Shown here one piece after another: positions 1-64,000 of a DNA stretch of 64,000 nt. This DNA is from Heterohyrax brucei (taxonomy: Eukaryota > Chordata > Mammalia > Hyracoidea > Procaviidae), in assembly GCA_028571685.1 (NCBI GenBank), contig CM053154.1, positions 312,501 through 376,500 of the forward strand, read 5' to 3'. The notes below the pieces were generated by a model. It made no database searches, was not told where the DNA came from, and saw only the letters and a program-made list of their open reading frames with translations. Each line of letters begins with the position of its first letter. Position 1 is the stretch's first letter. A program made the translations under genes and the position numbers.

Positions 1-467
1 CTGAGACCCCAGGTGTAACACTGAGTTTCCTCTCTGGTCTGGTCACTGCGATGACCTTGTGCAAATGGGAGACAGATGCCCAGGGACCAAGGTCATTTAC
101 CGCTTATTTTATGGGCAGTCCGGAGCCGTGATACCTGCCCTCGATACGTCCTTGCTGTCTTCTCACCGTTGGACTCTCTGGCTCTCAGGAAGGTTCTTGA
201 AGGTGGGGAGGGTTGTTGGCCTTGTCTGGTGGCCAAGGCTCTAGGAACTGGGGGTGTGCCCAGGGTTGTCCAGCTCTGAAACAAGGTACAGGTGAGTGTC
301 ATGGTCAAGGCGGTGGTGGCATGTGTATTTACTGTGTCATGGCTGAACTGCTTTCTTGAGCTTGTCATCTTATGTTTGGGGTGCCTTGCTGGTCTGGGGG
401 GCTGAGAGTTGTCTTTGGTGGCGGGATAGGACCGGCATTTCAGCGGGACCCTGTGCCTCCCTCCCAG

Positions 468-2011
468 GCCTGGGCATCCTAGAGACCCTGGAGGCTGTGC
501 TGAAGCTCTGGCCACTGGGCACCTGGCTGGAGAGCCCGGTGAGTGCCTGCACTGTCCCCAGCCCCTTTTCCTTCCCAGTCTGGGGGCTCCTGCTGATACT
601 TTCTGACTGCGGGACATATGCCAGGTGGGTACACAGGCAGCATAGCTGACGGCACCCCCATCCAGGCTGCTGTCCTGGAGCTGGTGCCCAGCAACCAGGC
701 CAGGGGCCTTCAGACCCCAGTGTGAGACACTACGCGTGCCTGCTCTGTCAGGCAGGTGCACGGCGAGTCTCTGCAGGGCTGCTGCTGACCCTCCAGGCTT
801 CCTGCTGCACCCTCCCTGCGTGGGACTGAAGAGGTGAGCCCAGGGCAGGGCGGCGGGGCCTCCCCTCTCGCCTGGGCTCCCACAGCCCTGCGGAGTCTCG
901 CCTGTCTCTGTCTGGGTCCGCATTCTCTGTAGCCAGTCCCCTGCGACTGCTGCTCGGTGAGGCGCGAGGCTCAGCTTTCAATGACACCCCACCTGGGAGT
1001 GAACCAGGGCGTAGGTGGAGTCTAGAAGGTGCTGAGGGCACCGCCCCCCTACCCCTCTGTCACTGTGGCTGTGGTCCCAGAACCCCCACCTCCAAGTCTG
1101 GCTGTGGCCCACGGCCTATTCCGCCTTAATGGGTGCGAGGCCTCCAGCGACACCTAGAGGACCTGGTGATGGAGGCGTCTTCACTGGGTGGCTGCCGTGC
1201 GGAGTGTGGGGTCGCAGCTGTCTGTTTCCTTCTTTGTCCCCCTCTAAGTATCTTTCTAGAGCCCCAGGACTACCTGGGCCCTCCAGAGCTCTCCTGAGCC
1301 CTGCCTCCCAGGGCCCCCAAGAGCCTGGCTTTGGCAACAGGGAAGATCTGGGACCAGGCTGAAGCCCCCTGCCCACTTGAAGCTTCAGATCTGCTTTCTC
1401 CTGAGTCAGCACAGCCGACGGGACACCTTGTGCAGGGGGACCGGAGGGGCAGCTCCACCGCTAGGGCTCGGGATGCAGGCATGGGGTGCAGGGCTGGCTA
1501 AGCTGACTCAGCGACACAGCCCGGCCCCAGGTGAGGCAGGCTTCCTGGACCCACAGAGCCCCAGAGCCCTGCTGTTTGTCTTCCAGAATTCACTGGAGAG
1601 CATAGAGTGGTTTGCGTTTTAGGAGCAAGCCAGAAAGGCCTTTGCAGCGGTAGCAACTGGGGGAGTCCCCATCTTTCGGAATCTGTGCCCCCTGCTTATC
1701 TGTCGGCCTGCACAGCACCAGCCCAGGCTCCGATGATGTCCCACAGAGAGCTGGATATGTGCCTACAGTGGGGGCAGGGCTACTGTCCCTATTTGTCTCA
1801 GAGCCTCTGTCCAGCAGCTGAGATGAAAATCCATAAGACTGTCCCTTGGAGGAAGGGAGCAGGGGTTCTGGCAGGCCTCGCCCCTCGGCCCCACCTTAGT
1901 GCTCAGAACTCTAGGAGCACACCTTGCGTGTCCCCCACATGCAGAGAGACGGCCCTCTGTGGAAACACCATTCTGCAGAAGGGAGTGCGTGCCCCCAGCG
2001 ACCTGTCCTAG
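468..2011 (+). pseudogene. FUOM: FUOM (fucose mutarotase) 3' part, probably inactivated
   Basis: FUOM interconverts alpha- and beta-L-fucose in the cytosol. Three exon-like blocks match the family in order. 468-538 follows a cag acceptor and ends at gtgagt; it encodes LGILETLEAVLKL and continues to LESP. 666-719 encodes AAVLELVPSNQARGLQTP and ends at gtgtga. The block at 1587-1660 contains ARKAFAAVAT. The last exon, 1945-2011, encodes ETALCGNTILQKGV and ends in TAG at 2009-2011. Two lesions are visible. An in-frame TAG at 1620-1622 falls where the human protein has Tyr. The donor after 1660 reads ggga instead of gtga. The exon between 719 and 1587 (human VWTEYES part) and the 5' exons were not found; the 5' exons may lie left of the window. 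The position, convergent with PRAP1, matches human 10q26.3. A local assembly error cannot be excluded, but two independent lesions favour true loss. Confidence 0.75.
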
Positions 2012-2571
2012 AAGCCTGACCGGCAACCCGGAGAGGAGTCAAGGGGACCTTGAGACCCGACAGCACTGTCCAGCAGTCCCTCACAAACATGGGCAAGCCC
2101 CAGCCCTACAATCGTCCAGGGGCTCTGGGAGTCAGTGCATCTGGGGAGCTTCTTCCACTGGGCTCGGGGGGCCTCCTGATTCCTGGGAAAGATGGAAGTG
2201 TGGTGGTCTGTCAGTGTGCAGTGAGAAGGGCTGAAGGCACAGTTCAGTTCTGTTCTTATCGTGGGCACTCGTCCGCAGCTCCGCAAAGACCCCAAAGCAG
2301 CCCAACTCCCATCCCAGCAGATCCTCAGTTGAGAAATACAAGTGACAAATTAGCCTGAAACTTGCCTGGGGGACAAAGGCGGTTGGGGGGGAGGGGCAGA
2401 GCACAGCCGGGGCTGGACAACCGGCAGCAGGAAACAGACCTTTGACCAGGGTGCGTGGGTGCTTGTGCAGGCTGAACTGCCTGGGGCGTGGACTGGGGGA
2501 TCATGGGTCACAGTGTGCAGTACCCTGCCCCCCGAGGCTGGTGAGCACCTCCAGCTGCTGCAGAGCCCTGC

Positions 2572-3522
2572 TGTTGAGGATTGAATGTGTCCCCCCAAAA
2601 TGTGTGTAGCAATATGAGAAATAAATTTCAAAATGGCCCACCTTCAGAATAAAGGCTAAGATAAGAAGTTGCTAGCTAACCTAAAGAGGAAGCGGGACAG
2701 GAGAACCGTGTACAGCCTTAAAAGGAAGTGGAATGTTGAGACACTGGCGACACGCAGGGGAGACTGTTCACCGCCTCCTCGTTCTCAGGCAATGAGGAAC
2801 CCAGAGAGAACTGCCAGCTAGCTACGAGAATGGCTTCTAAGGACCTGCTGGGTGCACCCTGTCTAGCCTCCTTTGTGGGCTCTGGCACCCAGTTTGCAAA
2901 ATTGTCCAATAAAACCTTGCTCTTGCTAACTGAATTTGAATTGGATTTCTTGAGCGTTCAGCGGAAGAAGACTGGTAACTACCTACCAGTGACCACATAA
3001 GAGGTAAGGAGGCTTGCCTCAGTCATCGAGGCAAGGTCCTAGCTGGGGGTTTGTATCAGCCTGCCAGCTGCCAAGAGAGACCGAAGGGGCATCCAGGGTG
3101 CTGACAAGGCTTCTCACAGCAATTTGGCCAGGCCCTGGCTCCCAGTATTGTGCAATGTTCCTGTAGAACGTCAATTCTGCTTCTGTGACGTTAAGGAGGC
3201 AGGATGGGCCGCACTGTGTTAGGGAGGCAGGACCCAGCGCCTGAGATGGTCCTGAGCCTCGAGGAAGTTTGGGATCTAAATGAAAGGGAAACCAGCAGAG
3301 AGGTGGGAACCTCAGACCATCCGGAAAGAAGCAGTGCTAGGAGCAGAGCATGCCCTTTAGATTCAGGGTCCCTGCTCCAGGGCCAGCAGAGAAAGCCTTC
3401 CCCTGGAGCAGACACCCTGAATCTGGACTCGCAGCTCACTTTACTGTGAGGAGGTAAATGTCTCTTGGTTAAAGCTCCCTGCTTTGGTTTCTCTGTCACA
3501 CCAGCACTAGATAAACACGACA
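2572..3522 (+). mobile_element. MaLR-like LTR, split by a younger LTR
   Basis: Sense copy of the window's commonest LTR. It begins TGTTGAGGATTGAATGTG and ends with the GGTTAAAGCTCC ... AGCACTAGATAAACACGACA tail. The element is interrupted at 2614-3118 and resumes at 3119 with the matching part (CAATTTGGCCAGG). Confidence 0.7.
2614..3118 (+). mobile_element. Solo ERV LTR nested in a MaLR LTR
   Basis: About 505 bp, ATGAGAAATAAA...GGCTTCTCACA, flanked on both sides by GCAAT (2609-2613 and 3119-3123). It contains AATAAA at 2908-2913 followed by CCTTGCTCTTGCTAAC, which looks like a U3-R-U5 boundary. No coding internal part remains. Confidence 0.65.
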
Positions 3523-3956
3523 CCTGTGCTGCATCTGATGAGAGTTGGCCGCCCCCTCCATGGGAGACAGAGGAAGGAACAGGGTGCTCCATGCAGAGAA
3601 CTCATCCAGCGCACGAACAGTTCATGGACAGTTGCTTGCCTGGACTGAGTCCTGGGATGGGAGGGAATGCCCTCTGGGCCAGTTCTGGACCCTAGGCTGC
3701 TCTCCAAGGGCCACCTCTACACCTAAAACCTCCCAGCATCAACACCTGGGGGGAGAAGATGTGACAGAGGTCCAAGGTGGGAGCTGGGGAGGTTGGGCTG
3801 TCGGTAGTAGTGGGGCCACAATCACCGGGGTCTCTGCCCCCACACCCTGGGACTAGGTGGGATCTGCCCAGGGTGACCTGTGAGCTGCTGACCCTGGAGC
3901 CCCAGGAGGTAGCATCCTGGACACCCAGACCCACATTCCCAGGGAAGAAAGGGCAA
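3523..3956. other. No gene recognised
   Basis: Unique-looking sequence between two LTR elements. The short open frames show no family resemblance. Confidence 0.4.
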
Positions 3957-5998
3957 TGTTTCAGTCGGCTAGGGCCTCTCTAACAGAAATACCAGAGTGG
4001 ATGGCTTTAACTAAGGAAAGTTTGTTCTTACATAGTCTGGTAGGCTACAAGTCCAAGTTCAGGACATCTGCTCCACCAAAGGAAGGCTTTCTTTCTCCCT
4101 TGTCAGGTCTGGAGGAAAGTCCGATATTGCATCAGTCTTTGTCCAGGGAGCATCTTGGCACAGGAATCTCAGGTCTGAAGGATGCGCTCTTCTCTGGTGC
4201 TGCTTTCTTGACAGTGTGAGGTTCCCCAGTCTCTGCTTGCTTCTCTTTCCTTTTATCTCTTGTAGGATGAAAGGATTAAGGGTGGGACAAGCCAAACTCC
4301 ACGGAAATTCCCTTTACAGTGGAGCAGGGAGGTGATCCTATGAAGGGATTTACAGCCCCACCCTATTCCTTTAACATACAGCATAGGAAAATCACAACAT
4401 GGAGGACAACCGCAAAATAACTGGAATAATGTCCCAGGCACATGGCTACACATATTTTGGGGGGAACACAATTCAAGCCATGGCATCCGACCCCTTGGCA
4501 CCCCAAAAATCACAACGTTGACACGTGTAACACATTCATCCCATATGATAGAAGTCTTAAATTAGTTCCAAGTCCAAAATTCAAAAGTTTCTTTACGTCT
4601 GTGAAACCTAGAATGCAAGCTATCTGCTTCCAAAGGCAGAATGGCAGAACAGGCACAAGTTCAACATTCCATTTACAAATGGGAGAGAGTGTAGGGAAAT
4701 AAGGCATTAACAGGTCACAGGCAAGTCAGCAGAAATTATTACATTAGCCCTCAAAGCTTTGAAAACAGCCTTACATTTTCTGAGACATTCTACACAATGA
4801 CCCTGCCCTCCAGACTCTAGGTACTGGCCACACTCTGGGTTCTGAGTGGAGACCCTGAGCCGTGTACTACAACTCTCCTGAGGGTCCACTTGGACAGAAA
4901 CTCTGCCCCATTGGCTTTAGGTGCGCCCTAAGCCCAACTGAGTGTCAATTCTACCCTTACAAACATAAGAGGCCATTGTTCCACCTTTCAAATCCCTGAG
5001 GTAACGGCCGTACCTCTTGAGACTGAGGCAGCTCAGCTTCTCACCCTGTTTGTCTCTTCAGCTTCAGCTTCCTGTGGCTGCATGGCCCAGGCCTCAGGCC
5101 CACATCTGCCCCACTGGGGCAAGTGTTCCAAAGCTCTGTAGCTCCACTCATTCAGGAGCCTGCAGGCACCCCACTCTTACTGGAAAGCATCTTGCACAAA
5201 GTCACTCGGCTCTCTCGCTCTATGGGTCTGTAAGGCCAGCTCCACTGATTCAAGTGCCCAGAGGCACCCTGTTCCACAAAGAAAACTGCACACGCACTTA
5301 GCTGTCTTGCTCCATGGGTTGGCTCCAGGGCTGCCTCTGGTTCTGTTGCTGCCACTGCTGCTGCCACCAGTCCTCTGTTGTTTCTCACCATCTGCTCCTT
5401 CTTGGTTCCTTCTGAATCTTCTATCCATTCGGTTTCAAAATGGCTCCCACATTTTAGGTATTTGCTAGAGCAGCACCCCACTCACAGAGTACCAAATTCT
5501 GTTTTAGTCAGCTAGTGCTGGTCTAACAGCAGTACCATGAGTGGATGGCTTTAACGAAGGAAAGTTTATTCTACACAGTCCGGTAGGCTGCAAGTCCAAA
5601 TTCAGGATGTCCACTCCAGGGGCAGGCTTTCCCCCTTGTCAGCTCTGGAGGAAAGTCCACTATTGCATCAGTCTTGTCCACGGAGCATCTTGGTGCAGGA
5701 ACCTCAGGTCTGAAGGACGTGCTTTTCTCCCAATGCTGCTTTCTTGATGGTGTGAGGTTCCCAATTCTCTGCTAGCATCCTTTCTATCTCTTGTAGGGAT
5801 TAGGAGTGGGGCAAGCCATACTCCACTGCTTTTACAATGGAGCAGGGAGGTGAACTTCTGAAGGGATTTACAGTCTCACCCTAATCCTTTAACATACAGC
5901 ACAGCAAAATCACAAAATGGAAGACAATCATAGAATACAGGGAATCATGGTCTCATGGCTACAGCTATTTGGGGGGGCACATAATTGAATCCATGACA
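3957..5998 (-). mobile_element. MaLR retrotransposon, LTR-internal-LTR, antisense
   Basis: Two antisense LTRs (3957-4485 and 5500-5998) flank about 1 kb of internal sequence. Each LTR begins TGTTT(C/T)AGTC and ends with a form of CCATGACA. Read on the minus strand, the internal part begins just inside the right LTR with AATTTGGTACTCTGTGAGTG and then GGGGTGCTGCT, the start typical of MaLR (THE1/MST-like) internal regions. The internal part has no long coding frame, so it would have needed helper proteins in trans. Confidence 0.8.
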
Positions 5999-6169
5999 GG
6001 TGACAAAGTAGAACTAGGGGGCAAGTGGGCTGATAGGTAAAGATTTGGGGTGCAATGAGGGAAGGTCTGTTCTGTGTCTGGCCTTGGACTCTGGGGTCTT
6101 GTCCCCTCTCCCTTCCCCATTCCTTGGGCTTACTGACAGTGACCTTGTCATCTAGCCTTGGGGTTGTTC

Positions 6170-6375
6170 ACTGACCACACACAGGCTTATTTTGAAGCAG
6201 GTCTCTGGAGGTATAATTAATATAAAACTGCACCCATTGAAAGTGTACAATTGGATATGTTTGAGTATCTATATCTACCTGGGGAAATAACACATACTTG
6301 TCACCCCAGAAGTGTCTTCCTGCCCCTTAGTCCTCCATCTTCTTTCTGACACAGTAGTTTGCATTTTTCATTTTT
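6170..6375 (+). mobile_element. Old L1 3'-end fragment
   Basis: Contains TATAATTAATATAAAACTGC and AAAGTGTACAATTGGATATG, motifs of old mammalian L1M 3' ends. No coding remains. Confidence 0.45.
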
Positions 6376-6726
6376 TAAAGAAATAGGATTGTGGAAGGCG
6401 GGGCCGAGATGGCAGAGTAGTCAGACACTTCCTCTGATCCCTCCAACAGTAAACACCCAAAAGAACAAATATAACATTCAAGGAGCCCTGAACATCAGAG
6501 GAAAAGTTAAGAAATTGGACTGAACAACTGGAAAGGGACGGTAGGATTCACCAGACCTGACCCGTGGGGAAGAGGCTGCGGCCAGCATGGTGAGCTGAGG
6601 ACAGTGGCTGGAAGGCATCTTCCCCAGCAAGAGAAACTGTCCAGAGAATCCACTGGCACCTCTGGGACCAGAGAGGGACAGCATGAGATTGTCAAAAGGT
6701 AAATGTTTGCATGTAACCTACTGCAC

Positions 6727-6897
6727 AAAACCAAAAACCAAACCCCCTGCTGTCAAGTCACTTCTGACTCACAGCCACCCTATAGGACAGAGTAGAACTG
6801 CTGCATAGAATTTCCAAGGAATGCCTGGAAGATCTGAACTGCTGATGTTTTGGTTAGCAGACATAGCACTTAACCACTGTGCCACCATGGTTTCCCC
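6727..6897 (-). mobile_element. AfroSINE (tRNA-derived SINE), antisense
   Basis: The minus strand reads GGGAAACCATGGTGGCACAG, TGGTTAAGTGCTATG (A-box region) and a degraded B-box region, then CAGTTCTACTCTGTCCTATA and the 3' part GGGTTTGG. This is the tRNA-derived SINE typical of elephants and relatives. Confidence 0.85.
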
Positions 6898-8248
6898 TAC
6901 CACTCAAGCGCAGGTCTAGATGTTTCCCTCGGGGTGTACCTCTCGTCATTCTGCTGGCACTTTCCCCCTCCCTTTTCTGCACTGCACCGGGCTCTGGAGT
7001 CTGAGACTGTTTACTGAGCTGGAAGTAGGACTCCTTAAGCCCACCTGGGGTCATTCTCTTTGACAAAGAGAGGGAACAGTTTAACAAATAGGGGAAGGGA
7101 AAAGGAAAAAAAAAATCTGCTGACTCCCCTGAACCAGAAATTTAAGCTGCAGCCAGATATCTGGGCCTACAGCAATCATCCCTGCCCATCTAGGACAGTA
7201 GGGTAGAGCCTGCACCACACACTGGTGACTGACTACCTGGAAACCTGAGCTGAATCCATACAAGAAAAGTAAATGGACTTGAGCTCACATGTCTAATAAC
7301 AGCTCTAGCCACCTTGTAATAGGATATTAGTGCTTCAAAGGCACCAATAACCAAACTAACACACGTGACCAGCCATTTTGGACATTTCAAAACAAAACAG
7401 GAAGATCAAACAGTCAGCAAACATAAATAAATTTAAAAACTAAATGATGGTTCAGAGACAACAGTCCATATCAAATTACTTAAAGACTTCAGAAAGCTCC
7501 CAAGACAAAGATTCAAATTTTCCAGAGGAAGAGAATTTCCTGGAATTATCAGAGATAGAGTATGAAAGATTACTAGTTAGAGCTCTTCAAGAGACCAAGA
7601 AGGCAATGAGACAAAATGCCACAGAGCATAATGGTAAATTGAACAGACTGCAAGAAAGCATAGAGCAGTAAGAACTAAAAATTCAGAAAATTAACAGTAA
7701 AATTACAGAATTAGACAACTCTGTAGAGAGCTAAAGGGGCAGAATTGAGACAATAGAAGGCTGACTTAGTGGGACTGAAGATATTTGACAACAACATATT
7801 TGAAGAAAAGTCAGATAAAATAACTCAAAAGAAGAAAAAAAGCACTAAAAATTGTGTGGAACTAGTAACAGATTCCTCATGAGAACGAGGAGTAATCTGT
7901 GACTGACTGGAGCACGAAAAGAGGGAGAGAACAGAAAATACAGAGAGAACTGTCCAAGATTTATTGACAGAAAGCCTCCCCTATGTCATGAAAGGTGAGA
8001 AGGTGTCTATCCAAGATGCTCATCAAACTCCATGCAAGGTAGATCCCAAAAGAAAGACACCAAGACAAGTAAAACTTAACAAAACTAAAGGAGACAATTT
8101 CAGAAGTAGCTAAGGGTGAACGAAAAATAACCTAAAAGAGGAAAGCAGTAAGACTAAGCTCAGCAAAACTCATGCATGCAAAAAGGCAATGGCAGGACAT
8201 ATACACAACCTTGAAGGAAAAAATTGGCAATCAAGAATTATAGTCATA

Positions 8249-8852
8249 CATGGGGTAAAGACAACCCAGAAGATAGAGAGACCCACAAGAGTGGGTGCTT
8301 ACATCGACTTGGGACCAGAAGAACCAGATGGTGCCCGGCCACCACCAGTGATAGCTGCAATGGAGCTCACTAAGTTGAGTCTCACTGGCAACACAAGAAT
8401 AAAAAGGGGTGCATCCTGAGATCTCCACCAAAAGACCTCAATTGACGGTCCAGCAGTTTTGGGGTTCCCCTGGGAGCATGGACCCTGGCCCTGATGTTGC
8501 CCTTGCCCATACATCATAACGAAGGTCCATTCTTCAGACACGAATGGATTGGACTTGGTGATGCAGAGTGACCACATATTGGATGCATTTTGTGGTTCTA
8601 TACATCTGTAGGATGTCATCCTGCTGACGTCTGGCTGGAGGAAGGAGAGTGGGTGGTGAGAAGGGGAAAGGAGACTGTTGGGAGGATGAGACATATATGG
8701 AGCAGAGAGGAATAGTGTGCTGTCACCATACAGGGAGAGCAGTGGAAGCTGCATAGAGGTGGGCATGTAAATTTATATGGGAATGTACATTTCCACTCAT
8801 ATTAAATAAAAAAAATAAAGAAATAAAATAAAAAGAAATGTAACATAAAAAA
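8249..8852 (+). mobile_element. Poly(A)-tailed retroposon (family B), with target duplication
   Basis: About 604 bp ending in an A-rich tail (AAATAAAAAAAATAAAG and following). It is flanked by a perfect 16-bp duplication AAGAATTATAGTCATA at 8233-8248 and 8853-8868, the mark of L1-type target-primed insertion. Related copies lie at 48824-49450 (+), 50561-50990 (-) and about 51798-52645 (-). It has a purine-rich G/A tract before the tail, as in L1 3' UTRs. The family may be a lineage-specific L1 3' end or a non-autonomous element; I cannot tell which. Confidence 0.75.
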
Positions 8853-8860
8853 AAGAATTA

Positions 8861-9412
8861 TAGTCATAGATTGAATTGTATCTCCCCTCCAAAAATATGT
8901 GTAGTAATTTGGCTGGGCCGAGATTCCCTGTATTCTGTGATTACCCTCTATTTTGTGATTTTCTGATGCTATAAATCCTAGTCTCTGCCTGTGGTTACCA
9001 GAACGGATTATGTTAGAGGATGAGGGTGGGACTGTAAATCCCTTCATAAAGTCACCTCCCTGTTCCATTGTAAAGGGAGTTTCCCTGGAGTGTGGCTTGC
9101 ACCACCCTTTATCCTTCCATCCTACAAGAGATGAAAGGGAGGTAAGCAGAGAATTGGAAACCTCATACCATCAAGAAAGCAGCACTGGGAGAAAAGTACA
9201 CGCTTCAGACCTGAGGTTCCTGCGCCCAGATGCTCCCTGACCAAAGACTGATGCAACACAAAGACTTTCCTCCAGGGCTGACAAACGAGAAGCCTTCCCC
9301 TGGAGCAGACATCTGAATTTGGACTTGTAGCCTACTGGACTGTGTAAGAATATAACTTTCCTTTGTTAAAGCCATTCACTCTTGATATTTCTGTTAGAGC
9401 AATGCCATTGTA
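8861..9412 (+). mobile_element. MaLR-like LTR, sense
   Basis: Near-complete LTR: GATTGAATTGTATCTCCCC at the start, ACTGTAAATCCCTTC and AAGCAGCACTGGGAG in the middle, and CTTTGTTAAAGCCATTCACT near the end. The AATAAA seen in sister copies is mutated (AATATAAC). Confidence 0.75.
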
Positions 9413-9454
9413 ACTTTGGAAGGCAGAAACTTATATTCTCAATTTCACCAATGT

Positions 9455-9755
9455 GGAGAAATTTTGTAGTAATTTGGTTGAGCCAAGATTCCCTGTATTC
9501 TGTGATTGCCCTCCATTTTGTGATTTTCTGATGTTGTAAATTCTAATCTCTGCCTGTGTTTACCAGAGTGGGTTATGTTAGAGAGGATTAGGATGGGACT
9601 GTAAATCCCTTACTAAGGTCACCTCTGCTCCACTGTAAAGGGAGTTTCCCTGGAGTGTGACTTGCACCACCTTTTATGCTTTCATCCTATGAGAGAACAA
9701 AGGAAAGAGAGGCAAACAGAGAGTTGAGAACCTCACGCTATCAAGAAAGCAGTAG
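9455..9755 (+). mobile_element. MaLR-like LTR, 3'-truncated
   Basis: A second sense copy right after the previous one. It lacks its first bases and everything after AAGAAAGCAGTAG. Confidence 0.65.
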
Positions 9756-9869
9756 TACTTCCTGTAGCTTTTCTTCTTTTTTTTTGTCAAATTCCCTGAA
9801 TTTTTGTCTATCTGGAAAGGTCCTAATTTTGCCACCATATTCAAGGGACAGTTTTGCTGGGTATATAAT
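9756..9869 (-). mobile_element. L1 fragment, antisense
   Basis: TTTTTGTCTATCTGGAAAGG and GTTTTGCTGGGTATATAATT resemble antisense L1 sequence, squeezed between two LTR copies. Confidence 0.4.
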
Positions 9870-10259
9870 TGTTTTAGTCATGTGGTACTGCTCCAAAAGA
9901 AATACCCCAGAGTGTATGGCTTTAACAAATGGTTGGGGAGCATCTTGGCACAGGAACCTCAGGTCTGAAGGATGTGCACTTCTCCCAGTGCTGTTTTCTT
10001 GATGGTGTGAGATTCCCAATTCTCTGCTTGCTTCCCAATCCTTTTATCCCTTGTTGAATAAAAGGCGGTGCAAGCCACACTCCAGAGAAACTCGCTTTAC
10101 AATGGAGCAGGGAGGTAACCCTATGAAGGGATTTACACTCCCACCCTAATCCTCTTTAATTAACATAGAGCATAGGAAAATCACAAAATGGAGGACAAGC
10201 ATAAAATACTGGGAATCGCAGCCCAGCCGAACGGCCACACACGTTTTCAGTCTGTGACA
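9870..10259 (-). mobile_element. MaLR-like LTR, antisense, internally deleted
   Basis: Begins TGTTTTAGTCATGTGG and keeps the TTTACACTCCCACCC part and the ACACACGTTTTC end. About 130 bases after the GGCTTTAAC region are missing compared with sister copies. Confidence 0.65.
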
Positions 10260-10261
10260 AT

Positions 10262-10665
10262 GCTGCTCTGATGTGTTGTAAACCCTGCCTCTGTGGTGTT
10301 AACAAGGGAGGGTGGTGCCGGCGGCAGGGCTCCATGTGTAAGATTGTGTTGTGCCTTGAAACAGTCTCTTGGGATCTAACAGCAGGAGAATCAAGCAGAG
10401 AGTTAGGGACCCCATACCACCAAGAAAGCAGTGCCAGGGGCAGAACGAGTCCTTTGGAAAGGACCTGGGGTCCCTGTGCCTCAGAAGCTCCTAGTCCAGC
10501 AGAAGATTGATAACAGGATCTCCCAGAGCCAACAAAGGAAGCCTTCCCGTGGGGCTGGTGCCTGAATTTGGACCTGTAGTCTGCTCTACCGTGAGGAAGT
10601 AAATTTCTCCTTGTTAAAGCCACCCACTGTGGTATTTCTGTCACAGCAACGCTAGCTAGGTCAAA
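10262..10665 (+). mobile_element. MaLR-like LTR, sense, diverged
   Basis: The 3' two thirds match the family (AAGAAAGCAGTGCCAGG, then CTTGTTAAAGCCACCCACTG and CAGCAACGCTAGCTAGG). The 5' third is poorly preserved. Confidence 0.6.
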
Positions 10666-10674
10666 AACCATGTG

Positions 10675-12075
10675 TGTCTTCTTTGGCTTCTGGCTTAGCA
10701 TGATCATTTTGAATGTGTCCGTATTCTCACTGAGGGTTATTCCACCGTATGGATGTGCTACAGCTTGTTCACCCCGTTTCCAAGTTAAAGGACATTCGAG
10801 TGATTTCCAGGTTTTGGCTGTTACCTGTAAAGGCACTACAAACATTCATGTATAAGTCTTAATGTGGACTTACACCTTCTTACTTAGCTCTGAGGTAAAT
10901 AAGCACCTAGGAATGGAATGACTCGATTTGATGGTGAATGTGTGTTTAACTTTTTAAGAAACTGCTGAAAGTTTCTTAAAAGTTGCACAATTTTGTACTC
11001 CTACCTGCCGGGAGCCAGTCCCAACACTTTGCAGGGTCCCACACGGAGGGAGGGAAGGCACAGCGGGAAGTGGACAAAGAAGACAGGAAAGACTTTTCTG
11101 GTTTAAGGCAGCCCGACCCAGAGAGCAAGAGAGAGAGGCTGTCCGTCTTTATTGTTTTTTATAGGTGAGGTGACGTAGTTGGTCACCCTATTTTCTTCAT
11201 AATATAAACTATTGGTTAACAAGAAACTGACCCATTATTATTGGCTAACAAGAAAGTGACTCCTCATGGTTTTCTTCTTCTACTTAATTACCAAGGCTTC
11301 TTGGATAATGGTCTAAACCACGTCTCCGCGGTGATAAATGTCAGTGAACACAATTAATGGTTTTATTCGTACCTCAAAGTGGAAGGTACGGAGGGGTAAA
11401 CTTCTCAAGGCCTCACCATTTGGCCGTCTCCATTTGTTTCTCTAAGTTCTTATTTATATCTTCCTGTGCAGATAGTAAGCGCCTGCCATTCTCTAATTAA
11501 GCTAGCTGCACTAAGAAAGATGTTCCTTTAGTGTTATCAGTTTGCCATATCAACTATAAAGAACCCAGAAGTTTATTTGTTCTTGTGTAGTTTTAATGGC
11601 CATGTGGAGGATTGTCCTTGAGAGCTTTCCAAGGGCTAGCTTGCAAACCTGTGTGTGTGAAGGAAAGGGAGGGGGGAATGAATTTAGGGGAAGCCAGTGA
11701 GGCTGGGCAGGCCTCAGTGCTGTCGGGCATGCTGCATCGAAATCCATTCCTCTGATCTCTGTACCCCAGAATTTCCTGGTCAGATTGCCCCAATATAATC
11801 TCATAAACCGAGGGGTAGAAGCCCCTCTCAGAAGGCACCTCCTTGATCCTCATGTCGGGAAAGGGGGCCCGCTCCTGGCACCTACCCCTGAGCCCTAGTT
11901 TGTCCACATCCTCGTGGACGCTTGATGCGCTCAGTCTTTCATTTTAGCCACTCTGGTTGGTGTGCTGTAGTAGATTTGGGTTTTAATTTGCCAGCCCCTG
12001 ATGATTAATGCTGACCGTTGTTCGAAAGGCTTACATGCTCTCCTTCTGTTTTCTTTGACGATGTGAATATTCCAT
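10675..12075 (-). mobile_element. Old L1 (L1M-like), antisense, split by an ERV LTR
   Basis: Antisense L1M 3'-region sequence (ATTCCACCGTATGGATGTGC, CACTACAAACATTCATGTAT) runs to 11005. It resumes at 11881 with CATCCTCGTGGACGC and TTTAGCCACTCTGG, the expected continuation. The interruption is the LTR at 11006-11880. Confidence 0.6.
11006..11880 (-). mobile_element. Solo LTR of a class II (betaretrovirus-like) ERV
   Basis: 875 bp with inverted ends TGCCGGGAGC...GCTCCTGGCA and a perfect 6-bp duplication CCTACC (11000-11005 and 11881-11886). Six-base duplications are typical of class II ERVs. On the minus strand an AATAAA-like signal lies in the TCTTTATTG region (about 11146). No internal genes remain, so this is a solo LTR. 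A relative is at 55361. Confidence 0.75.
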
Positions 12076-12446
12076 TCTTTCAGCCTGCACTTTGCCCTGG
12101 GCACCCACTGCCTTATCCTGCTCCCGTCAGGCACGCCCCTCTTTCTGACCCTGCTGTGGCGAACCCAGCACAGGTTTCAGTTTCCTTGCTGAGTCTGGTT
12201 CCCAGTGGCTGCTCTCTTGTCCCCATCCCTTCATGGGGGATGGCCCTACCTGGAGCTGGGGCTGCTTGGTGGGGACCTGAAGGCTGGCTGGGCCTTTCTA
12301 GCCCTGTGGGGAGCTCTGAGGGTGCCAGTGTGGAGGCAGACACCCCTAGAAGAATGCAGCTGTGTGTACCACCATTTCCAACAGTGCCAGGCCCAGGGAC
12401 TGTCCAAGAAAATGCACGCAGCCTTCCTGCCTCCTGGTTTCAGGTT

Positions 12447-12452
12447 TTTATT
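12447..12452 (-). terminator. PRAP1 polyadenylation signal AATAAA
   Basis: The plus strand shows TTTATT here, that is AATAAA on the minus strand, about 56 bases beyond the PRAP1 stop codon. Confidence 0.6.
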
Positions 12453-12507
12453 TTTCTTGCAGCGGCCTAGGGAGATGTGGGCAGGGAGAAGGGATGGTGT
12501 GGAGTTG

Positions 12508-15500
12508 TTAGGGTACTACAGGGTGGTAGGTGTGGTCATGGTCCTCTTCTAATCCTTGGGTCATCTGGAGAGATGGAAGTGCCTGTAGCCAGGGCCCCTC
12601 CATGTCTTGTTCCTCCTCAGGTGCAGGGTGGTAGAGGCTATCTAAGTCCACCACAGGACCCCAACTGGGTCTTCGGATCTGGCCTAGGATGTCCTCTGTC
12701 TCCACCCAGACCTTGGCACCTAGGAACAGGTAGGGGGAGTTGTGGCCTCAGTTTCCCTCGTGAGACCATCCCACCCACCCCCTCTGGCACAGTCGTCCAT
12801 CCCCTACCCCTCTGTCCCCACCATGGCTGCCCCCTAGCCCCACCTGGAAGCTTCTTCTCAGCAGTAGTGGTGGCAGCAGACCGCTTCAGCGTGGGGAGGA
12901 GGCCTGAGAGCAAGTCCTCCTTCTCCGGAGGCTCCACTGCCCTGGACTCCCAGGCCCTGGGAACCCGGCAAGCAGGAGTCAGCCCAGGAGCAAGGCCCTG
13001 CCCCTCATTTGGTGAGAGGCCCGGCCACTCTCTGTGGGAGAGGTCAGGTCCCACCAGGAGAGGGACAGAGGGTGAGGAGCTGGAGTCACAGGTCAGACAC
13101 GGGGGGCAGATCCTCAGTGCCACCGCTGGGCCCGAGGTCATCTGCCCCCAGGACTGCCTGCTGCCGAAGCTTCGGATATTTCTAAAGGAGATGTGCTTCC
13201 CACCACCATCCGGTGCACCCAGGACTCAAGAAGGACCCCAAGAGAGCCAGGAGAGGGGAGAGTCGGCCAGCGAGCACTTACCCCTCTGTGTCCTGCTCAG
13301 AGACCCACCTCTCGAGTTTGAACTTGACAGAGACCTGAAGGGAAGGGTGAGTCCCAGGTGGGGGTCCTGCACAGTCCATCAGGGGGCTGACGCTGGGGAA
13401 GCCCTGGGGAAACAGGCCCCAGAGCCCTGGCTCCGAGCTTGCTCCTATTCGGCCGACTCCAGGAGAGTGACCCAGCAGCTCTCACTTTCCCCTGACCCCT
13501 CCTCCGACCATTTAGGGGTCAGGGTCTGGCAAGGAGTGGGAGCTGGCATCGCCCCACTCTGACACAGTCCCATTGCTCCTCCTCCTTCCCTTCACTGCTT
13601 CTTTTGGGGTGACTCAGACGTTCAAGGACCTGGTATCCCCCCTCTCAATGGTTCCCTGGCCCCAGCTTGTGGATTCTGGGAGTGCAACTGTCGGAGTCAG
13701 GTGGGATGCCATGTCCAGGACTGGCTGAGGTCAGATGGCAGCTGCCTTGGGTTCCCAGGATCTGCCCTTCCTAGAAGCCCCAAAGCCACCTTCTCTCCCT
13801 TCTAATAAGCTTCCCAAACAACCAACAGCTCTGTGGACCCCAGGAGAAGCCCCAATCTAGGAGGGGCCTGGAGGCAGGGCTCTGTCTACCTGCTTCACCT
13901 CTTCCTGGCTAGAGACTGGGGACGGGAGGGGGCAGTGGGGTAGGGGCAGGAGGTGCACATGGCAGAACCCCGGAAGGTCTGGTGCAGACCAGCGCCACTT
14001 GCCCTCTTACCTGTAGTGTCTCTGGTTCGGAAGAGCTGGACCTTTCCCCTCACCCGTCATCCCAGCTCCGAGGCTGAGTGACCAATGCAGGGACAAGTCC
14101 CCAGGCCCCAGGAGTACACCTGCCCAGCCCCCCACAAGGTGGGGGCAGGTCACCAGGCTTGTCCACGAGATCCAGCACAGTGAGGTCCCCTCAGTCCCCA
14201 AAAGGGTCACCTTCTCTTTCCAGGCCAACCTGGGGTTGGTGCAGGCAGGCCCTGTCTTTACAATACCTGGTGGTCAGGCAGAAGGTGAAGGGGTATCCAA
14301 TCAGGGACCCCACATACCTGGGGCACCAGGGCTAGGCCTGCCTCCTGCAGCATCACGGCAACCAGGCAGGCGAGGAGGATGCGTCTGGGGGCAAGAGAAG
14401 GGCGGGGGGGGGCCTGAGGAGGGGGACTGGGTGGTCCTCTCCATCTGCCTCCCACCAGACCCTCTGGTGGTGGTGCTAGGGGGCTGGGCCAGTCCCACGA
14501 CAGCAGCTGCTGGTGCCTTCATTGACGTCCCCTCACTTGGCAAGACAGAGCAGTGCACACTGCTGGCCAATATTCTGCCCACCTGAGGTTGCCGTGCTCA
14601 CCCTGCAGACTGTAGCGAGCCCTGGCTCGTGGCTGCCATGGTCACACTGGTAAGGACAAGGACACGCATGCACATGGTGCAGCCTTGGACCCAGGCACAA
14701 ACAACTGTGTCTCTGTGGTTCCCTGAGGACCTCTAGGCCAGGCTAGGCATGGTGCTCGATCCGCAGAGGCCCAGAGCAGCAGCTGAGGCTCAAAAGGGCA
14801 TTGGTTAGGGGTGAGGGTCTGCTCGATGGCGGGCTGGCTGCAGGGCAGGCAGGAGCGGGCAAGTGGGGATGAGAGGAGACGGGGTGTCTGGTGATGTGTG
14901 GAGGCTCAGGAGGATGCTGTTTGGGGGTGCTGAGCCCAAGGACCTAGGGGACAGACTCAGGGCAGAGAAAGTACAGGCTGTGGAGCCACCTGAGAGGGGC
15001 TAAGCTTAGGCTGGCCTGAGAAACAGCGGTCAGAGGATAGGAGACGTGGGGAGGTCTTGGCTGCTGGGGACAGTCAACAGTGCACACACTGGGCTGAAGG
15101 TCACTGATGTGTGGCCACTCACCCAAACACTAAGGACAAGGCCTCTTGGGTGACATTCTGTCCAATGGGAGACTCAGGCCAGCTGGAAGCTGAAGCTGTA
15201 TGTTTTCCCTATCTTGCTACACGACCAGTGAGCTGCACGAACCCCGTGAACCCCCAATTAGCCCCAGCAAGCTTCTGATAAGTTTTCACTCTGTTAACTG
15301 TTCCTAGAAGGCCTGGCCCCGCCTGCTCCACCTGGGACCAGGTCCCTGCTCTGCCGTGGAAAGGGGTCCTCAGCCCTTCATGCTCATGGCCACTCCCCCA
15401 GCCAGGCTGCCCACAAATGGGCACATGCAAGCCCTCTGAGAGCCTCCTACCCTCTCCCCTGGGCAGGAGAATATTGGAGAGTGCTCCCTATATCACACTT

Positions 15501-16580
15501 CAACTGAGATTCCAGTGGCAGAGAACTTTGCCCTTTTCTTGATGACTCTGGTTGGGGACAGGGTTCCCACGTACACCATGGAGGTCAAAGGACAGGGGGA
15601 CTACCTGCCTCAGCCCAGGTCTCGACTGCAGTTCTATTTCCTCCCCCTCGGGACCAGACTGCTCCTCCCCAGACAGGCAGCCCTGATGGAGACCAGCGAC
15701 ACCTGCCTTCTCCCCCTGCCGTGTCTCTCCAGTCAGAAAGGGCCAGGCCTCTCCCTTCCCCTGTTACCCCAGGCCCAGGGCTAAGTGCAGACACTTACTA
15801 CATGGCTCAGCGGCACCTCCAGCCCAGCAACCTCTGGGAAAGCCTCCCAGGACCAACAACCTGGTCCCCAAACCAAAGCACTTGGTGCACAGGGGTCTCA
15901 GACAGCCCCCCAGATCCCAATACCCCTCCACAAGGCCGACATGGCCCTGGTCCAACTGGGACCCCAAGGAGAACCACAAGGTGGGAGGGGCGGTTGTCTC
16001 TGGGTTGGCGGAGGGTGTTCCCTCACAGGAGGAAAGGAAGAAGGGTGTCCCTGCACAGGAGCAGCAGTGGGCCCTCTCAGGAGGAGGAAGACGGCTTCCG
16101 AGTCCAGAGTCTCACAGGAGCCTGAGCCCCAAAGCCCATCCCCACTGGCCTCGACCTACCTCTTATCTTCCTGACCCTTGCCCTCAGACTCATTCTTTGG
16201 GTCCATCACAGACCCCCGCCTTTGAGCTGGGGGCCTCCCGCCTCCTGCTCCCACAGTCCCCAGGGGACAAGTACACGTATGGACCACCAGAGACCTCAGA
16301 GCTGGAGCACCAGTGGCCCAGCCCAGCATGACAACCCTCAGAAGATGGCTCCAAGCCCCGCAGAACCCAAGAGGAACTGAGTGTTCTTCAAAACAGCTGC
16401 CAAAAACACTGACCCGCTGTCCTCGGACAGGAAACCTCTCCCTTCCTCCTCCTGACCTTGCACAGGAGCCAGACCTCAGGTCTGGGGACAGAGGTGCCCC
16501 AGGGGCAGAACCCGAGGCAGTGGCCAGTTTCTTGGGGGGGGGAGGGAAATTTGGGCTGAGGCTGGACACTACCTCCTCAT
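12508..16580 (-). CDS. PRAP1: PRAP1, proline-rich acidic protein 1, five coding exons, 150 aa
   Basis: PRAP1 is a small secreted protein of gut, liver and uterine epithelium. Coding exons on the minus strand are 16580-16573, 14384-14318, 13334-13282, 12956-12844 and 12719-12508 (TAA at 12510-12508). All junctions are GT/AG, phases agree, and the 453 nt encode 150 residues (human: 151). Residues 1 to about 22 form a signal peptide (MRRRILLACLVAVML, then small residues). Exon 3 encodes VSVKFKLERWVSEQD, like human VPIKMQVKHWPSEQD. Exon 4 carries AVEPPEKED. Exon 5 carries VETEDILGQ, LDSLYHPAPEEEQ and the C-terminal DHTYHP motif. No frame break is seen. The first exon contributes only 8 coding bases; it is the least certain part and was chosen because it restores the conserved MRR start in phase. 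About eight residues before VETED are missing relative to human. Confidence 0.88.
14385..16572 (-). other. PRAP1 intron 1
   Basis: This intron of about 2.2 kb lies between the 8-nt coding exon 1 and exon 2. It is GC-rich. I see no second gene, and the short open frames on both strands lack family resemblance. Confidence 0.5.
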
Positions 16581-16657
16581 GTCTGGAGTCCTCTTCTCAG
16601 CGCAGAGGGTGCTCTGCCAGGGTTACGGTCACAGCCTCCCCACCCAGGGTGTTCCAG

Positions 16658-16663
16658 TTTTAT
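16658..16663 (-). promoter_or_regulatory. TATA-like box upstream of PRAP1 exon 1
   Basis: The minus strand reads GATAAAAC here, 78-83 bp upstream of the proposed PRAP1 ATG (16580). That leaves room for a 5' UTR of about 50 bases. The spacing supports 16.58 kb as the real first exon; this is inference from sequence only. Confidence 0.4.
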
Positions 16664-16799
16664 CACCCCACTTGGGTGTGCCGGGGCCAGAGGCCAAGGG
16701 TCAGATATCCCACACTGCACCACTCAGGAGACGGGCCCCAGCTCCGCTTTGCTCCACTCCTGCCTGGGCCCCAAGTCCACCTGGGACTTGAACTGGGTT

Positions 16800-17182
16800 C
16801 TCAGAGGACAGCACATACACAGCACCCATAATAAGCCCTGCAAGTGCCTCCCAGAACCCTTTGCTGCCAACTCCATTCTGTACAAAGAGGCGTACACAAC
16901 CTAATTTGCCTAGCACACCACTCCCTGGAAATTGCCACCTCCAGTATGAATAAAACTTGAGAACTTTCCTTCCAAAAATCCTTTGTAAGCCCTGTGGAAA
17001 CCTTCGTTCAGGGAGGCAGGGATGAGCTTTGCTTAGGCCCCCATCTCCACTTACAAGTCTCTGTAACAGAGCTTTGCTTGTGTAGATGGATTCATGTGCC
17101 TTAGCTCTTCCTTCTTGATCAACAAGAGCAGGAATGTCAGACAGGTCTGAGGACTCTGAGAAGCCCTGCAGCAATCTCACAG
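16800..17182. other. No gene recognised upstream of PRAP1
   Basis: Between the proposed PRAP1 promoter and an RTE fragment. A 159-codon minus-strand frame overlaps 16701-17180 but shows no recognisable domain. Confidence 0.35.
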
Positions 17183-18018
17183 GTTGTTCGTGAGCCTTTC
17201 CCCAGTCCTGAGACTGAAGTCTTCTCTATATAGTCCAGCTTCTTGGATGATTTGCTCAGGATACAGACGGAACAAACATGGCAAACAGATACAAAACTGA
17301 CACACATCTTCCCTGACTGTAAGCCACGGGCACCCCCTTGTTTCATCTCAACAACTGTCCTTCGTTTCCGTCCAGGTTCTGCATGAGCACAGTTACGTGT
17401 TCTGGCTCCCTATTCCTCCCAATATTAGACCCATAATTTGTGATCCTCACAGCCAAATGCCATTACATGGTCACTAAAACACAAGTCAACATCCTTCTGC
17501 GATTCTCTGCTTTCAGCCAAGATCCATCTGACATCAGCAGTGTCCCTTGCCCCTTGTCCCTTCTAGACATGGCCAGAATTTCAGGCAGTTCCCTGTCAAC
17601 ACACTACTGCAACCACTTTTGGATGATCTTCAGCCAAATTCTACTGTCATGTGATGTTAATGACATTCTTTGATGACTTCTGCATTTGGTTGACCACCTT
17701 TCTTTGGAATGGGCACAAATATGGATCTTTTCCAGTTAGTTGGTCAGGTAGCCATCTTCCAAATACCTTGGCATAGACGAATGAGCACCTCCAGGGCTGC
17801 ACCTGTTTGTTGAAACACCTCAGGTGGTCCTCCATCAAGTCTGAGAGCTTGCTTTTCAAGACGCCGTCAGTACAGATTGGACTTCTTCCTTCAGTACCAT
17901 CAGTTCTTGATCACCAAGGATCTCCATCTCTCCTGCTGATCCTCTCTACCAGGCACAATGTCCTTCTCCAGTGATTACTGTCTCCTGAGGAAGTGTCCAC
18001 GGTGTCATCGATGGTTAA
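17183..18018 (-). mobile_element. RTE (BovB-like) LINE fragment, antisense
   Basis: Antisense reverse-transcriptase region of an RTE LINE: GTCCAGCTTCTTGGATGATT, CATGAGCACAGTTACGTG, CAAGATCCATCTGACATCAG and GGCATAGACGAATGAGCACC. Many stops and indels. RTE elements are abundant in afrotherians and ruminants. Confidence 0.8.
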
Positions 18019-18441
18019 TGTTACGTGTCAGCTTAACTAGGCCTCGATTCTGAGTGGTCCAGCACTGAGACATTGGAGTGATTGCTCCTTCATAATAAAA
18101 TATGGTGCAGTCACTGTATTTTCACCTGTTAAAAATACAACCCCTGTTGAAAGGGGTGTTTCCTCGGGTGTAGTCTGCCTCCAGTTTTTAAGCAGCTATT
18201 CCGGCGCCCCTCCTGCGCTCTGTCCACCCTGTGCACTATTCTATCTCCTGACCTCTAATTCTGGACACCAAGCCCGTCACCTGACCTGTAGATCTGGGGC
18301 TCACCCATCCCTGCAACCCTGTGAGAGACCGCCAGTCTGCCTCCTGGCCCAGAGATTTAGGAGTGGCCGGTCCCCACAATAAATAATGTCAGTCACTAGA
18401 CTTCACTGGCTTTGTTCCTCTAGAGAACTCAGACTAAGACA
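18019..18441 (+). mobile_element. MLT2-like ERVL LTR
   Basis: Begins TGTTACGTGTCAGCTTAACT and ends with CACAATAAATAATG ... GTTCCTCTAGAGAACTCAGA and CTAAGACA, matching the MLT2 (ERVL) layout. It separates two RTE pieces. Confidence 0.65.
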
Positions 18442-18608
18442 GCATGTGAAGCAAGGCCCCCATCCTTGCTTCTGAGAAGGATTCTGGTTGTACTTCTTCC
18501 AGGACAGATCTGTTTGTTCTTCTGGGTGTCCATGGTATATTCAATGCTATTTGCCCACATCACAATGCATCTTTGGCGTTCCTTTGTCACTGTCCAGCTT
18601 TCATATGC
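18442..18608 (-). mobile_element. RTE LINE fragment, antisense
   Basis: CATCCTTGCTTCTGAGAAGG, TGTACTTCTTCCAGGACAG and TTTCATATGC. This is a more 3' part of RTE than the piece left of the MLT2 LTR, so the two are not simply one interrupted copy. Confidence 0.65.
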
Positions 18609-19110
18609 TGTTACAGATTGGATTAGGTGCCCCTAAAATGTGTGTCAACTTGGCGAGTCTACAATTCCCAATATTGTGTCATTGTCCACCATTCTGTCAC
18701 TCGATATGGCTGTGTGCTGTAGACGCTACCCATCTCATCCCTAACGAAACGGGATTAGCAGCAGTTACGAGACTGAGGCAGGACTCCATCTACAAGACGA
18801 GGCTGTGTCATGCTCCTTTGAAATATAAAAAGTGATTAGAGATGTGGGGACCTCATCACCACCATGCAGGAAGAGTCAGGAGCCTGGACACTTTGGACTC
18901 TGAGTCCCAGTGCTGAGAAGTCCTAGTCTGGGGAAGATTGATCAGGATCTCCCCAAGAGCTGATAGAGAAAGAAAGAAAGCCTTCCCCTGGAGCTGGCAG
19001 CCCTGAATTTGACACCCAGCTTCCTAGACTGTGAGAAAATAAATTTATCTTTGTTAAAGCCATCCACTTGTGCTATTTCTGCTATAGCAGCACTAGGTAA
19101 GAAATACACA
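18609..19110 (+). mobile_element. MaLR-like LTR, sense
   Basis: Begins TGTTACAGATTGGATTAGG. Near the end GAAAATAAATTTATC carries AATAAA, followed by GTTAAAGCCATCCACTTGTG and the AGCAGCACTAGGTAAG tail. Confidence 0.75.
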
Positions 19111-19154
19111 CATACAATGTGGTTGAAAGCACCACCTTTGTGTCAGGCACACCT

Positions 19155-19285
19155 TAGTCATCAAAGTAAAAAGCACAATGAGACACCACTACACACCCAC
19201 TAGGGTGGCTACCACCCCAAAACAGCAACAAACAAGCATTGTCAAGAGTACAAAAATGCTGGTGGAAATGTAAAACACAGCAGAG
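19155..19285 (+). mobile_element. L1 fragment, sense
   Basis: AATGAGACACCACTACACAC, CACTAGGGTGGCTACCACC and AATGCTGGTGGAAATGTAAA match old L1M 3' regions. Confidence 0.55.
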
Positions 19286-19524
19286 AGGTGAGCACTGAGG
19301 GGTACTGGTCCCCCCCAGCTCCCACTGGGGCCTTCCACTGCTCCCCCAGCTCTAAGTGGGCAATGGGTAGGGACAGGGCACCCACTGCACCCACTCCCTG
19401 TGACTCCTCCTGTTCCAGGTGGGAGCACAGAGCAGCAGTCTGACTGTGGATCAGGGAGGGTCACGTTACCGAGACGGCGGGAGGGTGGGTCAGGAGTTCC
19501 TGCCACTGTTCGTCCTCCCTCAGT

Positions 19525-19810
19525 CACCTAAACACACACATTCACAGGTTCACAGACCATCTCACACTCACTCACACCCAGTTACACTCAGAGTCACACA
19601 CACACATGTACAGTCATTCTCACATGCTTGTGCATTCCCACACTCACACGTGGGCATTCACACATTGACACGCTCTCACAGTAATGCCCACACATGCCTG
19701 TTCATGCTTACATGCTCATACACACTCTAACATTTTCACCCTCACTCATACACACATATCTTTCACACCAGCATTCGCACACGCATGCACACGCACTGAG
19801 ACCTGCACCT
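19525..19810. repeat. CA-rich imperfect minisatellite
   Basis: ACACTCACTCACACC-type units with short variations. Its complement in base pattern, a GT-rich array, lies at 20.64-21.54 kb. Confidence 0.7.
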
Positions 19811-20153
19811 GCTGAATTGTGAAGAATCTAAACTTCAACCGCACTTTAGACCCCTGCACACCCTGTAAACAGTTGTGACCTCATGTGAGGAGATGAACAG
19901 AGAAGAGAGACTGGGTGGGGGAGAGTTGGAGAAGGCCCAGGCAGTGTCCCTGAGCCTGCCCCCCAAGGTGAGGGCTGCTTTGGGTCCCTGGGGCTGGGCT
20001 GTGAGTTGAAACCACCCATCAGTGGGACTGGGCTCTCTGTGCAATGTATGCCTAACCTCTGGGAAGGGGACCACCCTCTTCAGACCCCAAAAAGCAGACC
20101 TGGGTCCAATGGGACCATGCAGCCAGCTTTGCAGCCAGAGAAGAGAGGGCAAG

Positions 20154-20606
20154 TGTCTTAACCACCTGGTACTGCTCCAACAGAAAATACCATGAATGAA
20201 ACTGTTCCTGAAAAGAAATCTATTGTCACAGTCAGGTAAGCCGTAAGTCCACTCATAAGTCACAAGACCATTCAACCAGTAAAGTCATCACAGTCCGGTG
20301 GCTGAGTCCAAATTCAAGGAGAGCACCTCGGCACAGATGCTCAGGTCCAAAGGACGTACCTGCTCTCGGTCATGCTTTCTTCGTGGTGTGAGTTTCCCAG
20401 CTTCCTCTGCTCACTTCTCTCCCTTCTAGCTTCTCTCCCTTGTAGCTTGGGTTCTGCCTCACTAACACAATTGCAAACCATTCTCTGTCATCAATATCAC
20501 AGAGGCAGGACTCCCAGCACATGAGAGGAGTAGTACCACATTGAGACTCTTAGCCAACTCAAATCAACACATACATTTTTCGGGGGACACAATCCAATCC
20601 ATGACA
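20154..20606 (-). mobile_element. MaLR-like LTR, antisense, with 5-bp duplication
   Basis: Begins TGTCTTAACCACCTGGTACT and ends CAATCCAATCCATGACA. GCAAG flanks both sides (20149-20153 and 20607-20611). Five-base duplications are typical of ERVL/MaLR. Confidence 0.8.
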
Positions 20607-20639
20607 GCAAGTTTTCCTGAGCGTCCTCTGAAGGTGTTT

Positions 20640-21540
20640 GTGTAGTGTGTCTTAAGTGTGTGTGTGTGGCTGTGTGGGAGTGTGCGAAATGTGGTGTGCA
20701 CTCATGCATCTCTGTGGGATGAATTAGAGTGTGGGGGTATGGAGGAGGCTGGGAGTGTGAGATCACAGGTGGGCAAAAGATGACATGAGAGTGTGAGGTA
20801 TTGTGTGAGGCGTGTGGAACGATGTGATGTGCAAGGGTGTGGGGGGCATGAGTGAGGTGTGTGAGAACAAAGGGTGTGTGGGTGTAAGTGAGGTGTGTGA
20901 GAATGAGGGTGTGTGGGTGTGAGGGGTGTGAGAACGTGTGCATCAATGAGGGTGTGTGGTGTGGGTGTGAGGAGAACATGAGGGGTGTGTGTGAACGAGG
21001 GTGTGAATGAGATGTATTGGAACATGAGGGGGCGTGTGAGTGAAGGAGGGTGTGTGAGTGTGAGAACGTGAGGGTGTGTATGTGAAAGAGGGTGTGCGTG
21101 TGAGGTGTGTGATAACACGAGGGTGTGTGCATGAATGACAGTGCGGTGTGGGTAGGAGGTATGTGAGAACGTGGGAGTGTCTGTGTGGTGTGTGGGTGTG
21201 AGGTGTGTGAGAATGTAAGGATGCGTGTGTCAGTAAGGGTGTGAGGGTGTGTGTCAATGAGTGTGTGGTGTGGGTGTGAGGTGTGTGAGAACGTAGAATG
21301 TATGTGTGTTCACGAGCATGTGTGGTGTAGGTATGAGGCATGTGAGAACGTGAGAACATGAGGGTGTGCGTGTCGATGAGGGTGTGTGGGTGTGAGTGAG
21401 GTGTGCGAGAACGGGAGGGCATGGGGAGGTGTGAACTGTGTGGAGGGGTCCAGGAGAGGGGGCACATGAATGCTGTGTAGTGCGTGTGAAACTAGGAGAG
21501 ACAAAAAGGTGTGCAAAATGTCTGTGAAGTCTGAGTGTGA
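20640..21540. repeat. GT-rich minisatellite (GTGTGTGAGAACGTGAGG type)
   Basis: About 900 bp of variant GTGTGTGAG(N) units with no fixed period. The plus strand is C-poor, so the minus strand reads as long His/Thr/Ser/Leu frames that are not genes. It abuts the CpG island at its right edge. Confidence 0.85.
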
Positions 21541-23036
21541 ACAAGAACGTGAGTGAGGGGCCGCAGCGCCACTCCCGACGTGCAGGTAACGAGGCGGCCA
21601 GAGCATCTGGAAGCTTCGGTTCTCCCACCCGCGAGCTCACTCTGCGTCTCCATGGCAACCGCAGCCTCGGTCTCAGCGCTCAGCCCCTCCCCTCCCCGCC
21701 CGCCCGAAGCGTCTGGAACCTCGTCCTCCAACCTCGCATCCTCATCCTGCGTCCTCATCCTGCATCCTTGTCCTCCGCGGCCGCGTCCTTCAGCGGCCGC
21801 TGGCTGGAACCGCCGGTGAGTGGCCTCCACACTGGTCTTTGTGGCCTGGCGGACAGTGGGCAGGGGCTCAGTGTGCGCACGCCTGTGCGAGGCGCTTGTG
21901 CCTGCGGGCGGGACAGTGGGGGCTGTGGCCGACCCGATGATGATCTCGGGGGGCCAGTCTGGGTACCGGCCTCTGCCCTCAAGGTTTCTCCTGCTGACCA
22001 GGGCCAGAAGGCTTGCTTAGCGGCGGGAGGTGGGGTAGGGTCCCCAGGTTGGATGGCCAGGGGTGGTCCAGTTGGGAGAGTGATGGAAGGAAGGCGGCCC
22101 GTGGCCGGCCGGGAGCAGACGCAGCGCTGTCGGACCCCGTCCGGAGCAGAAGCAGTGTTGGGGGCGGTTAGCATCAGCAGCTGCACCCCATCCCGCGAGG
22201 ACCGCAGGTCCCGAGACTGCAGAACCGGCTCCGCCCCTGCAGATCTGAGAGAGCCAGCGGGAGCTACGCGCCCCAGGTGTGTGCTAGGGGCTGCGTGGCC
22301 TGCGACAGGTGGCAAGACCGAGGTGGGGCATTTTTCAGGGGCTACTACAGCGTCAGTTCTGCCCGCAGACCCTCGGGGCCGTGTACGTGGAGCACCTGGA
22401 TCCACTGCCCACCCCGCGCATGGCCCAGCGGCCCTGGGACCCCCAAGCCGGGCCCACGGCTGGAGTGGGGGTCGCGGGAGAGGCGGGCTATGGAAGGGCC
22501 AGTCTGGGGAGCGGTGGGGGCCGTTCCTTGGTTCCCAGTAGAGCCCCCAGGCACTCAGGTCCGCAGTCACACGCACCCTGAAGCCGGCACACACCCACGC
22601 GACAGCGCACACCTGACTGCCTTCGGTGACGCAGTCTTCTGGAGTGCTGTGTGTGACCAGCCTGCGACGTGACTTGCTCGCCTCTAGCGAGCTTCCGCGG
22701 GCTTTCAGCTGGAGTCTACCCCCTGTCAGTCTGTCCATCTGTCTTTCTGCACCAACTGCCGGTGCGTCCTATGCCCCCCCTCCAGTGCTGAGGCCGTAGT
22801 CAGGAGACCCTCGGGCGCCCAGAGGCGGTCTGTGGAGGCAGGGGGCGGCAGGAAGAGCAGGACAACTCCCAGCCCCACGGAGGTCTGTGTGATGCGACTG
22901 AGTGCCGCCGAAAGGAAGGGGCAGGGTCCCCTGGGTACAGCCCGGGTCCCTCCGTTCTCCCCGGCGGTGGGGGCGGGGCGGGCATCAGACGCCTCGTGGC
23001 TTCTCGGGATAGATGAGTCTTTTGGGGCTCAGCTCC

Positions 23037-23050
23037 GTTGCCATGGAAAC
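23037..23050 (+). promoter_or_regulatory. RFX X-box
   Basis: GTTGCCATGGAAAC matches the RFX X-box, a near-palindrome of GTTGCC and GGAAAC half-sites around AT. It sits inside the CpG island, six bases before a perfect CRE. A second half-site, CCATGGCAAC, is near 21650. Confidence 0.6.
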
Positions 23051-23056
23051 CCTCAG

Positions 23057-23064
23057 TGACGTCA
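23057..23064. promoter_or_regulatory. CRE (CREB/ATF site) TGACGTCA
   Basis: Perfect palindromic TGACGTCA in the CpG island, directly next to the X-box. X-box plus CRE pairs are used in several RFX/CREB-regulated promoters; here the likely target is CALY. Confidence 0.6.
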
Positions 23065-24490
23065 AACGGCATCAGCTTTGGGTCGCAGGAGCGAGAATTT
23101 CCGTTGGGATCCACGGGCGCTCGGAGGTGGTCTGTGGGCGGAGCCTCCTGCGAGCTGGGGCGAGAACCCCCTCACCCTGTCCTCCGCCTGCAGGATAGAT
23201 TCCCCCCTCTGCCCACACCGCGCCTCTCCCACCGTGTCGCGCTGCAGGGAGCCGCGAAGCGCTGGGCAGTGGTGGCCCTTCTGGCTACACTGGTGCCGTT
23301 GCAGAGCAGGTCCTGGGGTGCCCCCCGCGCCTTGGCTACCTTGCCTGCCCCATGTCCCCGGCGCCCCCAGCGCTCCCAGCTCCGGCCTGGAGCCCCGAGC
23401 CTTGGCCGTCCGACGTCCACCAGCCTCCCTTTGCTGTGGACTCAATGTGGCCGCCACCTCTCCCTCTTTTCGTGTTTTCTTCCTAGCACTTGGTCGTCTG
23501 AGGTCCCTTGTATTCTGAGATTCTCACCGTCTGGGTCTTCCTCCACGAGGGGGCAGTGCGGGCAAGCGGTGGCGTTGTCTGTGTCCCTGTGTCGTGGTGC
23601 GGAGCTTGCCGGTGCCCACGGCTTGCGGGAGTCTTTGGTGAATGAATGCTTCTCGTGGGACAGGTGCACTGTGCCAAGGTCGCCTTCAAGCAGTCTCGGA
23701 CAGGCTTGGACCCCCACCCCAGAAAGACGGCTTGGCTCTGTTTCTTTTAAGCTCTCCATCCAGGCCCAGGGCAGGGACCTCTCTGGAGTGCAGAGCTCTG
23801 GACCCGGGCCCGAGACCGCCGTCAGAGCTGCGGTGCACCCTGTGGTGGGAGATAAAGGGTGGGATGTCCTGGTTAGGTTTTGTTGATTTTCGGTCTTTGT
23901 GTTTTGGTGGTAGAATGTAAGAAATAAGCCAAAAAGGGCCTAAGTGTGCCCCTAATGAGTAGTCACCCACGGAGGCCAAGCACCCACCCGGGTCCGGAAG
24001 CCTGGCCTAGCCTGGCCCCCCCCCAACACTATGCCTGGTGTTGGCCTGCCCCAGAAACTCCTCATGACTTGGGGAGACTCAGCCCCCTCTCACTTGTGGC
24101 CGTCATTGGCCTGCTTTCGTTGCTGTGGAGGAGTTCGTTGTAGAAACATTCATCAGTTCGGCTCTTGGTGTATAGACGGGGGTCCAGTTCTTGTTGTGAA
24201 TAGCGCCGTGTGCGCCTAGGAACCCTCCTGTGCCTGTGGTGTCTACACCCTGGAGTGCAGTTACTGTGTGCAGGTTCAGCATCAGGGGGCAGCTGCATCG
24301 CACACAGCGGGGCTCCCCTTACTCCAGTGCCGCAGGCTCGCGTGGGTGCTCAGTGGCGCCTCTTCTGGAGGTCTCAGGGTGCCTTCCTGGGTGACTAAGG
24401 ACAGTAAGTACAGCAGCAAGTCACTGACCACTTGTGGGCCTCTTTTACCCAGCTTTCTTGTGGACATCTCTTTACTAGTTTGAGAAGTTC

Positions 24491-24948
24491 TGTCTTAGTC
24501 AACTGGTACTGCTCTAACAGAAAATACTACAAGTGGAAGGCTTCAGGAAGAGAAGTTTTATTCCCATAGTTCGGTAAGCTACAAATCCATTTGTAAATTA
24601 TGAGTCATTCAGTATGAGAAATCATGACAGTTCGGTGGGCTAACAGTCCAAATCCAGGGAGAGAGCATCTCGGCACAGGAGCCTGAGGTCCAGAGGACAC
24701 GCTCTGCTCCTGGTGCTGCTTTGTTAGTGGTGCGAGGTTCCCGGTTGTCTCTGCTCACTTTTCTCCTTTATCCCCCACGAGCTTGCAGTTTGAGTCCTGC
24801 CTCACCAACAAAACTGCTGCCCGTTCTCCCTCATCAACTTCACAAGGGCAGGATTCCCAACACCTGGAATGAAGCACGCCCTGTGGGGACTCACGGCTAA
24901 TGCAAATCGTACACAGATCCTTGGGGGGACACAGTGCAGTCCATGACC
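24491..24948 (-). mobile_element. MaLR-like LTR, antisense, with 5-bp duplication
   Basis: Begins TGTCTTAGTCAACTGGTACT and ends CAGTCCATGACC. AGTTC flanks both sides (24486-24490 and 24949-24953). It lies in the proposed CALY intron 1. Confidence 0.8.
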
Positions 24949-24966
24949 AGTTCTTTCCGTATTTTG

Positions 24967-25130
24967 GAAACCCTGGTGGCATACTGGCTAAGTGCTATGT
25001 CTGCTAACTAAAAGGTTGACAGTTTGAATCCACCAGGTGCTCCTTGGAAATCCTGTGGAGCAGTTCTGCTCTGTCCTACAGGGTCACTACGGGTTGGAAT
25101 CAACTCGATGGCAGTAGGTTTGGTTGGGTT
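24967..25130 (+). mobile_element. AfroSINE, sense
   Basis: GGAAACCCTGGTGGCATACT, the B-box-like GGTTGACAGTTTGAATCC, then CTGTCCTACAGGGTCAC and ATCAACTCGATGGCAG. Nearly complete. Confidence 0.9.
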
Positions 25131-25139
25131 TCTACACAG

Positions 25140-26835
25140 TCTTTACATAACCTTTGGCCATAGCCTCTGTCGCTTGTGAGTTCCACATGCTTCTCCCAGT
25201 CTTGGGTTCATCTCTTAATCCTGGGTTTGGATGAGCAGAAGTTCTTGACTTTAATGTAGTAATTTTATCAATATATCATGACTAGTGATTTTGTGTCATC
25301 TTGATAAAATATTCCCTTGCCTCAAGGGCAGATAAACATCCTCTTGTATTACCTTTGAGACGCTTTGATTTGCTCTTCCCACTTCTAGGTTTACAGTCCA
25401 CCTGAAGTTAACTTCTGTATGTGATGTGAGGTTGGGATTAGGTTCACTGTGTGAAGACCTCATTTATTCGAAGAATGGTCATGTCATCCTCACTCTGGAG
25501 CAGCGTTTCTGCTGTTGGTCCAGAGTGGTGTCTGCTGTGTGTTACATGGGTTTCTCTGCTGAGACACTTCAGTGTCATGCTGCTCTGGAAGAGCGAGTCC
25601 TCTTCGCTTGCTCTCCTTCAGGATTTCTTAGCTATTCTTGTTCTTTGTGGTCCATATAAACTTAAAATGTTTGACAAGCTAACCCCCCCCCCAAAAAAAA
25701 CAACAACCTGGGACTTTGCTTGGGACTTACTGATGTAGTAGCTACATTTGGGGGCAGAAGTAATATGTTTAAACAAAATCCTGCCAAAATCCGTGACCCA
25801 TTTATTTGGGAAGAATTAGGTCTTATTTGATTTTTGTCAGTAGTATCTCATGGCTTGCTACATGGAGGTCCCACTCGTTGCCTGTAAGCTTTCCACCCAG
25901 CATTTTATATTTCTGATATTAGCTGACTGGAATCTTTTTAAATTTTATTTGGTGGACATATCTATATAGAAATGCAGTGGATTTATGAATACCTAAAATC
26001 TAGCATGTTTGTTGAACTCACTTTTCAAACCTATTAATTTATTTGTAGATTCTTTTGTATTTTTTGCACACAAGGGCATCTCATCTGTGAATAAAGTGTT
26101 TTGTGTAATCTTGTCTGGTCTATATCTCATTTCTTTTTCATTGTCCAGTTTCATTGGCTATGGCCTCTGGTACCATGACTTGTAGAACTTGTGATAACAG
26201 GCGTTTTTGTCCCCTTCCTGATCTCAAGGCAAAGCCTCCACCATGCACACTCAATGAGGTTTGCTGCAGGATTGGGTTTTTTTTTTTTTTTTTTTTTTTA
26301 GATTAAGGAAGTTTCCTTCTGCTTCTGGTGTAATAATACATGTTTTAAATGGTAAATGAGCATTTGATCTTATCGAATATTTCTTCGTCTCCTGTTGAAA
26401 TTTAACAGGTACCTTCTGTAATGGTGAAATGCACTACCTTCCCAAAGGTTAAACTAAATTTCCTTTCCAGAATACAGCCGACGGTCATCATGCATTACCT
26501 TTTCACATTGCTGAAGTCCGTTTGGGGTCTTTGCACTGGGTGTTTGCGGCTGGAACTGGCCCCTCATGTAGCGTCCTCTCCAGGCTGTGCGACTGTCACT
26601 GTGTTGGTTCCATCCAGTGCACTGGGGAGTAGTCCTTTGTGCTCTTCTCTGGGAGAGTTTTGCATGAGATTTCATGTTTTTTCTCCTTAAATGACTGATA
26701 AAATTCTGTGGTGAAGCCATCTGGGTCTGGGAGTTTGTGGGAAAACTGTTAGACACAGATTTTACTTCTTAGTGGACACAGGACCTGCCTTTTGTGGTTG
26801 AGTACGTTTCACTTTTCTATGCTTTCCGTTGACCA
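25140..26835 (-). mobile_element. L1 LINE, antisense, decayed
   Basis: Antisense L1 sequence in order: TTTGGCCATAGCC, GTTAACTTCTGTATGTGATG, CCATCTGGGTCTGGGAG. It contains a poly(T) run at about 26276-26299. No open ORF2 remains. Confidence 0.55.
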
Positions 26836-27183
26836 GCTCGGGAGTCAAGTCCTCCATTTTTTTTGTGCCCCGCCTAAGGGTGAGATCACACACCTTCCAC
26901 TGGTCTAGGTTAGGTGGGCCCTTCACCCTTTATCCACGTGCACAGGGCTCTTACCTCATTTTCTCCTCCATGCACCTGACTCCTGTGACGTTTCAGTCTA
27001 CCAAGTGACCCACCACGCATCACGCATGCTGCGTCCTGCACGGTGGCCCTGGGACTCGCACACGAGTGTCCCTTCTGTAGCGCCTCGTCTCCAGTAGCTT
27101 CATCAGGTCAAGTATGGTACACCCAGCTGAGTGTGGATTTCAGATCAGCAATGCTTTATGTTTTAGCATAAGTATATCCCACA

Positions 27184-27330
27184 TGGAAACCCTGGTGGTG
27201 TAGTGATTAAGAACTATGGCTGTTAAACGGGGCTCCTTGGAAACCCTAGGGGGTGGCTCTACTCTGTCCTGTTGGCTCTCTGTGAGTCAGAATCACCTTG
27301 ACAGTGGTGAGTTTGGTTTTTTATATCTCA
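27184..27330 (+). mobile_element. AfroSINE, sense, deleted
   Basis: GGAAACCCTGGTGGTGTAG and GGCTCCTTGGAAACCC, with the B-box segment missing, then CTGTGAGTCAGAATCACC and GAGTTTGG. Confidence 0.8.
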
Positions 27331-27781
27331 TATTGCATGTTATATGAGATGTGTTTACGTTTTTAAAAAATTGTTTTGGATCTGAAATTCAGCTGTAACT
27401 GGGTGTCCTTTATTTTTATTTGCTGAATCTGGTACACCTCATTTCCAGGCTTCTATTTGAGAAGACTTTCCTTGGGAGCTGGTCTGTCAGGAAGATTCTC
27501 CTGGTGTTTCTTTGCCTGGGCAGTCACTGGTCAGAGGTGCCTCCCTTACTGGAGTGGGGTCCAAAGGGAGGAGGTGTGTGGGCAGGAAAGTGCTGGAAAT
27601 TGTTAGCTGGGCTTGCTGGGGAGGGTAGACAGCCTGACCAGTCTCAGCCCTGGCTCTAAAGAGAGGGGCATGAGGCTAGCCCAGGGTGTACCTGTTCATC
27701 TAAGCGAGGTGGAAGGTGTGGAGCTGTCAGCCTGTGGGCAGTGGCTGTGTTTTTGCTCCAGGCCGAGGACTGCTGTCCACC

Positions 27782-30091
27782 ATGGTTAAGCTGGGCTGCA
27801 GCTTCTCTGGGAAGCCAGACAAAGACCTCCTGGAACAGGATGGGGCTGCCATGGACAGTGTCCCTCTGATCAGCCCCCTGGACGTCAGCCAGCTCCAACC
27901 ACCTTTCCCAGACCAGGTGAGGAACCTGAGCCAGTTGGGGGGCCGGGGGTTCACTTGGTTCTCCTGGAAACAGAGGGGTGTCAGTGAGGTTCATTACATG
28001 TGCCCCCCCCCCCCACAGTGTACTAAGATCAGTGGGGAAGGGTTACAAACTGGCTGAAATCCCAGCAGGCCCAGTTGGCTACCAGCGTCCTGTCTCGACA
28101 TGTGCAAATGGAGAAGCAGGTGCAGGAACGTGAGTGTTCCTACAGTGGCCAGCAGAGGGCCCCCTGGAGACGAGCCCGCTGACACTGGGCAGGCGGGCAG
28201 CAGGCTCCGCGGGGCCACCCCCAGCCCTCACACCCGCTGGCTCTGTCTTCCACAGGTGGTCATTAAGACCCAGACGGAGTACCAGCTGGCCTCTCCAGAG
28301 CAGCCCAAGAAGTTTCCCGATCTGGAGGCTCAGAAGCTGGCCTGCAGCCATCCCGAGGAAGGGCGCAAGGTGACCACACACTCTTGCCCGCAGCTACTGC
28401 TATGAACCATGAGAGGCAAGGAGGAGAGGGGCACCAGGAGCCCACGGGTGCCCAGAGGGTTAGGTCAGGCTGTGAAGGAGAGTCCACAGTCGGTCAGTCA
28501 CATCAGTGACAGGCATGGCATGTGATTGCCCTTCTGCCTGTGGGAACTGTGTTTTCCTGAGTGATTCCTAGGAGGTTTTCTCTACAACTCAGTGCTACTT
28601 TTTCCTCTGTGATTTTGGCAAATATTTTCTCCATCTTCATTTTATCTCTTAGTTTTATCAACATGCTCTTTTTGTAAGCTTTTTCACTTTTAAGTAGTAA
28701 AATGTACTCCTTTTTTCTATTAATTCCATCATTTCTTAAAACAGTGATCCAGACCCATAGAAGCCTGGCGAACCCAAGGCACCGCTTTCTAGAGTTCATA
28801 CGTGGATATGAACCACAAAAAAACAACCCATCGCCATAGTCGATCATGACTTGTAGCGACCCTACAGGACAAAGTGGAACTGCTCATGTAGAGTTTCTAA
28901 GGAGCTCCTGGTGGATCTGAACTGCTGACTTTTTGAGCAGCTGTAGTACCTGACCACTGTACCACCAGGGTTTCCAGTGTAGGCCAAGGCGTCCACTGTC
29001 ACCTGGGGCTTTCTCCAGGGCCAGATGTGGGGCTGGGCGGAGCCACCAGCTCAGGCTTGCTGGCTGGGAGTCTGAGTGCCGGCCCTAACCCATCAACACT
29101 GCAGGCTGTCTGGGGTCCTGTGTGTGGCTGAGGTCCAGCCCCGGATGCCCCAGCCTGTGAGGGACTTGGTGCAAGAAGTCTGGCCCCTCATTACAAGCCC
29201 CCAACCCCAGTAACAGGTTCCTCTTTCCTGCCCCGCAGCTGCCCACAGCCCGCACAGTCGCCTTTGCTGTGGCACTCATGGGCTGCGTCCTAATCATGTA
29301 CAAAGCCATCTGGTATGACCAGTTCACCTGTCCAGACGGCTTCCTGCTTCGGGTAAGCAGTCCCAGATGTGCAGGGGAATGGGGTGACAGCAGATACTGT
29401 CCTAGCAAGACCACCGCCCACACCTCTACCCCACGCGCCCCCTGTGGGGCTGAGAGGGGTCTCGCCTTGTGGCTGTGCCAGAGCACTCCATCTGTGGCTC
29501 TCCTGCCGTCCGTGCACAGCCCCCCTTCCTGCCACACAGTTACTCCCCATCCTCCCTTTCCTGGGGCTGGATGGCCTCCAGGCAGAGTGCAGGGAGGAAG
29601 CAAGGACTGGAGCCATGGGAAGGGGCGCCTCCCCTCCTCCTCACCGCCCCAGAGAACTGCGGGAGTGTCTCCAGTTCCAGCGAGGACCTGATGGGGGAGG
29701 GCCTCGCTTTCCCTGGGGTCTGGCCTCCTGTCCCGCTCCTGCCTGCTGCTGCCACCCCCCAGTCCTGACCAAGCCCCTACGCTGGACTCCCCATGCCCAG
29801 CACAAGGTCTGCACCCCGCTGACCCTGGAGATGTACTACACGGAGATGGACCCTGCCCGCCACCGCAGCGTCCTGGCAGCCATTGGGGCCTACCCGCTGA
29901 GCCGCAAGTATGGCACGGAGATGCCTGCCGCGTGGGCCGAGAGCTACCGCGCGGCTCTCAGGGACAGCTCCAGAGGGCCCACCCAGGTGGCAGCGGCGGC
30001 CACTGAACCACCAGAGAAGCCACCAGCCAAGGATGAGAAAGAGGAGCCCCGCGAGGCGGCTGGGAGCTCAGCGCCCCGTTTGCTGGAGTGA
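27782..30091 (+). CDS. CALY: CALY, calcyon neuron-specific vesicular protein, four coding exons, 217 aa
   Basis: Calcyon is a single-pass neuronal vesicle protein that binds clathrin light chain, promotes clathrin-mediated endocytosis and was first described as a D1 receptor-interacting protein. Coding exons are 27782-27916, 28256-28369, 29239-29352 and 29801-30091, with GT/AG borders and phase 0 throughout. They give 45+38+38+96 = 217 residues, the human length. Residues 1-9 are MVKLGCSFS; SVPLISPLD and the QTEYQL motif (exon 2) are conserved. The membrane span is about residues 89-108 (ALMGCVLIMYKAIW), followed by YDQFTCPDGFLLR. The last exon begins HKVCTPLTLEMYYTEMDP and ends in an Ala/Pro/Glu-rich tail. 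The ATG is 20 bases after an acceptor (27760-27761), so a non-coding first exon lies upstream. The frame is intact and orthology is clear. Confidence 0.96.
28816..28975 (-). mobile_element. AfroSINE, antisense, in CALY intron
   Basis: The minus strand reads GGAAACCCTGGTGGTACAGT and later GTCCTGTAGGGTCGCTACA, with a diverged B-box. It lies between CALY coding exons 2 and 3. Confidence 0.85.
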
Positions 30092-30716
30092 CTCACGTCG
30101 GCTGCCGAGGCCACTGTCCACCCTGCCCCTGGGGTGAGTCAGCCTGCCCCCACCCCACCCCCGTGTGGGTCTGCAGTGGTTGGAGGGTGGGGGTGGCAAG
30201 GGAGTTTGCTGAGGGCTGGCCTGTGCAACACTTCCTGGGCTGCCCAGTCCCCTCGGAGGGTCAGCCTTCCTCCCTTGAGGGGGGCCTGCCCAGCAGGGGC
30301 CCTGGCCAGCTCCTTCCAGGTTCCTGACTGGTGCACCACCACGGCTTCTGGGCCAGAGCCCCTCCTCTCTGCCCTCTGTTTGCCTTCCTGGCCTGAGGCA
30401 CTGGCTTCTGCTCCAGCCTGCAGCCGGCACCTGAGCCAAGGGCTGGGGTATAGTGTGAGTGGCAGGTGACTGGAGGAGGGTCCGCTTGCTCTGCTTGCCC
30501 CCCGGTGGCCGATGGGAACACAACGAGAGCTACTCCACCCACTCTAGGCTCTAGGCCCCCATCCTTGGAGCCACCTTCTCTCCACGCCTGTGACCTGTGA
30601 GGAGCCTGGCCTTTGCCTACGTGCTTGTGCTCCTGCCCAGCGCTGCGCCTGTGTGCCACCTTGGACCTGCCCCAGCCCCTGGCCTTAGAGGCCTCTGACC
30701 TCCTTGCTTTTGTGTA

Positions 30717-30722
30717 AGTAAA
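30717..30722 (+). terminator. CALY candidate polyadenylation signal AGTAAA
   Basis: AGTAAA, a known variant signal, lies about 625 bases after the CALY stop codon and is followed by GT-rich sequence (tgctgctcgtatttgtcc). No AATAAA was seen in the 3' UTR. Confidence 0.4.
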
Positions 30723-31619
30723 CAAACGTTCAAGTTCACTGAGGCTCTGCTGCTCGTATTTGTCCTCAGTCGGCCCAGCTGGCCTTCTGCCCCCTTGTGA
30801 TCAAGGGCCAGCATTGTGGCCCCGTTGTCCAGAGGGACCCCAAGGATCTCAGAGCATTGCAGCTTTGGAGGGTTGGAGGGAGCAGCTGGCGGGCCTCATG
30901 CAGATGGACACAGACAGGCAGGACCATGTCGTGGTTTGTCCCTTCCCATCCGCCCATGATGGGGTGAGCTGACACCCACACGGTGGTACTGGATCCTTCG
31001 GGGTGTCCCCAACTGCCTGCAGCCTCCGCTGTCAGATGCACCCCGCTGCCCTCTGCGTCTGCCAGTGCATCTCCCCTACTTGCCCACACTTCCGCCCCAC
31101 CATGCGCACAGAAGTGAGCAAATGAGGAAGTGACTGAAGGAGCGGTCTCGGGGCAGGGTGGCAGGAAGACAGCCCCCCCAGCTGCATACTGGGCTCCCCA
31201 GCCTGCAGGGAGGGGTGAAGGTCCCCAGGAAGCGTCTCCTCCACCCATCCAGCCATCCCACCTCAGCCCAGACCCTCCACCTGGGTCCATGGGCTCTACC
31301 CTGGGGAGAGGGTGAGCACTGTTCACTGCCTGAGGAGGGCCTTGGGACTGAAGCCTTGGGGCAGGTGGGAGGGACAGTGAAGGAGCCCAGAGGACAAGAA
31401 GAGAGCGAGTCAAAGCCAACAGCCTGGCTGCTTGTTGTACTGCTGGCCAGGGGATGACCGTGTACCCACAAGCAGGGCAGGGCACAGATCTCACATGGAG
31501 CAGGAAGTGGTAGCCCCCACCATTAATACCAGCACAGAAAGCTGGTGAGCAAGTCCAGGTAATTGACTGCAGCATCATGGGCCCCCCTCTGGGAAATTGT
31601 GGGTTCAGGCTAGGCACAG

Positions 31620-32335
31620 GGCAGTGAGCCAGGGTCCAGACCACACACAGCAGAGTGAACCGCAGTCCAGGCCACACACAGGGGAGGTGAACCAGGGTCC
31701 AGGCTGTGCACACAGGGGAGGTGAACCAGGGTCCAGACTGTGCACGCAGGGCTGGTGAACCAGGGTCCAGGATGTGCACACAGGGGAGGTGAACCAGGGT
31801 CCAGACTGTGCACGCAGGGCTGGTGAACCAGGGTCCAGGCTGTGCACACAGGGGAGGTGAACCAGGGTCCAGGCTGTGCACACAGGGGAGGTGAACCAGA
31901 GTCCAGGCTGTGCACACAGCGGAGGTGAACCAGGGTCCAGACTGTGCACACAGGGCAGGTGAACCAGGGTCCAGGATCTGCACACAGGGCAGGTGAACCA
32001 GGGTCCAGGATCTGCACACAGGGGAGGTGAACCAGGGTCCAGGATGTGCACACGGGGGTGAACGAGAATCCAGGCTGCACAGGGGGGTGGTGAACCAGGG
32101 TCCCGGCTGTGCAGCGAGGTGGTGAACCAGGATCCAGACTGCCCCTGGTGGGGTGGGGTAAACCAGGGTCCAGGCTGCGCAGCGAGGTGGTGAACCAGGA
32201 TCCAGACTGCCCCTGGTGGGGTGGGGTGAACCAGAGTCCAGGCTGCACACGGGCCGGTGGGGAGTGAACCAGGGTCCAAGCCAGATGCAAGGTGGTGACC
32301 CCCTGTCCATGCTGAATGTAGGGCAGGTCCCAAGG
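31620..32335. repeat. 34-bp minisatellite (VNTR), about 21 units
   Basis: The unit is GGTGAACCAGGGTCCAGG followed by CTGTGCACACAGGGGA. The period of 34 is not a multiple of 3 and the unit has no stop on the minus strand, so all three minus frames stay open (514, 277 and 242 codons) with Cys/Trp/Pro-rich repeats. The same peptide appears in each frame, which marks it as an array and not a gene. Confidence 0.9.
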
Positions 32336-32339
32336 TCCA

Positions 32340-34080
32340 GGAGGTGAGTGGGCTTGCCTCAGATAGTGTCTAGACATACTTTGAAACAGTACAGCCACGT
32401 CCCAGAAGCAGTAACAGCCACGGAGGGAAAGGGTGGCAGGCACATGGGGACAGGGCTGAGGGTGGGAACAGGTAGGGGTGGTAAGGCTTGGTCTTGCGCG
32501 CTGTGTGCCTCACTGCTGGGCCAGGTGGACAGAAGGATGCTAGGCTGGGTGGGACTGGGGACTGGGAGTAGGGACGTGGAGACCAAGAGGCGTTGAAGGT
32601 CAGCTGGGAGGTATCCAGGGGTGGAGGGTGGAAGCCTGTACTGCGTCTTTGAACTGAGAGACAGCTTTTTCTGTTTTATTTTTGGGAACAGTTTACTCTG
32701 AAATAAGCTCTCATTTGCAGAGCAGCAGTAAGGAGAGCCCAGGCATCCCCAGAGAGCCTCCCCAGTTGCTGGCGCCTCGCCAGGCACCACGTGACTATTT
32801 TGCCGGTTCCTCAACAACGTTTGGGGCCCCTCCCCCCAAACGTCTGACCCAAGACCGGACGTGGTATCTCACTGTCGGAACTCTTCAGTCTCCTGTGGTT
32901 GGGAGTTCTGGCTTTGTCCCAGTGACGTTGACAGTTTGGGAGCATAAGGACACGCAGAGGCCCCTCACCCGGAGCAGTGAGGACACGGGCCACCAGCTGA
33001 CCTCACCCCCATCAAGTCACCTCCGTCAGGGTCTTCCACAGCTGGCTGGCCAGCGTCCGCCAAGCCCTGGGCTCAGCCTCCCCGGCTGGGACGCCCTCCT
33101 CAGGAGACTGATGCGCCTCTACCCACTGGTCAGACAGGGTGGGCTGTCTGGGGTAGGGGGTGTTGGGTTCTGGATGCAGTTCTAGGGTAGAGCTGGCAAG
33201 ACTCAGTGCCACCCTGGACATCACCCTGGAGCAGGGCGGGTGAGGGCTAGCTGGATGGCACTGGGTTGTGAGGGAGGAAAACAGGCCTGCCCTCATCCCG
33301 AAAACTGCCCTTGGATGCTGGGCTCTGGGTTGGGGGGCTGCAGGCCCGTGTGGGCTTTACCAGGTGGGCGCAGGGGGGCTGGGCAGAGTAGAGGGTGTGG
33401 AGAGAGGAGCAAAGGAGACCAGGAGGCTGCTAAGCATGGCATCGTCTTGCCTTTCTGCTGTGTGCCCGCTGGCCTGGCCCTCCCAACCCCGCAGACTTGG
33501 ACACAGCTCACTTGGGCCCACGGATCTGGGACTCCGCAGGGCGAAGACCCCAGAACTGTTTCAGCAGCTGTGTGAACATTTCATGAATAACGGCGAGGGA
33601 TGAGGAGGAGTTTGGGGAGTTCTGCTGCAGGGGTCCAGGGGGCAGGTCATCCTACTGGACACGTGGTTCAGACAGGCGGAGAGACTTGGGCAGGTGGGGG
33701 ACAGGTCACCTAAAGGGTTTGGGGCCTGGTATTCTGGAACCTACAGGCCTGGATGACAGCAACCACAGGGCGGCAGTCAGGCACTCTGTCCAGACCCTGC
33801 TTCCCAGCAGGCCCTTTGTGGGCCATGAGGGACAGACCACTACTGAGGCTGCTTAGGCCTTCTGGGCAGGAAGCAGGAGGCAGCCGAATGCCATGGGGAC
33901 AGAGGGTCCGAGGGGCTGAGGGGTGTGGAGCCAGCAGCTCCAAATACAGCCGCCCCCGCATCAGTCCTCTTGGCCAGTCTGAAGGGGACAGTGTCCAGCG
34001 GCTCTGATTCCTGCAGCCCACTTGGAAGGAAGGTTATGGCTACTGTCAGATGGTTCATTGTGGACATTTATTGTGTGTTC
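32340..34080. other. No gene recognised between VNTR and RTE
   Basis: GC-rich, mostly unique sequence downstream of CALY. ZNF511 would be expected here or further right from the human gene order, but no zinc-finger coding sequence was seen. Confidence 0.4.
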
Positions 34081-35705
34081 TTGTGGTCAGCCATCAAGTT
34101 GCTTCCCTCTGATAGCGACCCCAGGCACAACAGGGTGAAACGCTATGAGGTCCCGTGCCATCCTCACGTCCTTGCTGTGTGTCTGTCATCTAGTGTGACT
34201 TTAACAGAAATATTCCAAGTGGATGGCTTTAAAAAGAGAAATTTTGTCACAGTCGAGTAGGTTCAAAGTCCAAATTCAGGCTGACAGCTCCAGGGGAGGA
34301 CTTTCTCTGCTGGCTCTGGAGGAAGGTCCTTGTCATCAATCTTCCCAAGAGGGAAGGCCCGGAGGCCCAGGGACCCCAGTCCTGTCCAAGGATCCTGGCA
34401 CTGCTTTCCTGATTATACGAGGTCCCAAAACCTCTGCTTGCCTCCGTTTAAGTCACAAGAGGGCACCCCAAGACATGATACAACCTACGCACTTAGTCCT
34501 GCCCCACCAACCCAACTGCTGCCCGACATCCCTTGCGACATAGTGGAGGCAAGGCCTACAACAAACAGAAACATCGCGATGGCAGGACGGCAGACAGTCC
34601 AGCCAAGCTGGCTCACACATTCCTGGGGGGACACAGTTCAATCCAGGGTACAATGCTTGAGGCCACTGTTGCAGCCTCTGTGTCCGCACATGTCTGGGAG
34701 AGGGTCTTTCTCTTTTATTCTGACTCTCTAATTTACCAACCATGATGTCATGTCCAAAGACAGATCCCCCATGATGACATACCTGCCCCTTTCACGGTGA
34801 CCTCTGCCCGCCTCTGAGCTTGTAGCTGGACCCACTGGATCCTCAGGCCAGACCTCTGTGTCCACCACAGCATGGGACAAGGACCATGTGAGGTCTCATC
34901 CTTCCGAGGAGTATTCTGCTTGTCCGTCTTCCAAGGCAGATTTGTTTATTACTCTGTATTTATTCCTCTGGCGCATTGTTGTATGCTTGATTTGGAGAAT
35001 GCCACAGTTGAAAGCCCTCAGTTTTTCTTTGGTCTTCCCTACTAGTTGCCCAGCTATCACATGCATGTGAAGCGATAGAAAACACCACAGCCTAAGGAAG
35101 ACACACCGCACTTCTCTCTGCTTTTCAGTATTCTAAAGAGGTTTTTTGCAGCAGATTTGCCCAGAGCAATGTGTCTTTTGATTTATTGACTGTTGCTTCC
35201 ATGGGTGTTGATTGTGGACCCAAGTAAGGTGAAATCCTTGACAACTTCAGTACTTTCTCTGTTTACCATGATGTTGCTTACTGGCCCAGAGGTGAGGAGT
35301 TTTGTTTTCTTGATGTGGAGGTGCAACCCACACTGAAGGCTGTGGTCTTTGGTCTTCATCAATGAGTACTTCAAATCCTCTTCAGTTTGAACAACTGAGG
35401 TTGTGTCATCTGCGTAACGCAGATTGTTCGTGAATCTTCTCTAATCCTGATGCCTCATTCTTCTCCATACAGTCCGGCTTCTTAGAATGCTCATCCAAGA
35501 CACGGATTGACTAGGTGTTTATGGAGAAAGGGTACACCCTGAGGCACACCATTCCTGACTTTGAAACACAAAGCTTCCCCCTGATTATGTCTGAACCACT
35601 ACCTCTTGATCCCTGTACAGACTCCTCATGAGCACAGTTAAGTTTTCTGGAATTCTCTTTGTCCACAGTGTTAGCCAGGATTTGTTGCTGTGTGTGCAAG
35701 TGGGT
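34080..35705 (-). mobile_element. RTE LINE, antisense, split by a MaLR LTR
   Basis: 34080-34182 carries the RTE 3' end (GCCATCAAGTTGCTTCC, GATAGCGACCCCAGGCAC). From about 34653 it continues with GCTTGAGGCCACTGTTGCAG, then GGAGGTGCAACCCACACTG and TGTGTCATCTGCGTAACGC. No intact reverse transcriptase frame. Confidence 0.8.
34183..34652 (-). mobile_element. MaLR-like LTR, antisense
   Basis: CTGTCATCTAGTGTGACTTT at the start and GGGGGGACACAGTTCAATCC at the end. It is inserted in the RTE element. Confidence 0.75.
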
Positions 35706-36137
35706 TATTTCATGATTTAGAAAGTTCTAGGCCTTCGGAAGTCACAGACCTTTGCACGTCTCTGTCACCTCACTGTGACTTGTCTATGCAGCACAGTGAA
35801 GACACAGAAGAATCGCCCACAGGAAACTCAGATGTGGGGAGGAGTCTGAGGCCTGGAGCTTGGCGCCTGCAGACGAACCAGCAGCTCGGTGAGGATGGTG
35901 CAGCAGTCCTGGGGTCAGGAGAGCTTAAGTCATGGCCCACAACTGTCCCTGGGATCTGGAGGTGGCTGTGAGCCTCTGAGTCGATTGGCTTGCTTCCTCC
36001 CATGAGCGTGGCATCATACATTGGGCAGGTCTGGCCAGGGGGAGCCTGGAGAGTGATCAGAAGGCCAGGCTGGAGCATGTCATCACCAGGCCCAGGGCAG
36101 CGTCCTCCCCTACATACAATGCCGGGCTGCACCTTTA
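35706..36137. other. Downstream flank (3' UTR side) of the TIR gene
   Basis: Follows the TIR stop codon on the minus strand. No AATAAA on that strand was seen before the RTE repeat begins, so the transcript end is unknown. Confidence 0.35.
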
Positions 36138-37532
36138 TCACGCGGAGCTGGACCCAAGCCACTGGTGTGTCCTCAGCTGCAGGGAGACGTACTGGCAGAA
36201 GCACAGGCCGTGGTCCAGGTGGCCCTCTGAGCCCACATCCCCACAGGATGAGAAGTGGGAGCTGGCCAGGCAGCAGGCATAGTCAGAGGACCACTGCCGC
36301 AGGGCCACATGGAACATGGCCTCAGCATGGGGGCTATCCCCGGGGAAGGCCTCCAGGAAGGCCTGCCTGCAGTCCTCCAGCAGCACGTACACAAAGCTGA
36401 GCTTGTGGAGCGTCTGGCAGCCCATGAGCACGGAACGCCTTGCCAGGAGAACGTTGGCCTCCCCGACACACAGCGACAGCTCCCGCATCTTCCGCTTGGA
36501 AAACCTTCTGAACCAGCACAGAACACCCACCGCAGAAACCAGGAACAGTGGGCACAAGAACATGGTGACGGTGAGGAGGAGGAACCGCCATGGTCTTGGG
36601 TCCGCTGTTTCCACAATCCCAGCTATGACGAGCGAAACAGCAGATGCCATGGACAGCAGAATCAGGCAGACACCCACTGTCACGCGGCAGCCCAGGTACC
36701 GGAGGCAGGACCTGGGGGACGGGACCCCGTTCACCATGCCTATGACCCTCTTATACACCTCAGGGTCGTCCAGGACCACCCGCAGTGGGTCAGGCACAGT
36801 CAGAGTGCTGAAAGTCCCCACCTGCCATGAGGGCACGTTGTCCTCGTTGACGCAGCGGAGGGTCATCAGCGTCTTCCCGCTGTAGAGAGAGGAGAGCTGG
36901 ACCGGGGCCAGGGTGGAGCGCTGCAGCAGGTGGCTGGGCGTGCAGAGGGCCCGCGCCACCTTGCTGTAGAAGCAGCTGTCGGCCGCCTCCAGGTAGGTCA
37001 GGTGGTTGAGGTGCAGGGGGACGCGGCAGGGCCGCAGCAGGACGGGGATGACCGGCTTTCTGTCCAGGCAGTGGCGGAAGAGCGAGAGGTTGGCCTCCAG
37101 GAGGCACCAGCGGCTCTGCACGAAGTCCTGGCTCAGGACCAGCAGCACCTTCTGGCTCTGCTGGATGCACTCGGCCATGTTCTCGACGATGTTCCGCCCC
37201 GGCAGGAAGTCCCGCTCGTGGAGGCAGACCCGCAGGCCGGCGTGCTCCTCCTCCAGCCGGCGGATCAGCTCGTGGGTCCAGGTGGCGTCCAGGCTGCTGT
37301 AGCTGACAAAGAGGTGGAACTTCTCGCTGGCCTTCAGGGGGGGGATGGCCAGGGTAGCACTCTCCTGCAGGGCCCAGTCCCCCTGTGTCTGCTCTTCCTC
37401 CCCGTGCTCCTCCTCCTCCTCTCCCTCCTGCAGCACTGGGTGGGAATCCATGCCAGAGGCTTCCTGCCCGCAGTGTCTAGGAGGCTGCCCTCTGAGCCCC
37501 ACTTCTTCTGACTCTGCAAAATAGCCCAACAT
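36138..37532 (-). CDS. TIR-domain protein with two C-terminal membrane spans, single exon, unnamed
   Basis: One uninterrupted frame of 464 codons (stop TGA at 36140-36138). ATG at 37532 has a weak context; ATG at 37451 (residue 28) has G at -3 and +4 and is the likelier start, giving 437 aa. Residues 36-49 are Glu-rich. Residues 72 to about 200 form a TIR domain: box 1 FVSYSS (75-80), box 2 CLHERDFLPG (103-112) with the BB-loop Pro, box 3 FVQSRWC (137-143), and Glu146 in WCLLE, where NADase TIRs keep their catalytic Glu and TLRs also have Glu. Box 2 resembles TLR2-type TIRs. Two hydrophobic spans follow at about 283-307 and 317-340, then a C-terminal domain of about 120 residues (GEANVLLARRS, SFVYVLLEDCRQAF). 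There is no signal peptide and there are no LRR or Ig domains, so it is not a TLR or IL-1 receptor; SARM1 and TIRAP lack this layout. Intactness in repeat-rich DNA suggests selection. I do not recognise a named orthologue. Confidence 0.85.
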   Translation of the reverse strand: MLGYFAESEEVGLRGQPPRHCGQEASGMDSHPVLQEGEEEEEHGEEEQTQGDWALQESATLAIPPLKASEKFHLFVSYSSLDATWTHELIRRLEEEHAGLRVCLHERDFLPGRNIVENMAECIQQSQKVLLVLSQDFVQSRWCLLEANLSLFRHCLDRKPVIPVLLRPCRVPLHLNHLTYLEAADSCFYSKVARALCTPSHLLQRSTLAPVQLSSLYSGKTLMTLRCVNEDNVPSWQVGTFSTLTVPDPLRVVLDDPEVYKRVIGMVNGVPSPRSCLRYLGCRVTVGVCLILLSMASAVSLVIAGIVETADPRPWRFLLLTVTMFLCPLFLVSAVGVLCWFRRFSKRKMRELSLCVGEANVLLARRSVLMGCQTLHKLSFVYVLLEDCRQAFLEAFPGDSPHAEAMFHVALRQWSSDYACCLASSHFSSCGDVGSEGHLDHGLCFCQYVSLQLRTHQWLGSSSA

Positions 37533-37574
37533 TTGTCTTTGAGAGGGTGGAACACAGCTGCGACACCATCTCTT

Positions 37575-37980
37575 CAGACATGGCTCCTATGATCACAGAC
37601 ACTGTTGTGTCATGAGGAAGACGTAGCCAAGCCCTGACCCTGGTCCCTGTGAAAAAGACCTTCTCTGAAAATAGGTCTTTCTTCGGGGAGGTCATCAACC
37701 AGGTCAATGAGATCACGGCAGAGAAGCGTGAGTCCTAGTCCCTCCTGAGCGGCGTCTTACCCAAAGGGAGACACCACGTTGCGGTACGTCTACCAGCTAA
37801 AGAACACGGGCCACCAGGAACCGAAAGAGACGAAGAGGAATCTTCCCCTGAACAGACGGAGACAGCATGGCCCTGTGACACCCTAACTGGGAACTCGGAG
37901 AATAAATTCCTGTTCTCATAAGCCACCTGCTCTGTGGTATTTTGTGATGGTAGCCACAGGGCATGCAGCTGGTCACAGTG
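37575..37980 (+). mobile_element. MLT1-type MaLR LTR fragment
   Basis: Degraded but typical of ancient MLT1 LTRs: it has a stretch related to the family's gaaaatagggtctttg region and a 3' end with AATAAATTCCTG, then a GCCACC...TGTGGTATTTTGTGATGG tail. It begins about 45 bp upstream of the first ATG of the TIR gene, so any 5' UTR or upstream exon of that gene must lie in or beyond this repeat. Confidence 0.65.
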
Positions 37981-38059
37981 GGCGGTGTCACCCTCTGCAC
38001 CCAGATGCGAGGAATTTTGGAGCCAAGGCTTTCTAGAGACATCTCAGCTAGAACTAACA

Positions 38060-38215
38060 CACCAAACCCACTGTCACCAAAGCAACTCTGACTCATAGTG
38101 ACCCCTAGACAGAACAGTACCGACTTTCCAAGGGGTGCCTGGAGGATTTGAACCACTGACCATCTGGTCAGCAGCTGTAGCACTTAACCACTGTGCCACA
38201 CCACCCCCAGTTATT
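38060..38215 (-). mobile_element. AfroSINE, antisense
   Basis: The minus strand reads GGTGTGGCACAGTGGTTAAG and GATGGTCAGTGGTTCAAATC (B box), then ACTATGAGTCAGAGTTGC. Confidence 0.85.
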
Positions 38216-38219
38216 TCCA

Positions 38220-39900
38220 GAACTAACCAGGTTGAGAAGATGGAAGACGAAGAAAGAGGAAGCAGGGTAAGGCAGACCACAAACTGAAAAGGAGGAAGAG
38301 ATTGTCGGAGGGGAAGTGACAGCCGTGACCTCAGCAGAGAGAAGGCTGCTGGGACACAGAAAATTCTGGAAATCAAGATGGCAAGACAGCTCTTGAAAAT
38401 AAATTTGACACAGCATCGGATGCTCACAGAGGGCGCTGTCGTGGGGATCCCCACGGGCTCCTGGCCAGGAGCACTGCCTCGCTGGGCAGATCTCCAAGCC
38501 TGCGCCGTGGTGGTCCAGGACAGCCAGCACTCTCCTCCCAGCTGGCTCTGGTGGGGTTCGAGAGCAGGACCAGCCAAGGTCATGGGTGACATGCATCCTC
38601 AGTGTCCCACAGCAAGTCCCAGTGCTTGGTAGGTGACCTCCTCCAAGTGTCGACCCTCCCAGACTCGGGTCATTCTCAGCCTTCTTGTCATCCTAGGCTA
38701 ATGGGTGCTACACCCCTCTTTTACAAAGCCTCCCCATGTGACCCAAGGGGTGACCCTCTGTTTCCACACGGCAGGGGACAGCCAGCACCACCCACTGCCT
38801 CCCTCCTGCGTGGGCTAACACTGTCTTCCTAAAGGCACACCTCTGAGTTATCCCTGGACACTGAATCCCACTTCTAACAGGACCCTGATGTCATCGCCAG
38901 TGAAGAAGCGTAACAAAGCCAGTGGTGTTCTATTCTGCTCTTTCAAAACTAGCCGAAGACAAAACTGGGTGGCCACTCGAGGCTAGTGAGGCTACCATAC
39001 AGCCAGCAGGCTCTGCATCCCCGCAGCGGGGACCAGCCCTCCTCCTGCCAGAAAGCAGGCCTCTCCCTGTCTCATTCCCTCTGGTCTAAGAAGCCTGAGA
39101 GTCAGCTGGGGTCACGACGCAGGTGACAAGCACCGGATGGCAACACACCCACAGTTGAGGCTGTTGAGGATGCCCACACCCTTCACTGTGACTAGGGGCA
39201 GGTCTGGCTTTCTGTCTTTGAGTTTGGGGCCCACCCATTTCTGCCGGCCCTGCCCCACCCCCACCTGCACCCCCTGGCCGGTTTACAGACACAGACCCCA
39301 ATTCACTGCAAGCGGCCTGAGGCACCTTACCCTTGAGCCCAGGCAGGGGAATGGTCAGCACACCCTGTTCTCCCTGCCTCAGTTTCCTCTCCAGTTCCAG
39401 AGGGGGCTCCTGTCAGTGAGCCCTGCTGTAGCAGGGTCCAGATCAGGAGGCTCAAGAGCTTCCCGGGGGGCTGGAGGGGCCTCACTGAGGGGTGTTGGCA
39501 GGGCCGGCACCCACCGAGAACGTGAGAGGAAGGTGCTTTCAGCAAAGGCTGTTCCACTATCGCTGTCAGTGGACGGGGGAGGGAGGCATCCTGGAGCCCA
39601 GCCCACACTGCCCTGATTGCTTTCCCTGCCCAGACGCTGAGTCCTGCCCTTCATCTCACAGGTCACCTAAGACAGGTGTCCTGGGATACTGGAAGGGTGA
39701 CAGGGACCTGGCAGAGGACTCGGGGCCCCCAGACCCCCACCTCCTCCTTCCAGGAAGAGTGGGCCTCCCGGAGCTAGGAAGGCGCTTCAGTGGGTTTTCT
39801 GCAGAACACCCACTGCCTCCCTGCTGGCCCACCCCACAGCTCTCTGCTGGCACCCGTGAGCTCCACCTTGTGACAGGATGTCACCCCAAGCTCTGCCACG
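38220..39900. other. No gene recognised
   Basis: Mostly unique GC-rich sequence. The short frames (for example 39137-39616) have no recognisable domains. Confidence 0.4.
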
Positions 39901-39904
39901 GGAG

Positions 39905-40140
39905 CCCTAGTAGACCAGGGGTTACAAGATAGCCTGCCACCCAGAATGTCAGCCATTTGAGTCCACCAGCCACTGCCTAGGACAGAGATGTGGCACTCTG
40001 CTTTTATGAGGACTGAGAGAAAAAGTTGCCTGTGAGTCAATTCTGCCTCCTAGTGACCCTGCAGGACAGAGTCGAATGTCCCCAGAGGGCTTCCAGAGAA
40101 GGCTGCTGAGCCCTCACCACTGAGCCACCCAGGGGGTCCA
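39905..40140. mobile_element. Two degraded AfroSINE copies, opposite orientations
   Basis: 39905-40017 reads as a worn sense copy (AGTCCACCAGCC, TAGGACAGAG). 40020-40140 is an antisense copy (CTGTGAGTCAATTCTGCC, CACTGAGCCACCCAGGG). Confidence 0.6.
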
Positions 40141-41880
40141 GATCTGTCCCATTTCGCCTCTTCCATTAAAGCGTACCTGTCCTTCATCTACCTGTTAGGT
40201 CACGGGCACTGGGGACATCCCTCCCCTCCTCCCTGCCCCATCTGTCCTCAGTGGGACAGGTAGGGGCCACGACTGGGGAGAACAGACTCCACCAGGCCCT
40301 GCTCCGTGACAGCGGGGACCTTGACTGTGCAACGCTGGCTCTCAGGGAAGGTCCTTCCGTGCCTCCAATGTCCCCCAACATGGTCCCCACCGGAACCCAG
40401 AGGCACTGCTGACAGCAAAGCTTTTCTACCCTTCAAGCCTCCTTTGCCCCCTCACAGGCCCTCTTGGGTCTCTCCCGACCCATCAGCTCCCAACTCTGCC
40501 CTTCGGCTGCGAACAGGCTTGGGCTGGGGGTTAGCAACAGCAACTCTTAGCGGGGTAACCCTCCAGCACCCACCCGCACCCAGCATGGACTCTCCTCTCC
40601 CTTCTGTGGTCACATCAGTGTCCTGGCCTGCCTGCCAAGACATCAAGCTCTGTTGACAGGAAACAGACCTTGTGCAGGGAGTAGCTGGGGGGAGAGAGGT
40701 AAGGGGACAGTGAAGCCCAAACCCCTCTGAGCCCCACACTCACCCCCCATGACCCACCGTTCTGGGGCGCTTCCCAGCGACTGCTTTGATGTCAGGCCTT
40801 CTGTGGGTTCCCTCAGGGAACGAGGAAGGCGCCTGTCACAGCTGCAGACCGTAAGACAGTGAATCTCCGCAGAGCCTGAGGAGGAAGTCTCCGTCCTGTG
40901 ACATAGCCAGCGCTGGGGACGCTCCTACACTCCCAGCAGTGGCACCAGCCCCTCAACCAAAGGCCAACCCATTGCCTGAGACCTCTGACGCTCTCCCCTC
41001 CCCTGTCATCAGGAACCCTGCAGGCTACACGCACACACAGAGACCTACACGCACGCACACACACGGAAGGCCTAATCCATGACCTCTGGTAGAGCCACCG
41101 TGGAGGCGACTGCCCATCTGTCTGGCTGGACTGTAAAATCACTGGGTGGCAGTTGTTGCAGTCAGGCAAGGAAAACCATTGTGTTCTCTTCAAAATCTGC
41201 TGACCACAAGTCTCTGGGGCCCCTCCCGCCCAGGAATCTCCACACCCAGCACTTCCTGGCCTCAAGGTGGACACTGGCCGAGGCCAGGCTGCGGTGTCCT
41301 CACCCCCTGCTGTGGCAGGTCCAGCAGGCTGCAGGGACCCAGGGCAACCGGAAGCCTGCAGGAGGGACGAATCACAGAGGAGGGATGGAGGCTGGGACAC
41401 TCATCCTGGGCTCCCCAAGATCATGGAGTAGGGATCCCCCAGGCACCGTGACACAACCCACAAGGTGCTGCTGGGAGCACTCGGGACTGACTGTACCCGA
41501 CGGGGAGCCCACGGGGCTGGTGGAGGAGGAAGAAAAGCCACGCTCCGAGCCCGGCTGAATGCAGGAAGCGGCCCAGGGCTGGACAAGGGGCAGCTTCTGG
41601 GGTGGCACCAGCCTGGCAGCAGACCTGAACCTCAGACAGTGGGTGCACAGCCATTTCTTTTTCTTTGCACCTTTGAGAGATCACTGTGTCCCTTGCTTCA
41701 TGGCCTCCCCTCCATGTTCAAGGCCACAGGCATGCAGCTGAGTCCTTAACACATGGTGCACACACTTCTGTGCACTGTACATAAGCATGCAACCACATGC
41801 ACACAGTGAGCGAGCTTCTGGAGTTAGCCTGGGCAGCCCTGCAGATGCCTCTGTTCGCCAGCGGCTGGCTCAGAGAACCT
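40141..41880. other. No gene recognised
   Basis: GC-rich with a short CACGCACACACAC stretch at about 41025-41062. Several short frames on both strands, none with family resemblance. Confidence 0.4.
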
Positions 41881-41889
41881 TCTGTTGTT

Positions 41890-42795
41890 GGCAGGTGCCG
41901 TCAAGTCGGTCCTGACCCACAGCAGCACTATGGACAACAAACAGAATGAAATGCTGCCTGGTCCGGAGCCATCTGCACGATCGCTTTGGGCTCGAGGCCA
42001 CTGCAGGCAAGCGCCGTTCCGTCTTACCGAGGGTCTTCTTCCTTTTCACGGACCCTCTACCAAGCGTGATGTCCCACTTCAGGGACTCATGCCTCCCGAG
42101 AACACGGCCAAAGCATGTGTCGTGGAGTCTCACCACCCTGACTTTCAAGGAGCCTCTGGCTGCACATGGTCCGAGACAGATGGACTTGTTTTTCTGGCTG
42201 TCCAGGGTGCGCTAACCACCCTTCATCAGTGTCAGAATTCAAAGGCATCAGTTCTCGTATTCCTTATTCATTGTTCAGCTTTCAAACACACACAAAACAA
42301 TTGAAAACACCATGGTTTAGGTCAGGCACGTGTTAGTCTTCAGGGTGACGTCTTCATTTTCAGCAGATTTGCCCAATATGATGCGTCTTTCGATGACTGC
42401 TGTTTCCACGGGCGTTAATAGCAAATCCAAGTAAAATAAAATCCTTGACAACATCAATGTTTTCTTCATTTATCATGAGGTTTTCTTTTCGGTTGGTGCC
42501 ACTTGTGAGGACTTTTGTTTTCTTGATGCTGAGCTCTGTCCCTGCTGAAGGCTGTGGTGTTTGATCTTCGTTGGTAGTAAGTGCTTCAAGTCCTCTTTAC
42601 TTTCAGCAAGCGAGGCTGTGTCCTCTGCGTACCGCTGGTGGCTAGTCTTCCTCCACCCTGATGCCTCATCTTCCTCACACAGTCCAGCTGCTCAGCGGAC
42701 AACTCAGCATAGAGGTCACACATCTGTGGTCAAACGGTACAACCGTGACATGCCCCTTCCCTGACTTTAAGCCTCCACCGTAGAACAAACTGACA
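41890..42795 (-). mobile_element. RTE LINE fragment, antisense
   Basis: GGCAGGTGCCGTCAAGTCGG (RTE 3' end, reversed), TCTTTCGATGACTGCTG, GAGGCTGTGTCCTCTGCGTA and CCCTTCCCTGACTTTAAGCC. Decayed. Confidence 0.8.
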
Positions 42796-43590
42796 GATGC
42801 CTAGGAGAGGGAAGATTCTAGTTAGCTGGAAATACAAACGGTGCAGAGAGCAGGGCCCCCAGAGCCAGGCGCCAGGCGGAGGGAGCGGCTTGGCCCAGCC
42901 AGCAGCTGAGGTCTTGGGGAGTCCTGTGCTGCCTTAGCACTAAGCTGGGGGGCCCTCCCCACTCCTGCCGAGGGTTGGCATTCTCCTCCCTGTATCAGGT
43001 CCTCTGAACTGGACCCATCAGCCTCCTGGTCCACTCCCTGGGTCCCTTAGTACTGTGGGAGGCTAGGGTCTCCAGCGGCACCATGGAGAGGCAGGCAGGC
43101 TGCCTTTCCCATGCTGGTGGTGCATTCTGGGGGTTCCTCCACCTTCCTACTGTGGGCCCTCTCACACAGGAGCTGCTTTGTGTCCAGCAGCTACCATCAC
43201 AGCTGCCCTGTCCCTGTACGCACGGCACCCTCGGTGCCCTTCTGAGGGGCGCTGGAAGAGATCTGTGCTTAAACCTCTTGGATAACGGCTGAGCTGCACA
43301 CAGCCCCTGGTGGCAGCCGGTTCCAGCACACTGGCGCAGGCACAGGCATCCACAGTCCTCAGTCCCCCTTCCCTTGTTTTCCATTCACCTCAAACTCTGG
43401 GCATGCTAGCACCCCCCCACAGGAGCCCCTCCACCTCACGGCCTGGACTCAAGAGGCAGACTCCCGACCCCATGTCTGTGTTCCCAGCACAACCTAGGGC
43501 CAAGGAGGGCCTTGCCACCAAGGTGCCAGGGCAGAGCTTGCCTGTGGGAGAAGGGGGCGTAAAGACAACAGGGAGTCATGGGAGCTGGGG
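42796..43590. other. No gene recognised
   Basis: GC-rich sequence before the G-rich array; nothing identifiable. Confidence 0.35.
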
Positions 43591-43594
43591 AGGG

Positions 43595-43872
43595 GAGTCT
43601 GAGGGCCAGAGGGGGGGTCTGAGGGCAGGAGGGGGGGTCTGAGTGCAGGAGGGGGGTCTGCGGGCCGGAGGGGGGTTCTGCGGGCCGTAGGGGGGTCTGA
43701 GGGCAGGAGGGGGGGTCTGAGTGCAGGAGGGGGGGTCTGAGGGCCAGAGTGGGGCTCTGCGGGCCGGAGGGGGTCTGAGGGCTGGGGGGGGGTCTGCGGG
43801 CCGGAGGGGGGTCTGAGGGCCGGAGGGGGGCTCTGAGGGCCAGAGGGGGGGTCTGAGGGCAGGAGGGGGGGT
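43595..43872. repeat. G-rich 19-20 bp minisatellite, about 14 units
   Basis: The unit is GGGGGGTCTGAGGGCCGGA with variants. Every unit carries a run of 4-7 G plus GGG and GG runs, so the plus strand could form many G-quadruplexes. Minus-strand frames read as Pro-rich repeats and are not genes. Confidence 0.9.
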
Positions 43873-44319
43873 GTTTCTCCACATCCCATGGTCTGTGAAG
43901 GAGTCACACGCCCGTGCATGTGGCCAGCTGCCCCCAGGGCTGCCCATGCTAGGGGTGCTGGGGACACTAGTGATCACAGTTCCAGCAAGGGATCTGAGCC
44001 CTATGCTCATCCTGCTGCTGAGCTACCCAGCCACACGCTCCCCATCAGGCTGCCTGTGCTCACGGCCCTGGGCCCGGTGGGAGCACCGTGGGCGCTCACA
44101 GCCCCACATGTAGAGGGAGACCTGTGGGTAAGAGGCCCACCTGGCCCAGTACCTTGGCCCAGTGTGGAGGCTGGTGTTTGCGGGGTCGCCCACCTGGGGA
44201 AGAAGCCAGGCTGGGTCAGAAGGAGCCGTAGCAGCACAACCAAGATGGAAAACACGGCCTCACAGGTCCCGGTGCCAGAGCCGGGGGCAGCTCACCCCCC
44301 CAGGAAGCCGCGGATGTGT

Positions 44320-45090
44320 GCGGGGGTGTACATGAGTGTGTGGGAGTGCACATGACTGTATGGGAGTGTATGTCAGTGTGTGGGAGTGTATATGAGTGCA
44401 TGGGCGTGTACGTGAGTGTGTGCGAGTGCACATGACTGTATGGGAGTGTATGTAAGTGTGTGGGAGTGTATGTGGGTGGGAGAGTGTATGTGAGTATATG
44501 GGAGTGTACATTACTGTGTGGGAGTGTACGTGGGTGAGGGAATGTAGGTAGGTGTGGGAGGGTATACAAGGGTGTGGGAGTGTATATGAGTGTGTGGGAG
44601 TGTAGTAAGTGTGTGGGAGTGTATATGAGTGTGTGGAACTGTGTGTGAGCATGTGGGAATGTACACGTGGGGTGCATATGAATGTGGGGGTGTACATGAG
44701 TCTGAGTGTACGTGAGTCTTGTGAGTGTACATGAATGTGTGAGTGTATATGAGTATGTGGGTGTGTATGTAAGTGTGTGGGAGTGTATGTAGGTGTGGGA
44801 GTGTGTAGGGGAGTGTATGTGAGTATGTGGTGGTGCACATCACTGTGGGGGAGTGTCCGTGGGTGTGTAGGAGTGCTTGTATGTGAGAGTGTACATGTGT
44901 GGGGGAGTGAACACGTGTGTGTATGGGAGTATATGTGAGCTTATGTGTGTCTGTGAGTCTGAGTGTGTGTGTCTGCGTGAGTCTGCATGTGTGTGCATGC
45001 AGTGTGTAAGTGTCTGTGTATTTTTCTGTGCGCTCACATAAGTACATGAGTGTGTGAGTTTGTGTGTCAGTGTGTATGAGAGAGATGGAA
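44320..45090. repeat. GT-rich minisatellite (GTGTGTGGGAGTGTATATGA type)
   Basis: About 770 bp of 16-26 bp variant units. The minus strand gives long Thr/His/Pro/Tyr frames without stops because the plus strand is C-poor. Confidence 0.88.
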
Positions 45091-45204
45091 GATGGGGAGA
45101 GGTGAGGATGTGACAGGAAAGCCACGAGGTGCTGATGCCAATGACACCTCACTCAAGGAAGAAGAGGAAGAAGGTCACTTGGGGTCCCCACAGAAAACAA
45201 CCAG

Positions 45205-45660
45205 CATAGAGTCCCCCATGGACAGCCAGCACAAGGGTCCCCCATGGACAGCCAGCACAGGGGTCCCCCAAGGACAGCCAGCACAGGGGTCCCCCAAGGA
45301 CAGGCTGCACAGGGGTCCCCCACGGACAGCCTGCACAGGGGTCCCCCATGGACAGCCTGCACAGGGGTCCCCCAAGGACAGCCAGCACAGGGGTCCCCCA
45401 AGGACAGGCTGCACAGGGGTCCCCCAAGGACAGCCAGCACAGGGGTCCCCCACAGACAGCCTGCACAGGGGTCCCCCAAGGACAGCCAGCACGGGGGTCC
45501 CCCACGGACAGCCAGCACGGGGGTCCCCCACGGACAGCCAGCACAGGGGTCCCCCAAGGACAGCCAGCACAGGGGTCCCCCAAGGACAGCCAGCACAGGG
45601 GTCCCCCAAGGACAGCCAGCACAGGGGTCTCCCAAGGACAGCCTGCACGGGAGTCCTTCT
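45205..45660. repeat. 26-bp minisatellite (VNTR), about 17 units
   Basis: The unit is CCCCCAAGGACAGCCAGCAC followed by AGGGGT, with AAGG/ACGG/ATGG variants. The period of 26 leaves frames open on both strands (plus: 211, 204 and 107 codons; minus: 157-166 codons). The same peptide cycles through every frame, as expected of an array and not a gene. Confidence 0.92.
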
Positions 45661-45669
45661 GCCTGGACT

Positions 45670-47740
45670 AACCATGGGCTCTCATTTGCAATGTGCGGTG
45701 GACAGGCCGTGGCAGGAGCTATGTTGAGGAAGGTGTGCGGGGACAGAGCCGCTTGTGTGTGCCCATTTCATGTCTTCACGAAAGGCCTCATTCCAATCCT
45801 CTGGGGAAGGCCCCGGCTCTGCCTCAGGTCCCTGGCTGCCACCACCCTTACCTCCTGAGGGCCCACTGCCAACAGCTTGCAGATGAGAGCTAGTGGCTGG
45901 TCCAGGCAGAAGGGACCCTTTTCTGCCTGTTACCTGTGGGCTGGCCTGCTGGGGAGAGGCCTCTCTTCGAGGACTTAGGGCCCAGGATCTGGGAAGAGCA
46001 ATCTCAGACCTTAGGACTCTCAGGTCCAGCCGTGAGCCAAGAAATTCCCCAAGGGGGTTACATCTCTGAAGTGTCCAACTCCAGATAGAGCACTCTCTTG
46101 GCTCCCCAAGACAGAGGGTCAAGTCTGTCCTGCTCAGGGCTGAGTCCTGAGGCCTGGCCACAACTGGCAGCAGCCCCTGGAGTTTCATAAATGAAGGGAT
46201 TTTACATAGCACACCATGAAACTGCAGAAGAGTGTGTCCATTCCAGACGAAGGGGCTCCCGGGGATCGCGGCAAGGCAGGAGCTGTCCTCTCCTGCCTCT
46301 CAGCACCCCTCCAGCCACCCGCCCCCAGCTCTGCTGATCAGCCTCCTGCAGCAGAGGGCAGAATTGGGAGGAGGCTGGGATGAGATGGGGGCTCCCCTCC
46401 CTGAGCTCCCAGGCGCTCTCCCAGGAGCAGGCCCCATGAGGCTCTGCCCCCCACTCCCTCTGCCTGAGCCCGGGGTTCTGAGGTCTGAGGTCCCAGCCAG
46501 GACAGGGGGAAAGTGAAGGCTTAGCGGCACTCTGACCCCTAAATTTCTCTACACTTTCTCTCTCTCTCCCCTTGCCATTCTTTTACCAGGCATTAGAAAC
46601 TGGGAGGGCAGGGAAGAAGCAGGCTAGTGCCTCTGGGCAGTGAGGGAGTCCTAGGAGGGTCAGCTGGTCCCTTGGGCCCACCTGGAAGCACTCTCTGCTC
46701 CCTCCCTCTTTACAGAGTCCTGCAGGCTCCCTCCCGTGTGCCCACCTCTAGTCCAAGTCCGGTCTCCTGTGCCCTGCCCCTAGTCCCTTGAGTTTCATGA
46801 ATGAAGCAGTTGGATGGCCCTGCCTCTGGCCCTCCACGTCCAGCCCAGGCCCTGTGTTCCAGCCCTAGTCCCTCCAGGTCCTGCCCCTTTCTCCAGTCCT
46901 GGCTCAGCCAGGTACCTGGGCCCAAGTCCTGTCCCCAGTACCCTGTCCCTGCACCACCCCCCATGCATGGCACTTTCCAGAGTCCCTCCAGTGTGTTGCC
47001 CCGGCCCAGTGCTCAGCTGCACAGAGTGGCTGCCCGGAGCCAGGAGCTAGCTTTAACCAAGTTGAAGGGTGCTGAAACAAGAGACCCAAGGGCAGTCCTA
47101 GGCGTAACAGGGGCACTCGGGGCTCCAGACACTGGCTCGGCAGCTTCGGCCAAACAATTATCCGAGGCCTGGCCAAAGGGAGGTTGGGGAGGCATCCTCC
47201 ACGTGAACAGCCCAGCGTCCCCATGGAAGCGCTCTGCGGTGGGCGCCATTGAGTGGCAAGGGCACTGTACTGACTCCGCAAGCGGGACACCCTCCAAGTC
47301 TGCTCCCCAGTGATGTCTTAAAGGACCTTTGATGGGGCTTCTGCAGGAAGCTTACCTGCAGAGACGCTGTACAGAGCCTTTGACAGGGCAGCAGCTGCTG
47401 GGGCTGCCAGCAGGTACCCGGGGGAAGGAAGAAAGGAGTGGACCTTTGAAGGGGAAGCCGCTCAAAAACAGCAAGACTGTGCCAGGCCCACAGGCCGGGG
47501 AAGAGGTCTTCTCGACAGTCACTCAGCATCTGAAGGGGTTGCTTTCTCAGCGCTGTGCCCTCATGTACACGACAAAGAAACCACGAGGTCCCCAGAGCAC
47601 CCTGGGCACTCGGGTGTGGGCCTTGCTGGCAGGACCAGGTCCTTGGCTGGACTTCGGGCCACATTCCACTTTGGGAGTCTCCCAGCATGGTGCTCAGGTC
47701 AGGTTCTGGCCTGAACGCCCAGGGTCCCAGGTGGGCACGG
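45670..47740. other. No gene recognised
   Basis: GC-rich, mostly unique sequence. Several 75-176 codon frames on both strands, none with domain resemblance. Confidence 0.4.
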
Positions 47741-47741
47741 C

Positions 47742-48488
47742 CTTGTTGTCAGGTGCTGTCCAGCTGGTTTTGACTCAGTGACCCTCTGCGCAGCAGAGTG
47801 AGACCCTGTCCAGTCCTGAGCATATCCACAGTTGTTTTTTTATGATTAAGCCCATCACTGGCATCCACTCTGTGAATCCAGCTTCCTCTTTCTGGCTGAC
47901 CTTCCACTCTACGAAGCAGGCTGTCCTTTCCAGGGACCGATGCCTCCCGACAAAATGTGCAAAGTATATAAGATACAGTCTTGCCATCTTTGCTTCCAAG
48001 GAGCACTCTGGTTAGACTTCTTCCTGAACAGATCTGTTGGTTCTTTTGGCTGCTCATCGTACATTCAGTATTCTCCTCCAACACCACAATTCAAAGACAT
48101 CACCTCTTCTGTCTTCCCTATTCATTGCCCAACTTCCACACGCATACATTGTTAAGTGAAAATACCATGGCTTGGGTCAGGCGCACTTTAGTCTTCAAGG
48201 CAACATCTTTACTTTTCAATACCTTAAAGAGGTCCTTTGCAGCAGATTTTCCCAATGCACTGAATCTTTTGATTTCTTGACGGCTGCTTCCGTGGGTGTT
48301 GACTGTGGACTCAAATAAAATGAAATCCTTGACTAGCTCAGTCCTTTCTCTGTTTGTGATGATGTTGCTGACTGGTCCAGCTGTGCGGATTTTTGTTTCT
48401 TGATGTTGCGGTGCAATCTGTATTGAAGGGCGTGGTCTTTGATCTTCATCAGTGAGTGTTTCAAGTCCTCTCCACTTAGGAGGTAATA
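47742..48488 (-). mobile_element. RTE LINE fragment, antisense
   Basis: TTGTCAGGTGCTGTCCAGC, CAAAGTATATAAGATACAG, AAAATACCATGGCTTGGGTC and CGTGGTCTTTGATCTTCATC follow the RTE order. Decayed. Confidence 0.8.
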
Positions 48489-48823
48489 TTTGCAGAGGAG
48501 CTGAACCCCTGGCTCACCGCACTGAGTCTAGGCCTTGGCAAGCCACTCCTGCCCCCGAGCCCTGGCCGTCACAGACCCTTCAACTCCTGCATCTCTCGAG
48601 GGCCAGTGTCCTGGGCAGGTGTTTTCAGAAACCAGCTCTGCTGGTTCAGGGACCAGCAGAACTGTGGCCACAGGGTCCCTGTACAGGGGCCTAGTTTACC
48701 TCCGCTGTCTCTTGAAGGTGGGACTGTGGCCATAGGGTCCCTGCACCAGGGCCTGGTTTATCTCCACTGCCTCCTGAAGCCCTCTGGAACACGTAAGCAG
48801 CAGCTGACCTCAAAAAAAGCCTC

Positions 48824-49450
48824 AGCTGGTACACCAAATTGTCCCAACTCGTCCAGAACAGACGATCACAGAGATCAACAAAGATACAACGAAAAAGAGC
48901 CCAGGAGACAGAAGCACCCATATGAACTGGAGACTGTATTGGCATGAGACGAGAGGACCAGATGGTCCCCAGCCACCACCAAAGACAGTCGTGACAGGGG
49001 ACACAGTGCGGAGCCCTGAAGCAACATGAGAAAGGGAGCTGTGCACCCAACAACTCTACTGAAAGGCCTGAATTGATGGTACGACAGCCTAAAGGACCCC
49101 CTGGGAACACGGCTCCTAGACCTGCAGCTGTCCTAGAGCAAAAGCTAGTGATGAGTCAGCTCTTCAGATGAGGATGGATTGGACTTGGGGACACAGTGTG
49201 ACCCTGTGGCATGCATACTTTATGGTTCTGTGCATTTGCTGGAGGCTGCCCTGTTGGTCTCTTTCTGGATGGGAGAGGGGAGGTTGTGGAGCAGACAGAT
49301 GCTTATTGAGAGGATACTGGATACATGGGGTGAGGGGAGGAGTGTGCCATCACCAGGTAGGGAGAGCAACAGGGCGGCAGACAGGTGCCTTGGAACTGAC
49401 TGGGATTCTGTACTATCACTTGATCACAATAAAAAAAATCACAAAAAGAA
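48824..49450 (+). mobile_element. Poly(A) retroposon (family B), sense
   Basis: Same family as 8249-8852: GGACCAGATGGTCCCCAGCC, GATGGATTGGACTTGGGGAC, then TCACAATAAAAAAAATC and an A-rich tail. An 11-base match AAAAAAAGCCT (48813-48823 and 49451-49461) is a likely target duplication. Confidence 0.75.
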
Positions 49451-49539
49451 AAAAAAAGCCTTGACTGCCCCCGTACCTGCTCTGGATTCTGGGCCATGGG
49501 AGGGGCATGAGACACCAACTCACTGCCCCCATCAGCACC

Positions 49540-49720
49540 AGCTCAGAGTACCGGCCCCCACCGTGACCGGTCAGGGTACCGGCCCCCACGGTGACTGGCA
49601 CCAGCTCAGGGTACCGGCCACCACCGTGACTGGCACCAGCTCAGGGTACCGGCCCCCACCGTGACCGGTCAGGGTACCGGCCCCCACCATGACTGGCACC
49701 GGCACCGGCTCACGGCCTCT
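49540..49720. repeat. Short minisatellite (GGTCAGGGTACCGGCCCCCA type)
   Basis: About five units of roughly 28 or 35 bp, alternating between a form with CACCAGCTCAGGGTACCGG and one with GACCGGTCAGGGTACCGG. Confidence 0.75.
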
Positions 49721-50487
49721 CTCCATGTCAGCACCAGCCCACACTGCCTGTGGGAAATGGTGACTGGAAGACACTGACACCGGAAAGAGATGCCCTTATC
49801 CTCTGCTTTTGCACCCCTGCTTTTGAAGGCTGCCCTAGAGCCCCGGTCCTTACCAGGTCAGCTAGCACATTCATTGAACATCACCCTCCAATTTCTTATT
49901 TTGACATTTTTTTTGTCCATAGAAAAGTTGAAAGATCACTACAGCAAACTCTTGTGCACTCTTTACATGGTCTCCCAAATTATTAGTATTTTTAGGCTTC
50001 TCATACACACTTCTTCTGCTGAACTGTTTGGAAGTAAGCTGCAGGCATCATGACTCTTTCCATGCATTTTTGTGGAGAGCCACAAAACCGCCCTGGATGC
50101 CCAAGCACCATGACGTCACCACATCAGCACCGCTGCCCAAGAAGGCAGTGTCTTTAATCCCATCACTCCATAATGCCTTCTTCAGCTTTTGTCCATCTGG
50201 GACCCAGTCACAGCCCATGTTCAGAACGGATCTATGCTTCTAGTCCTCTCTGATCTAGAACCGGCCACCTCCCTCTGATTTTCCATGGTATGGCATGAGT
50301 GTATGCATGTGTGTCTGCACACGATGCACACATGTACACTATGTGTGGTCACTGCTCAGTTGCATCATTGCATGTGTGTATACACAAGTGTGCCTGTGCA
50401 CCTGTGCAGCGCGTGGTATAGTGCAGTGAATTGCTTGATGTGGCCATTGTCAAGGCTTGAATATCTCCCCCCAAATATGTGTATCAG

Positions 50488-51389
50488 TGTTTTATTCACC
50501 ACCTGCTACTGCTCTAACAGAAAATACCACAAGCAGATGGTTTCATAAAGAGAAACTTTTTTTAGTGATTGCAGGAAAATGCACATTCCCACATAAATTT
50601 GCATGCCCACCTATATGCGGCTCCTACTGCTCTCCCTGCTTGGTGACAGCACACTCTTCCTCTCCGCTCCACACATTTCTTATCCTCCCAACATGCTCCT
50701 ATCCCCTCCTCTCCACCCACTTCCCCACCTCCAGTAAGAGGTGGGGATGACATCCTATAGATGCATAGAACCATAAAGTGCACACATGATGTGGTCACTC
50801 TGTGTCACCAAGTTCAATCCATTCCTGTCTGAAGAGTTGACCTCCATTATGATTTACGGGCAGGGGCAGCATCAGGGCCAGGGGCCATGCTCCCAGGGGA
50901 ACTCAGAGGCCCCCGGCCCATCAACTGTGGTCTTTTAGTGGCGATCTCAGGGGGTGTCCCTTTTTATTCTTGTGTTGCCAGTGAGACTACAAAGAGAAAC
51001 TTTTATTGTCACAGTCCAGTAAGCCACAAATCCATTTGCAAGTTGTAAGTTCCTTAAATATGAGACATCATCACAGTCCGGTAGGCCAAGAGTCCAAATT
51101 CAATGAGAGCCTCTCTGCACAGGAACCTAAGGTACAAAGGACGTGCTCTGCTCTCGGTACTGCTTTCTTGGTGGTGGGAGGTTCCCAGCTTCCTCTGCTT
51201 GCTTCTCTCCCTTATATCCCACAAGCTGGTGACTTGAGTCCTGCCTCACCTACACAGCTGCTGCCCATTCTCCATCATCAGTATCACAGACGCAGGATTC
51301 ACAACACATGGGAGGCATTGCACCATATTGGGACTCATAACTAAGTCAAATCAATACACACATTTTTGGAGGGATTCAATGCAATCCGT
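50488..51389 (-). mobile_element. MaLR-like LTR, antisense, itself carrying a retroposon
   Basis: Begins TGTTTTATTCACCACCTGCT and ends near CAATGCAATCCGTGA. It is split by a family B element at 50561-50990. Confidence 0.7.
50561..50990 (-). mobile_element. Poly(A) retroposon (family B), antisense, 5'-truncated
   Basis: Flanked by a perfect 14-bp duplication AAAGAGAAACTTTT (50547-50560 and 50991-51004). It ends inside the family sequence (CACTGGCAACACAAGAATAA on the minus strand), a 5' truncation typical of L1-driven insertion. Confidence 0.8.
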
Positions 51390-51797
51390 GATTCCCAGTG
51401 TTGTGTGGTTGTCCTCCATTATTTGACACTAATTTTACGTTAAAGAAGATGAGGCTGGGATTGTAACGTCCTTGCTAAGATCAGAGTCCTGAGCCAGTGT
51501 AAAGAGACTTTCCCTGGGGCGTGGGGAAACTTTTGCTTGTCTTCTAAGAAATAGAACAAAAAGGAAGCAAGCTAAGATTTGGGTACCTCATACCACCAAG
51601 TAAGCAGTCCCTGGAGCGGAGTGCATCTTTCAGACTCAGGGTTCCTGCGTGGAGAAGCTCCTAGCCCAGGGGAAGAAGGCCAACAGAGAAAGAGGCTTTC
51701 CCTTGGAGCTGATTCCCTGAATTTAGGCTCTCTGCTTACTTCATTGTAAAGAAATAAATTTCTCTTTGTTAAAGCCACCCACTTGAGGTAATTTTTT

Positions 51798-52645
51798 TTT
51801 TCTTTTCCTTTTTTTGACTTTCCTTTCCTCTATTGGAGATAGTGTTTGTATTTCCAAAAGTATCCTGTCCAGTCCAGGGTCTCTACCCCCATTTTATTTT
51901 TTCTTTCTTTCTTTCTGTCTTTTTTTATTGTGATTAAGTGAAAGTATACAATCCAAATTAATTTTGCATGCCTGCGTATCTGCAGCTCCTTTTGCTCTCC
52001 TTGACCAGTGCATCACACTCCTCCTTTTCATTCTATACTTTCTGTATCCCCTTAACAAGCTCCTGTCCCCTCCTCTCCACCCTCTTCTCTCCCATCTAGA
52101 AAGAGACCAGTAGGACAGCATCATATAAGTGCGTGGAGCCATAAAGTATGCACAACATATGGTCACACTGTGTCCTCGAGTCCAGTCCATTTTCGTCGGA
52201 AGAGTTGACCTCAGTAAGTGTTTTCTGGTCGGGACAGCAGCAGGTCTAGGGACCATGCTCCCAGGGGAACCCCCAGGCTGTGAAACCATCAATTGTGGTC
52301 TTTTAGTAGAGTTCTCAAGCTGCACCCCTTTTTTCTTGTGTTGACACAGGGACTCATCATTGTGTGCCCCATCATGGCTGTCTCTGGTGGTGGCTGGGCG
52401 CCATTTGATTTTGCCAGTCACGTGTTGATACAGTCTCCCACTCACATGGGTGTTTCTGTCTCCTGAGCTCTTTTTTCCTTTTGTCTTTGTTATTCTCAGT
52501 CATCATCTTTTCCAGATGAGTTGGGACCATTTGGTGTACCTCAGACAGCATCTTGCTAGCTTTTAAGACCCCAGACCCTGCTCACCAACGTGGGGTGCAG
52601 AAGACTCTCTTAGCAATAGGTGAGTTATACCAGTTGGCCCATTAA
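51798..52645 (-). mobile_element. Poly(A) retroposon (family B), antisense, longest copy
   Basis: About 850 bp. It begins with T-rich sequence (reversed tail, TTTTTTATTGTGATTAAG) and extends further 5' than the other copies, to a stretch that on the minus strand reads GTCTTAAAAGCTAGCAAG. Its junctions carry similar LTR sequence (GAGGTAATTT left, AAGGTATTTC right). Confidence 0.7.
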
Positions 52646-52809
52646 GGTATTTCTGTTAACGGCAGCACCAGATAACAAAGATAATCCTTATATCTGTAGG
52701 CTTTATGACTCCCATGAGATGATTGGGTGGGACTATGCAAATAAGGTGCTTGTGGCCCACCAAGGGGATTGGACAGCTTGTTTCTAATGTAAATAAGGTA
52801 TTTGGAACC

Positions 52810-53545
52810 TATGATGGTTGTGGTTAAGTATTAACTTGACTGAGCTATGATTTTCAAGTGGTTTGACAGGTATGTTATGATGTAACCTTGCCATTATGGA
52901 GTAATGTATTTATCTTCCGTTTTGTGGCCTGATGTAATTATCCTCCATTTTGTAATGTGATGTAAATCCTAGCCTCTATGCCTGTAGTTGTGGTCCTGTG
53001 GGGAGTGAGTTGTGGGAGTGAGTTGTCCATTATGTTAATGAGTCAGGATTAGGGTGCAATGTATCTTCAGTTACTATCTTATTAGAAGGCGTGACTCAAG
53101 TTACAACCTTAACCCCAGTTACCACCTGTGCCATCTTTATTCGAGTCATGTACTTGCTTGAGACACATCTTTTAGCTTACAAGAGATAAAAAGAGACAGA
53201 AGCAGGGACTTCATGGTCACCAAGAATGAGAGATGGGAGCTGAGCATGTCCTTTGAACTTGGGATCTCTATGAATCTCCTGGACCCGAAAGACAGAGAGA
53301 GAGAGAGCCGTAACACCTCAGACAGCAGGAGACAGAGCAGGAACGGCGGCGGTGTGCAGCGCAGCTGAGGAGAGGCCACCTGGGGAAGAGCTGCTGCCCG
53401 AGCTTCTCGAACCTGTTTGTAAACTGCTACTTCCCTTGGAGACTCATAATCACAAGTATTCTCTGTGAGTTCTGCGTGCCTGTTACAGCAAATCATCAAA
53501 GCCAGTGGAGAAGTAGATAGTATGGTGGGAGGGACAGCCAGTGTC
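52810..53545 (+). mobile_element. LTR-like repeat, ERVL type
   Basis: TATTAACTTGACTGAGCTAT, GTTATGATGTAACCTTGCC and GTTACCACCTGTGCCATC, then CTGTTACAGCAAATCATC near the end, resemble ERVL-class LTRs. Borders are uncertain. Confidence 0.45.
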
Positions 53546-53639
53546 AGCACTGGAGAAAAGCTGGAGAAAGGAGCTGCGTCTCACCTCCGCCTCGTGAGTC
53601 GCTTTGTGCTGACATTTACCAAAGAATTCATTCAGATAG

Positions 53640-54205
53640 TGTGTGCATGGGACTGTATGCCCTGTGTCTGTGCACATGTGTGTTCGCGTGTGGGTAGCTG
53701 TGTATGTGCACATGTGTTCATGTGTGGGTAGCTGTGTCTATGAATATGTGAGTACGTGTGTGGGTAGCTGTGTCTGTGCATGTGTGTGTTTGTGTGTGGG
53801 TACCTTGTGCCAATGCACGTGAGTACCTGTCTCTGTGCCCTTAGAGCTGCACATGTGTGTGTCTGCATATTACACTTGTGTTTCTGTGCACAAGACGTGT
53901 TTGTGCATATGCTGCCTGTTAATGTGCATATGTGATTGTCCTGGGTGGGTGCACATACGTGAGTGCTCTTTGTGCACACGTAAGCACGGTCATGTGTATG
54001 CATCTGAGAGCACCTGTATGAATCTGCATGTATCTACACGTTCATGTCTCACACATGTGAGTGTGTCTGCACGGATGAGCATCACTGTCTGGGCCCACAT
54101 GTGTGCTAACATGTTTGTGAAGCATGGATCTGCTCAAGTTTACTGACACTTGAGTGTCCATTTATCTGCACACGTGTGCCCACTCCCTCAACTGTGTGTG
54201 CACGT
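53640..54205. repeat. GT-rich minisatellite (GTGTGGGTAGCTGTGT type)
   Basis: Variant units around GTGTGTGGGTAGCTGTGTCT with decay toward the right end. Open frames on both strands are by-products. Confidence 0.75.
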
Positions 54206-54554
54206 GTGTAACTCATCCAGGACCACCTACCAGTACACAACTATTCTCTGGGCATCCCAAAAAAACCTGCTCTTCCTCCTGTCTCCTCACGTCACTGGCA
54301 GCTCTACTGTCCTCTCCGTCTCTCAGGCCAGCTCTGGGGCTTCCTCCCCCGACATCTGTGACCACAAGTGCTCCTCCGTAGACCTTAGAAGTATGTCCTG
54401 ATTCCACTCTCCTCCACTGTCTCCTGGGACCCAGCAGCACCCTCTCTGCTTTCTTCTGTCCAAGCTGGTCTCTGGAATGGCTTTCAAATATATCCACAGA
54501 GGCTCTGAGGGGCCTTCCTCCACGAGGCACCGCTTCACGCCCCTGCCCTTGAGT

Positions 54555-54920
54555 GCGGGCTGGGCCTGGTGACTCACTCGTGAAGGACAGACTGTGGCAG
54601 GAGTGAGTGTGTGGCTTCCAAGACTTGGTCAAAAAAGGCTCCCTCCATGGTGTCCACCTCTCTCAAGAGCCCAGCGGCCATGTGGTGAGGGAGCTCAAGT
54701 GCCCTGCAGAGCAGCCGGTAAGGCAGGGACTTGGGCTTCCTGCCAAGAGCCATGTGGACAAGCACCTTGGACAGAGAACCCCAGCTACCAGCTTGACCAC
54801 AACCTGTTGAGACCCTAAGCCAGAGCCACCCAGCTGGGACACCTCTGGTTTCTGACACTCGACACTCTGGAGTACTGAGCACTTGCTGTTTTAAGTAGCT
54901 ACATTTTGGTCACTCAAACA
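54555..54920 (+). mobile_element. Ancient ERVL/MaLR LTR fragment
   Basis: GCCTGGTGACTCACTCGTGA, GAGACCCTAAGCCAGAGCC and CTGTTTTAAGTAGCTACATT match old LTR 3' regions; the AATAAA is lost. Confidence 0.45.
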
Positions 54921-55360
54921 AACAAGGACCACAGCTCTTCGGACAGGTCCCCACTGAGCACAAGCACAAGCACTCTCTCAGCAGTGTCACTGATGCCACA
55001 TGCTGGGACTCTGCTTCCACAACACTTAGGACAAAATCCAAGCCCACCCCTGCACTGAAGCCAGGCCTGCGCTTGTGAAGCTGCACCTCACGAAGGAAAG
55101 CCCATCAGAGATGTATTTCAAAGCCACTCCAGAGACCAGCGAGGACAAAAGAGCAGAGAGGCTGCTGCTGGGCTCCAGGGGACAGGGCGTCAGATGCCGC
55201 CCCCTCTGGCCTCTCCTCCCCCATCCCACTGAGCCGCCTGCACTGGCTCCCTGTCTGGAAACCTCTGAGCTCCTAGCACTTAAGGCCCTGCTCAAGCATC
55301 ACCTTTTGGGGTTCCTGTGGCCATGCCCTGTTTGTCACGGTGGTGGTGTCTTTGTGAAGG
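54921..55360. other. No gene recognised
   Basis: Between two LTR repeats. A 148-codon plus-strand frame (55075-55521) runs into the next LTR and shows no domain. Confidence 0.35.
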
Positions 55361-56340
55361 TGCCAGGAGCCAGCCCTGACAACTTTTTTGGGCCCACGAA
55401 GGGAGGGAAACGGCGTCGGTGGGGGAATGAGACAGAGACAGGAAAGAGTTTTGGAGAATGGCAGCCCGTTAAGGTCTGTCTTCCTTTATTTTTTATAGTC
55501 AATGAGGTAAATGTACTTTGACCACGTAAGCGATTGGCTAGCAAGAAGTGGATACCTCGTGGTCTCTCTTCATATTAATCATTAGGGTCTTCTAAGTAAT
55601 GGCCCGAGACAGTGGTCTCTTTTCATGTTAATTAGTAGAGTCCTCTCTGTTGGCTAGTAAAGAACCGAAACCTTGAAGTCTTTTTTCATGTTAATCATTA
55701 GGGCCCTCTAAATAATGGTCTGAGACCAGCACATTGTGATTATAATCAACAGTCGGAACAAGGCTAGTCCTGGAACTCTATTAACTCTACCTATGCCTCG
55801 AGGTCAAAGGTGCAGGAAGAGAGAATAAACTCATCTTAAAAAGTTATACTCTGACAGTCTCTACTTGTTCCTTCTTTGCTCTTTCTTATCTCTTCCTGTG
55901 GGAACAATGAGTGTCCACCATCCCTCACTCTAAGCTTCTCTCAAGCTGTCCTAAGAAGGGTATTTCTTTAGTATTTGTCTATTTGCCAATACCAAACATA
56001 ATGAACTTGGGAGTCTATCTGTCTTCCTAATGCGAAGAGTGGAATGTTCATTTTTAAGAGCTGGGGGGAGGGTGCGTCCCTGGGGAGCCTCTCAGGGCCT
56101 TCCTGCATCTGCTTATCACCTGTGAAGGGGGATGTGTGGTTGGGAGAAGCCAGTGGGGTGGCTTCTCTCAGGCGGTGGTGCTCTCAGGCAGGGAGTGCTG
56201 TATTGGAATTCATTCCTCCGAGCTCTTTTCTCTAGGAGTTCCCGGTCAGGTTTTCCCAATGTTATTTCATAAGCCAAGGGGGTCGTAAAGCCCTTCTTAG
56301 AAGGCATCTTCCTTGATCCTCGTGCTGGGAGAGGAGGGGG
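55361..56340 (-). mobile_element. ERV LTR, relative of the 11 kb class II LTR
   Basis: Starts TGCCAGGAGCCAGCCCTGAC and follows the 11006-11880 copy through TCTTCCTTTATTTTTTATAG (AATAAA on the minus strand) to CCTTGATCCTCGTGCTGGGA. The far end lacks GCTCCTGGCA and runs into other sequence, so the border is uncertain. Confidence 0.65.
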
Positions 56341-56742
56341 TATTTTTTTAAGGAAGATTTGATTAGGTTGCAAAATATTATCAAGGAGAGTATGGCCAGA
56401 ACGGGTGAGATGCCCCCGTCTGTCATCACATAAGCTTGTGACTTTGTTCACAGGGGCTGTTGTGGGTGACAGGCCTCGGCATGAAGAGGTGCCCTGGGGG
56501 ACCACCCAGCCCCTTACTGCCTGCCCCACACGACGCCCCCCTGGAGAGGCCCCACAGTGCCCCGTTCCTCTTGGACTGGTGGCTGGGACTCAAGAGTGGT
56601 GAGTGCAGACTGGTGAAATGCTTCTTTCTGGGGCCGGCCTGTCAGCCTCTCACACTAAGGAACTGCCACAGACTTGGCCATTTTAGAAAGGAAGGTGACT
56701 GCTTCTCTGCCAGCTGCCACTCCTTTTCTTGTGCTTCTCTAG

Positions 56743-56848
56743 TGTCATGGATCGAATTGTGTCCCCCCAAAATATGTGTAGCCATGTGGCTGGGCCATGA
56801 TTCCCAATATTTTGTGACTGTCCTCCATTTTGTGATTTTCCTGGGCTG
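56743..56848 (+). mobile_element. MaLR-like LTR 5' fragment
   Basis: TGTCATGGATCGAATTGTGT to TTTTGTGATTTTCCTGGGC, then it breaks into L1 sequence. Confidence 0.65.
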
Positions 56849-56937
56849 TGTGCATAATTTGTTGAGTGCCTTTGTCATGACAGGACATTGCATTTAGTCA
56901 ATGTTTTTCTTTTTTCTGTGTCTTTTGGAATGGTGCA

Positions 56938-57470
56938 TGTCATGGATTGAATTGTGTCCCCCTAAAAAAATCTGTGTAGCAATTTGGCTGGGCCGTAACT
57001 CCCAGTATTATGTGGTTGTCTTCCACTTTATGATTTTTCCTGTGCTGTAAATCTTAATCTCTGCTTGTGGTTAATGGATACGATTGCATTAAAAGAGAAT
57101 TAGGGTGGGATTGCAACACCCTTACTAAGGAAGTTTCCCTGGAGTGGGGCCTGGACCACCTTTTATCCTACAAGACATAAAAAGAAAGGGAAGCAAGCAG
57201 ACAGTGGGGACCTCACACCATCAAGAAAGCAGCATCAGGAGCAGAGTACATCCTTCAGACCTGAGGTTCCTGTGCTGAGATGCTCTTAGACCAAAGAAAG
57301 ACTGATGCAACCCAAGCCCTTTCCTCCAGAGCCAACAGAGAGAGAATGTTCTCCTGGGCCTGGCACCCTGAATTTGGACTTCTAGCCTACGAGACCGTGT
57401 GAGAATAAACTTTTGTTTACTAAAGCATTCCTTGTGGCATTTCTTTTAGGGCAGTACCAGATGACTGACA
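56938..57470 (+). mobile_element. MaLR-like LTR, full length, sense
   Basis: Begins TGTCATGGATTGAATTGTGT and ends CAGTACCAGATGACTGACA. AATAAA lies in GAGAATAAACTTTTG. Inserted in the antisense L1. Confidence 0.8.
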
Positions 57471-57576
57471 TAGAATTTATTTTTATTCGTTACTCTATTG
57501 CTATGATGTACTACATTAATTTATTTTTAGATATTAAACCAATCTTGCATTTCTGGAATAAATCACATTTGATTAC

Positions 57577-59539
57577 TGCTTTAGCCATCTGGTGTGGCTC
57601 TAACAGAGATACCATGAGTAGATAGCTTTAACAAAGAAAAGTTTGTTCTTATACAATCTAGTAGACTATGAGTCTCAACTCAGGGTGTCCACTCCAGAAG
57701 ATGGCTTTCCCTCTGTTGGCTCTGGAGAAAGGTCCTTATGTTGCATCCGTCTTTGGTCAGAAGGCATCTTGGTACAAGAACCTCAGGTCTGTAGAATGTG
57801 CTCTACTCCCAGAGCTGCTTTCTTGATGGTATCAGGTCCCCAACCCTCTGCTTGCTTCCTTTTCCTTTTGTCTCTTGTAGGATAAAAGATGGTGCAAGCT
57901 ACACTTCAGAGAAACTCGCTTTACAGTGGAGCTGGGAGTGATTTTAGGAACCAACTTACAGTCCCACGCTAATCCTCTTTAACATACAGCATAGGAAAAT
58001 CACAAAATGGAGGACAACCATAAAATATTGGGGGTCATGGCCCAGACAAATGGCTACACACATTTTCGGGGGGACACAGTTCAATCCATGACACTTCACC
58101 TTTTGGCCCCCCAAAATCATATCTGTGAAACATGCAACACATTCATCCCATGACAGCAACAGTCATAGCAAAAATACTTTCATCCCATATGATAGCAAAA
58201 GTCTTAAATCAGGCAAAAGTCCAAAATACTAAACTCCTTCACAAATGTGAAATCAAGAATACAAATTATCTGCCTTTAAAGAACAATGGCAGAACAGGCA
58301 GCACAAGTTAGACATTTGCATTACAGATGGAGAAACAAGGCAAAACAGGCAGCAGACAAGTCAGCAAAACACATTAGCTCTCAAAGCTTTGAAAATAATC
58401 TTCCATTCTCTGAGACATTTTACACAATGACCCTGCCCTCCAGACTCCTGGTATCAGACACACTTTCCAGATTCTGAGTGGAAGCCCCCTGGTGCTGTAC
58501 TACAGCTCCGCCTTCCAGGCCCCCTGAGACAGCACCTCTTGCTCCCTCAGCTTCAGGTGCACAATTTTCCAAGCCCACATGAGTGGCAACTCTACAGTTA
58601 AAAACACAGGAAACCATGGCTCCACCCTTTCAATCCCCTGAGGTCATGGCCATACCTTTGAGACTGAGGCAGCTCAACTTCTCATGCTCCTTGTCTCCAG
58701 CTTCTGCTTCCTATGGTCTCATGTTCTGGGCCTCAGGCTCACATCTGCCCTGCAGGGGCAAGTGTTTCAAAGCTCGGTAGCTTCATTGATTCAAGTGCCA
58801 GAAGGCTTCCCACTCCACCAGGAAACCTCTGTGCACAGGCACTCAACTCTCTTGCTCCATGGGTCAGCTCCAGTTCTGTCTCACGCTGGTCTGGTTCTGC
58901 TGCTGTTGTTTCTCACCCTCTGCGCCTTCTTCAGTGTTAATAGTTCTTCTCAGTTCCTTCTGAGTCTTCCATCCACTCACAGTTCCAAAACTGCTTCTGC
59001 ATTTTAGGTATTTGTTAGAAGCAGCACCCCACTCCCTCAGCACCAGATTCTCTTTTAGTCATCTAGTACTGCTCTAACAGAAATAACACAAGTGGCTGGC
59101 TTTGAAGAGAGAAATTTTATTTGTCACAGTCCAGTAAGATAAAAGGCCAAATTCACGGTGTCGGCTCCAGGCGAACGCTTTCTCTGCTGGCTCTGGAAGA
59201 AGGTCCTTGTCATCAATCTTCCCCTGGACCAGAGCTTCTTGGGTGTGGGGAACCCAAGTTCTTTTTAAAGGACACACTCAGCTCCTGGCACAGCTTTTTG
59301 GTGGTATGAGGTCCCCAAATCTCTCTGCTAGTTTCTTTATATGTCAAGAGACTGCCTCATGGAACAGTACTATCTTATACATTGAGTCCTGCCCCACCAA
59401 CACAACTGCCACCCATCCTCCCTCATTAACATCACAGTGGCAGGAAGAATTCCAGTGTGGAAGACCACCACCCAATACCAGAAATTACGGCCTAGTCAAA
59501 TTGTTAGGCTTTTTAAGGAACACAGTTCAATCCACGACA
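57577..59539 (-). mobile_element. MaLR retrotransposon, LTR-internal-LTR, antisense
   Basis: LTRs at 57577-58093 and about 59051-59539 flank about 0.96 kb of internal sequence that parallels the internal part at 4486-5499 along its length (for example ACACATTCATCCCAT, then GAGACATT and ACACAATGACCCTGCCCTCC). The minus strand has AATCTGGTGCTGAGGGAGTG and then GGGGTGCTGCT after the LTR, the MaLR internal start. Inserted in L1 ORF2. Confidence 0.82.
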
Positions 59540-59848
59540 GGCATGGTGTATAATTCTTAGACGTTGCTGAGTTCAGTTCACCTGTGTTTTGTTGGGGATT
59601 TGGGGTCTATATTCATAAGCAACACGGGTTTATAGTTTCCTACTCTTGTGACACCTTTGTCTGGGTTTGGCATCAGTGTGACAATGACCTCATAAAATCA
59701 CTTGGTAAGTGTTTTCTTATTTTTTCAGTTTCTGAAAAATTGGTATTCTTTTTTTGAATGTTTGACAGAATTCAGCGATAAATTCATCTGGGTCTGGGCT
59801 TTTCTTTATGAGTAATTTTTTAAATTACTGATTTAATTTCTTCACCTG

Positions 59849-60370
59849 TGTCATGGATTGAATTGTGTCCCCCCAAAAATATGTGTAGCCACATGGCTGG
59901 GCCATGATTCCCAGTATCTTGTGACTGCCCTCTGTTTTGTGGTTTTCCTATGCTGTACATTACAGGATTAGGGTGGGACTGTAAATCCCTTCATAGGATC
60001 ACCTCCCTGCTCCACTGTAAAGGGAGTTTCCCTGGAGTATGGCTTGCCTCACCCTTAATCCTTTCATCCTGGAAGAGATAAAAGGAAAGGGAAGCAAGCA
60101 GAGAATTGGGAACCTCACACCATGAAGAAAGCAGCACCAGGAGAAGAGTGAGTCCTTCAGACTTGAGGTTCCTGCACCAAGATGTTCCCTGGACAATGAC
60201 TGATGCAATACCAGACTTTCCTCCAGAGCCAACAAGGGGAAAGCCTTCCCCTGAAGCGGACACCCTGAATATGGACTTGTAGCCTACTGGACTGTGTAAA
60301 AATAAACCTTCCTTTGTTAAAGCCATCCACTCTGGTATTTCTGTTAGAGCAGCCCTAGCTGACTAAAACA
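59849..60370 (+). mobile_element. MaLR-like LTR, full length, with 5-bp duplication
   Basis: TGTCATGGATTGAATTGTGT to CCCTAGCTGACTAAAACA, 522 bp, flanked by ACCTG on both sides (59844-59848 and 60371-60375). AATAAA lies in AAAAATAAACCTTCC. This is the best-preserved single LTR in the window. Confidence 0.88.
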
Positions 60371-60977
60371 ACCTGTTACAGCTCTAAATAAATTATCTGC
60401 TTTTTCTTAAGTCAGTCTTGGCAGTCTGTCTTTCTAGGAATTTGTCCATTCAATCTGCCTAATTTGTTGGTGCACAATTATTCATAATATTTATTTTCCT
60501 GGCATTCCCTTGTAAGAAGTCAATTTTCTCTTGCTGCTTTCGAAGTTTCCTCTGTGTCTGGGGAGGCTCAGCCTTTCTCACTCTGATGTGTCTGTCTGTG
60601 GATCCTTTCTGTTTTTACCCAGCATGCAGTTCTCTGAGCTTCCCAGATGTATAGGTTACTGTTTTCAACAAATTTGGGGCATTTGCAGCCAGTGTTTCTT
60701 CAAGTATTTTTTCTGCCCCCTCCCTTCTCTTTCTGGTCCTCCCTGTAAGTGTATGTTGGTGCATTTAACGCTGTCTCACATTTCTCTGAAGTTCTTTGTA
60801 TTTTGTTTCCCATTTTTTCCCTGTTCTTCCACTTGCATAATTTCTAGTGATCTAGCTTCTATCTCACATATTTTTCCTTCCAATGAAGGTGGAGTTTGTT
60901 TTTTAAAAACCATTAGCAATTCATGGATCTAAGCATACTTAGATGTATTTCATTCTAATTTTAGGTATCAGTTACTG

Positions 60978-61140
60978 ATGGTGCCCTGGTGGCATAGGTG
61001 TGAAGAGCTTGCTCAGCTGCTAAGCAAACAGTCAGCAGCTCGAATCCACCAGCTGTTCCTTGGAACCCTATGAGGCTGCTCAACCCTGTCCTCAAGGGTC
61101 ACTGGGAGTCAGAATCAACATTGACAGCAATGGATATTCT
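60978..61140 (+). mobile_element. AfroSINE, sense
   Basis: GGTGCCCTGGTGGCATAGG, the B box CAGCAGCTCGAATCCACC, then CTGGGAGTCAGAATCAAC and GACAGCAATGG. Confidence 0.85.
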
Positions 61141-61429
61141 GGCTGATGCTCAACTTGCCCCATCTTTGGGCAACAGGAGCCTATTTAAGGCGGTTTGAGT
61201 TCAACCCTTCATTGTCTAGTAAGTTCCTTGATTTCTGACAAAATAATCCTAGCTTTTCAGTAGAAAAAGCCACTGATTCAGCAAACATGTACGTTTATAG
61301 TGATACTTCTAATTCAAATTCAGGACCACAAGAATTTTACTAACCTTGCTAATATTACATCCTGTTTTTTATCCTGTGCCAGCAATTTCTGCTCTCAGCA
61401 CTACTTAAGTCATTTGGGACTTGGGATAG

Positions 61430-61640
61430 TTTAGTCTTTAGCTATTGAGAACTGTGCTGCAATAAATTGTCTTGTGAGCACATCTAGAATTTTTGCCAAC
61501 ATATGTTTAAGTTTTCTCTCTAGAAGTAGAATTGCTGCATCAAAGTGTAAGTATAGAAGTGATTTTGGGAGCTTCTGCTCAGTTTTCCTCAGGGGTTGTA
61601 CCATGGGATGGACAGTGCATGCAGGTCCCTGTCGAGTGCC
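61430..61640 (-). mobile_element. Old L1 fragment, antisense
   Basis: TATTGAGAACTGTGCTGCAA and AGAATTGCTGCATCAAAGTG resemble antisense L1M 3' regions. Weak match. Confidence 0.4.
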
Positions 61641-61859
61641 TGTCTTCCGTGGCCTGGCCAGAAGGGTGCCGTCCACTCTGGGTTTTGGTGGCCAGTGGTG
61701 GGCAGAGGGCCTCTCTGGGTTTATTTCTGTTTCTCCTGCTGAGCAGGGTGAGAGGTCTGCTCTGTACTCAGATGTTCTTGGTTAAGGGCTGTCTCAAGGC
61801 AACTCGAAAGGGTGTCTGTAGAAAGTACTCTTCTGTTTTGTTTTTAATAGTTTAGTAGA

Positions 61860-63870
61860 TGAAACTGTCTCATTAGCATGATCCCCTCAAAAAACGGAAG
61901 AAAAATTGCCATTGTGCTAAGTAATAGGAAATTCTTCTGGAGAACTCCTAAGGACACTGGTTTCGGGGTAGCTTTGCAGGCACCGTTCACACCCCTGGTC
62001 ACAAACCCAACCCGCCACGTGTGGGCTGTCACAACCAACAACAGCACTGCCGCGTCCGGCCTCGTCAATCTGGGATCCAGGCAGATGGACTGGGTGATAG
62101 GCTCGGTCTGTCTGCTGCTCATTGGCTCCAGTCACCTTCCTGCTAAGGTGTCGACCTCTTATGCAGGCTCGCCCCCTGTGACTCCCACACTGTCCCCTTC
62201 CTGGCGCCCCTACATGACGACGCATGTGAGCTTTCCTGGTGGACTCTGTCTGCTGCTGAGGAGCAGAGGGGGCGACAGAGTGCCTCCCTGCAAGCTGTGG
62301 TCACTGAAGACTCCAGGCCTATGCCACATCACTCCAGTGGCTACCAGGCAAACATCTGGAAGCTACACCCGAGGGTCACAGCCCCCTGTGACCCTTTCTT
62401 GTCAAAAACACAGCAACCACGACTACAACCCACTAACGAAAAATATTTATTTTACACATTCAAAACCAAGTTCTCATGGTGCCCGATGTGGAGGGCCAGT
62501 GCCCACCTCCTCCCTCGGGGGAGTCTCTATCACTGTCCAGAAGCCTTGAGCTCCTGTTGCTCCCGGCGACAGACACTGCCCACCACAGGGTGGAGACTCT
62601 GAAGACAGCGGAGGCCTGGGCCCTGTGCAGACTCGCCGGAGCTGTCTGCCACCTGATTCCAGGGCAGGAAAAGCAGCCAACTGAAACCACGGCTGCTGGG
62701 AGGCACTGTCCCTTGGCTGGTGTCAGGGACCATCAGTGTGTGCTTCTCTTCTTGGTGCTTTTAAACCCCCGCAAGGCACCCGGACCAAAACAGATGGTAG
62801 AGGGGATTCTGGAAGGGAAGGGGTTCTCTCGGGTGACTGCGAACATCACCTGCCGCCACAGCCATCTATGAGCACTTTCCCCTGCGCCAGCCCACCCCCA
62901 TCCTCAGCCCTCCATCCCAAGGGGACCCTCCACACTGCGGGACGCAGCCCAACACTTGCCCTGGGAGATGGGCCTGGAGGGTGGCCTGCCACTGCTGTGG
63001 GCATGGACTCCCTGCTGCACGGTGCAGCCGTCTGGGTCTGAGCACTCTGGCCTTCAGCCTCCTGCACAGGCCAGATCCAGTGACAAAGGGCTCAAGGCGT
63101 GCGCAAGCTCAATTCCCAGAGGCTTGGATTCTTTGGTGGCTTTTCCAATTTGTTAAAACATTTTTCCCAGGATTCAAATTAAAATAAATCTTAACCCAGA
63201 AAAAGCACACTTGATACCAGAAAGACAGGCTCACCAATTACACTGTGACCCACTGGCCTAGTTTCTCCACGCAGGCAGTGCTCCACTTCTTGGGTCTCAG
63301 GCTTTCAAGAACAGAGCACTACAGGACTAGAACATTCCAGCTCCCACCTGCAGCTGACACTGACACCCTGACACAGGTGTCCCCTTCTGAGTGACAGTAT
63401 CATGCGAGTCAGACCCGGGACTCAACAGTCCAGGAGGGAGCACAAGGTCACTGACCTGTGGCTATGGGCCCGCGTTCCCGGGAGCCTGGCTGCAGCCCTG
63501 CTCTCAGTCCCAGGCATGGGGGACGGGGCTGCGTGTCCATCACAGGAGACCTCCATGGCATCTGCTTCTTCCAACTGCTCACCGCACCTCCCCAGGGCTT
63601 CTGCTGACACGGGCACAGTGGCCCCTGGGGTGGCTGGGCTGCAGAGGACAGAGCAGTGAGCAGTGGCCCCTGGGAACTCAGCCCCAGAGCCCTGCCTCCT
63701 TCTAGAAGAGATTCACGGGAAAGAGAGCACGCCTTCTTACAAAAAACCTTAGTATTTTGACAAAATCTGAGTATAATTTCCAGACCACCAGAAAAAAAAA
63801 TTGTTAGTTTGAGGATGTAAGTAAATGTTCATACAATAAATGATATCTTACATAAGTCTATTCATAACGG
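61860..63870. other. No coding gene recognised; possible 3' UTR on minus
   Basis: A 223-codon plus-strand frame (61878-62549) shows no domain. TTTATT in AAATATTTATTTTACAC (about 62440-62456) would be AATAAA on the minus strand, so a gene entering from the right could end here; ZNF511 would have this orientation, but no ZNF511 coding sequence was seen. Confidence 0.25.
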
Positions 63871-64000
63871 AAGTGCTAGTGGTGTAGCGGCTAAGTGCTA
63901 CGTCTGCTAACTAAAAAGTTGGCAGTCCAGATCCACAAGAAGCTCCTTGGAAACTCCACGGGGCAGTTCCGCTCTGACCTGTTGGGTTGCTGTAAGTCTG
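63870..64000 (+). mobile_element. AfroSINE, sense, cut by the window end
   Basis: GTGGTGTAGCGGCTAAGTGC (A-box region), AGTTGGCAGTCCAGATCC (B-box region), then GGGTTGCTGTAAGTCTG at the window edge. Confidence 0.85.

Follow-up and report, generated by a model that had tools for sequence, protein, structure and literature searches.

A candidate membrane-tethered TIR protein with a TMEM268-like half, encoded between CALY and ZNF511 in Heterohyrax brucei

To our knowledge, the catalogue of mammalian TIR proteins is regarded as complete with the TLRs, the IL-1 receptors, a few adaptors, and SARM1. A long reading frame in the genome of Heterohyrax brucei, in which the boxes of a TIR domain precede two hydrophobic stretches, raises the question of what kind of protein it encodes, what its membrane half is related to, and what it might do. 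The window, i.e., the whole stretch of DNA that was analyzed, comprises 64,000 nucleotides (C15:312501-376500 of a 3.49-Gb assembly with 62 contigs).

The open frame, its start, and its neighbors

The frame occupies a single exon, for which two extents were distinguished.

36138..37532, minus strand, whole open frame, single exon, 464 codons (ORF translation and genome search)
36138..37451, minus strand, likely true coding sequence from the ATG at residue 28, 437 aa (start context; inference)

The original prediction of an intact 464-codon frame on the minus strand is exact at 36138-37532, where the frame runs uninterrupted to the stops TGA TAA. Its start was corrected, however. The start context of the first ATG (37532) is weak, and a potential splice acceptor (ttttgcag, G at 37514) follows closely, while the ATG at 37451 (MDSHPVLQ...) has a G at both -3 and +4. 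Owing to this better context, translation probably starts at 37451 and yields a protein of 437 aa.

Frame length counts as weak proof of coding in such GC-rich DNA and was dropped as a stand-alone argument, since 1 of 300 simulated GC-rich 4-kb sequences reached a 464-codon frame. The gene is far beyond chance because of its domain matches and a third-position GC content (GC3) of 98.5% across residues 67-200. When the protein was used as a query against its own genome, at least 15 matches were obtained at E<=1e-3 (28 candidates scored; the match counts are lower bounds). The window TIR gene was the only one matched at full length, while the 14 others all fell inside query residues 60-182, which is the TIR part. 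The window gene is unusual and real, with one full-length match in its own genome.

Neutral decay of the 437-aa frame was simulated in 400 copies with CpG-weighted substitutions and indels at 1/10 of the substitutions. Intact frames persisted in 102 copies at 1% divergence and in 25 at 2%, while none of the 400 was intact at 5% divergence or more. As no simulated copy survives 5% neutral divergence, the frame has been maintained at least until recently, if not to the present. A loss of function dating back no further than 1-2% of neutral change may be compatible with these numbers, and the copies still intact at 1 and 2% would fit a gene that recently lost its function in this species, with the frame open and expression gone. 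The conserved box residues, the high GC3 of the TIR part, and the lack of intact copies at 5% count against such a loss, which we regard as improbable.

27782..30076, plus strand, CALY (calcyon), left neighbor, four coding exons (tblastn; Pfam Calcyon 8.1e-15)
62742..62810, minus strand, last coding exon of ZNF511, right neighbor (tblastn)
38060..38200, minus strand, diverged AfroSINE-type SINE, ~0.6 kb upstream of the open frame (repeat comparison)

By tblastn, the TIR gene lies between CALY and ZNF511, as had been proposed, and the remaining ZNF511 exons followed by TUBGCP2 (plus strand) were found beyond the window in L009. Human presumably carries the same CALY-ZNF511 block, and its counterpart at 10q26.3 is taken by us to be subtelomeric. 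The hyrax block may be subtelomeric as well, since the window starts 312.5 kb into a contig of 98.9 Mb. No paper linking a TIR-domain protein to ZNF511 or calcyon was found in the open-licence literature.

Two AfroSINE-type heads and six tails occurred in the window, while none of 10 shuffles contained a head and none more than one tail, which makes an afrotherian origin plausible. Minisatellite-type arrays, which make up 16 overlapping rows at a score of 150 or more, were located at 31675-32246, 43589-43872, 44316-44804, 45181-45656, 48661-48779, 49532-49738, and 53662-53802. Some of them underlie chance-looking long open frames at 30766-32310 (minus strand) and 45092-45858 (plus strand).

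The TIR domain and its relatives

36936..37322, minus strand, TIR domain, residues ~71-199, TLR1/2/6/10-like in boxes 1-3 (Pfam, PDB search, Foldseek)

The protein belongs to the TIR domain superfamily, with Pfam TIR_2 (E 6.6e-21, 75.5 bits, cut-off 28) and Pfam TIR (E 8.3e-14, 52.2 bits, cut-off 21.3) both above their curated cut-offs. No Pfam domain besides TIR passed its cut-off in the whole-protein scan. The boxes FVSYSS, CLHERDFLPG, and FVQSRWC as well as Glu146 in WCLLE, all named in the original prediction, are present. The best of 59 PDB sequences at E<=1 were TLR1, TLR6, TLR2, a chain named for both TLR15 and TLR2, and TLR10, with MyD88 weaker. The TIR domains of TLR1, TLR6, TLR2, and TLR10 have box 1, box 2, and the box 3 region in common with the window protein, and the BB-loop proline is shared between RDFLPG in the window protein, NFVPG in TLR1, and RDFIPG in TLR2. 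The BB loop is of the TLR signalling type; structure 1fyx, by its title a TLR2 P681H mutant, marks this proline, which is known for its effect on signalling. Single-sequence structure models were of low confidence (pLDDT 43.8 and 45.0), so that the Foldseek matches are supportive at most, with the TLR1 TIR at E 4.8e-07 and a TM-score of 0.42 by target, and matches to the TLR1 and TLR10 TIRs at TM-scores of 0.40-0.46 by target.

In contrast to the TLRs, the window protein is without an LRR ectodomain, has two spans instead of one, and carries its TIR domain N-terminal to them, so that none of the features of a Toll-like receptor (LRR ectodomain, single span, C-terminal TIR) is found. That the protein has no ectodomain had been anticipated, and it agrees with a TIR domain preceding both spans and with the absence of LRR families from the Pfam matches. 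TIRAP/MAL and MyD88 resemble it in having a TIR domain without an ectodomain, but in a PDB search with the TIR domain alone they matched at E 8.8e-7 and 1e-12, respectively, versus 3.7e-22 for the TLR1 TIR (best 60 of 67 matches at E<=10). TIRAP is membrane-directed and binds lipid peripherally, while MyD88 has a death domain. A metazoan TIR-STING fusion (E 2.5e-9) is alike in joining TIR to another immune module, although its partner is STING and that of the window protein is a TMEM268-like module.

The original prediction had offered a signalling adaptor or an NAD-cleaving enzyme, and the second part was weakened. A membrane-tethered TIR enzyme that cleaves NAD as SARM1 does would be in line with Glu146 in a WxxxE arrangement, at a place where the SARM1 TIR presumably also has a Glu. 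It would further be in line with weak matches to bacterial Cat1 (E 1.6e-4), plant RUN1 (0.0097), and the NAD+ hydrolase AbTIR (0.066) among the best 60 of 67, and we take Cat1 and RUN1 to be NAD-cleaving TIRs. However, Glu146 says little for NADase activity because it is common to TLR TIRs (WCHYE in TLR1, WCKYE in TLR2), the BB loop is TLR-type, and the TLR1 match is far better than those to the enzymes. SARM1 was absent from the 59 PDB sequences at E<=1 and from the best 60 of 67 at E<=10, and the Pfam result of the window protein is without SAM or ARM. We give this enzymatic reading a very small probability.

The TIR tree consisted of 15 rows, i.e., the window protein and 14 own-genome loci (L002-L008 and L011-L017; the self locus L001 was left out). 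While TLR1/2/6/10 gave the best sequence scores, the window TIR remained an unplaced branch of length 1.81 in this tree, in which 6 of 12 inner branches are open, and its highest identity within the set was 37% over 133 columns. Box 2 through box 3 is identical in 25 of 44 residues to L002, by eye a TLR1-like gene within a cluster of three on contig C4. The long unplaced branch and the highest identity of 37% argue against a recent TLR copy, and a recent TLR retrocopy was ruled out by the long separate branch. The window TIR is probably an old separate lineage.

Another own-genome locus, L007 (C2:178276754-178277014, minus strand), is a TLR1-like TIR fragment of 145 codons from stop to stop, whose matched stretch is interrupted by a TAG. 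It groups with L002 in the tree (98/92) and is probably a TLR1-family pseudogene copy. L008 (C12:34.417 Mb) and L014 (C1:63.970 Mb) are TLR-type genes with open frames of 956 and 994 aa, respectively, which pair in the tree (99/100) and which we assume to be possibly TLR11/12/13-like. A scan of viral contigs for relatives gave 62 pattern matches, of which 0 were confirmed.

The membrane half and its likeness to TMEM268

36603..36698, minus strand, membrane span 1, residues ~279-310 (hydropathy; model helix 273-309)
36507..36593, minus strand, membrane span 2, residues ~314-342 (hydropathy; model helix 313-340)
36141..36884, minus strand, TMEM268-like region, residues ~217-464, intronless (BLASTP, pairwise scores, tblastn, Pfam)
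36351..36452, minus strand, best-conserved TMEM268 block, residues 361-394, 14/34 identical to human TMEM268 ungapped (Pfam, alignment)

Hydropathy recovered the two spans after the TIR domain that had been read from the sequence, at residues 279-310 and 314-342, and 122 residues follow them where a C-terminal domain of about 120 had been described. A weaker hydropathy row at 275-294 overlaps span 1. Basic and acidic residues number 3 and 0 at 265-287, 2 and 2 in the loop at 306-316, and 6 and 1 at 341-356. With basic residues on either side of the hairpin, both the TIR domain and the tail probably face the cytosol. Pfam matches to UPF0542 and holin were below cut-off and were discarded as hydrophobic chance matches.

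The kinship of the membrane and C-terminal half had been overlooked in the original prediction; BLASTP, shuffles, the Pfam match of the tail, and the layout all mark it as TMEM268/DUF4481-like. TMEM268 (C9orf91) was first proposed as a candidate and then tested, with a sequence taken as human TMEM268 as the query. Residues 38-328 of this sequence matched Pfam DUF4481 at E 3.4e-138, in agreement with PMC6748091, where TMEM268 is stated to contain DUF4481.

BLASTP of the window protein against human TMEM268 gave an E of 2e-6, which by our estimate becomes roughly 0.05 when the choice among ~20,000 human proteins is allowed for. Given this corrected value, the case for homology is made by several weak tests that agree with each other. 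The local score of 75 was reached by 0 of 2000 window-shuffled (maximum 60) and 0 of 2000 fully shuffled sequences (maximum 62), and the end-to-end score of 54 compares with a maximum of 34 in 1000 shuffles. Against the TMEM268 of the own genome the score was 69, which again none of 2000 shuffles reached (maximum 60). An hhalign comparison with human TMEM268 gave E 4.8e-5 and a probability of 68%. When human TMEM268 was searched across the whole window, only the TIR gene was returned at E<=0.01 (E 2.45e-4). Among 24,736 Pfam families, DUF4481 was the sole match of the 122-aa tail (E 0.06, profile 142-175), at 13.1 bits versus a cut-off of 25.

The layout agrees with that of TMEM268. Spans 279-310 and 314-342 are collinear with TMEM268 104-122 and 130-154, and in both proteins two adjacent spans are followed by a conserved C-terminal block, with a GxxLxxLR-like segment before the spans and an FVYxxLExC block after them. 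TMEM268 differs in being without a TIR domain and in being a separate gene of many exons on C11, and the two resemble each other only remotely, with a score that stays under the Pfam cut-off.

The C-terminal half could also be an unrelated two-span module whose likeness to TMEM268 arose by chance, aided by hydrophobic composition. DUF4481 was absent in Pfam scans of the whole protein, the whole C-terminal half, and four of five shorter pieces, in keeping with its sub-cut-off score, and the genome searches link the two genes in neither direction. No TMEM268 exon was among the matches to the window protein at E<=1e-3 (28 candidates scored), and the window TIR gene was not among the 15 candidates of the TMEM268 search. 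However, shuffles that keep the local composition never reached the observed scores, and the best block lies outside the membrane spans in a collinear layout, for which we hold a chance likeness to be quite unlikely. When the C-terminal half was compared with the TMEM268 loci by tblastn, the FVYxxLExC block appeared at E 4.3-5.1 only. The two alignments also differ, as the Pfam match to DUF4481 is of equal lengths while the pairwise alignment opens a 7-residue gap. Because of the sub-cut-off Pfam score, the differing alignments, and the unlinked genome searches, the half is labelled TMEM268-like and not a DUF4481 member.

Of the 15 candidates in the own-genome search with TMEM268, 9 matched at E<=10, with eight of them on C11 and a weak one on C13. 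The 8 matches on C11 (63.459-63.483 Mb) are TMEM268 exons with 74-95% identity to human and ends near residues 36, 72, 109, 158, 195, and 222. With the true multi-exon gene located there, the window gene was ruled out as the TMEM268 orthologue. As the window gene is intronless across the matching stretch, we infer that its TMEM268-like part came via an RNA copy or lost its introns. At C13:94.2 Mb, L026/L027 comprise scattered TMEM268-like pieces with stops between them, probably a decayed TMEM268 copy. On C11, TMEM268 (63.46-63.48 Mb) lies ~3.7 Mb from L006 (67.17 Mb), named TLR4-like by eye; this proximity is possibly relevant to the origin of a TIR-TMEM268 fusion, or a coincidence.

Possible functions and their meaning

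A slight preponderance of the evidence favors a real, intact, intronless gene that joins a TLR1/2-type TIR domain to a remote TMEM268 (DUF4481) relative in a two-pass protein that tunes or sites TLR signalling. With TIR and tail both on the cytosolic side of the membrane hairpin, the protein would present a signalling-type BB loop at the ER, plasma, or endosomal membrane. By analogy, the TIR domain might take part in, or compete for, the TIR-TIR assemblies that TLRs form with TIRAP/MyD88. The TMEM268-like part could place it with integrin or endosomal cargo, as TMEM268 is placed with CD11b and ITGB4. These analogies suggest that the TIR protein, tethered to the membrane close to integrins or endosomes, may serve as an adaptor or modulate how TLR/MyD88 complexes assemble. 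Tuning or siting TLR signalling is more likely than transmitting it alone, because no death domain was found in the protein and a pattern scan gave no match to a TRAF6-type motif. A short TRAF2-like motif, ALQE, occurs at residue 54 and weighs on the other side.

TMEM268 locates to the ER and plasma membrane, and its C-terminal part (residues 104-342) binds ITGB4 (PMC6748091, excerpt). It also binds CD11b and restrains its degradation via the endosome-lysosome route, and mouse Tmem268 knockout worsened sepsis and promoted CD11b loss (PMC11169502, excerpt). Serum cytokines were higher in the knockout, and the authors hypothesize a link to TLR signalling for which they ask further evidence (same paper).

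The cytokine result bears on a further explanation, in which the protein is a dominant-negative decoy. Its membrane TIR would compete with TLR or MyD88 TIRs and damp signalling, while the TMEM268-like part would be an anchor only. Raised cytokines upon loss of mouse TMEM268 (PMC11169502, excerpt) fit a damping role, as do TIR as the sole Pfam domain above cut-off and the lack of a TRAF6-type pattern. However, an intact BB loop suits activators equally, and we consider the decoy unlikely, if still worth weighing.

For the modulator reading preferred here, a description of a TIR plus TMEM268-like two-span arrangement was sought in the open-licence literature, and none was found. A broader proposal, which we put forward tentatively and at less than even probability, is that the gene represents an undescribed mammalian TIR class. 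In this view, TIR and TMEM268 would have been fused long ago, some mammals would have retained the fusion while in human it was lost or has escaped annotation, and the fused protein would physically couple TLR-type signalling to integrin and endosome traffic. Domains fused in one protein often share a pathway, and if the proposal is true, TMEM268 itself would work alongside TIR signalling. The fusion would also be a testable clue for the role of TMEM268 in sepsis and with CD11b (PMC11169502, excerpt). With a membrane-anchored TIR protein outside the known groups, innate immunity would have one more player, and species might differ in their response to infection.
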